Shown here: in pieces, positions 1-64,000 of the stretch | Numbering within the stretch: position 1 is the stretch's first letter | Layout: the number at the start of each line of letters is the position of its first letter | From: Pestalotiopsis fici W106-1 | Taxonomy: Eukaryota > Ascomycota > Sordariomycetes > Amphisphaeriales > Sporocadaceae | Reading direction: 5' to 3' | Length of the DNA: 64,000 bases | Assembly (NCBI RefSeq): GCF_000516985.1 | Contig: NW_006917091.1 | Coordinates: 6,611,521 to 6,675,520 of the forward strand | Made by a program: the position numbers and the translations under genes | The notes under the pieces: model-generated | The model's input: only the letters and a program-made list of their open reading frames with translations | Databases searched by the model: none | What the model was told of the DNA's origin: nothing

Positions 1-28
1 GCACCGTCACTAACTCCGTGTCATGCAG

Positions 29-608
29 GGCTAGTATAGCAGTCTTGATCCGCTTCGCATACTTGACCACACTGGCTTCAGAGGACTTTACATATGACGC
101 CATCACCATCGCCATTCTTTCCTCGGCCGAGCAAGGGCTGGCCATCACCGCCGGTAACTTGGTTACGCTGCGGCCGCTCTTTACCCGCAAGTTTGGACTT
201 TGGAGCTCCCTCGCGCGCGACGGGAATTCGGCCGCCAACCAGCACCCGCCTACCATTGGTGCCGTCGACAGGGCAAAAGGCCGAGCCGCCTCGGCCGCAT
301 CAGACCCAAGCGATGTCGGCCTCGCAACTTTTCTGCGGGGCTACGCAACCGATGAGGAATCAGGAGTACCAATGAAGAGCCATGATGGCGCCTTGGAGCA
401 GCAAAGCGTGGATACGACGACGGATGGATCCGGGGCAAGTCAAAAACGGAACAGTCACGTATGGTGTGCGCCCATGGAAGATGAAAACGAAAGTCAAAAT
501 GGACTGCATCATCAGTCATCGAGGGATACCTTGACTGATATAACAAAAGCAATGCCGGCCACTTTTCTAGCAAGGGAAGGCAGGCTTCGAGATAGTGGTG
601 GCACATGA
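29..608 (+). CDS. Fungal rhodopsin-domain integral membrane protein, C-terminal part (5' end outside window)
   Basis: This is the last exon of a gene that begins before the window. A branch site (ctaac at 10-14) and an acceptor (cag at 26-28) precede an open frame to the stop at 608. The first residues hold a hydrophobic segment, then SEDFTYDAITIAILSSAEQG and TAGNLVTLRPLF. This pattern is typical of the last two helices of the fungal rhodopsin-like domain family (DUF-type seven-helix proteins related to PTH11-like receptors). A hydrophilic, probably cytosolic tail of about 130 residues rich in Ser, Asp and Gln follows. Such proteins sit in the plasma membrane and ligands are mostly unknown. 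The family assignment rests on about 60 residues, so a specific role cannot be given. Confidence 0.7.
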
Positions 609-1009
609 GATATTATTCATAACCATAATGATGAATGAATTACGACCTGATCTTGATGCGATCCTTTCACGACTTTGACCTGCTCGGCGACTGCTTGAAC
701 TATATATGACTTGCGAGTCGACTATCATGACGACTGCATCGAGCAACAAGAGCAAGTGGGGTTCCACAGGCAATTAATTGGAGTCGAAATTTAATTAATT
801 CAAGCAATTGTTCATTATCATGATAGCTCGTTTATAATAGGTACATGCTCAACTGTTCTTCCCGATTTTGAACCTAGACTGCCGCCCCAAGAATTTGGCA
901 AAGTTTAGCAATCACGAACTTACAAGCGATATTTTCCCCCCAGAGCATGGAAGTTTTCATATTGCAATTACTCCATATTCTCCCCAACTTGTCATTCATT
1001 TCGATACGC
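609..1009. other. Intergenic, convergent 3' ends
   Basis: About 400 bp between two convergent genes. It is AT-rich (for example ttaattaattc near 790-800). No gene, repeat array or RNA is recognised. Confidence 0.6.
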
Positions 1010-4000
1010 TCAGAGTTTCCCAAGCTCTTCCATAGCGGCAGAGATTGAACGCTCAACGTGCTCGTAGCGAGCACGTTTCGCTGCCTCTACTTCATTCACA
1101 AACTTTCTCTTTGCCGAAACCTTATTACGTAACTCTTTGATACCTTTCAAGGTATTCTTGTAAGCGCTGGAAATCTCGCGACAGTCGTTTTGGAACACTC
1201 GTGATACCTGACGCAAGTCTTCCTGTTGACGTTCATGTAATTGAGCAACAATCCTTCGACCATTATGATTATACTCCTCAACAATATTATTGAGCTTGCC
1301 GTCCTGAGAATAAAGTTTTCCAATGATTGCCTACGATCTTGTCAGTGTTGCGAGTATTGGTAAATCGCACCAGGCTTACCGTAGTCACGGCATGTATCGT
1401 GTCCACAAGATCACTAGCAGCTCGATCCACTTCTGTTCCTCCTTCTGTTTCAGAACTGCCCTGATCCTGCTTCTCTGTTGATGATGCTTCCAAGTTTGCT
1501 CGGTCTTCGTGGTATCCTTCACTCGAGTGGCCATTATACATTCGTCGTGGCAGGCTCGCACCGGTGTCTTGTCGAAATGCACCAGCTGGTTGATTGTAAG
1601 GATGAGATCCTTGAACATCCGGATACTCGACTCCAATGGTCCGAATTCGAGACTTACTGGTCCGGTGTTTGTCATTCTCCACAAGCTCTCGGTTAAACAA
1701 CGCGGCTTTGGGGTAAATAAATGGGCGGACTGCACCCCTCTGGCCTCGATGACGATCAGTAGTCTCAATGTTGGATAATATGTGAGTTTCATTACTTTCA
1801 TGTCTTCTTGGGGCTCTGAGCAGCTCCTCGGAGAATTCATGCGTCTTCTCGTTGTGTCGTAAAACCGCTTCAGCATGGTTTTGAGCTTCAGTCTTCCGTT
1901 TGAGTTCATCAACAAACACCGAGGTATTCTGTTCCCTGCTATCGGTCCCTGGAGAGAAGACATCATCATGGTCAAGAACTCGTGGTTTGACATGTTTCTT
2001 TAAGGCCTGTCTTGCAGCGGGTCGAGCACTCACGCCAACATGGAGATGATCCAATGAGGATGATGCCCTCTCTCTTGGCTCATGACGTCTTGGGCTGAGC
2101 ATATCTTTGAAGGCAAAGTCTCGAACTTGTAAAGGTTCGCCTCTTTTGAATCTGCTCGCTGTCGATACCACATTGCTACTTTGAAAGTGTGAGTGATCTG
2201 ACATATCTCTAGCACTGATACCCCTTTGTTGTGAATGGTACGTGTCTTGGTGAAGCAAAGGAGCTTCCTGCTTACCGCCAGAGGGTATGGGCTGAGAGTA
2301 ATCATATTGTCCTGGAACTCTGTGATCAGTTGCGGGGGACTGGTTTGTCATTGGGTGATCTCGATTCAACGCTGGACGAGGGACTGGGCGGGGATCAGCG
2401 TTTTCATCGACTGCGGCTTGATGAAGGACTGAGTGAAAAGATCTCGAGCTTTCTGAGGCGTCGGCAAAATCATAGCCCTTCTGTCGAGCTGGCATCTCAG
2501 CCGGCAAAGAGTTTGCCGTGGAAGAGCTGGAGCCACCCGAGATGGTAACATTGCGCTTATCTAGATCATGCTGGGAGTTGCTCTTGTCCTGCCTGTTATC
2601 AGCAGCAACACGTTGGGGGTTGTTCTTGTGCTGTTCAATGACTCTCTCCTCAATTATTGTTGCCTCTGAGATGCTCCTCGCTGCCGGCAACGACATATTT
2701 CTGGCAGCTACAGTGGTCTTGTTTGGCAGCACTCCTGAGACCATTTTTGGTTCTTGATGTGTGACTTGGTCTTCCATGTTTACCTCCGATGCTGGGATTA
2801 TGTCGCAATCATCCTCAGTCTGTGGTACTTTGTGATTAATTGCAGGCGCCTCCTTCCCGTAGTGCATTGAAACTTTTGGGATAGCAGATTTTCTCGCCTT
2901 CTTGGATTCGCGAGCATGGAGTTCTTCGTCGTGAATGCTGTCTCTTTTACGTGACCCGTTAGACTGTACACCAACTTTGTGCGAAGGCGTGTCTTCTAGA
3001 AGACTACTCGAGTTTGTCTGACGAGGCTCGCCCCTTTTTCGGAATGGCAGCTTCTTCTTGGCTGGCATACTTCTTTCATGCTCTGGATCAGGCATAGCTG
3101 GAGGGAGTAATTGCTCGTCAATGTAATGATGATCATCGCTGTCCGAGGGGGTATTTCCTTCAAGTCCTACGCCGGTGAAGTCTGGCTCTGAGAGAGCATC
3201 GTTAACACTGCCATCAGATACCCTCACTCGGCTCATATGTTGTGTGACGCCAGAATGTCCATTTGAATGCACAACATCTTGTTGAGCCTTGGCAGACGCC
3301 ACTTCAATTCCATTCTGTTTGGTACTAACTTTCTTGATCATAGATTGTTTGGGCTTTGTCAGATCTTGCTCCCCGGCATGGTCATGGTTTGTCGGATGCG
3401 TTTGGTGGTCGTCCACTTCCAGAATCTTTTGCTTCTTGGTCGCAACTGCTGACTCGTCGTCTAGCTGCATTCTGTCCTTGAGTTTGGTACTGCCTGCGTT
3501 GCGTGTCAGATGAGTTTGAACATCATCCGCTGTGGAGTCCTCAATGTCGTCGATCGCAAAAACCTCTTGTTCTTGTTGCTCTTTGAGTCTGGAATTCTGT
3601 TTGCGTCTAGAAGCCTTCTTTGGCACAGGGTTTTGCTGAGCTCGGCCGGCTCGGCTGCCTTGGGATTTTCTGGAAGGCTTCTTTTGTTGACGGGTCTTGG
3701 ATTCATTTGGGGCTTGTTGCGATATATCCTCATCAATCTCGTATGGGTCGTTATTATCGTGTTTCGGCAGTGATGCCACTGTAGCTTTCTTCTTGTGGGT
3801 TTGTGCATCTGAACTTGCAGTCTTTTGTTTGGCTGTCTTCGCACCACTTGCTCTTCCTGAATTGGCAGTCTCAGGGGCTTGTTCGTTGTGGGTTTGATCC
3901 ACGTCCTCGGTAAAAGGCTGCTTGGCGATCCTGCCCCTAACGACAGACTTCTTTTGAGTTTTCTGCTTCGTACCTGCGGATCCGCTCTGCTCGGATGCTT

Positions 4001-4628
4001 TCTGAGCAGCACGACTCTCGTACAATCTGCGTGCTGAACTGCCTTTTCGCTCGGCTTCGGATGACTCTTTCTCACCAGAATTGATTTGCTGTCCTCTGGT
4101 TTGTGCGCGTGTAGCTGGCTTCTTCCGACCCGAACGACCCTTTTCCTGGCTCGGTTCGTATAGACTGCCGCTGTCAGACACATCATGAGCAGAAAAATTC
4201 GGAGGATCTTCAGGCTCTGCGTCTGTCTCAGAAGCATCGATCTGCTCGAAGATGTCAGAAATGCCAGCTATATTTTGACCGAATTAGATTGTTGAAAAAG
4301 ATTTACATACTATAGATTCAGGGCGTGAATCGGGTAGCTCGTCTTGGCTCTGGAAAGGCTGTCTGGTTGCCTGGCTGTTTCTCAAAGATTGGGACATGGA
4401 TTGCAGAGCCGAAGGTAGGTCTTCGTCATCGCCAAAGTTGTCACTATTGTCCAAACCATTGCCTGGGTTGTCTGGATCATAATCATCAGTAGCCGAGCCC
4501 AGACCTGTTGTCGGAGTTGCCGCTGTTGATGACTCTGGCGGATCTTCAACGGGCAGCGGAAGAGGTGTATCCCTGCGCAGCGTTCCCATTGTTGCTTCTG
4601 GCGAGTCTTGGTGTTCCTCGTCGTCCAT
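1010..4628 (-). CDS. Large disordered, basic protein with C-terminal coiled coil (unknown function)
   Basis: Three predicted exons: 4311-4628, 1380-4241 and 1010-1330 (1166 aa). The start ATG at 4628 opens an acidic N-terminus (MDDEEHQDSP). The middle, roughly residues 110-950, is low in hydrophobics and rich in Lys, Arg, Ser, Gln and Glu, with many KKx and SRK stretches that look like nuclear-localisation or DNA-binding tails. The last ~110 residues (from AIIGKLYSQDGKLNN) are a regular amphipathic helix or coiled coil with many Glu, Arg and Gln. Intron 1331-1379 is clear (gtaagc, ctgac, tag). Intron 1 is less certain: the donor at 4310 is good, but acceptors at 4245, 4242 or 4268 are possible. 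The layout recalls Cor1/SYCP3-like chromosome-axis proteins or other chromatin scaffolds, but I see no diagnostic motif. Function is unassigned. Confidence 0.75.
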
Positions 4629-6046
4629 GTCGTACGCCTTTGGTCGAGACACAACAGTCTCAAGAAGGTGTGGACGAAACGATGGCTCAAAGAAAGGAGA
4701 GCTGACCAATCACTGACCAAAGGGCTTGCTACTGGTCCAACCAGAGTGAATCCGACAATTTGAGTGTCTCAGAGGGCGAAGCGCATGACGGAAGAAAATC
4801 AGAAATTCAGGAGCTGGTAGAAGTTGGAAGATTTGTGCAAAGGCTGAAAAAAATCAGGTAAGGCAACTTCTTGCATTGATGTGCTTTGGGGAAGGCACGA
4901 TCGCCCAACCCACCACATTGTACCAACCTGATACCACTCATGCTCGCGCCTTCCCTTCTCACGACAGCAGAGGAGGGATTTACTGACTGCTGGAATTCAT
5001 CAATGATTGACTGATTTTGAAGTAGGTTGATCATATGCATTCTAAGTATAGGCAGATTGTCGGCTCAATGTTGACTCGGGGACTAATGTATACCAAAACT
5101 GTTCAAGTGTCCAGGCAAAGTGAGCACAACGATGGAAGCATCAAGATGGGTATAACTCAGTAATCACGAAGCCAGAAAGCTGACAGTAGTTGAAGTGCGA
5201 TAAATTCTCTTAATACGTCTATTTCAATATTGCTCTCCACTGGCGTGGTGGTTTGCAAGACAAGTGACACTTATGATGTTTCTTACCATGCTCACGTCTC
5301 ACATAAATGTTGTTGGAAGCTGTGAACTTGAATTCGGCTACCGTTTCGCCTGCAATCTAGATCGGCAGCAACAGTTTGTCCAACGGAATGCAATCGTCAT
5401 GAGCATTGCCAATGCAGCAAGGACTCCACTTCCATATTGTTGACTCGGGACAATACCCTCAGTTTAGTCAAAGGTACTCCTAAAGCAATTGCAGGTTGGG
5501 TGGTCCACCGTCGTCATGATAGCGATGGCATGGTTGAGACCAGGTCTTATCTGTGTATAGCATTCGAAGCATCATGATACCATGATTCTGCGGCTGCTGC
5601 CACATCAAAACAATTGATACAGAGACAACAGTTGCATGGTCTCTGCATGACAGAACAGAGAACTGCACGAGACACAAGGTCAAGAGAGGTTGAGAATTAT
5701 CATGATAGACCAGGAAGAAATAGAGAACAAATTATCATAGCCTTTCGGCGTTCATTCAATTCGCTCATGTGCACAAAAGCCCAAAGATGCAACGGGGAAA
5801 TAGCCGGCATGATGCCGGTCGGTCTCTGAGGCCGTAGCTGACTTGATTCAGTCTGCTGATGTGTGACGAGGCCACTCTCTTGCTGCCGCAGAGCATGTGG
5901 TTATCTCGTGCGATGTACACGAATGCAAGTGTTTCCATGCAAAAATATCAACCCATGCCATCCAGCCAACGCCGTAATCATTTTGCCTCAATTGTCTTTT
6001 TTACTCCTTCGCCCAGTCCAGCAACCCGAGAATGCCGGTAAAGCAT
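4629..6046. other. Intergenic, no gene recognised
   Basis: About 1.4 kb holding the upstream region of the disordered-protein gene and the 3' flank of the uL5 gene. Open frames here are short, overlap on both strands and lack domain signal. No tRNA or repeat array was seen. Confidence 0.55.
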
Positions 6047-6693
6047 TTATCGGACAATACCGTCGAAGCGAGACTTGAACCACTTGACGGTCTCGTCACG
6101 GTTGATCTTGTGGGAGGCACCGATTCTGCCCTTGGCGCGGCGGCGGCGGGTGATGCGCTCACCGGGACGGGTCATGCAGCAGTAGAAGTCCATACCGTAG
6201 ATACCGATGGCGGGGTCGTACTTGATACCGAGATCGATGTGCTCGGAGATACCGAAACCGAAGTTGCCAGTCTCAGAGAAGTTGCGCTTGCGGAGCTCGT
6301 ACTCCTTGACCTTGAGGCCACGCTCGAGAATCTCCTCGGCCTTGGGGCCACGGACGGTGACGTGGACAGCGATCTTTTCGTTACGGCGGATACCGAAGGT
6401 ACGGACGGTGTAGCGGGCCTTGCCTGTGAGGGAAAACTTGTTAGATCGTGCGACAGAGAAAAAATTTCGGGGAGAGAGTAATAACGTACTGTAGACGGGA
6501 GTCTGACCAGACAGCTGCTCGAGCACCTTGGCGGCACGGGTAAGTCTGTCACCAGACTCACCAACGGAGATGTTGAGGACGAGCTTCTGGATCTTGAGCT
6601 CCCTCATGGGGTTCTGGGCCTTCTCGGACGACTACATCGACAATTAGCATGGCGTCTTTGAAATCGAGCATCTCGCGAGTCGTAGCGTACCAT
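6047..6693 (-). CDS. rpl11: 60S ribosomal protein L11 (uL5)
   Basis: Large-subunit ribosomal protein uL5. It binds 5S rRNA in the central protuberance and travels with uL18 in the 5S RNP. Exons are 6691-6693, 6490-6631 and 6047-6423, giving 173 aa, the usual length. Exon 1 is only the ATG. After the 59-bp intron the protein continues [21 protein letters not shown] second intron (6424-6489) splits the Ser codon in [15 protein letters not shown]. Diagnostic stretches include [49 protein letters not shown] and [19 protein letters not shown]. Both introns have gtacgc/gtacgt donors and cag/tag acceptors. It is divergent from the Sm B gene, with about 550 bp between starts. Identity is near certain. 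Confidence 0.97.
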
Positions 6694-7243
6694 CTTGGCT
6701 GTTGGTGGTTAGTAGTGACCGTGGGGAGATGGGTCGCTGTGGTTGATGATCGATGGAGATTGACTCTTCGAGAAGTTCGCGATGGACCAAAGTTCGACAA
6801 AGTTGCTAAAATTTTGAGGGTTTTGGTACCCTCTTGTGGGATTGGCCCGTGCCCACCTTGGAGAGAGAGACGAGGGCAGCCGGGTTGGCGACGACCAGCC
6901 GGAGATGCGCTAAACCTCAAACCGCTTAAGCTGATTTGAGCTCCAAAATTCCACAATTCCCCATTGGCATTGTGGCTTGAGCTTTGACTCTCAGCCTCGA
7001 GAGGCTGCTGCCCGCTACCTTGCCTTGCTTAAACGCGCCTCATGAATTATTTCGCGGCTTTGACCTCTACCTAGTTCCCCATACCCCAAAGTCGAGATCT
7101 TGAAGCTATTCTGTTCACTCAGCATCGCCATCAAGGACTCGCAAGAAGACGTGCCGCGACACGACTTCTACCTCAAAACAAGAAGCCAAATTTTTTGAAA
7201 GCACAGAAAGAGTAGCTCCCTCAAGGAGCAAACTCCTGACACC
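6694..7243. promoter_or_regulatory. Divergent promoter region, uL5 / Sm B
   Basis: About 550 bp shared by two divergent, presumably constitutive genes (ribosomal protein and spliceosomal protein). No TATA box is obvious. The region has C/T-rich and purine-rich patches. The promoter role is inferred from gene orientation only. Confidence 0.5.
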
Positions 7244-8034
7244 ATGTCGAACAAACAGGGCAAGATGGTGAGTAGCTTCCCGTTCTATACGCGCATGTAT
7301 CTCAAGGTTGACTTTGCAGGCTGACAAGACTCAAATATCTAGGCCGGTTACGTACGTACCTACACTCCTCTCGCGACGACTTGACGCAACTACGCTGCGC
7401 AATTGCAATACCAATATACTAACCCCCGAGACAGATCAACTACCGGATGAGAGTCACTCTCTTGGACGGTCGCCAAATGACTGGCCAGATGCTGGCCTTT
7501 GACAAGCACATGAACCTCGTCCTCGCCGACACGGAAGAGTTCCGCAAGCTCAAGCGCAAGACGACAAAGCCTGCTGCCGTTGGCGGCTCGACCCCTCAGA
7601 CACAAACCATCGAGACAGAGGAGAAGCGCACCCTCGGTTTGACCATTGTCCGTGGCGCCCAGATTGTCTCGCTATCCGTCGAGTCTCCTCCTCCACAAGA
7701 TCCCAGCACACGTCTCGGCAAGACGACGACCGGTGGTCTTCCTACAGCACTCACAGCAGGCCCTGGAGTCGCAAGACCTGCTGGTCGCGGAGCTGCTCCT
7801 GCAAGCTTGGCAGGTCCTGCTGCTGGCGTCGGTGCTGGAGCACCTCCTCAGTTCCCTCCTCAGTTTCCCGGTGCCCCAGGTTTCCCAGGCCGAGGCGGCC
7901 CCCCAGTTCCTGGCTTCCCCGGTGCTCCTGGCGGTTTCCCTCCTGCTGGCTTCGCTCCTCCTGGAGGTTTTGCTCCTCCTCCTGGTTTCTCCGGCGGTGC
8001 GCCTCCTGGATTCAACCCACCTGGCAGAAGATAA
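7244..8034 (+). CDS. smb1: Spliceosomal Sm protein B (snRNP-associated protein B)
   Basis: Core Sm-ring subunit of U1, U2, U4 and U5 snRNPs. Predicted exons are 7244-7267, 7343-7351 and 7435-8034 (210 aa). The first exon gives MSNKQGKM, a 9-nt microexon gives AGY, and the third starts INYRMRVTLLDGRQMTGQML. Sm1 spans about residues 13-45 (AFDKHMNLVLAD) and Sm2 about residues 79-94 (TIVRGAQIVSLSVE). The tail from residue 95 on is Pro/Gly/Ala-rich with PPGF and PGAPG-type repeats, as in SmB/B'. Intron 2 has a perfect branch site (tactaac, 7417-7423). The microexon is needed to join the conserved N-terminus to the Sm1 strand in frame. Identity is very secure; the microexon is a strong prediction. 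Confidence 0.95.
7343..7351 (+). other. 9-nt microexon of Sm B gene
   Basis: The sequence gccggttac (Ala-Gly-Tyr) is flanked by an acceptor (atctag, ending 7342, with ctgac at 7321-7325) and a donor (gtacgt from 7352). Skipping it would keep the frame but delete three residues at the start of the Sm fold, where fungal SmB proteins have a short A-x-Y-like linker. Confidence 0.8.
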
Positions 8035-8993
8035 TGAGCCACTTGATACGAGATGGCCAGGAAGACAAGGACAGCTTGAGAGGATTGATGTAGGGGAGGA
8101 TTCAATTGACTCGCATATGACAGAGACATTCGATCCATCACCTTGGCGTTTGGGCTGCTGCAATGTTTCCAGTATGAATTTGGACGCATACTTCAAGGAG
8201 AAATGGCGTCTGGAGCAGTTCAATGGACTAAACCATGAAAAGAGACTTCCTGAGGTATTTCGCAGCGGATGATAAATGAAATAAATAATGTTCTGAACCA
8301 ATTCAACTACTCATTTTCAATGACAATATTGATTTTATGTTTTTGTTTTTAAGGGCTTTTTTTTTTCTTTTTCTATTTTGGTCTCTCTCTCTCTCTTTCT
8401 TTTTTTTTAATTTTTTTTCTCGTATCTCTCTCTCTCCAGCTTCTCTCTCTGGCTTCTCTCTCTCGTCTTTTTTCTCTGGCTTCTCTCTCTCGTCTTTTTC
8501 TCTGGCTTCTCTCTCTGGCTTCTCTCTCTGGCTTCTCTCTCTGGTTTCTTTCTTTAGTTTCTTTTTTTCGGTTTTCCTCTTTAGTTTCTTTTCTTTTTTT
8601 TTCCTTATTTTCTCTCTCTTTTTAGTCTTTCTCTTTTTTTTCGGTGTTTTCGTACTTTAGTTTTTTTTTTTCTCCTTATATGCTTGGTTTAGTATATGAT
8701 GTCGCCTGATATAATAATGAGTTTCGAATGACCATTGTGCCTAGCACGAAGCCATAAACAACTAATTCAGCATTGCCTGGTCACCATCACTGTACTACAG
8801 TATACAATCATAAGACTTCGGCAGTGCTCAAATTTTCGGAACATATTGTCAATTATCCACAATACTAAACTATTCTCAGCCCATCGCTTAAAAAGATGCC
8901 CACTCCATTGATTGCAATAAAGAAATAGTCGTGTCAAGCCGTCTCTGAAGGTCTTACAACTGGCCTTGAGCCAGTTATATACCCTCCGTATGC
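8035..8993. other. Convergent 3' region between Sm B and pyruvate carboxylase
   Basis: About 960 bp between two convergent stops. It contains the pyrimidine repeat described separately, and AT-rich sequence with several aataaa/ataata-like elements near 8278-8290 and 8700-8720 that could serve polyadenylation. No gene seen. Confidence 0.6.
8337..8682 (+). repeat. Pyrimidine tract with tandem ggcttctctctct units
   Basis: About 345 bp are almost pure C/T on the + strand. Between about 8448 and 8545 a 13-14 bp unit, ggcttctctctct, recurs at least six times, some copies separated by cgtctttttt-like spacers. Flanks are long T runs. The open frame through it (Phe/Leu/Ser only) is a composition artefact. 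Confidence 0.85.
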
Positions 8994-11900
8994 TTATTCC
9001 TTGGCGATCTTGCAGACCAGATCGCTTCCGTCTACAGAATCACCTTCCTTGACCTGCAAGCCACTGACTTTTCCATTGTGTGGCGCAGAAATGACCATCT
9101 CCATTTTCATGGCGCTCAGAACAGCGAGCGGGTCACCCTTCTTGACATCAGAGCCATCCTTGACTCTCAGCTCCACGAGAACACCAGCCATCGGGGCACC
9201 GACTTGACTACTGTCGGTGGGGTCGGCCTTGGGCCTGGACACGTTCTCCACGGAGGCCTTCTTGTCGTCGACGGTGACCTGTCGGACCTCGCCGTTCATC
9301 TCGTAGAACACCTCACGTTGACCGGTGCTCTCAGACAGAGGACCAATGGCAAGCATCTTGAGAATGAGGACCTTGCCCTTCTCAAGCTCAACGTGGAACT
9401 CTTCACCAATTTCCGGCCTGGAAAGGAAGTATCTCGTGGGAAGGACAGAGAGATCACCATATTGCTGAGTGAACTTCTTGTAGTCGTCATACACCTTGGG
9501 GTACATCAAATACGAAGCGAGATCGCACTCGGTGATTGGTCCCCACTTCTGGCCGAGTTCTGTACGAACCTTCTTGAAGTCGACAGGGTCGAGATACAGA
9601 CCTGGTCGCTTGTCAAACTTGCGGCGGTTGCGCAGAGCCTTGGATCGCAGGGGCTCAGGGAATCCACCGTAGGGCTGACCCATCATACCCTCGAGGAACT
9701 CATACACAGAGCCGGGGAAATCAAGCTGGTCTGCTCTCTCAACCACTTCCTCTGGTGACAGCTTGTTGGACACCATGAACTGTGCGAGATCTCCGACGAC
9801 CTTGGAAGTAGGGGTGACCTTGACAATGTCACCGAGAAGGTCGTTGGCGTGCTCGTAGGCCTTCTTGGTCTCAGCCCATTGAGATCCAAGACCAAGTTGC
9901 TGGGCTTGGAACATCCTATAGTCAAAATATCAGCTTTCTGAATCACACGAATCGAGAAGTGCACTAGACATTCCAGAGACTTACATGTTGGTAAGCTGTC
10001 CACCGGGAATCTCGTGCTCATACACCTCAGGGTCGGGACCAGCAAGATGAGCCTCGAATGGGGAATAGAGCAGGCGAAGCTGGGCCCAGTAGGTGTCGAG
10101 AGCACGAACGTGGGCAGGGTTCAGACCGGGGTCAGCCTCACTGCCCTCAAGAGAGGCAATGATGGCGTTGATGCTGGGTTGCGAGGTCATGCCAGAGAGA
10201 CTGTCGGTGGCAGCGTCAACAGCATCAGCACCTGCCTTGGCGCAGGCAACCATGGAAGCAACTCCAGTTCCAGCAGAGTCGTGAGTGTGAACATGGATGG
10301 GAAGGTCGGGGTACTTCTCGCGGATACCACCAATGAGAAGAGTGGCAGCGTGTGGCTTCAGGACACCAGCCATATCCTTGATTCCAAGAATATCAATGTC
10401 GAGAGCTACCAGCTTGTCGACAAGATCCAAGTAATAAGCCAAGTTGTATTTTTTCGAGGGGTTCAACATGTCTCCCGAATAGCAAACTAGAGTAAATAGT
10501 TAGTAAAAGTTTCCCGTTTAGTTGACTTGATATTTTCTCCTTCTCTCTCTCTTTTTTCTCTTTTTTATTTTATTAAAAAAATGCAGATGAAAAATACAAA
10601 TAAAAAATATAAACAAAAAATGTAGATAAAAAATGCAGACAAAAAATGCAAACAAAAAATGAAGAAAGAAAATGCAAAGAAAAGATACAGAAAAAAAATA
10701 TAGAAAAAAAATATTAAAAAGAATGCAGGAAAAAAGAGAAAGAGAAAGCAAAGAAAATAAAAACCAAATTTGGCGTTCCGCTATGGGTAGTTGAGTGAAA
10801 AACTTACCAGTTCCCTCGGCGACACCACCGGCCTGCTGGACGGCCTTGATACCAACCTCGAGTTGGTTGATATCGTTCAAGGCATCGAATACTCGGAAGA
10901 TATCGACACCGTTCTCCTTGGCCTGCTTTACAAAGTGGTAAATGGCATTGTCGGGCAGGGAGGCGTAAGCGACACCGTTGGCACCACGCAGCAACATCTG
11001 GAAGGGGATGTTGGGCACAAGCTTTCTCATCTTGCGAAGACGGTCCCAGGGGTCCTCGTAGAGGAAACGCATGGCAACGTCAAAGGTTGCTCCTCCCCAG
11101 CACTCGAGCGAGTAAAGGTTGGAGAGGGCATGGCTGGTCTCCTTGGCAATGCCCAAGAGATCAACAGTTCGGACACGAGTAGCCAGCAATGACTGGTGAG
11201 CATCACGCCAAGTCGTGTCCATCAGCAAACAGCCCTTGTAGTTGCGGACAGCCTTGGCAAAGCCCTTGGGGCCCTGCTCCAACAAGACCTGTCTCCATCC
11301 CTTGGTGCAAGGCTGGGAAACATCGAGCTTGGAACCATCAGGGTTGAGCAGCTCGGGGAGGATAAATTCGCCCTTGAACTTGGGCTCGCCAACCTGGCCC
11401 TTGATGCTGGATCCGTTGACAGCAACGTCTCCAAGGTATGCAAGCAGCTTCTGGGCACGGTTTTGACTGCCAATGAGATCGAAGAGCTGAGGTGTGTCGT
11501 CGATGAAGGTGGTCCAGCAAGTACTGTCGATGAAGGTCGGGTGCGTAAGCAAGGATGCCAAGAAAGGAATGTTTGTCTTGACGCCACGGATACGGAACTC
11601 CACAAGAGCTCTGAGCATCTTTCTGCGGGCAATCTCATAGGTGGAACCCAGACAAGTACACTTGACCAACATGGAGTCATAGTAAGGTGTGATAACAGCG
11701 CCAGCGAATCCATTACCCTGCAGCAAGTGTCAGTGGTCTCTTTCTAAGAAATGAGTGGTTGGATCTCATCATGAGAGAACCAAGGATAGATAAGAAACAA
11801 CAGAAAAGAAAGAGTTTACTAACACCGTCAAGCCTGACCCCACTAAAGTTTTCAATTTATGTTAGCTTGTTGGTCTCTTTTGGATCATGTATCAATTTCC

Positions 11901-13511
11901 AGCAAGTGCTGGAGCTATAGGCAAAGATATTGCCCGAGCCAAAATATGGGACAGGGAAACAAGATCCCAGGAGCACAAAGTACTTACTTGCCGCCAGCAG
12001 ATCGGTATACCTCGATCTTGCCAGTGTCAGGTTGGAAACCCTTGGAGGGATCCTCGGTGGTAATTCGGCATTGGATAGCGAAACCCCGGGTAGAAATTCT
12101 GTCCTGGGTCAAACCGAGCTGCGCCAGCGTTGCACCGGCAGCAATCTGAATCTGTGCGGCAACAATATCAATGCCAGTGATCTCCTCGGTAATGGTGTGC
12201 TCGACCTGGATACGGGGGTTAATCTCAATGAAGTAGTAGCGGTTCTGCTGGTCGACCAAGAACTCGGCGGTACCGGCGTTTCTGTAGTTGACCGACTTGG
12301 CCAGCTTGACAGCGTCGGCCAAGATGGCATCTCTGGTAGCAACCGGCAGGTCCTTTGCCGGTGCAATTTCAACGACCTTTTGGTGCCTTCGCTGGACGGA
12401 GCAGTCACGCTCAAACAAGTGAACAATGTTGCCGTGGTTGTCACCCAGCAGCTGAACCTCAATGTGCTTGGGCTTGTCCAAGAATCGCTCAACAAAGACT
12501 GTGCCGTTACCGAAAGCACTCTTGGCCTCGGAGGTTGCTCGCTCAAAGGACTCCTTCAAGCTGGCTTGGTCGCGCACCACTCTCATACCACGACCACCAC
12601 CACCAAAGGCAGCCTTGATAATGACGGGGAAACCATATTGGTCAGTAAAGGCCTTGACCTCCTCGTATGTAGCAACGGCGCCTTCAGTTCCGGGGACGAC
12701 GGGGACGTTGGCAGCGATCGCAAGCTTTCGAGCCGAAACCTTGTCGCCTAGCGAGTCAATGACATCGGGGGAAGGTCCGACGAACTATAGTAGACGGGTT
12801 TGTTAGCTCGACGAATCAACATGCAATAGAGGTGCGACTATAATGATACTTACAATCAGACCAGCCTTCTCAACGCCTCGTGCAAACTCAGCATTCTCCG
12901 ACAGGAAACCATAACCTGTATTATGTGTGTAAGTTGGGTGCCCCGCCAAGTCGATTGGCCGCTGAAGACTCACCTGGGTGGATCATCTGAGCACCATGCT
13001 CAACAGCGATCTTGATGATCTCGGCGCCAGCCAGATAAGCGCCGACAGGAGTGTACTGGCCACGCTTTCCAATGACATATGCCTCGTCGGCCTCTGTAGA
13101 AGCGAGAAGAGTTAGTCTAGATATCTCACAAATGATTGACTCCCTTGATTTCAACTTGGCCCAGTGCGCCACTGCCAACACCCCACCACCGGGCGTGTAT
13201 AGCTAGGTACCGAATTCAGAAACAAATGAGAAGAACGTACTTTGTCTGTGCATGCTCAACCGATCCTCGTAACTGAAGACGGCAATGGTGTGCAAGCTCA
13301 GCTCGTGAGCCGTTCTGAAGATACGAATGGGGATCTCGCCACGGTTCGCGACCAGCAGCTTCTTGAGTTGCATGATGGAGCTGTTGGCTCGAATGTGATG
13401 AATCGTTTGGGCCTCCTTGGGAGCCATGCCTTCCTCAAAGACATCTTCGGTATCCTGACCGGCAGCCTCCTTGGCCGCCCTAAGGTCCTTGAGGTCCTGG
13501 TTGTCAGCCAT
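8994..13511 (-). CDS. pyc: Pyruvate carboxylase
   Basis: Biotin enzyme that carboxylates pyruvate to oxaloacetate; in filamentous fungi usually cytosolic. Eight predicted exons: 13241-13511, 12974-13093, 12854-12915, 11988-12784, 11824-11842, 10808-11717, 9985-10486 and 8994-9915 (1200 aa; fungal enzymes are about 1190). N-terminal biotin carboxylase starts [19 protein letters not shown] and carries the Gly-rich ATP-grasp loop ([11 protein letters not shown]) and [13 protein letters not shown]. The carboxyltransferase domain has [16 protein letters not shown], the metal-site [11 protein letters not shown] and KDMAG. The biotinyl domain ends the protein with AMKM, biotinylated Lys at about 1164. 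The start is the ATG giving [12 protein letters not shown]; no mitochondrial presequence is evident. One exon is only 19 nt, and intron 10487-10807 is long and repetitive. No frame break is seen. Confidence 0.97.
10487..10807 (-). repeat. Low-complexity 321-bp intron of pyruvate carboxylase
   Basis: The intron has good ends (gtaagt donor at 10807, ctctag acceptor). Most of 10550-10750 is a degenerate repeat; on the + strand an aaaaaatgcaga/aaac-like unit of about 11-12 bp recurs. It is U-rich in the transcript. The remaining introns of this gene are 58-147 bp, so this one stands out. Confidence 0.8.
11824..11842 (-). other. 19-nt microexon of pyruvate carboxylase
   Basis: Encodes the GVRLDG stretch that links the YRSAGG and GNGFAG parts of the biotin carboxylase domain. 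Flanked by acceptor cttTAG and an unusual gttagt donor. The two flanking introns are 145 and 106 bp. It is needed to restore both frame and family sequence. Confidence 0.8.
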
Positions 13512-16500
13512 GTTGTCTGTCTGTTTGTATGCTGTTTTTTTGTTCGTTTGGTGGTATAGCCGGAGCTTCTGGCGAAGAGCGAAGCTAGGGCGGAGTCTTT
13601 GGTGGGGTGATGAGAGGAAAGTCAATTGACCTCGCGGAAATATGCCGAATCGGCCAGAAAAGAAGAATCGAAGAGCTTGATTTCTTGAGAAAACAGCTCA
13701 ACTAGGCAATCGAGATTAGAACCGGCCGGCGTCCTCTTTGAAAGTAAACCGTCGTAGATTGGCTCGCTGTAGGAACAGACAGAACAGCTATCTGGACCTA
13801 GGTAGAGCTTCGATTGCTGGGCTCGAGTCTGACGTAACAGCGCTAGAGTCTAGACAAGGAGCAGCAAGACAAGTGAACCGTGCCCACTGTGAAACCTAAC
13901 TCCTTTGCTCCGGGCGCAGGTCTTTGGTGAGATACCTTAACAAGGTAAGGGTCAGGAACGTGGGGTGATTGGGTGATGGTAGCCCGAGCTATCGACAAAG
14001 GGCAACTGGTGTTTTTGACCAACGACCAGCGGCGACACAATGTCTTTTGAACTCGCACAAGGCCACACAAATAGATGGATGTTCGGGAATAGATGTTTGC
14101 CCGATCCAATGAAGGTGATGATGATCAAGAGGAGGAAGAGGCAAAAGACAGCAGCACAACAAGATCGGTGAGAAGAAGGAGGGGGATGGGAAGGGGTCTT
14201 ATGCTGCCTCGGGCTGGCTACCGCTGAGCACTAACCTAGTCTCATTCAATGTAGGAGGAGGTTGACCAGGAAGGGGAGTCCAATGTTTCTCACACGTTGA
14301 GAGTAACACACTCACAGTCACCCTCGATCATATTTCCCTACATTGCCTACCTCGAATAAAAAAATAAAATAAAATAAAATACTAGTAGTACATCCAGGGA
14401 TGGACGGCTGGTTGGTCATGGAGCTTTCTTTGGACGGGCCCTGCAACGCGGCTAGGAGAACATGGAGCAGGTAGGCAAGGTACTCCGTTACCTCGATGCA
14501 GCAGCGCAAAACACCGCCGAGCATCCCATGTGGATGACCATTCTAGTGTAGCTAATCTGAGGGGATTTTCCAAATTGTATTATGAACGTCGTACGCAGCT
14601 CTTGCGATCCCTGCCTGATACAGAGAGCATGCTCCGGCTATACCTTCGTGTGTAATCAGTGGCATCAATGCTACCCTGGTCGAATATGTACCAAGCAGTT
14701 GGCGCGCATACATGGGGTCCAGTCCAACCAGTGATCCTGGAGAGACATGTCCGTTCACATTTGTCCCAGACAATCTGAGCTTTCTCGCTGCGGTGTTATA
14801 CTTGTCCGCCCGTTGTCGGTTGTTGAGCCAAAAAAGGCCCCCTCGAGCTGGATGGTATACGGAGCACCGTATAAGGAAAAAGAAAAATTCAGACTCGATC
14901 ATGACGCAGAGACGGCTTTGGTTTGCTCCTCCTTCTCCTCCTCTTTCGGTCCTTGTTCTGGAGGGTTTCCCAACACCTTGGCTACCAGAAGCAACAGCTG
15001 GACCTAGACTATTGGACGGGATATCCGCTTTGTCACGGCACATGCTAATCAATACGCTCGGGGTATCCAACCGAGCTGTGTCACAGCTGCGATCGCGGGG
15101 AGCTCTTTTCTTTTTTTCCCACCATGAGCGTGGGGATCTGCTTTTATTTTGGCGGGGTCGAGAATAGCTCCGTCTACTAGGTACGTATACAATAGCGCTA
15201 ACACCATTCCATCAGTGCCTAGGCTACATAGTTGACCTAGGTCTGGTACCTCCTCCATCTCATTCATGTTACCAGTTGTCAAACAGATTTGGCAAGAGGT
15301 TGTAGTATCAAAAATTGCCAGACCTGTCACACCTTTTCTTTGTCGATTCATGGCGTACAAGAAAAGTAATTGCCACGGCTTCTTCGGGGAATGACAACGT
15401 TCCCACCTTTGCAATCCAGGATCCTCTCGGTCATATTCTGTAGACTACTCTGTAGTGCTCTGCAGCAACTGCAAGATTGGAGTTCAGACCCTGTACCTGT
15501 CCAAGACTCAGTAATTTAACCTAGGGATCTGGGTTTGCTCTCTCTTTCGTCCCCTGACGTCGGTGAAACCTTGAGGCGATCAAGATAAGAGTATTATCTG
15601 CAGCCTAGCTAGTAGCAACGATACAGTGCCGCCACACGTAGACATACGTAGCTCTTACAACTTTTACACCTGCCTTAGTTGCAGGGGTGGGCGTTCCCCT
15701 CGATTGGCCAACCAGATTCAACAGATAGCTGCCCGGCCGCCCGCCTCCAATGGGAATTGGCACATTTACCATCGATCATGGCGGACCAGCTCAAGACACA
15801 ACAAAGCAAAAACAACACACAACACAACAACTTTCTTGACCCGACGCCCGATGCTTTCTCGTCGACGACAAGGCATCTCGGGTCTTTAAGGGGGGTTCAT
15901 CGCCGCGGCTTCTTGTCTTCGAGATTATCGTATCGGCTCCTCGTGCCGTAGCTACCGAGTGCTGCGAATGCCTAGGTACATATAGTCCCGAGAAAGATAG
16001 ATTCGAAGCCCTGAAGAATATCTCGTTACTTAATCTTCCGACAAGCGAGAGGGCTGGAGCCGAGTGCTTTGCGAGGCTGTGCCGAGGATAACGTTTAGCC
16101 TCGACTTCTTTTTGTTTTTGCTCCAAACCGTTGGCGGGTTTCTCCCGGGGTTCATTGTGCCTGGCGGGAAAGAAGCGGGGAGGGTTCTGGGGAATCTTGC
16201 CGTCGTCTGCCTTTATTCGTCGTCGTCCTCTGCTCTTCTCGTCCCATCCCTATTCCCATCTCTCCTTCTCTATCTTTCGTAGCTGCTGGGAAGAGTAATC
16301 CCGTACGTCCGTGGGAACAGAAATCTCGGTAATACGACATCACTCGGCTTTTCCTTGGCCAGGTATGTCTGTGACGTGGGCCGGCCGCGGCGTTTTCCAC
16401 CACGTCCAGACCGTCTCCATTTTAGTTTCTCTCAAGGTTACTCCATCTGCAAGCCTCACAGACAAAAGATCAACCATTTAGCATCTACGAACGGTGGGAC

Positions 16501-18891
16501 GCCGTCCTATGCGGTCAGCCTGTAAAGTGTGTGTGTATACTAGTATACAATACTGCATACTACTATGATTAACGCATAGTCATTTTTACAACACAACCAC
16601 ACAAAACAAAAACACCTCCTCCCTCTTCCTTCCCCCCTTCTCCCATCACCTGCTCAAAGCTCAATCCAGGCCAAGCCTTGGCCGCGCGCGCGCGCTTCAT
16701 ATCTGTCCCACCGCGGAATGCTTCGTGTCTCTTTCGCCAAGAGTGCTGCTTGGGCGTTGCGCCCTCTTGGCTCTCACGGTACTGCTTCCCTCGGGGCGAT
16801 CCGCGGTCTCTTGGCATGCTTTGTATTGCTTCTAAGTTCTCATTCTTGTTTCGACGCTGCCGAGAAGCGCTGCAATTTTGTTTTCAATCGACCTTGGCCT
16901 CTTGTGTCTCCGGTAATGAAGTAAGAGATCCTGTGTTTTTCTCTTATTTCCCACTCCCTTCTCCTTGGATCTACGGTCCGTGGTCATGATGCTATACTCT
17001 ACTGGAAATAGTCGCTGGCACACTTCAGCCGCACTCGCTGTCTTCTTTCCGCACCAAGCTTCTTGGCCGACTTCGGCTGGGGATACATGACGAACCTGAA
17101 GTAACGGGCCCTGCTTTTGAGACATTTTTTGTTGTTTTCCCTCTGACTACCACTACTCCCAGCCCTCCCTCCTTTGCGTAGTCCCCACCTTTAGGGAACA
17201 TTGTTCGTTTCGATAGATGGGCAAGGTATATACCGCAAAAAGTCAGATCCAGTGTGCCTTGGCAGGCCATGAGTCAAACGCCAAGTCATGATGCTCTGCA
17301 GCAAACTAGACGGGCCCCTCCGCCGTCATGCAGCCCGGTCCAGGGTCCGTCGTTGGGGGGGAGGGTTTAATATCACAGAAATTTGACCGTAACGTGTATT
17401 CCATCATATGGACATGGTGGTGGACAAGTCCAGATGCGCGCCTCGACCGCCGAGAAAGGAAGGGAACTTCCCATGTTGGAGGGCGTGGGGGCCACTAAGG
17501 AAAACAGAAAAGCGCCGAGATAACATCTCCTCTTCCTTTCGTCCAAATGAAATGATTTGCGCGGAAAAACCAACCAAGACCAACCAAGACGTCTCGTGTG
17601 TGATGATCGAAAATATCTATGGCGAACATCTTTTTATTTTTTGCTTATGCCCGCCCCTCCCTTGTGCAACCATAGCTACGGTGGAGTTGAACATGGATCG
17701 GTGAAGGTCATGGTGAGCTTCACCTCACCTCGGCGTGGGGGGTCTCGGCCTAGGCTAGGTAGTAATGAGAAAAAAGACACCAAACCGTTTCCTCTCGCGT
17801 CTTTGCTATGTGCGCGAAGGTGCGTCATATTTTTCTTCCTCTTCTCCTTTTTCTGTCCCTGTTTCTCTTCTTTTTTTTCTTCTGCAATGCCTCTATTATT
17901 TACTTTTAGTATACTCCCTGAACGCACCTGGTTCATGTTGCTGTTGACAAAGAGTGAACACTGCTCATTCCAACGTCCAACATGTTCAGGCCGGCCTAAA
18001 GATTGTGCCCTCCTACTGATCTATGGCTACCGGCAAAGAACTCGGGTTTCGCCAAATGCAAGCAGTATCAAAACAATAGACGGCATATTAACCACCGTGC
18101 CTCTTTTGTCCCACCGGTTCTCTTCATCGTTCACCGTGTAAACCCCTCCCCTGTCCCGCTGGGCAAGGGGCGGGCATATATATGCATGGTGGATGGATGC
18201 TGCATACGTAGGTCTGTATTACTACCAAGCCGCTCAAACGGAAGAAAATCCTAAACACCACCGGAATGTCACCGGATCTCTTGGTACTGCAGCTTTTCCA
18301 TGTCGGTCCTCCGCAGATCTGCGAAAGGGACGGGACTCGCGAAGAGCTGCTCGTCTAAGAAATTGCTTCATCACTAAAATATTATTTGCATTATCATAAA
18401 CATTTTCCGACATATTGCTCCGGAATGGAATTTTGCCGTCTTGGATGCCGTCTCGGCGCATGGTTCGTGGAGCAATCATATATCCGCACTGCATTCTCCC
18501 AGACGAGACAACGATAGAAAACTTGACATGTATAGTATACGCTCCGCTCAATGAGAGAGATCATCGAGTCTAGGACGAGGAAAATATAAAATACAGGAAC
18601 CACTCATCCCAAAGGATTTCCTCGAGTAGTCTATCGAGTCGGTCTATATCCAGATCGAAGCCATTTCTTCTCATCCTGGCCTCTGCCCCAGCTTTGGTTT
18701 GAATGTTCGTACGCTTTGCTGATCCGACATTGCCAATCCACCACCATCGGTCCTAAACTTTTGAGCTTCTCATCTTATGATAATGCCCAGCCGCGCTTTG
18801 TTTGTTGTACTCGGCTAAATCTTGATATTGACTGAGCCGCAACTCATTCTTGTCTGCCGTTCACACAAGACTGTCGTTTTTTGTTCTTTGT
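13512..18891. other. Gene-poor 5.4-kb stretch upstream of pyruvate carboxylase
   Basis: No gene can be supported. Contents seen: C/T-rich patches (about 16200-16280 and 17820-17885), a (taaaa)n run near 14360-14383, a gcgcgcgcgcgc run near 16683-16694, and many short overlapping open frames without domains. An open frame at 16718-16924 starts with a hydrophobic, signal-like segment but has no other support. The proximal 1-2 kb is presumably the promoter of the pyruvate carboxylase gene; the rest may hold untranslated exons or noncoding RNA that sequence alone cannot show. Confidence 0.5.
14359..14384 (+). repeat. (TAAAA)n microsatellite
   Basis: Short run of aaaataaaataaaataaaat-type repeats. 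No further role visible. Confidence 0.7.
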
Positions 18892-19792
18892 TTATTTCGA
18901 GACAGCAGCCTGGACCTTCTCGCCAGCCTCGACAACCTTGTCCTTGACGTCGGCAAGGGCGCCCTGGGCGGCCTTCTCCTTGCCGCCCCAGTAGTGCCAG
19001 TTGACGAAGCGGTAGCCCTGCGTCAGCTGCGAGCACTCGTTGATGAAGTGGCAAGCAAACAGCAGGTAGTTTTGGGGAGTGACGGCGAGCGAGTAGCGCA
19101 TGAAAGTGGCCGAGTAGACGGTCAGGGCGGCGGTCATCTGGCCCGAGATCCTGCGCAAGAGCAAGTATAGCAGTTTAGCAAAGAATGCTTCTTTTCCCCC
19201 GGCAGACATGATACAGAACAAAAGAAAGAGGATGACACCCAAGTAGAGCGAGCTCATCGGGGGTAAGCAACGTACAGGTCGGGAGACTTTTGCGCATCAG
19301 CGATGGCAGCAATGGGGATACCAAAGTTGGAAGCCGGGCCCCAGAAGTCTGCGGGAAGTACCAATTAGCTCATACGATCTTTGCGCCGTGTCAAGGCGAT
19401 TGCAAGAAATTATTGTCTGCCATGTTCCGCGCCTCGCAAGAGCAATTGCGCAACACCAAGACCCTTATCTAGCGATGCCGATGGGGTCCGGTCCGCCACG
19501 ACATGGCCGGATTGCAAAGTCAAAGGACCTTGTAACAATATCACGGCTGCAATTGACAATGTCTCTGCATGACGAAGCGCTCCATGTTCCAGACGCATTG
19601 CTGTTGTTGTTGCTGCTGCTGAACCTCGTCCGGACTTAACGGGACGCTGTGGTCCGCAATTCGGGGGGATGAGATATTTGGACGGCAGAGAGGAAGGCCG
19701 ACGAGGAAATGCTACGTACGGGTTGAGCAGAAGTAGCTCAAGGTCGGGTTCGACCGGATCTTTGCGTTGATCGCTTTGACGAAGGCGGCCAT
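18892..19792 (-). CDS. mpc1: Mitochondrial pyruvate carrier subunit MPC1
   Basis: Inner-membrane subunit that pairs with MPC2/MPC3 to import pyruvate into mitochondria. Exons are 19720-19792, 19276-19348 and 18892-19150 (134 aa). The N-terminus is MAAFVKAINAKIRSNPTLSY, then [29 protein letters not shown], the MPC signature; here shown only to locate it, about residues 25-50. It continues with QMTAALTVYSATFMRYSLAV and QNYLLFACHFINECSQLTQGYRF. The C-terminus is extended by an Ala/Lys/Glu-rich helix after WHYWGG, about 30 residues beyond the animal protein. Introns are 371 bp (19349-19719) and 125 bp (19151-19275), both with gtacgt donors. MPC1 rather than MPC2 is chosen because of the FGIPIAA and NE.. 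QLTQ patterns. Confidence 0.92.
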
Positions 19793-20703
19793 TTTGTATG
19801 AGGGTTGAGGTGTCGAGGTCGTCGGGTTGGACTGGGCGGAAAATGGTGTCTTGTCTCGTTTCTGCGGTCGCGGCTCGCTGAGGCTTCGTGTGGAAAGTCA
19901 ACTGGGCGATTACCAAAACGTTGGCTCCGATATGCTTGCCTTTGGCTTTTGGGGGGGGCCCATCAAGCGGGAAAAATTTAAGGTGGATCTCCGAGCTGAA
20001 AAGTACCCATTATTAGCAGCAGTAGCAGCAGCAGCAGCCAGCATTCAATAGCTCCAAGCCTCCTCTCCTCTATAACGGAGTCACGTGCTACGCGTCTTCT
20101 ATTTTCGACAGGAATAATGATTTTGAACCGACTTCTTTTTGAATTAATCAATTAATTAGACTAGAGGTGCACACATCATCACTAAGTCTTGAAACTCAGG
20201 CATAATGACTTTGCAGTATTTGTGTAACACTGACTTCACAATTCGAATTCAAGTCGCAACAGTGGAACATAGTAACATACAAGAAAACTCGATTCACTAT
20301 CATACACATACATTTCCTGCGTATGTAATTTTGTAACTTTCCGAACAGACGCAAACTCTTGATTTTCCTTGCCCCTGACTCTAATCATATGTCGCCCAAG
20401 AAACGGAGAGTTACCATCAATCCACGCCTTTCCGCCGTAGATCGATACCGCCATCAAATGGTACCTGCGTCACATCTTCCGTCTTGGATTCATGCCTATT
20501 ATTCATGGAAACATCTCCTCTAACAAAACAGTGGTCGAGGCCCCTTCTTATTTTAGTTCCTGCCGCGTATGGCCGCACACCTACTCGAGAGCAGGCATGA
20601 GAACTTGTCCGTCTGCCGCATCACAGACCTGGTGAAACACCCGGTAAAAGGTAGGCACAGCAATAAGAGTGGGCGATAGGACAACAGCCGGCCTTGGTGC
20701 TGA
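19793..20703. other. Intergenic between mpc1 start and clathrin 3' end
   Basis: About 900 bp. Holds the presumed mpc1 promoter, a short gcagcag-type triplet run (20015-20037), and AT-rich sequence (attaatcaattaattag, 20144-20160) toward the clathrin 3' end. No gene seen. Confidence 0.55.
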
Positions 20704-23700
20704 CTAGAAGCCGAAGCCGGTAGGCTACTCAACAAAAGGTGTCAGTCAATGCTCATTTCGAGTCATAAGGAAGCCAAATCAAGAATTAATTGACAGACAT
20801 TGGGAAACAGACAAAGTTATGTCTGGGCCCTTACCCCAAAAACATGTCAATGGGGGAAGAAATAGCAGGGATCACTAACCTGGGGCGCAAAGCCATTGGT
20901 CTGGCCAAAGCCTGCGGGCGAGGCTGCACCAGTCGGCCCAGCCGTAATCATGAGGCGATTTCCACCAAGAATTGGTGTCTGCTCCTCGTCCTTCTCTTGT
21001 GACTTCTCCTTGGTCTTGCGAGCCTCGTTGTCAGCCTTCAGCAGAGAAAGCTCCTTGGTAGTCTGTGAGAGCATGTTGATCATGTAGGGCATAGTGAAAT
21101 CGTGGAGTCCGTGACGCCACGACAGCTCAAGGATGATGTCTGGTCTAATAAGATCGTAGCAAGCATACAACATGCCAACATAGCATTCCTTGCTACCAAT
21201 GTCGACGAACTGGAATCAAGTAAGTTAGCAGACTGATATCGGTGGTGCGAAAAATGAAGGAAACTTACGTATCGGAGCAACTCCTCGACCACCTCCGACT
21301 TGCCGGAGATGGCTGCAGTCTCGATGGCATCCTTGTAAAGCTTGTCCTGCTTGGAGAGAGCAATGGACTTCTCCCATCTCTTTGTCTTGCGGTAGATGTT
21401 AGCTGCAATTTGTCTGAAGAAGACGAGATCATGCTTCTCGAGGCGGCCAACAAGGTCCGTAGCATCGTAGTTGTCGTAGTTCTCGACAGAGTCACGCAGC
21501 GTCTTGTAGTCCTCTTCTTCGATGAGCAGGTCATTGATGGCATCATTGACAGTGCGCTTGTTCTGGTGCTGCACGTTCAGGAGGAACGGCTTGATCAGAG
21601 GCAAGTTATCGGACTTCTGGAACAACTTGACGACCCGGTTCACATCGATGCGGGGAGTCAGGACTTGAAGCAGATCTGTCAGAAGCGAAGGGTGCTGCTC
21701 AAGGTAGAAGTTGATTGCTCGGTAGTAGATTTCAAGATTAGCAACCTTGACAACAATATCCTTGAACTGCTGGTGCTCCCACGAGTTCTCAGCACGCTCC
21801 ATGACGGCAAGAGCGGCATTGTCGAACTCGTCATAGTGGTAGTAACAGAAGACCAGCTCGGGCCAGAGGTTAGCTTCCTCGCAGGCTCGAATGAGCTTGG
21901 GCATGTTCATTCTGCTCCAGAAGAGCTTGATGTGCTCCATGAGCCTCTCAGGATGGTACTTTGACAAGGCAATGCCAAGCTCGGTGAACATGCCCATGTG
22001 GGCACGCTCCAGACCAAGACCGGACTCGAGAAGCTCAATGAGTTCATCAAAGTATCCTTCGGCCTCGTATTGCTTGACAAGTGCTTGAAGTTGCTCAGCA
22101 TCCACTATCAGGTTGAGACCACAAATCTTGGCAAGACGGAACTCCTTCTTGCTAACGCAAGCGCCGTGCACCTCACGCCACACACGGATGTTGTTGGCCT
22201 TGCGGGCAGACTCAACAGCAGCCTGGTAGTCCTCAAGGTGAACAAGGGTGGTGGCGAGCTTGGCCCAGTTCGAGATGCTGGTGTAAAAGATCTTGGCTGC
22301 TTGGTAGTAGCCCTCGCTAGCAGCCTTGTCACCTGACTCCTCAACGTTGGCAACGTTGGTACCACGGAGGAAGTCCTCGAGCTCACCCAGCTGATCAAGC
22401 CGAGCAAAGCAGAAGGCAAGAGCGGTGTCAATGGGAGGCTCGCGAAGGGTCTTGCGAGCCATGCGAAGGAATTTGACGAGGTCCTCATCCTTTCCAGCAT
22501 GAGTTGCAACCTCAATGACCTCCTCGTAGTTGCGAGGATCTCCAGCCTTGATGTAAGACTCGATCGAGTCGCTAACTCGCAGACCGTCAAGCTGGGCCTT
22601 GGCAACCTTGCTCCAGACTTCGGGCAGATCAACATCGTCGGCAAAAGTTGCGGCACGGTCAATGCTAACAACGTGCTCAACAAGAACTGCCACGGCGGCT
22701 GTCTGGTTGCCGGCCTTCTTAAAGATCTCGAAAGCTTCCTCGTACAGACCAACGTTGATACACAGCTGAGCACACTCGTCAGGGTCGTAAGCGTCCAGTC
22801 GCTGAATATAGTCGGCGACCTTGCTCTTGTCAGCACGGGCGGCGGTCAAAATCAGCAAGTTCTGCAGACTGGCGTTGTCGTTGAAAGGAGAAGGCTCCAG
22901 CACGATCTTCTCAAGCAGTTCAATGAGCTCACCAGGAAGATCACAGGCGAGGAAGGCAGCGACAGCTTCGGAGACCTTTGCAGGATCATTGCACTCAGGA
23001 ACAGCAGTGGCAACAACCTGATCAATGACAGATCGGCGGTGAATATTGTTCTCACTGAGGACAAACGTCCAAAGCTCCCGCTCAGACCGATCCAAAAGGT
23101 AACGTGCTTGAGCACGGTACATGGAGTTTTCATTGGTGATATTGATCAGCTCCAAGTCATTCTGACCCTTCTGGTAGGCAATGAAAGCGAGGTTGGGGTC
23201 ACGCTTCTCGCAGTATTTACCAACACTGAGGGTGTCATACTGGTCGTTCTCCTTCAGGAACTTCTCAGGGTTGTTGTTGGAGTCAATATAGATCTTGGCC
23301 AAGGCATTGTAGACCGCCTGCTGCTGGTTGCCTGCAGCCAGGGTAGCCTCCAGGAAAGGAAGCAACAGCTTGAGACGGTTTCTTGTCTCAACTTCATGAA
23401 CGAGAGCGTCGATGGGGATGGAAGCCGGATTCACTGATGCCAAAAGGCTCTTGATCTGTGCTTCATCGCAGTCCACGTCGAGCAGACCGCCAACAACCTG
23501 GGGAGTTCGGCCGGGGTTGATGCCCTGGACATACTTTTCAATCGACTCAAACTGCTGCTGTTGGTACAGATAGAGGATCAGGTCGTGGACCATGTCGAAT
23601 CGATCGCAGACAGTGATCAGCGGAAGTTGCTCAGGAAGGCGGGCTTCTTTGAGGAAATTCTTGACCTTCTCGGGGTTGTAGTGCTGGCTGTCTCGGCAGA

Positions 23701-26137
23701 TTCTCTGCACCTCGTTGAACTGGCCCATCTTGGTGGCCGCCTCAATGTATTTGAAGTGCACATCCGCATCTTCAGACATGTTAACTACACTGCCGAGGTA
23801 GTAGAAGAGACCCTCGAAGGTCTTGTACTTCTCAAACAGATCGATGAGATGGACCGGTCCAAGAAGATCAGAGTACTTGGTGGCGATTTGCACAACGGAC
23901 TGAAGGTTCTGGCGGATGTTGGACTTCATCATAGCGTCCAGGTTATCCAGAGACTGCTCAACAGACAGCTGGCCAAAGTAGTTGACCAACCACTCTTGGT
24001 TGAAGTTGGGAGTACCCGAAATTCCGCATATGACACGCTTGATAGCAGCGGGATCTTCGTAGAGCTCAAGAGCCTTCTGGTACAGACCAGCCTGTTCGCA
24101 GAGCGTAGCAATACGAGCCTTGTCAAAGTGGGTAAACATTTGATTGCCCAGAATAGCGTCGGCAACCTGGGGAGCGTTGACGAGGTTCATCTCCAGAAGG
24201 CGGGTCTGCAGCTCGGCATGCTCAGGGTTGTTGTCCTTGAGTGCATCAAGTAGGAAGGCGGTAGCCTGCTGGATCATGCCCTGCGATTGGAACACATCGA
24301 CTACGCGGCCAATATCGACAAGTGCGCCACCTTCGCTGTTGGCCAGCGAGCTGGCAAATTCGGCTCCCTTTTCGGGATTCTGCCTAACAATGTGTTGCAA
24401 TAAACCGATCCAATCTGGTTGGTAGCCAGTTTGGGTCACGTATGGGAGGATCTTGTCAAACTGGCCAGTCTCGGCAAGTCCGGCGACAGCCTTGTGAGGA
24501 ACATTTGCCTTGAGGTAGACAGCAAGGGCGAGGTTGATGTCGTGGGCACGAATTTGGTCACCGAGCTTCTCCGAGTAGTCCAGCTTGCCCTCTGAAAGCC
24601 ACTTCTCAAGCAGTTGCTTGCGACCCTGAGCGAGGACAGGAATAGCAAGCTCAAGCGTCTCGGTCTCGTTGAGCGGGGTCGTCTTGTCCAACAACATTCC
24701 GAAATATTGGAGGATGTATGACATCTTGCCAGGCTCCTGTGGAAGGTTCTTGAATCTATTGATGGTCTCTGTGGTCCGCAGGAAGCCACGGGGAGAGTTG
24801 GCAGCAACCTTGGCGGCGGCGGCATAGTCTCCAGCCTGCATCAGCTGCTCAAACTGTCTTCCGTAAAGTTGATCCGCACCAGGAAGACCAGCTCTTGAAG
24901 CCATCTTGATGGCAATCTCCGTGTTGGCGGGGTTCTGAAGCAGGTAGTTGATCATGTTGTTCTCGTCCACAGACACGAAAAGAACCTGTCCCTTCCTATT
25001 GATACCGAGAATGCCAGTGGAATCGGAGTCGGAGGCTGTCGTGAAGATGGTCTCGCTGGAAATGCGGTTCATGAAGATAGTCGAGCCAGTCTCAAGATCA
25101 TACAGGTGAATGAATCCATACTTCGTTACCATGTAGATGAGACCGTACTTCTGCGACACTTGCATGGCTACCGGGAAGTCGTTGGTAGCTTCAGGTGGGA
25201 AATAGATATCAACAGCCTTCTTCTGGAAGACCGGATTCGTTTCCGGGTGATCGATTTCGACGATGTGCAGCTTTGCGCCGGTAGCGGTTCGAACAGCGAA
25301 TGTGAAAACCTTGGTGTCAGCCGGAGCGCCTTCCAGTCTAAGAGTGCCAAACGCAGCAGCATGACCTTCAATAGCTTGACTGATGCCGCGGTCCTTAGAG
25401 TATAGCTGGAGAGCGCCGACGACACGACCCTGTTGCTGGGAGATGCCGACAATAGCCATCCACTTGCCGTCACTGTTAATGCGGTAGTTGATGATTTGGT
25501 TGCCCTAGACTGTGGTCAGCTCTGGAAGCCAAAAGCAGGAACCGGACCGAGTAATCCATCATGGGATAGACAGGCACACGGTCGATTATATGTCTGTGTC
25601 ACTTACACTCATGCTCTGGTTTCGCTTGAAGACCTCCACAGGAGCAGCCTGGTTCGGATCGAAAATGTCCCAGTGATAGACGGAGTTCTCAGTGACCAGA
25701 CCCAGCTCCTTCTCACTGATCCACTTCCAAAAGACGACATCCTCGTTCATTGTAGCCGACTTGAGCTTCTGCTTTGCCTCGAGGTCGAAGATCTGCAATG
25801 TTCTAGACTGTGCGCGCAGAGCAATGATCTGTCTCGTCCAGTGCATGATGGCACTGTCGGCCTTGATGGGGCGTCGGACGACATTGTTGCCGTTCTTGAG
25901 GTCGACAATGACAACTTCGGGCTGGGCGGCTTCGCTCTTCTTCTCTCGTATGCAAATGAAGGAGTCGGACTCTAATGTCTGTTGTGGGTGGGTGGCAGGT
26001 TAGCTTGAATGGCGTAGGTGCGTTAGCTAGCAGGTGCAGCAACTTACGCATGTGTTGAATCCAATGGCAGTAGCATCGACGCCAGAATTGCCGAGCATCA
26101 ATAGCTCCTGGAACTTGATGGGGAGCGCTTGTGCCAT
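20704..26137 (-). CDS. chc1: Clathrin heavy chain
   Basis: Triskelion-forming coat protein for vesicles at the plasma membrane, trans-Golgi network and endosomes. Exons are 26048-26137, 25607-25978, 21269-25504, 20880-21209 and 20704-20724 (1682 aa, as in the family). It starts MAQALPIKFQELLMLGNSGV. The N-terminal beta-propeller includes CTLESDSFICIREK, IMHWTRQIIALRA and INYRINSDGKWMAIVGIS. The rest is the alpha-solenoid of clathrin heavy-chain repeats through the proximal leg and trimerisation region (SWRHGLHDFTMPYMINML). The C-terminal tail is Gly/Phe-rich and ends with a 21-nt exon encoding PTGFGF. The long antisense open frames inside it are composition shadows. All introns have canonical ends. 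Confidence 0.97.
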
Positions 26138-27951
26138 GGCTCAGGTTTGCATGGGCTAGACTGAGCAGATGACAATGGCAGGATGGGGAAGACGGGGTGA
26201 ACTCGACTTGTTCCAGGGGTAAAGCTGGTCGCGAGAGGCACCGCAAGCGATCTGACGGGACGCTTGAATAACGAAGGTTCGTGAAGATTCGTAAATCGTC
26301 CCGCGAAATGTGTACAGGGAAAAGGAAAAAGGAATGGGCGGAAATTATGTGCCTTGTGTGCAAAGGTGCAGGCAGAAAGAAACGGCCAGGAGTTGATTAG
26401 GTAGCTTGAGCTTGTCTAGGTCATCAGAAGGCAGAGAAAGACGGACGGAAATGCAAGTGCCTGTCTCCCGATCGTGAGATTGAGATGAAATGGCAGCCGC
26501 AACTCGTAGTATACAATGCCCAAATGGATTGGCAAGTGTGGGAGGGTTACGGAGTTAGAGGAAATGAGGTTTGTTGTGTATTGGGGGGCAGGAAATCGAG
26601 TGGTTTCCTTGGAGTCGCTAGCAAGAGCATTACCTGTTCGCATTGAAAGGAGCCCAGCCCAGCGCGCCGCCAAGCTACGTACCTACGTACCTACTTGCTG
26701 CTGCACACTGCTTTGAGTGCTGCTGCTTGGACGCTGCCCAATGAGTGCCAGCCAACCAGCAGGTGTGGGCTTGCGGCTGCTGGCAACATGAAAGAAAGCA
26801 CGGACCATGGTACTGGGGGGGTGAATGGAAGCTCCTGAATTTGGCTCAGTGATCAGTGCATGAGGCGGCAAGCCGTTTTTGCCTACCAGTATCCTTGCAT
26901 TACGTACATTCACCATATGATGATCTCTGTTCACGACGAGCAAAGTGGGTTTATTGCAACAAATGCACAAGATTACCGATGGACATCCCTCAAACTTCCC
27001 GAGCTTCCATGAATCTTCGCGGCCATCTGGGGGACAGGGGCTCAGCAAAGCGACTGTAGGCCAGCCCATGGCATATCATGTCTTTCTGGTCATGGTCAAG
27101 TACCAACTCACTTCGTAGGCATATTTCAGTACCAACGAAGAGGCATGGACCAAACTGCATGAGGGCAACCATGGCAATCATATGCACATCAATTGTTCAG
27201 GTAAAGCAGGGTGCGGAAATCAACGATTCAGTGGAAAGCAAAATTGAGCATCCTCCCTCGTATGTCACGACGGGCAACAGCAGCAATCCCACTCTCGTCT
27301 TGATCATTCAGAAAGATATCACCGCACAAAAGTTGAGATAATTCCAAAAATCGGCGTCGACAAACATATAGCAAGGTGTCGTTTTAGCCATCAACTGAAT
27401 CCAGTTCCAAAATGTCATCATGTACGTTCAATCATTGCGCTCCTTCCCACCGCCCCGAAGGACAGAGAAGCATCGCACCCAAGATTGTTCGTTGGGTTTC
27501 TCTCTCCATTCTGTCCGAGAACTTCAGTGTTCGTGGGCCACTGTAGAGCTACCTCGCACCAAATATCGTGTCTCGAGAATGTTGTTTTTTGCGTTGTTCA
27601 TATTTAATGAAGAGAAAAGGAAAGAAAATTCCAAATTTCGTAGCGCGCAAATCAGATTTTGTTTGCCCATAGCGGCCCGCAGCTGCCTCAGGCACAACAA
27701 GGCTAGGGTCCGCATTGCCGGGCCGGCAGCTTGAGTCTCCAAACGGGCCCAGATCAAAAGGACCCACTTGAACTGAGCTGATTAGGTACCTCTAGCGTCA
27801 CCGAGGGGGAAAGTCGCGATGTTCACATGAACCGATACCTGCTACGTGACCTTGCTGGCTTCTACCTGGCCTATATGAGGAGCAATTGTTGCTGCACTTT
27901 CAACACAATAGGTCGCATACGGTCGGATCGCTCTCACACTACGCTGCCAAA
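26138..27951. other. Divergent intergenic region, clathrin / CCDC90-like gene
   Basis: About 1.8 kb between two divergent starts, so it holds both promoters. A short direct repeat of cgtacctacgtacctac type lies at about 26678-26694. No open frame here shows a family match. Confidence 0.55.
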
Positions 27952-28815
27952 ATGGCGCAACCTGGAATCCATGCAGCCCAAAGTCTACCAAAGTTCCTTC
28001 TTCCTCGATTAAGCTGGCAGGGACCAGCAAGTTCGTCGTCAGTGCTGAGGAGCGCAACGGCCTTCCCAGTTCAACGGAGATCATGGCAACCGACTCAATC
28101 TTCGGGCATGCATACACAGCGGCGCCCCTCTCCCCAAGCTCAGAGGACCAGAAAGAACTCGGCGATTCTCCAAAGTCCTGCCCTCAGAAGGGCTTTCCAT
28201 GCTACAGCCCCACGAGCCCGAGACCACCACTTCGACACCTTGAAGTTCATTCAAAGGCTTCAGGGTGAGGGATTCACAGAAGAGCAGGCAGCGGCCATGA
28301 TGAAAGTATTGAACGATGTGATTGAGGAGAGGTCCGCCCTAATACCCTACCCACCCTGATCCAGCCTGAGACTGAGACAAGACAGCATACAAAACCTTAC
28401 CCGTACCATGGTTCTCCGCGAAGATGCCGCAAAGGCAACATATACACAGAAGGTTGATTTTGCCAAGCTGCGGTCTGAGCTCCTCTCCGCCGACAGTACG
28501 GAATCACACACTACGCGCGCTGCTCACGAGCGCTTAACAAACGACATCACAAAGCTGAACAGCAGGTTGCGAGACGAGATCGGAAGAACGCAGGCGTCAG
28601 TAAGACTCGACCTCAACCTAGAAAAGGGCCGGATCCGGGAGGAAGCGGTCAGTCAAGAGCTGAAGATTAAGGAGACGGAAACCAAGATTGAGCAGGAGGT
28701 TGCTGCTCTGCGCGAGAAGCTGGAACAGGTCAAGTTCCAAACTCTACAGTGGCTCATGGGTGTCTGCACTGGTTTCGCTGCACTACTTCTTGGTCTTTGG
28801 AGATTGCTCATGTAA
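27952..28815 (+). CDS. Mitochondrial CCDC90/DUF1640 family coiled-coil protein (MCUR1/Fmp32-like)
   Basis: Exons 27952-28331 and 28386-28815, joined through a Ser codon (EES/IQNLTRTM), give 269 aa. Residues 1-85 are basic with Arg, Ser and Ala (presequence-like, RRAFHATAPRARDHHFDTLK). The family core starts at FIQRLQGEGFTEEQAAAMMK, then ESIQNLTRTMVLREDAA. A long coiled coil follows, and the protein ends in one membrane helix (LQWLMGVCTGFAALLLGLWRLLM). This is the architecture of inner-membrane CCDC90A/B, MCUR1 and yeast Fmp32, linked in the literature to the calcium uniporter, proline metabolism or cytochrome oxidase assembly. The donor (gtccgc) is non-consensus, but the splice restores the family sequence. 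The substrate-level role is not known. Confidence 0.9.
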
Positions 28816-28903
28816 ATGGTTTCATTTCATGGTTCTTGAGGTGAAAGCAATGAGTTTACCCCTGGCACACGGCAGTAGATGGAGTATCAGGGACTAGGGC
28901 CAA

Positions 28904-28932
28904 CTCCCTCTGCTTGTCACAAGCAGAGGGAG
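28904..28932. repeat. 29-bp perfect palindrome in the 3' flank of the CCDC90-like gene
   Basis: Two 14-bp arms (ctccctctgcttgt and its exact reverse complement) flank a single central c at 28918. It begins 89 bp after the stop codon, so it probably lies in the 3' UTR and could form a strong RNA hairpin with a short loop. Could serve in RNA stability or 3'-end formation; role inferred. Confidence 0.85.
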
Positions 28933-29903
28933 AGATGCAGCAACAAGAATACAATATCTGGCCAACTCATGAGAGATAGAGAGGCCAAGAAGTCAAATCG
29001 GGGGCCACCAATACCCATTTTCTAGAGTCATAGCCCACGCTGCATTTCAAAGACTACATTATACCTACCGCTGCAATTCGCATTGGTATTGTCCAAAAAA
29101 TGGATCTTACTGATGCTCATACTTCATTGAATTTCGCAGGCAGATACTTTGACTTTTCCAAACAAGGTAAGAAAAGACAAAGTAACTTGACACTTCCAAG
29201 AGAGATGCTAAAATTTCAACTGTCGAGATTGGAGGTTTTCAGGCCACAGGCTTAGAGAATGGGCACACAGTAAAAGAATAGGCACACGGGAAACTAATGT
29301 CATACCGTCCGTATTGATGCAATGCTATATCTAGCAAACATCCAGGATATTTGAAAATAGCCTATGTCAGTTATTCACAAGTAGTGTTGCAGTTGACAGG
29401 GACTTGGAGCCGTGACTCTGTCAGGCTACCTCGAACGAGCTTTTCTTTTATTTATTTTTCTATTTATTCTTTGGATTCAGCGTGGCTGCTCATTGAAGTT
29501 CAGCGCTGCTTCAACTTGACCACCAGTGAAGGAAACAGCATACCTCCAAAGCCGATTGGTCGTCACAAATAGGCAGATGGTAACAGACATTTCACAGTTT
29601 CTGGGGTAAAGCGATGATGGGAGATCCAAGGTTGCTGATTCTTGTAAATATAGAGAAGCGCAAATCTGATTTGTGCTTCTGCAGTATCGAAGTGATGCAA
29701 ATGACTTGGTGACCCAAACCCATCTCCAAGAATAGATATTTGAGTCCGCGATTCGATCACGATGGCGTACGTTGTAGAAGAAGTCCGTACTCCAGTCACA
29801 GCTACGTCCAGACCATGCCTCATCACACGTACAACACTATTCATAGCAAGTTCGTGTGAATGAAGTGATGTGTATTAACCACTACGTCGCTTCACGCAGC
29901 CCA

Positions 29904-29910
29904 TATAAAG
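29904..29910 (+). promoter_or_regulatory. TATA box of small Cys-rich gene 1
   Basis: tataaag, 130 bp before the ATG at 30040. The paralogous gene downstream has a matching element, which supports function. Confidence 0.55.
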
Positions 29911-30039
29911 GCGTCATCATTCTCCCAATTTTCCCATTTAATTGAGATTGTCACCACACATCTATACCGTTCCCTGTACGACGACAGTCTCACCTATCTA
30001 TACAATTATCCCCCGGCATCTATAAGACTATCGACAACC

Positions 30040-30512
30040 ATGTGCTGGCAATTTTATAGTTGTCATTTCTGTTGTAAGTTTGGAAAGTATGGTAGTCATC
30101 GCGTGTCTTCCATGGAGGAAATGTTTTGTTGCGCCTGGTACTTGCTGTTTCACCGCCATCTGTCCAAACCCCCACCTCCGTATGAGCCACAACTCGATCC
30201 TACGTGTTGATTATTCTTGGTACATGAATTACAGAAGATTACATGGCTAATATATTTGACTCATTAGTATTGTGCCGCAGTCATGTCAATAGGACGAGCA
30301 AGCCAGGTCTCGAAATGTGCCCTGAAGCATATCTCAATGGTGGAGCTCAGTGCATGCCCGACGACGCTGGTGAACATACGGACACCATTATAGCGAGTAT
30401 TTCAATGTGTCAATCATGTCTTGCGAGAAAAAGAGCTCAGAATCAAGGCCTTTTGCCGGGTCAGGGTCAAGGACATGGTAAACGAAGTTACGACAGTTTT
30501 AGTCAGAACTGA
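30040..30512 (+). CDS. Small Cys-rich fungal protein, paralog 1 (MC...C...C..C type, unknown function)
   Basis: Exon 30040-30073 (34 nt) and exon 30268-30512 give 92 aa. It begins MCWQFYSCHFC; the second exon carries MCPEAYLNGGAQC and, after G-x-x-TDT, the end motif SMCQSC, followed by a basic, Gly/Gln-rich tail. Cys spacing resembles short uncharacterised fungal proteins that start MC and hold paired Cys, possibly metal binding. There is no signal peptide. The splice (gtaagt donor, cattag acceptor) was chosen because it restores phase and matches the neighbour at 31224: same 34-nt first exon, same phase, similar second exon. I do not know its function. Confidence 0.65.
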
Positions 30513-31223
30513 AAGCAATTCGGTTATCAACACCGAGGCTTGGAGGATCTGAGGAGAATTGCACTGGCTATGACCTAGACTTCGCGATAATAAATATGCC
30601 ATGTACCCTCGGGCATGATGTACCTCCTAACAATTACCGCATATATGGCTTTTGTAAAGAATCTTCAGTTTATCTTTGGCTATTTTGATGAATACTTGTG
30701 TTATTATCGTGATGCGTAACCACTTTGATGGCTTTCTGCGAATATACGCTTTCTCATGCTTCCGACACACTGCCTTCATGATTAGACGCCAACTGGCATG
30801 TTCATCACCGAGACTCTATACATATAGCACAATACACCATCAGATCCATGACAAGAACTTACTGAAAGAATAATGAATAAAGAGTGATTCATGAATTCGC
30901 AAATCAGTTGCTATCTGCTCCAGAAACTTCGGCAGTTTGTGATGGTAACTTTGATGTCCTATTCTCAATACTCATCCCAATGGAAGAGCAATCAGTAACA
31001 GATTTCCCTGCGAGCGAGCTCCTGTATGTCAATCACTGCCTCACTTTTGAAAATCTATATAAAGACCCGGATATCAATATCTTTCCAATCGATCTTGACC
31101 GATACCAACATCAAGAATTTACCAGAATTTCTACGACACGTCAAAAATAAACATCTGCCCCCATCGGTCAGAACAATCATCAATACCTTCATTCCAGATT
31201 TACTAGTTTGCAACAGCTTCATC
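30513..31223. other. Intergenic between the two small Cys-rich paralogs
   Basis: About 700 bp, AT-rich. The first ~90 bp form a 3' flank that is alignable with the 3' flank of the second paralog. The last ~170 bp include the TATA box of the second gene. Confidence 0.55.
31056..31064 (+). promoter_or_regulatory. TATA box of small Cys-rich gene 2
   Basis: tatataaag, 168 bp before the ATG at 31224; counterpart of the element at 29904. Confidence 0.55.
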
Positions 31224-31634
31224 ATGTGCACACAATACTTCCAGAGACAGAGATGCCGTAAGTACACAAACTGTGTGACTCGCTTACCCCACCACTTTGT
31301 TTGTTCTTTTTTGCCATGTGTATGACAAGAAGGCATTGAGAACGAAACATCGCCGTCACCTGCAAATCGATGATATATCGCAAACTCACATACAAGCAAC
31401 ACGAGAAGGCATAAACTAATGTATCCTCATCATAACTTAGTAAGAGGTAATCATCTGTACGGCGAAAGACACCCCAATCCATACAGTATCGTGCTTTGTG
31501 AAGCAGCACAAGAAACCGGAGTCCAATGTAAAGAAATGGAAGACCCCGGCAAATCGACGGATACCGAACTACAGACGATTGCCATGTGCGAAGACTGCTG
31601 CGCAGCACTAGTTGCAGCTTCGGGATCTCGTTAA
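31224..31634 (+). CDS. Small Cys-rich fungal protein, paralog 2 (unknown function)
   Basis: Exon 31224-31257 (34 nt) and exon 31441-31634 give 75 aa. It begins MCTQYFQRQRC; exon 2 carries LCEAAQETGVQC, then G-x-STDT and AMCEDCC. Relative to paralog 1 it keeps the opening MC-x-Q, the Cys at residue 11, the C-x-EA/EAA...G-x-QC block, the TDT triplet and the final MC..C, but has a shorter tail. The intron (183 bp, gtaagt to cttag) sits at the same place and phase. Role unknown; Cys pairs suggest metal binding or a compact fold. Confidence 0.65.
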
Positions 31635-32620
31635 AGATCTCGATGCCGATGGTAACTTCGGGAAGAGAGGCAATCAAGTTGTGGGAGATGTGCTTTGCAA
31701 TAAACACAATTCAGGTATCAATATCGAGGATATATGAGAAGGTTTGTGCACTAGCTATGCCCTAAATACGTCGACTTGAGTAATAAATCATGTCCCCTTA
31801 GGATGCTGTACCATATCTTGTACCATAGCTTCGTCGTCTTGATAATGTTGTTGACTCATTCTTGGCAGTCATAGTCTAAAATCCACATGGAATTCACCTG
31901 GCTTTTTTCGAATATTTATTCCCGTCCCATGGTGGGCAGGCTCTCGTGTTCATGCAATCAAGGGCAGAAAGCTGACTCCGTGATTCAAAGAAGAAAAAGA
32001 AGAATAAGAAGCTTGGAATGTAGCATGAAGTTTCGCAGTCCTCATCGATTTTTTTTTTTTTTTGAAATCCAACAAGCAGCACCGTGGAACCACCTCGGAC
32101 GGATCAGTGGTTGGCTTGAAGATACCTACATATTCTAGAGTACAGATCGTTGTTTTCTTTACAAAGACCGGAGTTAGACTTTGAACGTAGTGCATACTGC
32201 TGAATCCATTAATAGTAAAATCCTTCATGCATGCACTTCTTATGCCTGTTTCTCGATTCTTGGGCCGATCATATATTTATTATATCTGCGTCCTATTTTG
32301 CAACTTGAAATAGCTAACTTAGGTACTACTCTGTACATGTGGTGGTATGTAGTCATGCCTTATCAGATGTGCCCCACTAACTGGAACTGTCGTCCACTGT
32401 ACCTACTACATTAGCTGGCTGGCGGAGCTGTCCGCACATGCTCTCCGTCATTGGGCGGGCACTCAACTAACCTAGGTCTCATTTACATACATCTATCACC
32501 ATTACTCTATATCTCTCACCATCGTTTCCACCAGGACATGCTCAAGCATTCAGAGCGAGACCCTCCATATATTCGCTACACAAATCTACCAACAACGTTG
32601 GAAACGTTACCAAAGCCGGC
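31635..32620. other. Intergenic
   Basis: About 1 kb. The first ~150 bp match the 3' flank of paralog 1 in a diverged form. A poly-T run lies at about 32048-32064. The remainder is the presumed promoter of the Vps37-like gene. Confidence 0.55.
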
Positions 32621-33518
32621 ATGTTTTCACCAACGCCCCCACCGCCGCTACCCCCGCCAAAGCCCAGCAGCCATGAAGCCAGCCGGCTAGGCACCCCTTC
32701 GATATCGCAGTCGCCGCGCCCATCGCCCTTGACCGACAGTGGGTTTGCGACTCCTAATGGAAAAGGAAAGGGCATAGACACGGACGCATCTGGCCTCATA
32801 CCGGCGCCGCAACGGCACGATAGCCAACGTCGACGGTATGAGCAGCAAGCTCCGCAGGAGATCCCAGACCCAGGCGAATCATGGCTACCCAAGTTCCTGG
32901 AGGATAAATCGTATGTCACCTACGTGCATCATCTTTGCACATCTTCTTGTCATGGAACAGTTCCAGAGTAGAGACGACTGGCTATCTTACAGTACTAACA
33001 TATGCGACTCTAGTAAACAAGACCTAGCAGCAATCCTCTCGAACCCAAGCCTCCTCGAAGCCCTGACACATTCACCGACAACGGCGCACCCGTCCCTGAC
33101 GCAGTCGCACGCGGCGCTGCAGTCAGCTCTGACGGAAAATCTTACCCTAGCGCAGCATCTGGTCGAGCTCGAGGGCCGCCTGGCGCATCAGCGTTCGTCG
33201 ACACAGGCACAGTTGCTCTCGACGCACGCACTCGAGCGGCAATGGCGTGCCAAGCAATCCGATATGGACGTGGCCCTGGCGCCCTTTGCCCCGTCTAGCC
33301 TGTACCAGCGCCTCACCCAAGGTCTGCAGGAGCAGGAGATGGTCTGCGCCGCCATGGAAGAGAGCTTCCTCGATGGTGATGGCAGCGACCACAATGTCGC
33401 TACCGAGCGCGAGGTCAATGAATGGGTCAGAAAGTATCGCGAGAACAGGAAGCTGTTCTACCTCAGGCAGGAAAGAAAGGAGCGCTGGAACGAGAGGCGT
33501 GTTGGTGGCTGGCGATGA
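32621..33518 (+). CDS. vps37: ESCRT-I subunit Vps37-like (Mod_r domain)
   Basis: Exons 32621-32910 and 33014-33518 (264 aa). The intron has a perfect tactaac branch site. The N-terminus is Pro-rich (SPTPPPPLPPPKPS) and disordered. From about residue 95 the helical Mod_r domain appears: DLAAILSNPSLLEALTHSP, then a heptad-like helix (LTENLTLAQHLVELEGRL), the conserved SSLYQRLTQGLQEQEMVCAA region, and a final helix EVNEWVRKYRENRKLFYLRQ with a basic end. Vps37 joins Vps23, Vps28 and Mvb12 in ESCRT-I, which sorts ubiquitinated cargo at endosomes. The assignment rests on the layout and the Mod_r pattern rather than a single catalytic motif. Confidence 0.82.
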
Positions 33519-34632
33519 GCCAGTATGAGGATAAAGTCACCATAAAGTCACAAGCCCCGAGTCAGAGACGGTGCCACTACTACGCTGAAGGTTTACTACA
33601 GCCCTTGCTACCAAGCAACAACAAAAAGCATCGGCCATATCCAAAGAGATGTTGTCCATGGTTGTTTGTCAGCAACAAACGTTGCCCTACACTCAAGGTC
33701 TATGGCGCTTACAGCGCATCGGTACAACAAGAAACGGGAGGAAACACATCATCTGCGCGGTCGCTGTTATTCTCACACCCGTAAGAGTGACATAGTGCGC
33801 TGTTCTCGCTCATACAGTAGAGATCTGGGCCCAATTGAGGTCTATGCTGCGGTTAGATTGATCCGATTGATCACAGAAGACGGCTGTGGAGGGCGGTCAA
33901 CACGCATTGAGCGTTCTTGAAAAGCCGCCCGAAACGCGGCAGGTTGCAGTGAGGAAAATAAGCTTAGGAAGCTTAACGAATCAAAAAGGCCCGACGAGCC
34001 ATGTATGTCGCGGGATCAATGATGAGTTGAGACACTGCAGAGCAAGGCAAGGATTCGATTCGGTCCGATGGCCGCCCTCATTCATACTGATGGAATGGCG
34101 TGCTGCAATGGCAACTATTGGCCGACTCTTGGCCAGGTTGGGCATAGTAGAAGATTTATACATAGATTCTCGATTAGATTTACGACTATTGAGACATCAT
34201 AAAAAGGGTTGATGATATGGTTCCATTGGACATGGTGCCCGCTATTTGTGGCTATCGTAGAAGTCTATAATTTGTGCAAACGGGCCTGATATTGGGGGTC
34301 CAGAACCGGAAGCCTACCTATTTACCCCAATGACTTCGAGCCCGCTCGCACGAGCGAATTGAACTCTACCCAAGCCTTTTTTTCTCAAATGCTATACTTC
34401 CGAAGAGGAAGTCGAGCGCGACTCAGTGTCCAAGCCCATATGCCGGCGACCAATGGGAAACTTTCCTGGCAATGGTCGCAGAGAAAAAGAAATGAATGCG
34501 TCAAGTCCAAATCATCGAGACACCGGATATACCTGGCCCGGACACCATTGCCTCGCTTGAGCTTACCCGATCTATATTGTTGCTCTCTCTCTCCCAAAGC
34601 TGAGATTCTTTCTGCTGGAATTATACCTCTCT
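33519..34632. other. Convergent intergenic region
   Basis: About 1.1 kb between two convergent stops. No supported gene, repeat or RNA. Confidence 0.55.
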
Positions 34633-35894
34633 CTATTTGATCAAGCTAAACGGGCTGATTTCCATTTCGGGACTCCTCGGGCTCATGGGCAGCGCAAACA
34701 GCTCGTCCTCGGTCGCCTGGCTCGGAGGCGGCCGCACCGGGGCAGCCGACGACTGCGTGTTCTTGACCATGGCATCCAGCGACGCCACGCCGGATGATCC
34801 CGGGTCTCCTCCCGGCGCTATGGCCGTGACCAGGCGTCCCGATCGGGCTGTGCCCGTCGTCCCTGAGCTGCCGGGAGTGAAATAGTGTGGGTTTTGTCTC
34901 TGGCCTGGTGATCGTACATACTGTCAGAAAACACAATTCCTTGTTTTTTTGGCGTCTTTTCAAATCCCCGGGAAATATCTTACCTGTCGTATTCACCAGC
35001 TCCGAGGGACTCGTCGCCAGCTTGAGTCCCCGCAGCTTCTCGCCCAGCTTGCCTCCTACAGGCGACCTGGGAGGTTGGGCCGCTTTCGGATGCTTGGTCT
35101 CCTGGGGCGCCAGGCCGTCCACGGCGTAAGGGTGGCGCAGACCAAAGTGCTCGACAACCCAGGTAAGGTCGGTATAAGCCATGACGGCACCCACACCTTC
35201 GCTGTTATCCTGCACCTCCCTGTCGTATTCCAGCTGAAGCTCTTTTAGCCTCTTCTCGGCCCTGTCAACCTGGTGTCAGTCATGAGTTTGCAGATTGATG
35301 GAATTTTCCCACCGTCAATAGCTTGACAAGAGTGGTTCACCGCGGAAACAAACCCCCCTTTGTGAGAACTCACCATTGTGTATGAAGGACACCTCGTCTG
35401 CCGGCAGCCTTGGCGACATCTGCACCGAGCGCTGGCGTATAAATTGCCGGCATTGGCCTCGCCAGCAGCGTGCGCCCCGTCGAGATTTGCGTTATGGCAA
35501 CCACCGAAGGCACTTGGATATCGTCTTCTATGAGAATAAAGACGCGAAACGTCGACTTGCCGTCTGCCTCCTTGACTTGGTTCCGCGCACGGGGGATCTT
35601 GCCGCCCCACGAGACCTCCCAGTCGTCTAGGGGGCTGCTGCCGCCCTGCGAGACTGGCTGGTCACCATGGCTGTCGTCCTTGTCCCGCGGTGCCGCCGCC
35701 GGATCCCACTCAACGACCAGAACCTTGGTGCCCTCGTTCCCGCATCCCATCTCGAATTCAAAACGCGCCCACGCGTTGGGCGAGGACGGCGTCCCTGGGG
35801 ATTCCACCAGCCCCGCCGCTGCCGTGGTCGCGCGCGGCGCAAAGTCCGGAATCTCAATACCCGGCGCCGCGGGGGCGCTCTCGGAAGCCGTCAT
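34633..35894 (-). CDS. Conserved-looking fungal protein of unknown function (356 aa)
   Basis: Exons 35374-35894, 34984-35261 and 34633-34904. The start MTASESAPAAPGIEIPDFAP is followed by a folded-looking region: ARFEFEMGCGNEGTKVLVVE, then DDWEVSWGGK, then STFRVFILIEDDIQVPSVV and TLLARPMPAIYTPALG. After intron 1 a helix AEKRLKELQLEYDREVQ leads to YTDLTWVVEHFGLRHPYAVD. The C-terminal ~110 residues are disordered, ending ALPMSPRSPEMEISPFSLIK. Exon 3 was chosen in the frame that gives this acidic SP-rich tail; the acceptor caccag follows a ctgac branch site. I do not recognise a named family and see no catalytic motif, signal peptide or membrane helix. Confidence 0.75.
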
Positions 35895-38800
35895 AGCCCC
35901 TTCCTTTTTGCCTGGTTGCAGATATTGATAAGGAAGGATGGGGGGTTGGCCCCAAACTTAAGCCGAGTCAGATTCTAGAAAGAAAGAAAAATAGTACCCG
36001 GCAAAATGCAGTGTGACACCAAAAAAAGAATCAAACTGCCTGCCCCTTGAAAGATAATGCGTGTTTGTATTTACTTTGGTTGGCGCAAAAGTATACCAAA
36101 GAGATTGGATAGTATAACGTCGGCCTCGCGTAAAGGTAAGGCGCGGGGTGTGTTATATCTGGCAGATTAAGGTATGTTGAATATGCAGGCCGAAAAGGGA
36201 GAATTTCTTCACACAACTTGCTTGGGTTTCCGCCCGGACGGTAACATTGGCAGCCGGCAGACCCAGAATGATGGGAATGTTTCTAGAGTCAATGAAACCC
36301 TCTTTTTTTTTCTCTCTCTCTCTTTTCTTTTTGCCTTCAGACTTTCAAAGGCGAGTTCTTGAGCAAAAAGCGCGAAAAGGCTTTTCACGATTCCAGTTGA
36401 GTGGCACACAAGAGGAATTCAAGTTCCAGCCGACAGCATTCACCAGAGTCACGCAATCAGCTGGGAACTTTTCCTCATGTCAACACCTCAAAGAGTGATT
36501 TCCCCCTTCCAGAGGTGAGTCAATGAGTCTGGTGGTACTCTCCTTTTTTGTCTGCGGGGTGGGAATTCAAAACAGAATTGGAAGCAAGGTGAGAGTTGAA
36601 AGAGAAAGAGGAAGAAAAGAGTCGTCGACAATGATTTGTTTAGGCTGCATGATCCCCTGACTGAAAAGGGAATTGCTCAACATCTTGGCGCGGAGACGAG
36701 GATCATCTTACCGGTACGCAGTAAAGACATTGGTTAGCGGACCGCGAAGCTATCAGATTGCATCTTACCCAGCAGAAACAGCTGAACCAATGCATGTAGC
36801 CGACAAGTATCAGGGGCTCTTTTTTCCCCCATCTGCGCTGAGATAAACCCTCTTTGGAGTTGCATTCAAACGTGGGCAGCTGGGTGATTCTATTTTTAGA
36901 GACGTGCACGCATATCATCCCAAAAAAAAATTGCTGGGGCCCATCCATCAGCAGCAACTTGTCCCACCTCGTCGGTGTTATTGAGTGAGGCTTTTCTATC
37001 CTTGAGAAGAGGGGTTAACTGTGCCTTATGTACATTACTCTGTGCGTTGCCAGATTGCTGGGAACACTGATAACAGAGTACATTAACTTTCTCATGACCA
37101 AATGCAAAACCACAACTCAAATGGAAATGGCTCTCAGTCGTGGTAAAATTCCATGGACCTGAACTATATGAATGGCATTTCTTACACACAAGTTCTTTCT
37201 TTCACAGGTTTATACGAATACGCGGAAGGTTCTACATGAGCTGACCAACGGACGGAAGGGATCCTCTGTTTGATGCCCCGGGAGCAGCATTTTTGAGCTG
37301 TAAAATCTGCTGACTGCCCACTTTGTCCCTGGTTGTATGACCAGCATCTGATTGGGTTGATGCGTGCGTGAGGAGGGCCCTTATCGGGATTATTCGGCGT
37401 TAAGATATTACGATAAAGGCGAGATCTGATTGCCAAAGACTTGTGTGAAACAACAACTTCTTCCCATATGAGTATTAGTAGTATTGCTCGAGGGAGGAAA
37501 AAAAAAGCCACAGCTTTGAATGAATGGGTAGTAGCTGGTAGTGCTGTCCTCTTAAGTAAGTCAAGTTTTCACAGTGGATATACAGATTACCGACTGGCAA
37601 AATTCATGATCCGAAAGACGCCGGCGCAAAGGGTCCCGGAGATGAATTAAGGCACAGCACAAGCATTTCATAACACGGCACAATAGCGGCAGAACGGATA
37701 TTTGTTCCTGCCGTGAGAAGCTCGGTGGCACGGAAGTGCGGATGCACGCCTGGATCTTTTTGTATATAATGAAACGTAATGGTCCTTTGCTGAGGAAACT
37801 TCAGAGTGACGAGAGAATAGCGACCCTCAGCAGATGGCGCTTTTCTTTAAGCGGACGCTGACTCCCGCATTGTGCTGTATAGCGCAGGGAGACCTCCGAT
37901 GGTGGTACGTAAATGGATGCTGTTGGAGCCGGTCGGTCGCACCGAACAGTTTTTGTGTCACGATAATCGGCGGAATTTTTCGTCGTCGGACCCAGGCTTG
38001 CCGACGTCATTCGCATGATACCCAGTCCGTGATCAGCAAAGATTTTGTTTGAGTTGTGACATTGAGTGTTGGGCTAAGCAGTTGAAGTCTCGTGAGATGG
38101 GAAAGAAATCGTCACTGCATCAGAGTCGGGTGACGGTCCTTCCCTAGGCTAGAGCGCGGGAGAGAAGTGGGAAGAATGAGGATTGCGGAGATGTCAGAAT
38201 ACATGAATGTAGTAGCAAGCAGTCGTTTTTCTTCTTCCACCACGAGACGAGGCACTTGAGCTACGGACAACAGCCGCGGAGGCATCGTCAGGCTGGAGGC
38301 CGATACTGCGCTGAGAGGGGATTGCAGCCGCATCGTCGTCGGGTGGAAGATTGCATTACCGGCGTCGGCGGCTTTGGCAGAGCAAGGACAGGACAGGACG
38401 GGATGCTGGACTCTTGGGCTTAAGCGACTTTGGAGGACCCATTCAAAGGTCCAGTTATCAAGGAGTATCCTCGGCCAAAAATGACAATGACATCGGTGTT
38501 CTCGAAGCTCTCTGGTTGCTCTCTTTTTTAGTTTTCGGGACCCAAGCAGCCAAAGAGGCGAGAGGACCAGCCCCAAAAGAAAAGGTTCCCCCGCGAAATT
38601 ACCGTGCCACGATTCCACAATGATGACCCTTTCCCCAGGTCCGTTAGACTGCGGATTCCAGCTGCGAGGCCAACCCTGTCTAGCTGCTCCGGACGTAGCC
38701 AGCCAACGAGGCACGGAACCTTGCAACTTTCCCCACGCGCTTTCAGAGTTCCCACCATCCTCCGGTCCCCCAAGGCGAGACGGTCCGAAATGGCCCAAGC

Positions 38801-41800
38801 ACCCTTACTTGAATGGTTACTCGCTTCGGGATTTCTACACATGGCAAGGTCTAGCAAAAAGACCGGCTCGGGGAAGTCCATCCCTCGAGTGGACACACTC
38901 TCTTGTCAGTTTCCAGGGACTGGAAGCTGACAAGAAGAAACACACAAAAGTCGCTTGTTACGCGGTTGTGTGGGGGATGGGTTCACATTTCATTCTCTAT
39001 AGTAGTTTTGCTCGCTTTATAACCCAGGTATACTAGTATGAAGCCATCAAGGCTCCAACGGTGCAACTATAACAAGCGCTGACTGACCATGTCAAAACTC
39101 GGCCATGTTGCGTTCTACGTGATGTTATTAATTTCTGCTTGCTTACAGATGTTGCAGTAGTAGTGCGTATAGGGTACACTCGGTAGGTACAGTACTACGT
39201 ATGTAATTCTTCTTTTTGCCATCCAACTGCCGTAAAAGGAAACGTAGCCGGTGATCTTATACCGTTTCAAGCAGAAGGGTTGGAGAAGCAGCCGCAGAAG
39301 CGAGGATTCTAGTCCTCAACCCGAGACAATGCTCAAGAGAGGATGGGAGAAAAAGAGACGGCCGGGGATCGGTCATTCATTCCCCTTCGCAGCTCCACGG
39401 CTGACGTCTGGAGGGAGGATCAAAGAGCAAATGGACCCTCCTTGATCGTGATGTTATGTAACAAGTGCTCTCACAACAACAATCGTGATGATGAAAGAGG
39501 AGAGTATCATGAAATTGAGAAGAAGACACTGGCACTCGCGGCCAAGCCGAACAACCAAGGCACACACAATGAACAAGTATAGACTGGCTTTGGTCCGTAA
39601 CTGACTAATAGCATGGGGGATTCCTTTGAATGCACCCAGTCGCATATCAAGGTTTCTATTGCTGGGTAGCAAAGATTGGTTCTTGTTGAATGTCTTCTTC
39701 TCGAGAAACAGCGAGGGGAAACCAGAGCCAATCAAATGAAAAATTATCAATCGCTAGGGGAAGAAGAGCGAGGGGAGAAGACAGAAAAAAAAAAATCATG
39801 TTCCAATGTTTTGAGAATGGCCGGAGAAGGGCCGGGGTAGGGACGCTCTTGGTGGATCCCTTTTTTTTCGCGGGGAATTCTCTGTGACCCCCGAGACGAG
39901 CAAGTGGCCGAAATGGTCTGGACTCTTGGGCCCTTCTCTCTCTCTCGCTGTCCATTGGATCCCTCTCCAGATCCGCAGAAGACTTTCACTTTGAGACACA
40001 CATGACAGCTTATTACTTGGAGCAATGTTTATCAGAGACACAGTTTTCCTCGCGCCTCCACAAGCGGGAGAGAGAGCATCTGGCACGCTGGGTGTAGAAG
40101 CATTCATCAGCACTGTAACGACTAGCATGGTGATCTTTCCAAAGAGACCATGTTTTCCACCATAGGGCTGCTCATCATTTCGAGCTAGGTTCATAGCGCT
40201 GAGGCGCTCGCTGCCTTACCATGGAACTTCAACCAGCCAGCTCTGTCTGCTCTGGCTGGCTGGGTTTGTTTCTTTTCTATCCCCCGGGTGAGCCCATGAT
40301 GCCATTCGACATGACGATCAAACCCCCCTAGGAAGCACCGAGTGCACCGAGAGCACCGCCGCGCACTTCTCTGTCCAGGCGGCAGAACAGTGCCCGCGGT
40401 GCTGCCCAGGCAAAGTCCCACGCTGCGACCAGCGAGATAACGCAATAAGTAACGCCGAGTTTGACGGCTACATCGGCCTTATAGGAGTGCACATGATCAA
40501 TTCCGGATCCATATAGAGGGTCTATCTGAATCCACAAAGCAACTTGCTCGGCCGTTCATTTGTAAAGAATGGAAAAAATCCTCGTATCAACGTGATCCTG
40601 AAAGACAGAATAAGACCGCAAAGGGGACACAGAAAACAGCGACGTCGCTGATGAGCTCGACGAAGCTGTTGACGATGCTGTGCTCTGATAATCACCACTC
40701 ACAACACACTACCTACCTACCACACCCACTCGACCAACCAGCCACACCCCTTATTAGCAGTAGCATGGTGTGCGCGGCCTGGGCAGTCAGTCTATCGAAT
40801 GTAACGCCGAGATGCAAGTCAAGGGAAAACAAATGCCTGGAGGAGAAGTGCCGAACTCTCATTGCAGATCTCCCCTGGTGCTGTCTCTCGTATGCGACTG
40901 GCGAGCTTTCGAGCAGGGCCTATGTAATAATATAGTACGTTGCAGAAACTGATCTCGCCAGGCGCTCTCTGCCATTTAGGGGAATGCGACGCCAACTGTA
41001 GAAAGATCTATCTGTAGTAGCAGCATCACGTTGCACCACCATGTACACACGCAGAGCGAACGCGTACCAAAGGCTCCATGGTAGTATCTTGGCATCGGTC
41101 CTCCTTGTTTGGCACCTACCATCTGTAACATTGCTCGTGGAAAGCAAGCTCTAAGGTGGATGGCAGCTCCAGACCGTCCAAGTAGATGACTCGGCAGGAT
41201 TACTGCGTACAAAGGTAGGGTAGGTAGGAGGGCAGTCAGGCAAAAGATGTTCGGCGACACTCACGGCGCCTCGGAAGAGCCTTTTTGCTGCCAGAACTTC
41301 CAGGGAGAGACTCTCTTCTTCGGGTTCGTTTCGGTCCCATTCCGGTCATTGCTGACCAGCTTGGGCCGTCCGTCCATCAGGGCTCAGCGTCAGAAGAGAT
41401 AGAGAGGTGAAGGGCGCCGGCAAAAGCTTAATCATCATCTCCACAGTATTCGCTCCAAGGGGAGGGTGTACATCTAGAGCAATGACATGCATATAGTTGA
41501 GTCATGCACAGGTCTTGATACCATCGAAGCTGACACGGGAAGGCAGGCCCGAAAGCTTTCAATTTTCAGATGCCACTTGTATATGAAAGTGTAGGGAATG
41601 AGGGCACAAGCGGCAGCAACCCCAGGGCCCAGTCCCAAGCATAACATAATTCGCAAACGCCTCGACACGAAAAAAATCATGGAGAGGCAATTGGGGGTGA
41701 GCGAATACCACTAATACGCAAGACAGATGGTAGCCATCAAGCGCACCAGTAACAGTGAATACAATGGAGCAGTACCCTTGCGTTAATTCCTAATTCGATC

Positions 41801-44800
41801 AAAGCTCCTTGAAATCGCGGCTGGATGCAAGACGATATAAATCAAGTATGACCTCACACGACGCGAAAACCTACATGTCCCTTTGGCGAATTCAATGCAG
41901 ACAGACGCCCACTAGGTATAACCGTCCAAAAAAGAAACGTATTAAAGGACCGAGATATGCTTATTCCAAAATAAAGCTCACCTTTAATACAGCCGCAAGG
42001 CACAGAAAAGCCTTATGACTGATATAGTATAGAGTTTCGATGATAGGACACAACATTTGACTACTCTCGTTTGCGATATGATGAGCTGAGACATAGACAA
42101 GCATGGCATACATTTCTTGCCATCGCTTGCCATCCGTGTTTTATGCGGACCTAAGCTCTTATGACGGGCGATAGAATATGCCCGACTACTATATGCAATG
42201 GCACCATTATTCAGCAACGGGAACCCTTGTGATCAAAGAGGAGGTGCGGGATTGAAGTAGTGCCAGCGGGAAAGGGGAGGGGATAAATCATCAGACCCGA
42301 GATGCAATACTACTAGAGATACGTAAAATAAAATAGATGGAAGAAAAAAGATCGGAAAGAGAACCAAGTGGCAGCGGGTTTCTGATTAGGGTGTGTGTAC
42401 ATTAGAGTAGGCACCGGGTAGCATGTACCAACCATTTCTGGTGTCTATCAAACGGGCCCAAACAGGGACATCACTTGCTGGATCGTGCTGTCACCACCCC
42501 ACTATTTGACCGGCCAAATCGCCGTGGAGGAAAGACACTCGAGACACTCCTCTGACCTAAGGAACAGACTTTTTTTTCTTTCTTTTCCCTCTCCCCGATG
42601 TTTCCCTCTCTCTTTGCCAGACGTGGTGGCTGTACGTACTCCGTAGTTAAGGTACTTGGCCAGTCTTGCCCTGTTAGCCTCACTCATCACTTTCACTTTC
42701 GCCCTGTAAAAGTGATCTTCTACGTAGGGCAGCAATACCTAGATCAGCAGAGAGAGACTTTTATTAGAGGTAATATTCGAGCAATGATTCAAATGCACTG
42801 CTTTTAAGCTTTGTGTCGTTGCAAAAGTAAAGTTTACGGCCCGTGGCGAAATGCAACGAGCATGCAGCAGCAGCAGAAACTCTAGGAGGCGCGGCTCCTA
42901 TATTCAGACTATCAACTCGTGTCATTGCACGCGAAGAATCGCAAGTTGCAGCAGGGTTGCGCCACTACACATGCTATATCGTGCGTGAGCACATGGTACA
43001 TTAGTTGCAAAACGTGGTGCATTCAACCTCGACCGAGTAGTATAATGTGTGAACCTCATTCTCGGCCATTCTTTCTGAATCGTGCCACATTTGCAGTAAT
43101 CACGAATAGATTCACAAGTAGTACACCGGATCCTAACAATGTCAAACGCATTTGGGGCAAAGACATATGACTGGCGAATAATAACAAGATAAGCAGATCA
43201 TCTCCAGCAGACTCCAGCGACTCCAGGAGATGCGATGCTGAAGTGACAAGGACAGGCCCGTACTCCACGTTTTGATCAACCGGAAAGCCCCTCTCATCGA
43301 CCCTCACACCCGCCAGCACCCAGAATGGAGGAAGAGTGGCTCGAGTGGGCACCTCCATTCGCGTGGCAGAAACAGTTGTGCTCATCTCATCGCGGTTACT
43401 GTCCACCACTACGGCTAGAATCGTTTTGCTGTGACATGCGACATCATCGATGGCCAAAAGAAGAGGTCTTTTGTTTCAATCCCACCTACATTGGTTGGCT
43501 GGTTGGTGGTTCGCATACATACAGTCAATCAGTCTTCTATAATGGACTATAATGGCATATGCTTTATACTACGTTATATAGAGCACTTCATCACATTCAA
43601 GTTACATGGTAATTAGTCACGTTGCTTTGTTCAGTTCAGACATACACTACATAAATTGCCTGCATTGGATACATACACAGACACACACACACATTAAAAA
43701 GATTGATGACTGAGAGTGGTGGATATTGGGAGCGGCGGTCTCCCCCTGATCTGCTTACGCCCAGTGTCTTCCCCAGTGCTTGGAACCTTTTATCCAAACT
43801 GCACGCCCCCCATCCCATCTGCCAGTAACCCACGATCCGCCGCCGCCGCCGCCCATGCTGCCGAACAGATTAACGGTTGCCGCGAGCAAATGCCATGCTA
43901 ACCAACTAACCACACCCCTGGTAAGTTGGGTACCTACTTTGCCTGTAGGTTGGACTTTTTTCTTTTATTTTTCTTTCGCTTCTTTCCCTTTCGGATCGCC
44001 TCCCACTCCAGACTTTCCAGTTTTTCCCTCGCAAGTTACTTGGCAGCAAGCCAAAACCCACGTTCAGTCCGTAGTGGCGCCCACACCCCCCTTCTCCATT
44101 CTCGGCCTCTTTTTCCCCTTCTCCTCCACTGTCCCAGTCCCTCAGGCCCACTCGCACTGCTGCCAAGTCCAGCAGAAACAGAAAGCCAAGCCTGGCCATT
44201 TTTGGCTGGCCTCTGCTGTCTAAGGTTCCCTTCGTCTTGCCGCCCCAGAAAGTAAAGACGTCCGTTTCCCTCACCTCAGCCAGCCATTCGTGTCCCCGGA
44301 ACGAGACCTTGGCTTCTGAAAGAACGTCTCTTTTTCCCAACTCTTCTTATTACCATTCTTTTTTGGTTGTCTTCACACACACACACCTCTTTCATCGGTT
44401 GACTTCCCCTACTGGGTTGCCCAACTACAACATCCTGCTCTTCGACGGCCCAGGATCTTGAGTTCTTCCTTCCGACGTTCTCCCATCTGGCCCCCATCTC
44501 CGCGGTTTCCCAACTGCGACTGACCTGACCTGGAATCGCCCGTCTTGTTGGACTGCTAACTACCTTACTCTTCACGACGGAAAACATCAATCGTCACGAC
44601 GGCCGCTTGCACACTGCTGCAATAGGGACGAGTCAACTTTCTGGTGGCATTCTCAACTGATCTGGACCGTGGCCTTGGGGTCAAGTCGTCTCACTCGAAA
44701 TCAGGAGTCGCGCGCAGCACATTCCGACTTTGTTCTCGCATCGTCGACACCATACCCAGGACAAGTCACTGCGTCTGCTGGGGTTGTGTATCTGTATAGA

Positions 44801-45113
44801 GTCGGTTAGACGATAGCGTTAGGCGAGCCTATACGAAAATTAGTCCTCGGGTGGATCTGATTATAAGTAAAGGCACTATACGCTCTTTTTCCGTGGTCGG
44901 TTTCGAACACTCGGCGATCGATCAGTTGCTGCCCAACACCGTCGCACCTGGTTTACCTCATGTCTCAACATGTGTAGTTCTCGGCCTGTTCTTGTCGCCT
45001 TCAGCCCGTTAGTTCATCTGGCTTTTCCTGTCCTGTAAGGGGCAGTCGAGCGTCCGCCACCAGTGCATGCGTGCCTCGGTTGAGCGCCCTGCTCGACGCC
45101 ATAAACAGTCGCC
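35895..45113. other. Gene-poor 9.2-kb stretch upstream of the F-box gene
   Basis: No gene can be supported on either strand. The longest frames (for example 38112-38798 minus) lack domains, are crossed by equally long frames on the other strand, and have biased composition. Features seen: a (ca)n run at about 43679-43695, C/T-rich blocks at 36300-36335, 42568-42600 and 43956-44115, and several short oligo-A/T runs. The last 1-1.2 kb, strongly pyrimidine-rich, looks like a fungal core promoter plus long 5' UTR for the F-box gene. Confidence 0.5.
43676..43695 (+). repeat. (CA)n microsatellite
   Basis: acacagacacacacacacac, a simple dinucleotide run. Confidence 0.8.
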
Positions 45114-46772
45114 ATGGATCCTCCTCACGTCACCGAATTCGCCTCGGAGCGGTACTTTGAGAAGTTTAGACAGCTCGAGGGGAGGGAACAAGCGCAGTCT
45201 CTGGATGGCTCTGCCATTTCTCAATCTTCAACCTTTATTCTTCCCATTGGAAGAACGAAGGAAACAAAACAGTACACGCTCAACGAGCTAAAAGAGCTAA
45301 AGGAAAAAGAGAAGAAACGTGGAAACTTCAATTTACGCCATATCCTTCCCTCGCGGGCATCTGTGGACCATGACCACCGGCGCATATCGACCGATGCCAC
45401 CAACAAGAGGTCTGCGTTCCCCGTGTCTAGTGCCCATGTCCCCAAAATACTAAATCTTCACAGTGCCTCGTTCGACCAACTCTTCCTTGGGCTACCCAAC
45501 GAACTGAAGATTCAAATTATTGCACAACTACCTTTATCAGATATACTTAGTATGCGCGTGGCATCACGGTCATTTCACGAAATGGTATCACTCAACGAGC
45601 TTCCGATCACTCGACATCATATAGAACATCACATTCCGGCGTACGCATTGCGACTTTACCCGGTACCTCAGGCACCTCACGTCAATTTCCACTACTTGTG
45701 TGGATTATGGCATCGACTCCACGTGGCGGCGAAGCTGTCATTTTTAATCTGCGAATGGATCATGAAGGAGATCTTCTTGAAGAAGACAGATGCGCAACGA
45801 CGGGAATTTGCTCAGCAGCACGAACGCATGCGTCGCAGACTGATACCTCTCCTGTTTACAGTTTTCCACTTTTTCGAAACATATCGGGAGCTTCACCTCA
45901 AATTTGTGCAAGAACATGGATATGGACTGAACAAGATGCCGTACACGATCAACCCCATCGAAGCACAAATCATGGGCATGTACGACGACAAGACATTATT
46001 ACATGTACACCAAATATTCCCGGTAGTTGTGGCCTCGTTTGTTCGGCGATTACGGCCGCCATCGTACCAGGGACGATTTGAACGAACCATCAGGGGTTAC
46101 TTGAAGGACAAGCCGGCAGACGAGATATACGCCGCGGCATTGTGCGTAGGAGGTCTGCGACAGGTGGAAAGATTCTGGGAAATCAAGGGCTATTCTGCGC
46201 GAAGGGGGGCCGTGGACAGATGGTACAATGGGTTGACGAAGGAGACCCCATTTGAGCACACGCCGCCAATAGAACCTTCGACGACAAAATCCCGGCGCGG
46301 ATTCATGGGCATCCACCGAAAGAAATCAAGTTTCAATGTGAAGGACACCGCGGCCATGAACACGGGGGAGCAGATTCCTCCTCCGCTTTTCACTATACCT
46401 TCTCGACGAGGCTCAGATACTGGCCGGCGACTAAGCGACGCGTGGGGACCAGGAAGGCCCACGGACAGCGGCGTCTTTGATACGAGCATGGCTGCTGGCA
46501 TGCCCATGGGACCATTGCCTCGAGAACAGTCGCGACTGGTGACACCGGATGTCCCGATTCTACAGCACATTTGGGCACCGGCCGCGGAGAGCCTCATAAT
46601 GCAGAGGAGAATTGTGGAGAGACCACAAGATATCAAGCGTAATGCTCAAGTCATGCTAGAGTTGATTCGGGAGGACGGCGCTGCCATGGATGATGAGTGG
46701 TGGTATGGCACAGCAGCTCCCGAGTCGGTCCGCCCGCCCATGGAAGCCATTGAGGAGGACCCTATTGAATAG
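45114..46772 (+). CDS. F-box protein (possibly Frp1-like)
   Basis: A single-exon frame of 552 aa. Residues about 122-160 form an F-box (FDQLFLGLPNELKIQIIAQL then PLSDILSMRVASRSFHEMV), the motif that binds Skp1 in SCF ubiquitin ligases. Upstream is a charged region with a KELKEKEKKRGN helix. The middle (about 170-370) is helical, with YALRLYPVPQAPHVNFHYLC and a long helix containing LLFTVFHFFETYRELHL. The C-terminal third is disordered with SRRGFMGIHRKKSSF and SRRGSDTGRR basophilic-kinase-like sites. No WD40 or LRR repeats are seen. Length and layout resemble the Fusarium F-box protein Frp1 (needed for carbon-source use and pathogenicity), but this is from memory of its general layout and unverified. 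Start is the ATG in a good context (cgccATGG). Confidence 0.85.
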   Translation: MDPPHVTEFASERYFEKFRQLEGREQAQSLDGSAISQSSTFILPIGRTKETKQYTLNELKELKEKEKKRGNFNLRHILPSRASVDHDHRRISTDATNKRSAFPVSSAHVPKILNLHSASFDQLFLGLPNELKIQIIAQLPLSDILSMRVASRSFHEMVSLNELPITRHHIEHHIPAYALRLYPVPQAPHVNFHYLCGLWHRLHVAAKLSFLICEWIMKEIFLKKTDAQRREFAQQHERMRRRLIPLLFTVFHFFETYRELHLKFVQEHGYGLNKMPYTINPIEAQIMGMYDDKTLLHVHQIFPVVVASFVRRLRPPSYQGRFERTIRGYLKDKPADEIYAAALCVGGLRQVERFWEIKGYSARRGAVDRWYNGLTKETPFEHTPPIEPSTTKSRRGFMGIHRKKSSFNVKDTAAMNTGEQIPPPLFTIPSRRGSDTGRRLSDAWGPGRPTDSGVFDTSMAAGMPMGPLPREQSRLVTPDVPILQHIWAPAAESLIMQRRIVERPQDIKRNAQVMLELIREDGAAMDDEWWYGTAAPESVRPPMEAIEEDPIE

Positions 46773-47676
46773 GTCGACAAGGATTCTACCCAATGGCCAT
46801 CATCGCCTTTACGGCTAAACAATACGACACTACACAGGCATCACAATTTGCCTACAACACAAACACAAGTTCATTCGACATTCGGACATACTTCTCCTAT
46901 ACCCATCGGCGTGAGCATTTTCAGGCGTTATTTTCGGTGAAAGGTCGGAGCCGGGTCAGGGAATACGACTTGACCTTCTGGACCAGAGCGGCAATGGCGA
47001 ACTCAAAGGAGTTATCATTTTTTATCATTTGTTTCCTTGACATGGGTTGATACCTCAAACTTTTCCTTCTTGTCTTGAGTGGCGTGTAATCGTGCATCCA
47101 GGGGAAACGAAGGTCATGGACATACGAGTCCAAGACGGTCTTGTTTCAGCATGGGTTGGGGGATTAGATACCAATATTGAATAGCAGTGGCGTCGTCCGC
47201 TTCTTCTTTGTATGACATAACAATCAAGAGAATACCAAACATGGTATCAATTCACACACCCACCTTTCCATTGTATAAGACTGTCGTATTCATGGTCACC
47301 CGTGCTAACATTCGCTCGCTACACTGCTCATACCCCTTGATCACCTCATGGTATGGCTAGTACCAGGAAGGAAAAGATCAAAGGCAGTCACAGTATGGCG
47401 GCGATTAATTTGCGCCGATATTGCGAGGGATTGTTGCTTTTCCAACAAGGGACACAATAGCATTATGCACCCTCATGGTTGGCAAGGGACAAATCTCACA
47501 GGCACAGCTAGCGGATCCGGTCTTAAGCTCGCAACGGCCGCTTTGTCCGCGCACTAAACATGCTAGGTATATATCATATCACCTGCCAGCCTAGCACTTG
47601 GACTCCGTTTGCAACACACAGCCAAAAGAAAACACCACCAATCGACAATCAGTGAAACTACCACCTATTTTCGACC
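46773..47676. other. Intergenic between F-box gene and SDR-type gene
   Basis: About 900 bp. Holds the F-box 3' UTR and the promoter of the next gene. Nothing else supported. Confidence 0.55.
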
Positions 47677-48583
47677 ATGAAACTCGTCATCGGTGGCTCA
47701 ACCGGCTTTGTGGGGACGGAGCTCGTCCGCCAGGCTCTCCTGAACAAGGACGTGGACTCGGTCGTCGGACTGAGTCGCCGCGAGACCCCAGCGCCGGTGG
47801 ACCTGGACAAGGGTCGACTCAAGTCGGTCGTCTGTGATGATTTTACAACATACCCGGATGCCGTCAAGGAGGAATTGAGGGATGTTGACGCGTGTATTTG
47901 GTGAGCAGTCCCCCAATGACAACAGAGAATCGAAAAAGAGAGGGAAAAAGAGAGCAGAAAGGACTTACGGGAGGAAATCAGGACCATTGCCGTGACGCCC
48001 TCGAAACTCCAGACGGTGCCCCACGACGAAGCCATTCGCATCTCGTGCGACTATGCAATCACGGCTTTGCAGACGCTGGCGTCGCTCCGGCAAAGCAGTG
48101 GTGGTGAGGGAAATGGCAAGCCGTTGCGCTTTATCCTCATGACGGGCCATTTTACGCCTCGGACCCCGGCCGAGGTGCACCCGCTCTTGAAGGAGCGTGG
48201 TATGAGCGAGTATGGCCTGGCGCGTGTGAGTAACCCTACTTTTTTTTTTTTCCTTGCTCCAACTCGTTACCATTTGGTCATCTATCCGTCTCGAACTTTA
48301 AAGGGCTCACGATTTCTTGTCTTCGTGAGACCAGGGCGCGTCCGAGGTCAAGACGCTCGCATTTGCGCAGCAATCGGGAGCCACCGTGGAGGCCGCAGTC
48401 GCCAAGCCGGGCATGATTGTGGCGCCCGGCGTGGAGCGTCGCAATGTCCCCGGGATACCAGAGGTGGCGCTGCGCGACGTGGCTGCCGCCTTGTTGGATC
48501 AGGTCGTGAATGGTCTGGAAAAGGATACCCTGAGCAACGACGACCTGGTCAGGATTGGGCAAAAGGTTTTGGCGGGGCCGTAA
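47677..48583 (+). CDS. NAD(P)-binding Rossmann protein, atypical SDR (HTATIP2-like)
   Basis: Exons 47677-47900, 47982-48225 and 48335-48583 (238 aa). It starts MKLVIGGSTGFVGTELVRQA, where GGSTGFVG is the dinucleotide-binding loop of extended/atypical SDRs, and GLSRRE follows the second strand. CIWTIAVTPSK crosses intron 1. Residues about 120-145 (LRFILMTGHFTPRTPAEV) stand where the catalytic region would be; I see no clear YxxxK pair except SEYGLAR. It ends with a GVERRNVPGIPEVALRDVAA segment. Substrate unknown. It lies 0.7 kb from the peptide-precursor gene, convergent to it, so a role in that cluster is possible but not shown. Confidence 0.8.
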
Positions 48584-49293
48584 AGGTGGAACATGGGAGT
48601 TTGTGAGCATGCTGAGATGTTTAGACTGTTGATGTAGTCGAGTATCGGAATATCCAGCTCTAAAGTACATCCGTCGCAATTCTGCAAGGACGTAGTCGTT
48701 GATATAATAGTGCAAAGTCGGGAGCTGACCCATAAACGTACTACATATGATGATGGCTGGATCCACTAAACCCAAGCCTCTAACCTAGGTACTTGAATGT
48801 GCCCTATCCGGCATGTGGAGCCGAGTATACGCTGGAATCGTGACCCACCTCTTACACACTCACACATACAACACATGTAGTCTTCATTCACATCTCTACT
48901 TTTACTCGCACATCATTATCCGCTGTGTCGTTGTATAATGATTATGCGGAGTAAAGTTCATGAGTAGACCAAGAAACGCTTTTTCAAGCAACATGTATCA
49001 TTCGCATCATGGTAAGATTTTCCATTGCCCATTAATTTGATGTTGAATCGCTGTTCATATTAGAGGCAGGTATCTAACTAGGAGCACAACACGGATGTTG
49101 AAGTCAAGTGTCATGACCTTGAAAGCCCAATAGCACAAATCTCATTGTTGCAATTGTAGCCCGTCAAAAGATAGCGGCGACAAACAATTGCTGCGCTTTC
49201 GATCCCCATGACCCTTTTGTGGCATGTGTTCAATTCTGTTTGCCCCACACAAGTTTTCAGTCGTCTGGGCGTTCTGGTCAATACATGTGGCAC
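48584..49293. other. Convergent intergenic region at the left edge of the peptide cluster
   Basis: About 700 bp between the SDR stop and the precursor stop. AT-rich; no gene seen. Confidence 0.55.
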
Positions 49294-49881
49294 TCAATAT
49301 GGAACTTTGATCTGCATCAACTCACGACGCTTCCTGTTGTAACTATAGTACCCGTTCGCGCCCTCAATGACTTCACCGCGTTTGTCATAGTTCAAGTACT
49401 CGTTGGATACAACTTCGGGATCCTCAACAGGACTGCGCTTGTTGTTGTAATGATGGTACTCATCACCGTCCTGAATCGGATTACCGCGCTTCGCATAGTT
49501 CAAGTACTCGTTGGATACAACTTCGGGATCCTCAACGGGACTGCGCTTGTTGTTGTAATGATGGTACTCGTCACCGTCCTGAATCGGATTGCTGCGCTTC
49601 TTGTTGTTGTAATGATGGTACTCGTCACCGTCCTGAATGGGATTACCGCGCTTGTCATAGTTCAAGTACTCGTTGGACACCAGTTCCGGATCCTCGAGCC
49701 GCTTGCCATGATCAATCTTGACGGGACTGCGCTCTAAATATTGCCAGGGTCAACAGCTTTTTCTGATCATGGAGGTCTACCAAACAATGACTTGTGACTT
49801 ACCGAGATTGACCGAGGGAATGGCGATTGCAGAAACGAACCCGACTGCGGCCAAAAGGCAGTACAGGCTGGAAGGCTGCAT
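49294..49881 (-). CDS. Secreted RiPP precursor with seven Kex2-bounded repeat peptides
   Basis: Exons 49803-49881 and 49294-49733, 172 aa. Residues 1-20 are a signal peptide (MQPSSLYCLLAAVGFVSAIA). After a short leader the protein is cut by Lys-Arg sites at residues 37-38, 54-55, 72-73, 89-90, 108-109, 125-126, 144-145 and 161-162. Between them lie seven segments of 17-19 residues. Type Y (residues 39-55, 91-109, 127-145) ends with the core NEYLNY; type H (56-73, 74-90, 110-126) ends with EYHHYNN; the last segment (146-162) ends with GYYSYN. Every core contains Tyr-x-x-Tyr next to the Kex2 site. This matches fungal RiPP precursors such as UstA, AprA and GigA in layout, though the cores differ from those known to me. 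The adjacent UstYa-type genes support this strongly. The product and its activity are unknown. Confidence 0.9.
49378..49698 (-). repeat. Internal 51-57 bp repeats encoding alternating core peptides
   Basis: Units on the minus strand: type Y at 49648-49698, 49486-49542 and 49378-49434; type H at 49594-49647, 49543-49593 and 49435-49485. Order is Y-H-H-Y-H-Y. The two H+Y pairs form a 108-bp period; the blocks starting near 49390 and 49498 (+ strand) agree at nearly every base over about 90 bp, including third codon positions. A diverged seventh unit (49327-49377) follows. Confidence 0.85.
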
Positions 49882-50612
49882 TGTGATTCTTGGGTAGAGG
49901 ACTTGATGGTGTATTGCAAAGAGAGTGATGCTTTGGAAAGTTGAAGACTATGAATTCAGTCAATAGTTTACGAAATGAAAGCGATGTCTTATATATTTAA
50001 TGTCTCAGCCAGGCATCGCTCTGCTGTATTCATTCTGTGCCTCTTACGCTCTTCCATGGACAACATAGCTTCCATGTCAACATGCCTCGAAAAGTTCCGT
50101 CTTGCTCAAGCCAAGGATTCCGCACTTTGCCACTGTTGGGGTCTGTACACGAAAATGCAGGGTGAAGAAGCTGAATGGGATCTTTCATCCGATACTCAAG
50201 CAGCCACCAAATATGCATTTTGCACGACATGCACCGCTGAATGATGCTACATTCACTCCATGTAGTGAGAACAACAGGTGATGCTTGATTTGGTGGATCA
50301 AAGTCTCGTGGACCCTTGATCTTCTCTTAGCCCATCCCGTTATGCATGGCGGAAAGAGCCCTGCATACATTGCGGCTGGTCTAGATGCAGCATACAGGAC
50401 GGAATCGCTGAGCTTTTGTATGTAGGACTTGTTGGAGTAAGTTACAAAAGATGCCTCGATATGTCTGTGTGTACTCTCCCTGGTTTCCACATCATACGTT
50501 ACGTGAGGGGCCCCAATTTGTCGCTTCAAGACTTTTGTGTTTTCCTTCTCCTCAGTCTCTTTCCCACATCCAGTCTCTTAGCAATTCTGCCAAAGTTTCA
50601 CACAGATTCGAC
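49882..50612. promoter_or_regulatory. Shared divergent promoter of precursor and first DUF3328 gene
   Basis: 731 bp between the two start codons. The precursor side has a TATA box (cttatata, 49988-49995). The other side is C/T-rich near 50530-50580, a usual fungal core-promoter trait. Co-regulation is inferred from orientation. No zinc-cluster-type inverted CGG pair was recognised. Confidence 0.55.
49988..49995 (-). promoter_or_regulatory. TATA box of the precursor gene
   Basis: tatataag on the minus strand, 107 bp before the ATG at 49881, followed by a C/T-rich, T-rich leader. Confidence 0.55.
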
Positions 50613-51659
50613 ATGTGGACCATTCCCAAGAGATCGCGGGCGTTCTCGCTGCCAGCTTGCGAGCCTCTTGATGGTGATCCCCTGATAGAGAAAGAGGGAA
50701 TGATACCAGTCTCTGCTCCGCATCAATATCGCTTCAACAGCTATCCAGCATTGTTTTTTCACCTGTCTGTTCTGTTTATATATTCCATCATCTTTGCCAT
50801 CATCGTTTTTGTTACCTTGGACTATGCCCCAAATCATGCACGTCGCCAACTTGTCTATTGTCAGTATTTTAAACCCGACAATGGCCAATTCATGAGTTCC
50901 ACTACTGACAAGAAAAAGCTCCCGCCCAGGGTGCCATATCTTGGGAGACCATGTTTCTGGATGCCCCTCTCAAGGGATCCAGCATCTATGTGGGAGACCC
51001 CAAGCCAGAGATCGACGATGCCTGGGGCGACCTCGTGCGGTGTGAGTAATACATACATGCCCAAGAGCTATTCGAGATTAAAATTCAGTTCTTGACCATC
51101 ATAAAGACGCAAACACCCGAGTCCAGGCGGAAGATCTTGAACGCATCAATCGCACATCAGTTCCCCTGAACGACGCCGAGGGCGGTTTTCTTGTCAACCT
51201 CAACGTCTTCCATCACCTTCACTGCTTGAACAAAATTCGCAAGCAGCTCTACAATGACTACTATCAGGACTGGCATAGCCCTTCGGCGCAACTAGAACAT
51301 GTCAATCATTGCATCGAATACCTCCGTCAGGTAGTCATGTGTAATGCCGATATTACCATGCAGGTAAAGTATTTGCGTATGTCGCCTGTGATTGAAATTT
51401 TGTATCGCTGACTCGCGCGTTTAGACCTTTGATTGGATCGACGACTACCGGCGCCCATGGCCGAACTTCAAGATCCAACATGAATGCAAAAATTGGGATG
51501 CTTTGACGGACTGGGCGAAAGAGCACAGTGTGCCGAGTCTCATAGGGCCCATTATCACGCACCCCGTCCTAGGTATGTTCTCTCGGTTCCACCAGCTACT
51601 CAAAAAACTAAAATTTGATTCAAATAGGAGTTTCGTGGAGAGAGGATGACATTCACTAA
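50613..51659 (+). CDS. DUF3328/UstYa-family membrane oxidase-like protein 1
   Basis: Exons 50613-50859, 50919-51041, 51089-51363, 51425-51572 and 51628-51659 (274 aa). A single membrane helix (about residues 45-69, PALFFHLSVLFIYSIIFAII) precedes the family entry motif YSPAQ (82-86, split by intron 1) and PKPEIDDAWGDLVRF. Both family motifs are intact: H165-H-L-H168-C169 (VFHHLHC) and H194-V-N-H197-C198 (EHVNHCIEYLRQ). Then MCNADI, WPNFKIQHECKNWDAL. UstYa/UstYb-type proteins catalyse oxidative macrocyclisation or related oxidations of fungal RiPP cores; the HxxHC motifs are thought to bind metal. It is the gene next to the precursor, divergent from it, and the best candidate for core cyclisation. 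All five exons keep phase. Confidence 0.9.
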
Positions 51660-52593
51660 GGTCGAAGATTTATCCTACAGATGCGGACGGGCAGGTTTGC
51701 GATGCTGTTTGGCAGAGCGATTGCACTATCTATGTAGACTTTCCCTCATGAAATCAATCCTTGGTAATTAATAAATGTACATGTTTGGAAAATGGCTTGG
51801 CTTCAGATCAGCTGTTGGGTGAAATTTACACCAAGTAATAGATTTGTGATTCTAAGCATACATTCTCGGCTTGACTAGAATAGTGATCTCCTGCTCGTCG
51901 ACTCTCAACAACCTGAATCTGACTGAAAAGCCTAAATGCTACCGGCATTGAGAAGCAACAAGTAGACGCCACTATCAAGTGAATGTCTATTGTTACATCA
52001 AGATGTGACATTCCAAATGTCGAGTCATATGATACTGTTGCATAGTGTCGTATAGAGTTGCTCCATGTTGTTTAGAGCTTATTGATTGGTTACGTATCGA
52101 TGCGTGGCAATAGGACGGGACGGCCTGCAAAATGTGTGATTAAGCAAACAGTCCTATCCCTACTTCCAGTCCCGACAGGTGCAACTTTAGATAAGCGGAA
52201 GATGATCTTTGCCTTTCTTGACCGCATGTTATAGCACATGTTCGCAGTTTTTCGAACCCTAGTTTTGTTGTGCCCATACCCCGCTCAGTGGACGCACATT
52301 TGGTTACACATGCACGAGTTGTAGCTCGTAGCTGAAGTCGGGCGCGGAATATGCCCGTTACCAACAATTCGAGATTCTTATGCGCTGCTACAAGGAACAA
52401 CGGTCCATAAGACAGACCGTCTGTTGCCGACATGCACTCTGTGCATAGCCAAGTCCGGTGAGATAGCCCTAACTATAACCGTGTGTCAACGGTAGGACTT
52501 TGTTCAGGGAAGTGCTGTGGTGATGTGATCGAATCTGGATCGTGGCCATTCTTGGGAGGCGAATAGCAAGTGGGAGCTGTGGTCATAGACATC
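51660..52593. other. Intergenic in peptide cluster
   Basis: About 930 bp between DUF3328 genes 1 and 2. No gene supported. Confidence 0.55.
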
Positions 52594-53401
52594 ATGTCTC
52601 CTGCCTCTTTTCCAAGTTCTAGTTTGGCCGCAAAAGCGCCATTATTTTCCATGAGGCGCATACCGTTATCCAAGATGAAGGGCTCTCGACTGCCAAATAC
52701 CCAAACGCTACTTTCCATCTTTTCCATATCCATACTGGCAATTATAGTTGTGTTTTTCTTGCGCAGTGATATTCCTTACACACCTACTCTTACGGTCAAG
52801 TCTCACTTGATCCAGGACTACCACCATATTGTCCAAGATGTTGAAAAAAGCTCCATTGTCATGAACTTCCGCGAGCACGCCGAGTTCAAGAACCTCAGCC
52901 ACGAATACGACATTTACTGGAAGAACACTAGGCCTCCAAACGGCGGCTACTTTGCGTGGCTGGACGAGACTGGGACGCGCAGACGCGACGGCATCTCCAT
53001 GTTTCATCAACTCCATTGTCTTGTCATGCTGAGGGAAGCCATGCAAGGCCTAGGAGAAGAAATCCAGTCACTAAAGGCTATGAGGCGAGACACTGCCCAT
53101 GAGGACCATGCTATGCACACAGAACATGACGATCTCCACTGGTTGCACTGCTTTGATTATCTGAGACAGGTATGTTATTTCGTACGTGCGTATAGCCTCC
53201 AGGACGGGGACTGATATTCTTTTTGCCGCATCGTAGGCCATACTATGTAATGCGGATTCGACGTTTGAGCCACACCTGATGAACAGCAACGGAAAGGACA
53301 TTGTTGATGGCATGATTGAACGGGACTGCAAGGACTGGAGTCTTCTGTACAAAGCTTCTGAGAAATCGGATTTCCAATCTCTGGTACTTGACAATGAATA
53401 A
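52594..53401 (+). CDS. DUF3328/UstYa-family protein 2
   Basis: Exons 52594-53169 and 53237-53401 (246 aa). Membrane helix at about residues 38-56 (TLLSIFSISILAIIVVFFL). Motif 1 is H138-Q-L-H141-C142 (MFHQLHC) and motif 2 is H182-W-L-H185-C186 (HWLHCFDYLRQ), followed across the intron by AILCNADSTFEP. It is the most divergent of the intact copies: the SPAR/SPAQ entry motif is absent, and between the two motifs it carries an extra acidic/His-rich stretch (TAHEDHAMHTEHDD). The C-terminus keeps only RDCKDW of the usual H-x-C..W block. This resembles the UstYb-like branch more than the UstYa-like one (inference). Probably a membrane-bound oxidase acting on precursor peptides. Confidence 0.87.
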
Positions 53402-53792
53402 AATCTAATCATCTTTGAGTCAGTGAGATATGTTTCATGTGAAGTGTAGCCATACTAAACATGGACTTCCTTGCGCAATAGACGTGCCAAGTAGGTAGGT
53501 AAACAATTTTGGAGAGCAGACGGAGAATGTTTCTAGCGTTCCTTTTCTTTTTTTCTTTTTTCTTTTTCTTTTCCTCCCCTCTGCATAAAATACTTGAAAG
53601 CAATTGCAGAACAACCAATAACATGGATTTGCGGCAGATTTTACGAATAGAATACTCGCCAAGCAGGCATGAGCTGCCGTGCGGTCGAGCCAATCTCAAC
53701 CAAACCATTCTTCATTTCACAGCCCGTCAAGACTGAACCACTTTCCCATCAAATTCATTGCGTTTCCCAGTCCTTAAATCAACGGTTTTCAA
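53402..53792. other. Intergenic in peptide cluster
   Basis: About 390 bp with a T/C-rich run at 53543-53580. Presumed promoter of DUF3328 gene 3. Confidence 0.55.
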
Positions 53793-54668
53793 ATGGGTCA
53801 GCATCACAACGTCGGAATGAGCTGTGAAAATGAAGACACGGACAGAAGCAGTAGCGACTCTGTCACTGATGCCCTGCTCGATAAGCATGGCAGCTCGAAT
53901 CATAGTAATGCCGGAAGGAAACGTTTCATTCATTCCTTCAGCTTCTTTGCATTTGGGCACGTTTCTATCGTCTTATTACTTGGTGTTTTGTGGTATTTTA
54001 CCATGAGTGCCATTCATCGTCCTCATCCATACGGAGTCAGCCTGATTCACAGTCTGTTGCCCATGACATTTTCCCAACTTGGCAAAGTCTCTAAATACTG
54101 ACGGTTTCATGGCCCAGGTCCTGCCCGAGTAGCAGTCGACTACAAGCGAACCGCAATGGACGTAAACATTGATTCTGTGAGCATGTTCAAGGGATTCCCA
54201 AGCGTCGAGGTCGATGAGGCATGGAACAATGTGCTTCAATGTGAGGAGATATTCCATGTGATGGCGGAAAGAAACTGCGCTGACACAATCTTAGATCGTG
54301 CACTAGCAGTCTTTCCTGACGAATTGACAGACCAGGAATCCATCGCCATAGAAGACGGTACTGGTCGTGTTCTTGTCACCCTTGGTGTCTTTGATGGCCT
54401 GTATTGCTTGGATGTGATGCGAAGATTTTCCTTTCGCGAATTTTATCCGGATGAATCGCAAATCTCTCCCCTGGAAATGATGGATTGCGTCGATACCGTC
54501 CGCCAGTACATCATGTGCTATGGAGACATCTCTCTCACCACCTACGACTGGAAGCGAGATCATCTATTGCCATGGCCAAACTTTCGTGTCGATCATGAGT
54601 GTCGGGATTGGGATGGCATCCTCAAGTGGGCAATTGCCCATCGCGCTTCTCGAGAGATGCTGGCCTGA
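53793..54668 (+). CDS. DUF3328-family protein 3 with lost histidine motifs (putative pseudoenzyme)
   Basis: Exons 53793-54006 and 54118-54668 (254 aa). A membrane helix (about 47-67, HSFSFFAFGHVSIVLLLGVL) is followed by SPARVAVDY and PSVEVDEAWNNVLQ, which fix the family. At the first motif the sequence is D164-G-L-Y167-C168 instead of HxxHC; at the second it is E191-M-M-D194-C195. All four expected His are gone, while both Cys and flanks (GVF..LYCLDVMRR, DCVDTVRQYIMC, LLPWPNFRVDHECRDWDGIL) remain. The frame is otherwise intact, so this looks like a maintained but catalytically altered homolog rather than a dead gene. The donor (gtgcca) is poor; it was chosen because it restores SPAR with a tactgac branch site. 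Another donor would change residues 70-75 only. Confidence 0.82.
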
Positions 54669-55881
54669 GTGCCTACATGTTTTCATGCTATAATTACTAC
54701 ATAATCTAGGTATTTATGGAGGCACATATTGAGGCAATCACCAGGGTAGCCAACTAGAATCCTCTGTATGACAATAGGAAGACCTGTTTGTTACCTTGGA
54801 TCAGATTTACACGGATAGTCTTGAGCTACTTTGCCGTGTGGATTGGAGTAAGCTCCTCGGGCACTTTGTCCACGCCACCAAACATTACTGACAACTTGCT
54901 GAGAAAGTCCGATTTGCCGATTCCTTGGTGCGGGAGTATAGCTGTCTTGGCAGACTTGAAAGTTCGTGACTGGATAGTGCTGTTGGCCCAAGATGTAAGC
55001 AGAATGACGAGGCAGCTCATTGGAAGTGCCGGCAAATGCCAATGGCTCTTGGCTAGAGTCAAACCTTTTAGCCATGATTTGGTTCATTCTGATACATCAA
55101 TTGACCTGAGCTCGATCTTCATAGCGCATGCAACGAAAGATGATCAAGCAAATATTTTCTTTTGTCACTTTCATTAGGATAATAGACTTTTGGCTGCTGC
55201 ATGATCAAGGCATAACGTTGCACCTCATTCGTTGCGTGCTATTGCATGCCGTTGTTGCATTCCCTGTGATTCGCGATCAAGGGCAACCATTGTGAGACTA
55301 CTATAGCTTTCTCTGCAATGTCGCCAACTGCGTGTGAGTGGTTAAAAAGGCCATGCAGGCAAGCGAGCAGGTCATTTGCCGGCATCAATCGCTACGACGG
55401 CGCGGAACTTTTGGCGGTTTGTGCGGCTGAACGACCGTGCATATGTACGTGATACCCTCCGCAGTGACAGAATATTTCCATTCAATCATGTGAGAAGACG
55501 AGAAGACCATGCATCGCGTCATGTACGTGACAGTCTCTAGACCTTGTGCACTCTGCTGGCCCGCGATGATACGAATGATGATGCCAATCACTTCACGGGA
55601 TGATCCACGCATTTCAGAAGTGGCAAGATTTTCAGCTCATCAAGGTTTGTCGGCCCAAGGATTCACAAGAGGAGGCGGGATTCCCAGGTTTGCTCCAAGA
55701 CCGTGCGATAGAGTCTCGGTGAGCGTGGTGGGACCATGGCTTCAATATGACAGCGATATGTCGTGGGCTTTTCTCTTTGCGTTTATCTGAAGCCTCTATT
55801 TGGTCTTTACTTGCCTTTCAACGCAAGCACCGGCTCTACCAAACCGTCCCTTGTTCTCAGATCTGAAAAAATAAATAAAAA
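54669..55881. other. Intergenic in peptide cluster, possible small minus-strand ORF
   Basis: About 1.2 kb. Short frames occur on both strands. The best is 55385-55612 minus (75 aa, ATG start), which has no recognised domain or signal peptide. No gene is called. Confidence 0.5.
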
Positions 55882-56820
55882 ATGTTTGGATCTGTTATTC
55901 ACAAGACTGGCACAGCCTCTATTTATTCTCAATATCACAAGGTCACATCAGCAGATGATGACATATCGCAAGAATTTAGTGGCAATCATGAGAACAGAGG
56001 GTTTTTCAAACACTTTCTGTCAAAAAGATGGGCGATATGGGCAGTGGTTCTGCTACTAGGCTCTGCACTTATCGTGATTTGGGCGATACAGGGCTTCAAT
56101 AATGCAGAAGTCTTCCTTCCGAACCGTACGTTGAGTGTCAACATATGGGGCTGTCTAATACTGACGCTTCTAGTCCAAACGGTTGTCATCCATTTCGAGG
56201 CAAACGACATCTTTATGGCTATGCCATCTCCCGAGAGCGATGCGGCGTGGGATAACTTGATGCCAGGTCAGTCTTTGTTTTCATCTACCGTTGCTTCAGG
56301 ATCCTCAACTAATTCATGAATCGTCTAGATGGCAGAGGTTTTGTTCTGGTGGATGATCCACAACAATATAATCTGCGCGCAGGTATCCCGACAGATGGTG
56401 GCCCAGACCGATATGGAGTGTCCATGTTCCACCAGCTGCACTGTCTTGTATGCCACGCTCTCATCCTCTATTTCCAGATTGAGGGCTATGCTCATTTTCA
56501 CACAGGGGCTCATTCGTGATGGATATTATTCTGCGCTCAATCATCAAGATCCAACCATAATAGGAATCAAGACTTCCACGGACGAGTCAGCATTGAGGCA
56601 TCACGGAGAGCATATTGGTCATTGTTTCGACTACATCCGCCAGGCTATCATGTGTAATGCAGATATGACACTGGAGTGGGCTGAAGTGAGTCCCTCTGGT
56701 AAGGTCCTTGCCAGTGTTGATGGATGGGGGATCCCTCATACGTGTCGTAGTTGGGATGATGCTGTCGAGTGGACGTTGAAGCACAAGGCGCCGTCAACCA
56801 ATCATACAGGAATAATATGA
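55882..56820 (+). CDS. DUF3328/UstYa-family protein 4
   Basis: Exons 55882-56125, 56174-56266, 56329-56447 and 56506-56820 (256 aa). The membrane helix is at about 50-69 (WAIWAVVLLLGSALIVIWAI). The SPESDAAWDNLMP stretch marks the family. Motif 1 is H147-Q-L-H150-C151 (MFHQLHC), motif 2 is H188-I-G-H191-C192 (EHIGHCFDYIRQ), then IMCNADMT and HTCRSWDDAVEWT. Introns are 48, 62 and 58 bp with canonical ends; intron 3 falls right after HCL, the same place as in gene 5. The sequence after motif 2 (LEWAEVSPSGKV) differs from the WPNF form of gene 1. Both motifs are intact, so activity is expected. Confidence 0.87.
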
Positions 56821-57515
56821 TGTAGCAATAAAAGCTAGAACTACCATGAAAGATTATGCCGTTGCCAAAGTAGACCCTGCAAGGCTCTCAAACGTATTGC
56901 TGCTGCAGCCACCACTCTGAAAGTCCAATAAGATGCTCACCTAGACATAATGGTATAGACTCTGATACTGTCATACGTATTGGTAGAAGATAATTAGGTG
57001 TTTGGACAAAAGGACGTTGGAGCGACATCGGTCAAATCCAAGCAGTGATACTTTCAGTCTAGATGGTAGTATCAGATGGAATAGCGCCACTAGGACTTTT
57101 GCAAGCGGTGAAAAGTCACGGCAGAGAGGCTGTCTTTAGTGATGTGATGGTACAAGAGCGCATGCATCTGCATGCTGCCAAGAATTGTGCAAGCACCCAG
57201 TCCATCCTTGGGGTCCCTGAGGCATATATCATAGACACACAGTGGGTGTCGTCCTACAATCTGTGACGATGCAGATACTTGGAGTGATTTGTGCCCTTGC
57301 TTCTGTCAATTTGCCTCTTGAGCGGTGGAAGATTTCCGCTATTCGGCCATGCACAGGGTCAATCAAGGTCAGAGGATAGCCATGGCGTTTTTGTCCCACG
57401 ACTCTCTTGAAACTCGTCTCACCTTTCTGCCAGATAGAACCCCAAGAGCCTGTTGCACCCTTGGAGCTATGGTATACCACATCTTGAAGTCATCACCGCC
57501 CCGAGTGTTGTCAAA
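56821..57515. other. Intergenic in peptide cluster
   Basis: About 700 bp. No supported gene; presumed promoter of DUF3328 gene 5. Confidence 0.55.
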
Positions 57516-58556
57516 ATGAAACTGCTGGCAAAGGCTTTGCATCACTGGTCAGCTTTGTGCGAGAGACAGGTATGCTACTCAGCGGTTGTTCATGATGCAA
57601 AGAGGAAAATACGACAGACCAAGTACATCTACATTGGCATCAACGTATGCCTGTTACTCATCTATCTTGCAACGTTTGCTTATGCATCATGGGCCATGAT
57701 TACCGAATATCATGAGGACGGTTTGATCTATTGTATACCGTCAACACCAAGACTATAGCCCCGAAAGCTGCTAACGCTGATAGCGCCGGCAAGATCAGTC
57801 GTCTCCTATGAAGAGAGACCATTTAACACGACATGGCTCGATCCTATACGCCAACTTCCGAGCCTGCCAGTCGATCGCGCGTGGAGTGCTCTGGCCCAGA
57901 GTGAGTACAGCCTTGCTCTCTCCTTGTCCAATGCCCCCGTACTAATTCCGTTGGATTAAACAGACCCCAATATTGTCGTTCAAAAGGCCGACTTGGAGCG
58001 CGTCAACAGAACTTCAGTTCCGCTGAGAGACGGTTCGGGGTATCTCGCATCTTTGGGTGTTTTCCATCAGCTCCACTGCGTTGTTGGTTACCTACTCCCC
58101 ATTGTCCAAGTGTCTAGTCTGACAAATCAATCCAGAACTACATTCGAGAGTATGCTTTTCCTGAGTACTATGTTCTCGAAGACCGAGAGTCTCGACGTGA
58201 TCATATACGTATGGAAACAATTATACCCTCGCCGTTGGTTTACCGCTTCTGACAGGGCTTGTTATAGTGCACTGTATTGACATGCTGCGCCAAATCATTA
58301 TGTGCCACTCCGACATCACCATAAACACCTATGAACGAATCCGTCGTACAGGAAAGCTCGAAGCGAATCGCACAACCCTTCATGAATGCAGGAGGTGGGA
58401 TCCGATTGCCGAGTATGCTCGTCAGCATTGGCCATCTCACGGTGGTCCATTTCTGGAAAATCCACAACTAGGTAAATGAACCCATCTGTTTCGTCTTTGC
58501 CATTTCTATCACGTAACGTTGTTGTTTCAGCATTGACAGTCCAAAGAGAGGTATGA
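57516..58556 (+). CDS. DUF3328/UstYa-family protein 5
   Basis: Exons 57516-57732, 57784-57900, 57964-58082, 58136-58208, 58268-58471 and 58531-58556 (251 aa). The membrane helix is at about 37-59. YSPARSVVSYEE (72-83, split by intron 1), PVDRAWSAL and the RTSVPLRDGSGYLASLGVFHQLHC block (about 127-150) are typical; motif 1 is H146-Q-L-H149-C150. Intron 4 ends at 58267 (ttatag), which gives H174-I-L-H177-C178; the stronger-looking cag at 58257-58259 would instead delete the first His. The tail has HECRRWDPIAEYA. A last intron (58472-58530) is optional; without it the protein ends at a stop at 58477-58479 (245 aa). Close in form to protein 1. Confidence 0.88.
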
Positions 58557-59098
58557 TTCTAATATCCATCTCAGGTCTCATATACCCAACACACGTAAAC
58601 GAGACTCAAGCTTAGGAACCTTGGCGACACGAAATAAGAGGCGCCTAATGGAAAACATGTACACTAGTTCTTGCAAATTGAGTTCAGATAATATATTAAA
58701 GTTGATAGACATGAATTTCGAGACATCTCCAGAAAGCCACTTGCACTTATTCTGGCTAAGAAGTGTAAATACAGCGATATGATAGCTAATCGTCTACCTT
58801 GACTACATGGGTTAAGTCTCTAGACTAGCATGGTGGGCACTAGGAGACTTGGCAACTTTTGATACGTTCTTTATTCAGCCGCACGAGTAGATCCGGACGA
58901 CCAAGCTCTATGAGTTCTTACATCCAAAGGTCAGACATTGCGACTATATATACGGCAGTCTCTATATAGCACCGAGGTTATATGACTCGTCTCTGCCTCT
59001 TTTACCGTTCTACATCTGCTGGTATCCTCGCAGTAGCTGGGATGAACCCCTAGCATGTTAAGCAACCGCGGCTCCTACGGAAGCACATTGATGTAAAC
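58557..59098. other. Intergenic between peptide cluster and HET gene
   Basis: About 540 bp. AT-rich. Contains a gactatatatac element (58938-58951) about 150 bp before the HET start that could act as TATA box. No gene. Confidence 0.5.
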
Positions 59099-61519
59099 AT
59101 GAGTGTCCGTCCTTTAATCAAGCGGGTAAAGAGCACACCCGTGGGTGTCCACGATAACCGGCTTTATGTCGCTGGCGCAAGAGTCAGACCACGCCGCCCT
59201 GCCAGCTACAACAGGCGTCTCGATCCGACTAAGCGCGAGATCAGACTGCTCAGTCTTTCGCCTCGCAATGCTCACGACAGGAGACCCGAGGGCAAGCTCG
59301 AGACGGCCTCCCTACTGGCCGAAGATATCGAGTTCATTGCGCTGTCGTACGTGTGGGGCGACGCCGGGATCACGTCCGAGGTCCTCGTGGACGGCGTGGT
59401 CATGGACGTGACGGTGAATCTGGCCGCGGCGCTGTGGTACTTTAAAGAGTTTGACATGTTGCGCGGGATTCCCGATGGGCGCCCGCTGCGCATATGGGTC
59501 GACGCCCTCTGCATCAACCAAGATGATCTTGTGGAGCGGGCTCAGCAAGTCACATTCATGAAAGATGTTTACGGCCGGGCCAAGCACGTTTTCACCTGGT
59601 TTGGACCCCCTGATGAAAAGAGAATCGATTTAGCGCTGCGGATCATAGATGGAACTGTCCAAACTTTCAAAGATATGGGTGGTGTTGATCCACAGATGGG
59701 ATCAACAAGTGACGAAGACGAGCCCGAGGATGATGGAGAGTCCGATCACGATGAAGAGTCCGATCACGATGAAGAGTCCGAGCATGATGAAGAATCCGAG
59801 CATGATGAAGAATCCGAGCATGATGAAGAGTCCGAGCATGATGAAGAATCCGATGTGGTGGAAGAGTGGGAAGAGGATGAAGAGGATGAAGAGACAAATT
59901 CCGAGAGTGGATCAAGCAGTGCCTCACAGGACTCCTCAAAGGGAGTGGACACTGAACGGATGGAAATCTTTGTCAAAGCACTCGATAGCATATCTGCACT
60001 ACATGGAGATGAGACTTGTGGTGGATTGTATGGAAATAAAGCGTGGGAGGCCATACATGAATTGGACGCAAACGTCTACTGGAAACGAATGTGGGTGTAT
60101 CAGGTGAGTAGTCGTTGGAATATTTTTCTGTTTCTTCTCCTGTCTCTCCTGCCAGCCGCTCGCTTGGAGTACTGGCTTGCACATTAACGATACTGACCTT
60201 GATTTGCCGAGTAGGAGATGGTCCTTGCTGCCCAGGACCAAGACTGCCACCAGTTCTTGTGCGGGAAAACACGCATCGCCATGCGAGATTATACCCAGTT
60301 TGCCAGTCTCTGCAAACCCTTTGCGCGGAATCTAAGTAGGCCACTAAAGATAGCAGCGCCCAAAAACATCGACAAGGCGCTCTGGGAGAAGCTGTCCGAC
60401 GGTTTATTCTTCCACATTGGCAACGTCATGGAGGAAGTTGATGAACTACAGCAGCTGTTGCCCTCGGACGCCACAAATTCCCTGCCCTCCAATGTGCTCG
60501 ATCTCTCCCGCAAGGCCACGGCCACGAATCCTCGCGACATGGTCTACGGACTCGCCGCCGTGCTGCGATTACCTATCCAGCCCGACTATACTGCCCCAGT
60601 TCGCAATGTGTACCTAGAATGGGCTCGACTCGAGCACGAGCGACTCGCTCATGACACGGCAGCTCTGCAGCGATTCATGGTTGATATGCTACAACACTCT
60701 TATCTCGGCGCTGAAGCATGGTGGCTGGAAGGAGATGAGGGCGTCGTCGGACTGCCGTCGTGGCTACCGGACCTGAGCATGCTTTATCATACCGAATGTC
60801 CAGTCCCGTGGGAAGGAGCCTACAGGTTTTCAGATCCCTTTGACAATGATGATGAGCCGGCCTCCTCGACGGCGCCGTTTCTCCTGTCTGCCGAAGGCGT
60901 CATGAGTGTCCAAGGCGCGGTATGCGGCGTCGTCTCGGGGTACTTTGAGTGTACACCACCTTACGACGACCTCATGGGACGCATGAAACGCTTTGCTCGT
61001 GCCATGCGCAAAGTCATGGCCCTCATTATTAATTCCACAGAGGCCTTGCAGCAGGACTACAGAACGGGCTGCAGCCTGGAGCAGGCCATGATGTTTACAA
61101 TGTTGTGGGGAATCAATCCGTACACGACCGAGATACTCAAACCAAAGGACGCACTTTACATGTGGGAGTATCTTAATGACTTGATCAACCTTGTCGCCGA
61201 GCATGGCGAAATCGAGGCCCTATCTCTAGTGTCGACGCCAGAGATTGCTCTCGCGCTGGCGTGGGCCATGGATAATTTTGGTAAATATAAAATCTTCTGG
61301 ACAGACACTTGCTATGTTGGCATTATCCCGCTCTCGATTCAGACCGGAGACTATATCTGCGTGCTCGACAGTTGTGGATTTCCGGTGGTAATGAGGAAGA
61401 CCGACGGAGGAGGCTGGATTCACGTCGGAGCATGCTATATTTATGAAATATCGGGTAATAACCCACTCGAGGTGATCAAACGGGATGGGCTAGAGGGTCA
61501 AACGTTTCACATATACTAG
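59099..61519 (+). CDS. HET-domain protein (heterokaryon incompatibility type) with acidic repeat
   Basis: Exons 59099-60103 and 60215-61519 (769 aa). The HET domain begins near residue 77: IEFIALSYVWGD, then LRIWVDALCINQDD, then QQVTFMKDVYGRAKHVFTWF, all hallmark blocks. After it comes a very acidic insert (about 204-280) with six S-D/E-H-D-E-E hexapeptides (about 214-249). The domain resumes with YWKRMWVYQEMVLA across the intron, and the C-terminal part has NPRDMVYGLAAVL, then WLPDLSM and an end block WIHVGACYIYEI typical of HET C-termini. HET proteins mediate non-self recognition and cell death on hyphal fusion, or other immune-like responses; the partner is unknown. Start is ATG at 59099; no frame break seen. 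Confidence 0.92.
59738..59845 (+). repeat. 18-bp tandem repeat, six copies, in HET gene
   Basis: Unit ga(g/a)tccga(t/g)ca(c/t)gatgaa, six in-frame copies encoding E-S-D/E-H-D-E. Codon-level variation (gat/gag, cac/cat, gag/gaa) is arranged in blocks, suggesting stepwise expansion. Confidence 0.9.
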
Positions 61520-61769
61520 GAGCATACGTTGCAAATAGTCGGACAAACGTCCCTCAGTAATACCCTCTACCTTTGTATCGCAATGGAGAAGCTGCAAACT
61601 GCAAAATGCATGGCTCTGATTGTATCAACAGGGCAAGCCGACTTTGCTCCTGTAATAAACTCTTGATCCATTGTGCATGGGACCTGCAGTCCTAGTAATT
61701 TACCGACTTGCACAGAATTATGACTGACTAGCTTTTCCTTTCTTTCCCTTCAGACCACTTGATATGCTC

Positions 61770-64000
61770 TCATCGCTTGATGCTCCATAGCTCCCTGTTC
61801 CAGCCCATTTCTCTGAACTTCTTGTTGGACCCGCTGCCTCCTTTGCGCTTGTCTTCGCTGTTGATCGCTAGTGCCTTGGAGCAATTTGCAAACGCTTCGA
61901 TAAGTTCCTTCATGCGACCACTCTTCACCATCACGGGTGCAATACCCGAGTCCTTCTCAGCAATCATGGCTGCGAGCTCCATGGCTTCAAGTAAGCTGTC
62001 TCGGGAAAGGCTTGTGCCACCATAGTGCAGCACACTGACGTAACCCAATATCACTTCTGGAAGATACATTTCGCGCAGGAGATCAAAGTCGGGATCATCT
62101 GGGAGTGGCAAGGTTAGCAGTGTTCATGTAACTCATGCGGTAGAAACGTAACGTACCATCCTCACGCTCCAGGAGCCAATTTTGGAGAATAGGCACCATG
62201 AATGCCTTGACGAATTTGATATGGCCGCCAAGGGTAGGCAGAAATTCAGGCGTTCTTTCAAACGTGGGGCTAAATGCAAAGTCAGTGATGCACCACTAAT
62301 GATAAAAGACTGGCACGACTTACTCAAGTTGCAGATCTGCAGAAGCGCCAACCGTCTCCATCGAGTCCAAGGCGCGCATCAGGGATTCGAGATCCAAGAA
62401 GTTACGAGCCACGGTCAGTGATCCAAATTGGCCGACCTCATCGGCGAACTGGCCACTCTCGACTGCCTCGCCGAACCATAATGGATTGCTGTCATCGGGT
62501 ACCGAAACGCCGGCTTTGATTCTGAAAATATCTGCACAAGTCACTCGCTTAGACAGCGCAAGAGCTGCCTGAAGATTGTAGGATTCTAGACACTAGTTAG
62601 TCAAGGAGCGCCATGGTCTTTGAAAAATGACTGTACTTACTCAAAAAGCGCTTGTAGATGGTGACTCCCACGGCAAAAGTCTCGTCCCACAGTCCATCAA
62701 CGAGCAGCATCCACTCGAGGGATTGTATAAGCTGCTCGTCAACAGGATCAAGCCTATCCAAGGTCTCACCCAGAAAGTCTGGCATCAGGCGGCGACCGAA
62801 CCTGACCGTGGGTGGTTCATCCATCAGCAGCTTGAAACCGGCGGAAAGTGAGTCAGTGGGTTCCTCGGGATGCTCCTTCAGTAGTGAGTGCGGCTGGAAT
62901 ACCACAAACTCGGCAATGTCCATGCCAAGCTTTTCCATAATTCTCAGCAACACCTTGCGGTCTTCCACGTCAACAACTGCACTGACATTGCGACTGAGGG
63001 TGTAAAAAGCCCGCTCGCCTTTGAGTTTTGAGCAGTATAGCGGCAGTAGCTCAACCATGCTGTTAAGACGTAGGGCACTGATGTAAGCGGCCAGAGAGTT
63101 CTCCTGAACTTTTCTAGACTCTGCATCGGCCTCATCGCCTTGCCAGTCTTCTAGCTCTGCTAAAAGCAAGTATACATGGACCAAGATACGCAGTCCATTC
63201 TGGTCGGCCAAGGGGAAATACTTTTCAGAATCCAAGCTCGCCCGGAACTTGGTTGAAGAGGGGATGAGACGTGATTTTTCATGTTGATTTGCTTGCTTTC
63301 CTAGTACCAGACCTTCGTTCTCGATGAATTGGTCAATAGTATTCGAGATGATTGCTGATTGCAAGCCCTTGATGGGAAGCCGTGCTTCTTTGGCAGTATT
63401 TTCGTTTGTCTCGAGGGTGTTGAGCCAAGCCTCGCTCACAGTTCCAGTATCTCCGTGGGCATGGACGGCATCAAAGGCTTGGAGCTGACTGACAGCCTGT
63501 GTAGTATCCCGTGGCAGCCTTTTTTGTACGTACGAGTCAAACTGAGACCGTAAAAGAGCGTTGCATTGTGCAAAGACATGATCGTCCCAGGAAGTACAGA
63601 CTGGTGACACCGTCTTGACATCACCAGACAGTATACCATACACTGCACGTTCGAAATCGTCCGTCCCGCCTGATCGTGCCAATGCGTAGCATGTCCTTCG
63701 CCACAGCAAAAGAGCTAGGGGATTTGATATGGAGCCTTTCTCGTTGCGATCTTCGGACAGAGGCATCGCCGACATACTCACAGCACGCCATACCTCGGTC
63801 CTCTCGACGCACCAATCGCGAATTTCTGAAATGCTCCTGCCCCTTCGAAGCAGCTCGTAGCATCCCAGCCATATGGCACGTTCAAAGTACTCGTCTTGAG
63901 GTTGCAGTTTTCGTCCTTGTCTTGTGATCACATCTGGGTCGAGCTGAGTCACGAGGGATTTTGCACCACTTGAGTCGGTGACGTGCTGAGAGTTTGGGTC
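61770..64000 (-). CDS. nup84: Nuclear pore protein Nup84/Nup107, C-terminal part (5' end outside window)
   Basis: Exons 62641->64000, 62324-62585, 62157-62269 and 61770-62098, about 687 aa in the window; the frame is open to the right edge. The Nup84/Nup100 pattern is clear: EYFERAIWLGCYELLRRGRS then WCVERTEVWRAVSMSA, then LLLWRRTCYALARSG. Alpha-helical solenoid follows (LVHVYLLLAELEDWQGDEAD, LSRNVSAVVDVEDRKVLLRI), and the C-terminus has LEAMELAAMIAEKDSGIA. Nup84 is a scaffold subunit of the Y-complex of the nuclear pore. Introns of 54-58 bp have canonical ends (gtaagt/gtacgt donors). The complete protein is expected to begin further right. Confidence 0.85.

What the first reader, a model, noticed from the sequence alone, without database searches (positions are those of the whole stretch)
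49294..58556. Probable undescribed fungal RiPP cluster: one multi-core precursor and five DUF3328 (UstYa-like) genes
Seen: a signal-peptide protein with eight KR sites and repeated short peptides, divergent from five consecutive same-strand genes that each carry a membrane helix and DUF3328 sequence. Known: ustiloxin (ustA/ustYa/ustYb), asperipin-2a (aprA/aprY), phomopsin, victorin and epichloecyclin clusters pair such precursors with DUF3328 oxidases. Inference: Kex2 frees the peptides and the DUF3328 proteins cyclise or oxidise them. The cores here (YLNY, YHHY, YYSY) match none of those I know, and five DUF3328 genes around one precursor is many. No methyltransferase, tyrosinase, transporter or regulator is visible, so the chemistry may rest on DUF3328 proteins alone.
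Basis: partly seen in the sequence, partly recalled or inferred. Interest (0 to 1): 0.95.

Follow-up and report, generated by a model that had tools for sequence, protein, structure and literature searches.

The report
Fungal ribosomal-peptide cluster with inactive-looking oxidase
A plant-dwelling fungus carries a small gene cluster that probably makes ring-shaped peptides cut from one repetitive protein, and one of its five copper-enzyme genes has lost the copper-binding residues while keeping the rest of the protein.

Summary
Window 49294-58556 encodes a 172-aa Kex2-repeat precursor (8 KR sites, 7 units, each with Y-x-x-Y), divergent from five same-strand genes that all exceed Pfam's UstYa/DUF3328 cut-off (67-193 bits). 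The precursor equals PFICI_01942 of Pestalotiopsis fici W106-1; no other homologue was found (1 of 875 candidates). No tyrosinase hit lies within 570 kb. So this is a dikaritin-type RiPP cluster, predicted from sequence only. "Five DUF3328 genes is many" is not new: phomopsin has five. None of 120 other DUF3328 proteins examined lacks both motifs. A second Kex2-repeat cluster in this genome has its own damaged DUF3328 (H, R, N, Y). Best reading: U1, U2, U4, U5 are copper oxidases that crosslink Tyr cores; U3 is an intact copper-less partner. Expression, product and U3's role are untested.

The parts
49294..49881 (-). Precursor gene (KEP), 172 aa, = PFICI_01942; one intron 49734-49802; units A (..NEYLNY[DA]KR x3), B ([GS]NPIQDGDEYHHYNNK(K)R x3), C (GEVIEGANGYYSYNRKR x1)
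49882..50612 (.). 731-bp divergent intergenic region between precursor and U1 (possible shared promoter; inference)
50613..51659 (+). U1, DUF3328/UstYa, 268 aa, 4 introns, both HxxHC motifs intact; overlaps the annotated PFICI_01943 (195 aa, a different and shorter model)
   Evidence: (193.1 bits)
52594..53401 (+). U2, DUF3328/UstYa, 246 aa, 1 intron, divergent, both HxxHC motifs intact
   Evidence: (67.0 bits)
53793..54668 (+). U3, DUF3328/UstYa, 251 aa, 2 introns; all four copper-site His replaced (D, Y, E, D), both motif Cys kept; annotated as a shorter PFICI_01945 (152 aa)
   Evidence: (129.5 bits)
55882..56820 (+). U4, DUF3328/UstYa, 256 aa, 3 introns, both HxxHC motifs intact
   Evidence: (109.1 bits)
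57516..58556 (+). U5, DUF3328/UstYa, 251 aa, 5 introns (one weak donor GTTGGT), both HxxHC motifs intact in the spliced model
   Evidence: (150.9 bits)

Best explanation
A compact dikaritin-type RiPP cluster. The precursor enters the secretory pathway, Kex2 cuts after KR and frees seven peptides, each with a Tyr-x-x-Tyr core of one of three sequences. Membrane-anchored, lumenal DUF3328 proteins U1, U2, U4 and U5 use the binuclear copper site formed by their two HxxHC motifs to crosslink the cores oxidatively, most likely through the tyrosines. U3 keeps the fold but not the copper ligands and most likely acts as a copper-free partner (heterodimer subunit or substrate-holding subunit). Shown: gene structure, family membership, repeats, motif status. 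Inferred: expression, secretion, cleavage, crosslink chemistry, U3's role.
For: Precursor and five PF11807 genes. KEP plus DUF3328 is the published signature; 1758 of 7878 KEPs have DUF3328 genes within 15 genes (PMC7329392 passages). Copper chemistry of HxxHC(x)nHxxHC in CctR, loss of activity on His or Cys to Ala, dimers, and cited copper dependence of AprY: PMC12435403 (whole main text read). U3: D, Y, E, D at columns that are 100, 100, 96 and 100% His in 107 hits of 190 aa or more, while 17 of 21 other conserved columns stay; all four ligands lost among 8 changed of 26 columns, P = 0.005. U1, U3, U4 and U5 share the first two intron phases. U3 lumenal model (annotated 152-aa part) pLDDT 85.8, with the two motif helices present, as in the U1 part (pLDDT 83.0).
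Against: No expression, mass or genetic data. The precursor has no homologue to show selection on the core. U2, U3 and U5 have no close orthologue among the listed hits, so selection on U3 as a working protein is argued only from its open frame, introns and retained residues. No DUF3328 heterodimer is reported in the passages and paper I read; CctR is a homodimer. DUF3328 members do other reactions too (hydroxylation, halogenation, desaturation), so crosslinking of Tyr is a choice among several.
Confidence: 0.65

Rival explanations
1. Same RiPP cluster, but U3 is a decaying or functionless duplicate of the U1/U5 type: the oxidases alone make the product and U3 is on its way to becoming a pseudogene.
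For: U3 has the second longest branch of the five (1.98) and no close orthologue; the annotated model is truncated to 152 aa.
Against: Frame open over 251 aa with plausible splice sites, shared intron phases, both motif Cys and 17 of 21 other conserved columns kept, confident fold. A decaying gene should lose columns at random rather than all four ligands (P = 0.005). A second damaged DUF3328 stands in another KEP cluster.
Confidence: 0.3
2. U3 is still an enzyme with a different metal: Asp, Tyr, Glu and Asp in place of four His make a carboxylate site, and U3 does another reaction.
For: Three of four substitutions are carboxylates at the ligand positions and both Cys remain.
Against: No other member lacking both motifs was seen among 120 others; no biochemistry.
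Confidence: 0.05
3. The precursor is an unmodified linear secreted peptide precursor (pheromone-like or signalling KEP) that only happens to lie beside the DUF3328 genes.
For: About 78% of KEPs have no DUF3328 gene nearby (PMC7329392 passages).
Against: Immediate divergent neighbour of five DUF3328 genes; Tyr in every unit, as in published substrates; no Pfam pheromone match at E <= 1; in the same survey almost all putative mating factors and pheromones lacked DUF3328 genes nearby.
Confidence: 0.1

Closest known systems
Phomopsin cluster (dikaritin; precursor plus five DUF3328 genes)
   Same: KEP precursor plus five DUF3328 genes (PMC7329392 passages)
   Different: Phomopsin core YVIP and tyrosinase-dependent (same passages); here Y-x-x-Y cores and no tyrosinase hit within 570 kb on the contig. 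Whether any phomopsin DUF3328 lacks copper ligands was not tested.
Asperipin-2a cluster (aprA, aprY, aprT, aprR)
   Same: Multi-Tyr core (FYYTGY), Tyr ether bicycle, four-gene cluster without tyrosinase (PMC6514808 passages); AprY is copper-dependent (cited in PMC12435403)
   Different: One DUF3328 and also a transporter and reductase; here five DUF3328, with neither of the latter found in the ORFs scanned (partial test).
CctR / DUF3328 copper enzymes
   Same: Family, N-terminal anchor, HxxHC(x)nHxxHC in U1, U2, U4, U5
   Different: U3 has none of the four His.
Second KEP cluster of the same genome, C10:~223000-229100
   Same: KEP (YLVKYEGD repeats) with four DUF3328 genes, one with H, R, N, Y at the four ligand positions
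   Different: Unrelated repeats; by eye its damaged gene is of another DUF3328 type than U3, which would mean independent loss (not put in the tree).

Membership tests
KEX2-processed repeat protein (KEP) | Secreted protein with repeated units separated by KR | tested here: met
   Eight KR, seven units of three types; signal peptide by inspection only
Dikaritin RiPP cluster | DUF3328/UstYa genes next to the precursor (class-defining per PMC12048977 passages) | tested here: met
   Five PF11807 genes over cut-off, the nearest 731 bp away
Dikaritin RiPP cluster | Two HxxHC motifs in the DUF3328 proteins | tested here: met
   Met in 4 of 5 (U1, U2, U4, U5); not met in U3
Dikaritin RiPP cluster | Tyr-containing core | tested here: met
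   Y-x-x-Y in 7 of 7 units
Dikaritin RiPP cluster (2016 wording) | Tyrosinase | tested here: not met
   Nearest of 87 genome hits on this contig is C1:6088170-6088355, over 570 kb away. Later definitions dropped this, and asperipin-2a lacks it
Dikaritin RiPP cluster (2016 wording) | Methyltransferase; transporter or peptidase | tested here: inconclusive
   S41 peptidase: 3 genome hits, none on C1. Methyltransferase and transporter: none in 30 ORFs scanned; the MFS genome search scored only 9 of 866 candidates
Dikaritin RiPP | Isolated crosslinked peptide | not testable with these tools
   No chemistry available
Active DUF3328 copper enzyme (for U3) | Four His of HxxHC(x)nHxxHC | tested here: not met
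   D, Y, E, D
DUF3328 fold family (for U3) | PF11807 match | tested here: met
   129.5 bits, cut-off 25

The most novel reading that the evidence does not exclude
U3 is a copper-free DUF3328 pseudoenzyme that pairs with an active DUF3328 (U1 or U5 type) and fixes substrate choice or crosslink position. The same solution arose separately in the YLVKYEGD cluster of this genome, so multi-DUF3328 RiPP clusters would work as heteromers of live and dead copper subunits.
Probability: 0.33. Interest if true: 0.68.

Novelty: new variant of a known kind. Interest (0 to 1): 0.55.

Why it matters
It is an unstudied candidate for peptide crosslinking by DUF3328 proteins alone. It also makes an open question testable: why fungal RiPP clusters keep several DUF3328 genes. 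If some are copper-free partners, gene counts overstate the number of oxidation steps, and genome-mining rules based on two HxxHC motifs will drop real cluster members.

Tried and rejected
Rejected: 'five DUF3328 is unusual' (phomopsin has five). Left open: single changes at the first His of the second motif in three other genes of this genome (L020 E, L021 S, L027 R). They keep the other His that were read and may be edges of unspliced exons; in one similar place (L033) splicing by eye gives His. I did not resolve the three. Six of 120 other hits also have only one exact HxxHC, so loss of one motif by the pattern is not rare; loss of both is what sets U3 apart. Led nowhere: precursor homologues (itself only of 875 candidates, own genome, itself only); U3 homologues by single sequence (itself only of 299 candidates); PDB by sequence (two unrelated matches at E 0.046 and 0.062) and by fold (none at E <= 0.001); papers naming four of the locus tags (none) or four core strings (none); a DUF3328 pseudoenzyme in print (15 of 103 papers listed: the three listed that hold DUF3328 do not hold 'pseudoenzyme'); two 2025 DUF3328 papers are not held. 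Conserved synteny could not be tested: no fungal genome collection was available. I only saw that two pairs of Delitschia hits share reported contig lengths (P0010 with P0083; P0011 with P0066), a U1-type and a U4-type in each pair by tree. The link of damaged DUF3328 genes to KEP clusters with four or more DUF3328 genes is weak (both of 2 within 9 of 36 genes, P = 0.057), and the grouping was chosen after seeing the data. The place of U2 in the tree is unsure: the program warned of its long branch.
Full report
What is there. Gene models made from the sequence give a precursor on the minus strand (49881 to 49294, one 69-nt intron, 172 aa) and five plus-strand genes U1-U5 (50613-51659, 52594-53401, 53793-54668, 55882-56820, 57516-58556). 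All modelled introns are GT..AG, 48-69 nt. The precursor model is identical to an annotated protein, PFICI_01942 of Pestalotiopsis fici W106-1; U3 contains the annotated 152-aa PFICI_01945; U1 overlaps the 195-aa PFICI_01943 (96% identical over 72% of U1). The species is inferred from these matches; the genome held here (51.7 Mb, 20 contigs) is unnamed. A 2026 paper places this strain in Pseudopestalotiopsis (PMC13237565, passages).

Precursor. Eight KR sites cut it into a leader, seven units and a tail. Units are of three types: NEYLNY (x3), DEYHHYNN (x3) and NGYYSYN (x1). Every unit has a Y-x-x-Y; shuffling residues within units never reproduced this in all seven (0 of 20,000), and did in 68 of 20,000 when one unit of each type was used (motif chosen after looking). 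No Pfam family matches above its cut-off. Searches found only the protein itself: 1 of 875 candidates in the protein database, and its own two exons in the genome. The database search needs shared 5-residue words, so a diverged precursor could be missed.

DUF3328 genes. All five exceed PF11807's cut-off. A search with their alignment gave 421 proteins at E <= 1e-10 among 3215 candidates, of which 120 were listed; the named ones are ascomycetes and basidiomycetes, and apart from the window's own record no named one is a Pestalotiopsis. U1 has relatives up to 66% and U4 up to 64% identical over part of their length, whereas the top-scoring foreign match of U2 is 33%, of U3 39% and of U5 34% identical. 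U2's best relative seen is a paralogue in the same genome (L031, 41% over 178 aa). A tree of 112 proteins puts U1, U3 and U5 in one clade (support 100/98) and U2 and U4 in another (100/100); U2's branch is very long and its place unsure, and a U3+U5 pair has weak support (91/41). Two pairs of Delitschia hits with equal reported contig lengths combine a U1-type and a U4-type, which hints at an older pair to which others were added; that is inference.

U3 lacks the copper site. PMC12435403 (whole main text read) reports for CctR that HxxHC(x)nHxxHC binds two coppers at a dimer interface and that His or Cys to Ala abolishes activity; it cites copper, oxygen and dimer dependence for AprY and ApnU. 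U1, U2, U4 and U5 have both motifs. U3 has D, Y, E, D in place of the four His. In an alignment of 107 hits (119 listed hits other than the window's own, minus 12 shorter than 190 aa) these columns are 100, 100, 96 and 100% His. Of 121 hits examined, the window's own U1 and U3 records included, 114 have two HxxHC, 6 have one, and only U3 has none. U3 keeps both motif Cys and 17 of 21 other columns conserved at 75% or more (81%; hits range 67-100%, lower quartile 86%; U2 keeps 15, U1, U4 and U5 keep 19). So U3 is a little more eroded than most hits, but loss of all four ligands among 8 of 26 changed columns has P = 0.005 (columns are not independent). Its two introns have the phases of the first two of U1, U4 and U5. 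AlphaFold of the annotated 152-aa part gives pLDDT 85.8 with helices 59-74 and 87-104 carrying the two degenerate motifs, matching helices 83-97 and 109-129 in the U1 part (pLDDT 83.0). No solved structure resembles it by these searches.

The rest of the genome. 48 exon-level PF11807 hits were found (a lower bound), and I fetched roughly 10-kb stretches over the ones outside the window. A profile built from the hits read the first motif in 36 genes: 34 have both His. The two exceptions are U3 and a gene at C10:226043-226249 with H, R, N, Y (gene count made by hand from its rows). The latter stands in a second Kex2-repeat cluster (repeats of YLVKYEGDEEAAKDKR) with three other DUF3328 genes in which no loss was seen; one ligand of one of them was not read. 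Three further genes show a single change at the third ligand position that I did not resolve. Two more loci pair a repeat protein with one DUF3328 gene: GLYMM repeats near C1:976 kb and HHKGRG repeats near C2:5191 kb. Both damaged genes lying in the two KEP clusters with four or more DUF3328 genes is suggestive only (P = 0.057, grouping chosen after the fact).

Neighbourhood. The nearest tyrosinase hit on the contig is over 570 kb away, although the same search does find tyrosinase hits about 7 kb and 11 kb from the GLYMM and HHKGRG repeat genes. No S41 peptidase hit is on the contig. Pfam scans of 30 ORFs, 29 in the window and one just beyond it, found F-box, Mod_r, CCDC90, HET, Nup84, clathrin, pyruvate-carboxylase-type and LIM domains, nothing biosynthetic for peptides. 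Intron-rich genes could be missed, so absence of a transporter, methyltransferase or regulator is likely but not proven.

Place in the literature. KEP plus DUF3328 is a known arrangement: 22% of 7878 KEPs, on average 1.7 DUF3328 genes each, five in phomopsin (PMC7329392, passages). The P. fici genome paper counts PKS, NRPS, terpene and related genes, and its main text holds no DUF3328 or ustiloxin (PMC4320822, passages). No paper in the library holds the tags PFICI_01942 to 01945 or the four core strings searched. A pseudoenzyme in this family was not found in print (search only).

Verdict. The unexpected part is an intact DUF3328 gene stripped of its copper ligands inside the cluster, with a second, apparently unrelated case elsewhere in the genome; that makes it a variant worth testing. 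Expression, product, crosslink type and U3's role are all inference.

Noticed in passing
G000:C10:~223000-229100 (L014 and L015): Second KEP cluster: repeats YLVKYEGDEEAAKDKR with four DUF3328 genes, one of them (226043-226249, +) with H, R, N, Y at the copper positions.
   Followed up: partly
L032:6232-6825 (C1:~976 kb): Secreted-looking repeat protein with ELDGLYMM units beside one DUF3328 gene; a tyrosinase hit lies about 7 kb away at C1:968294-968971.
   Followed up: no
L013:7721-8266 (C2:~5191 kb): Secreted-looking repeat protein with EPHHKGRGKKAGAKR units beside one DUF3328 gene; a tyrosinase hit lies about 11 kb away at C2:5179223-5180113.
   Followed up: no
G000:C12:538987-547335 (partly L017): Three DUF3328 genes about 3 kb from one of only three S41 peptidase hits in the genome; no repeat precursor passed the scan there.
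   Followed up: no
window 59054-60184: HET-domain ORF directly downstream of the cluster, with an acidic repeat (EESEHD) inside the matched stretch.
   Followed up: no
window 53793-54668: The public annotation of U3 (PFICI_01945, 152 aa) starts at residue 100 of my model and so misses the exon with the hydrophobic anchor.
   Followed up: yes
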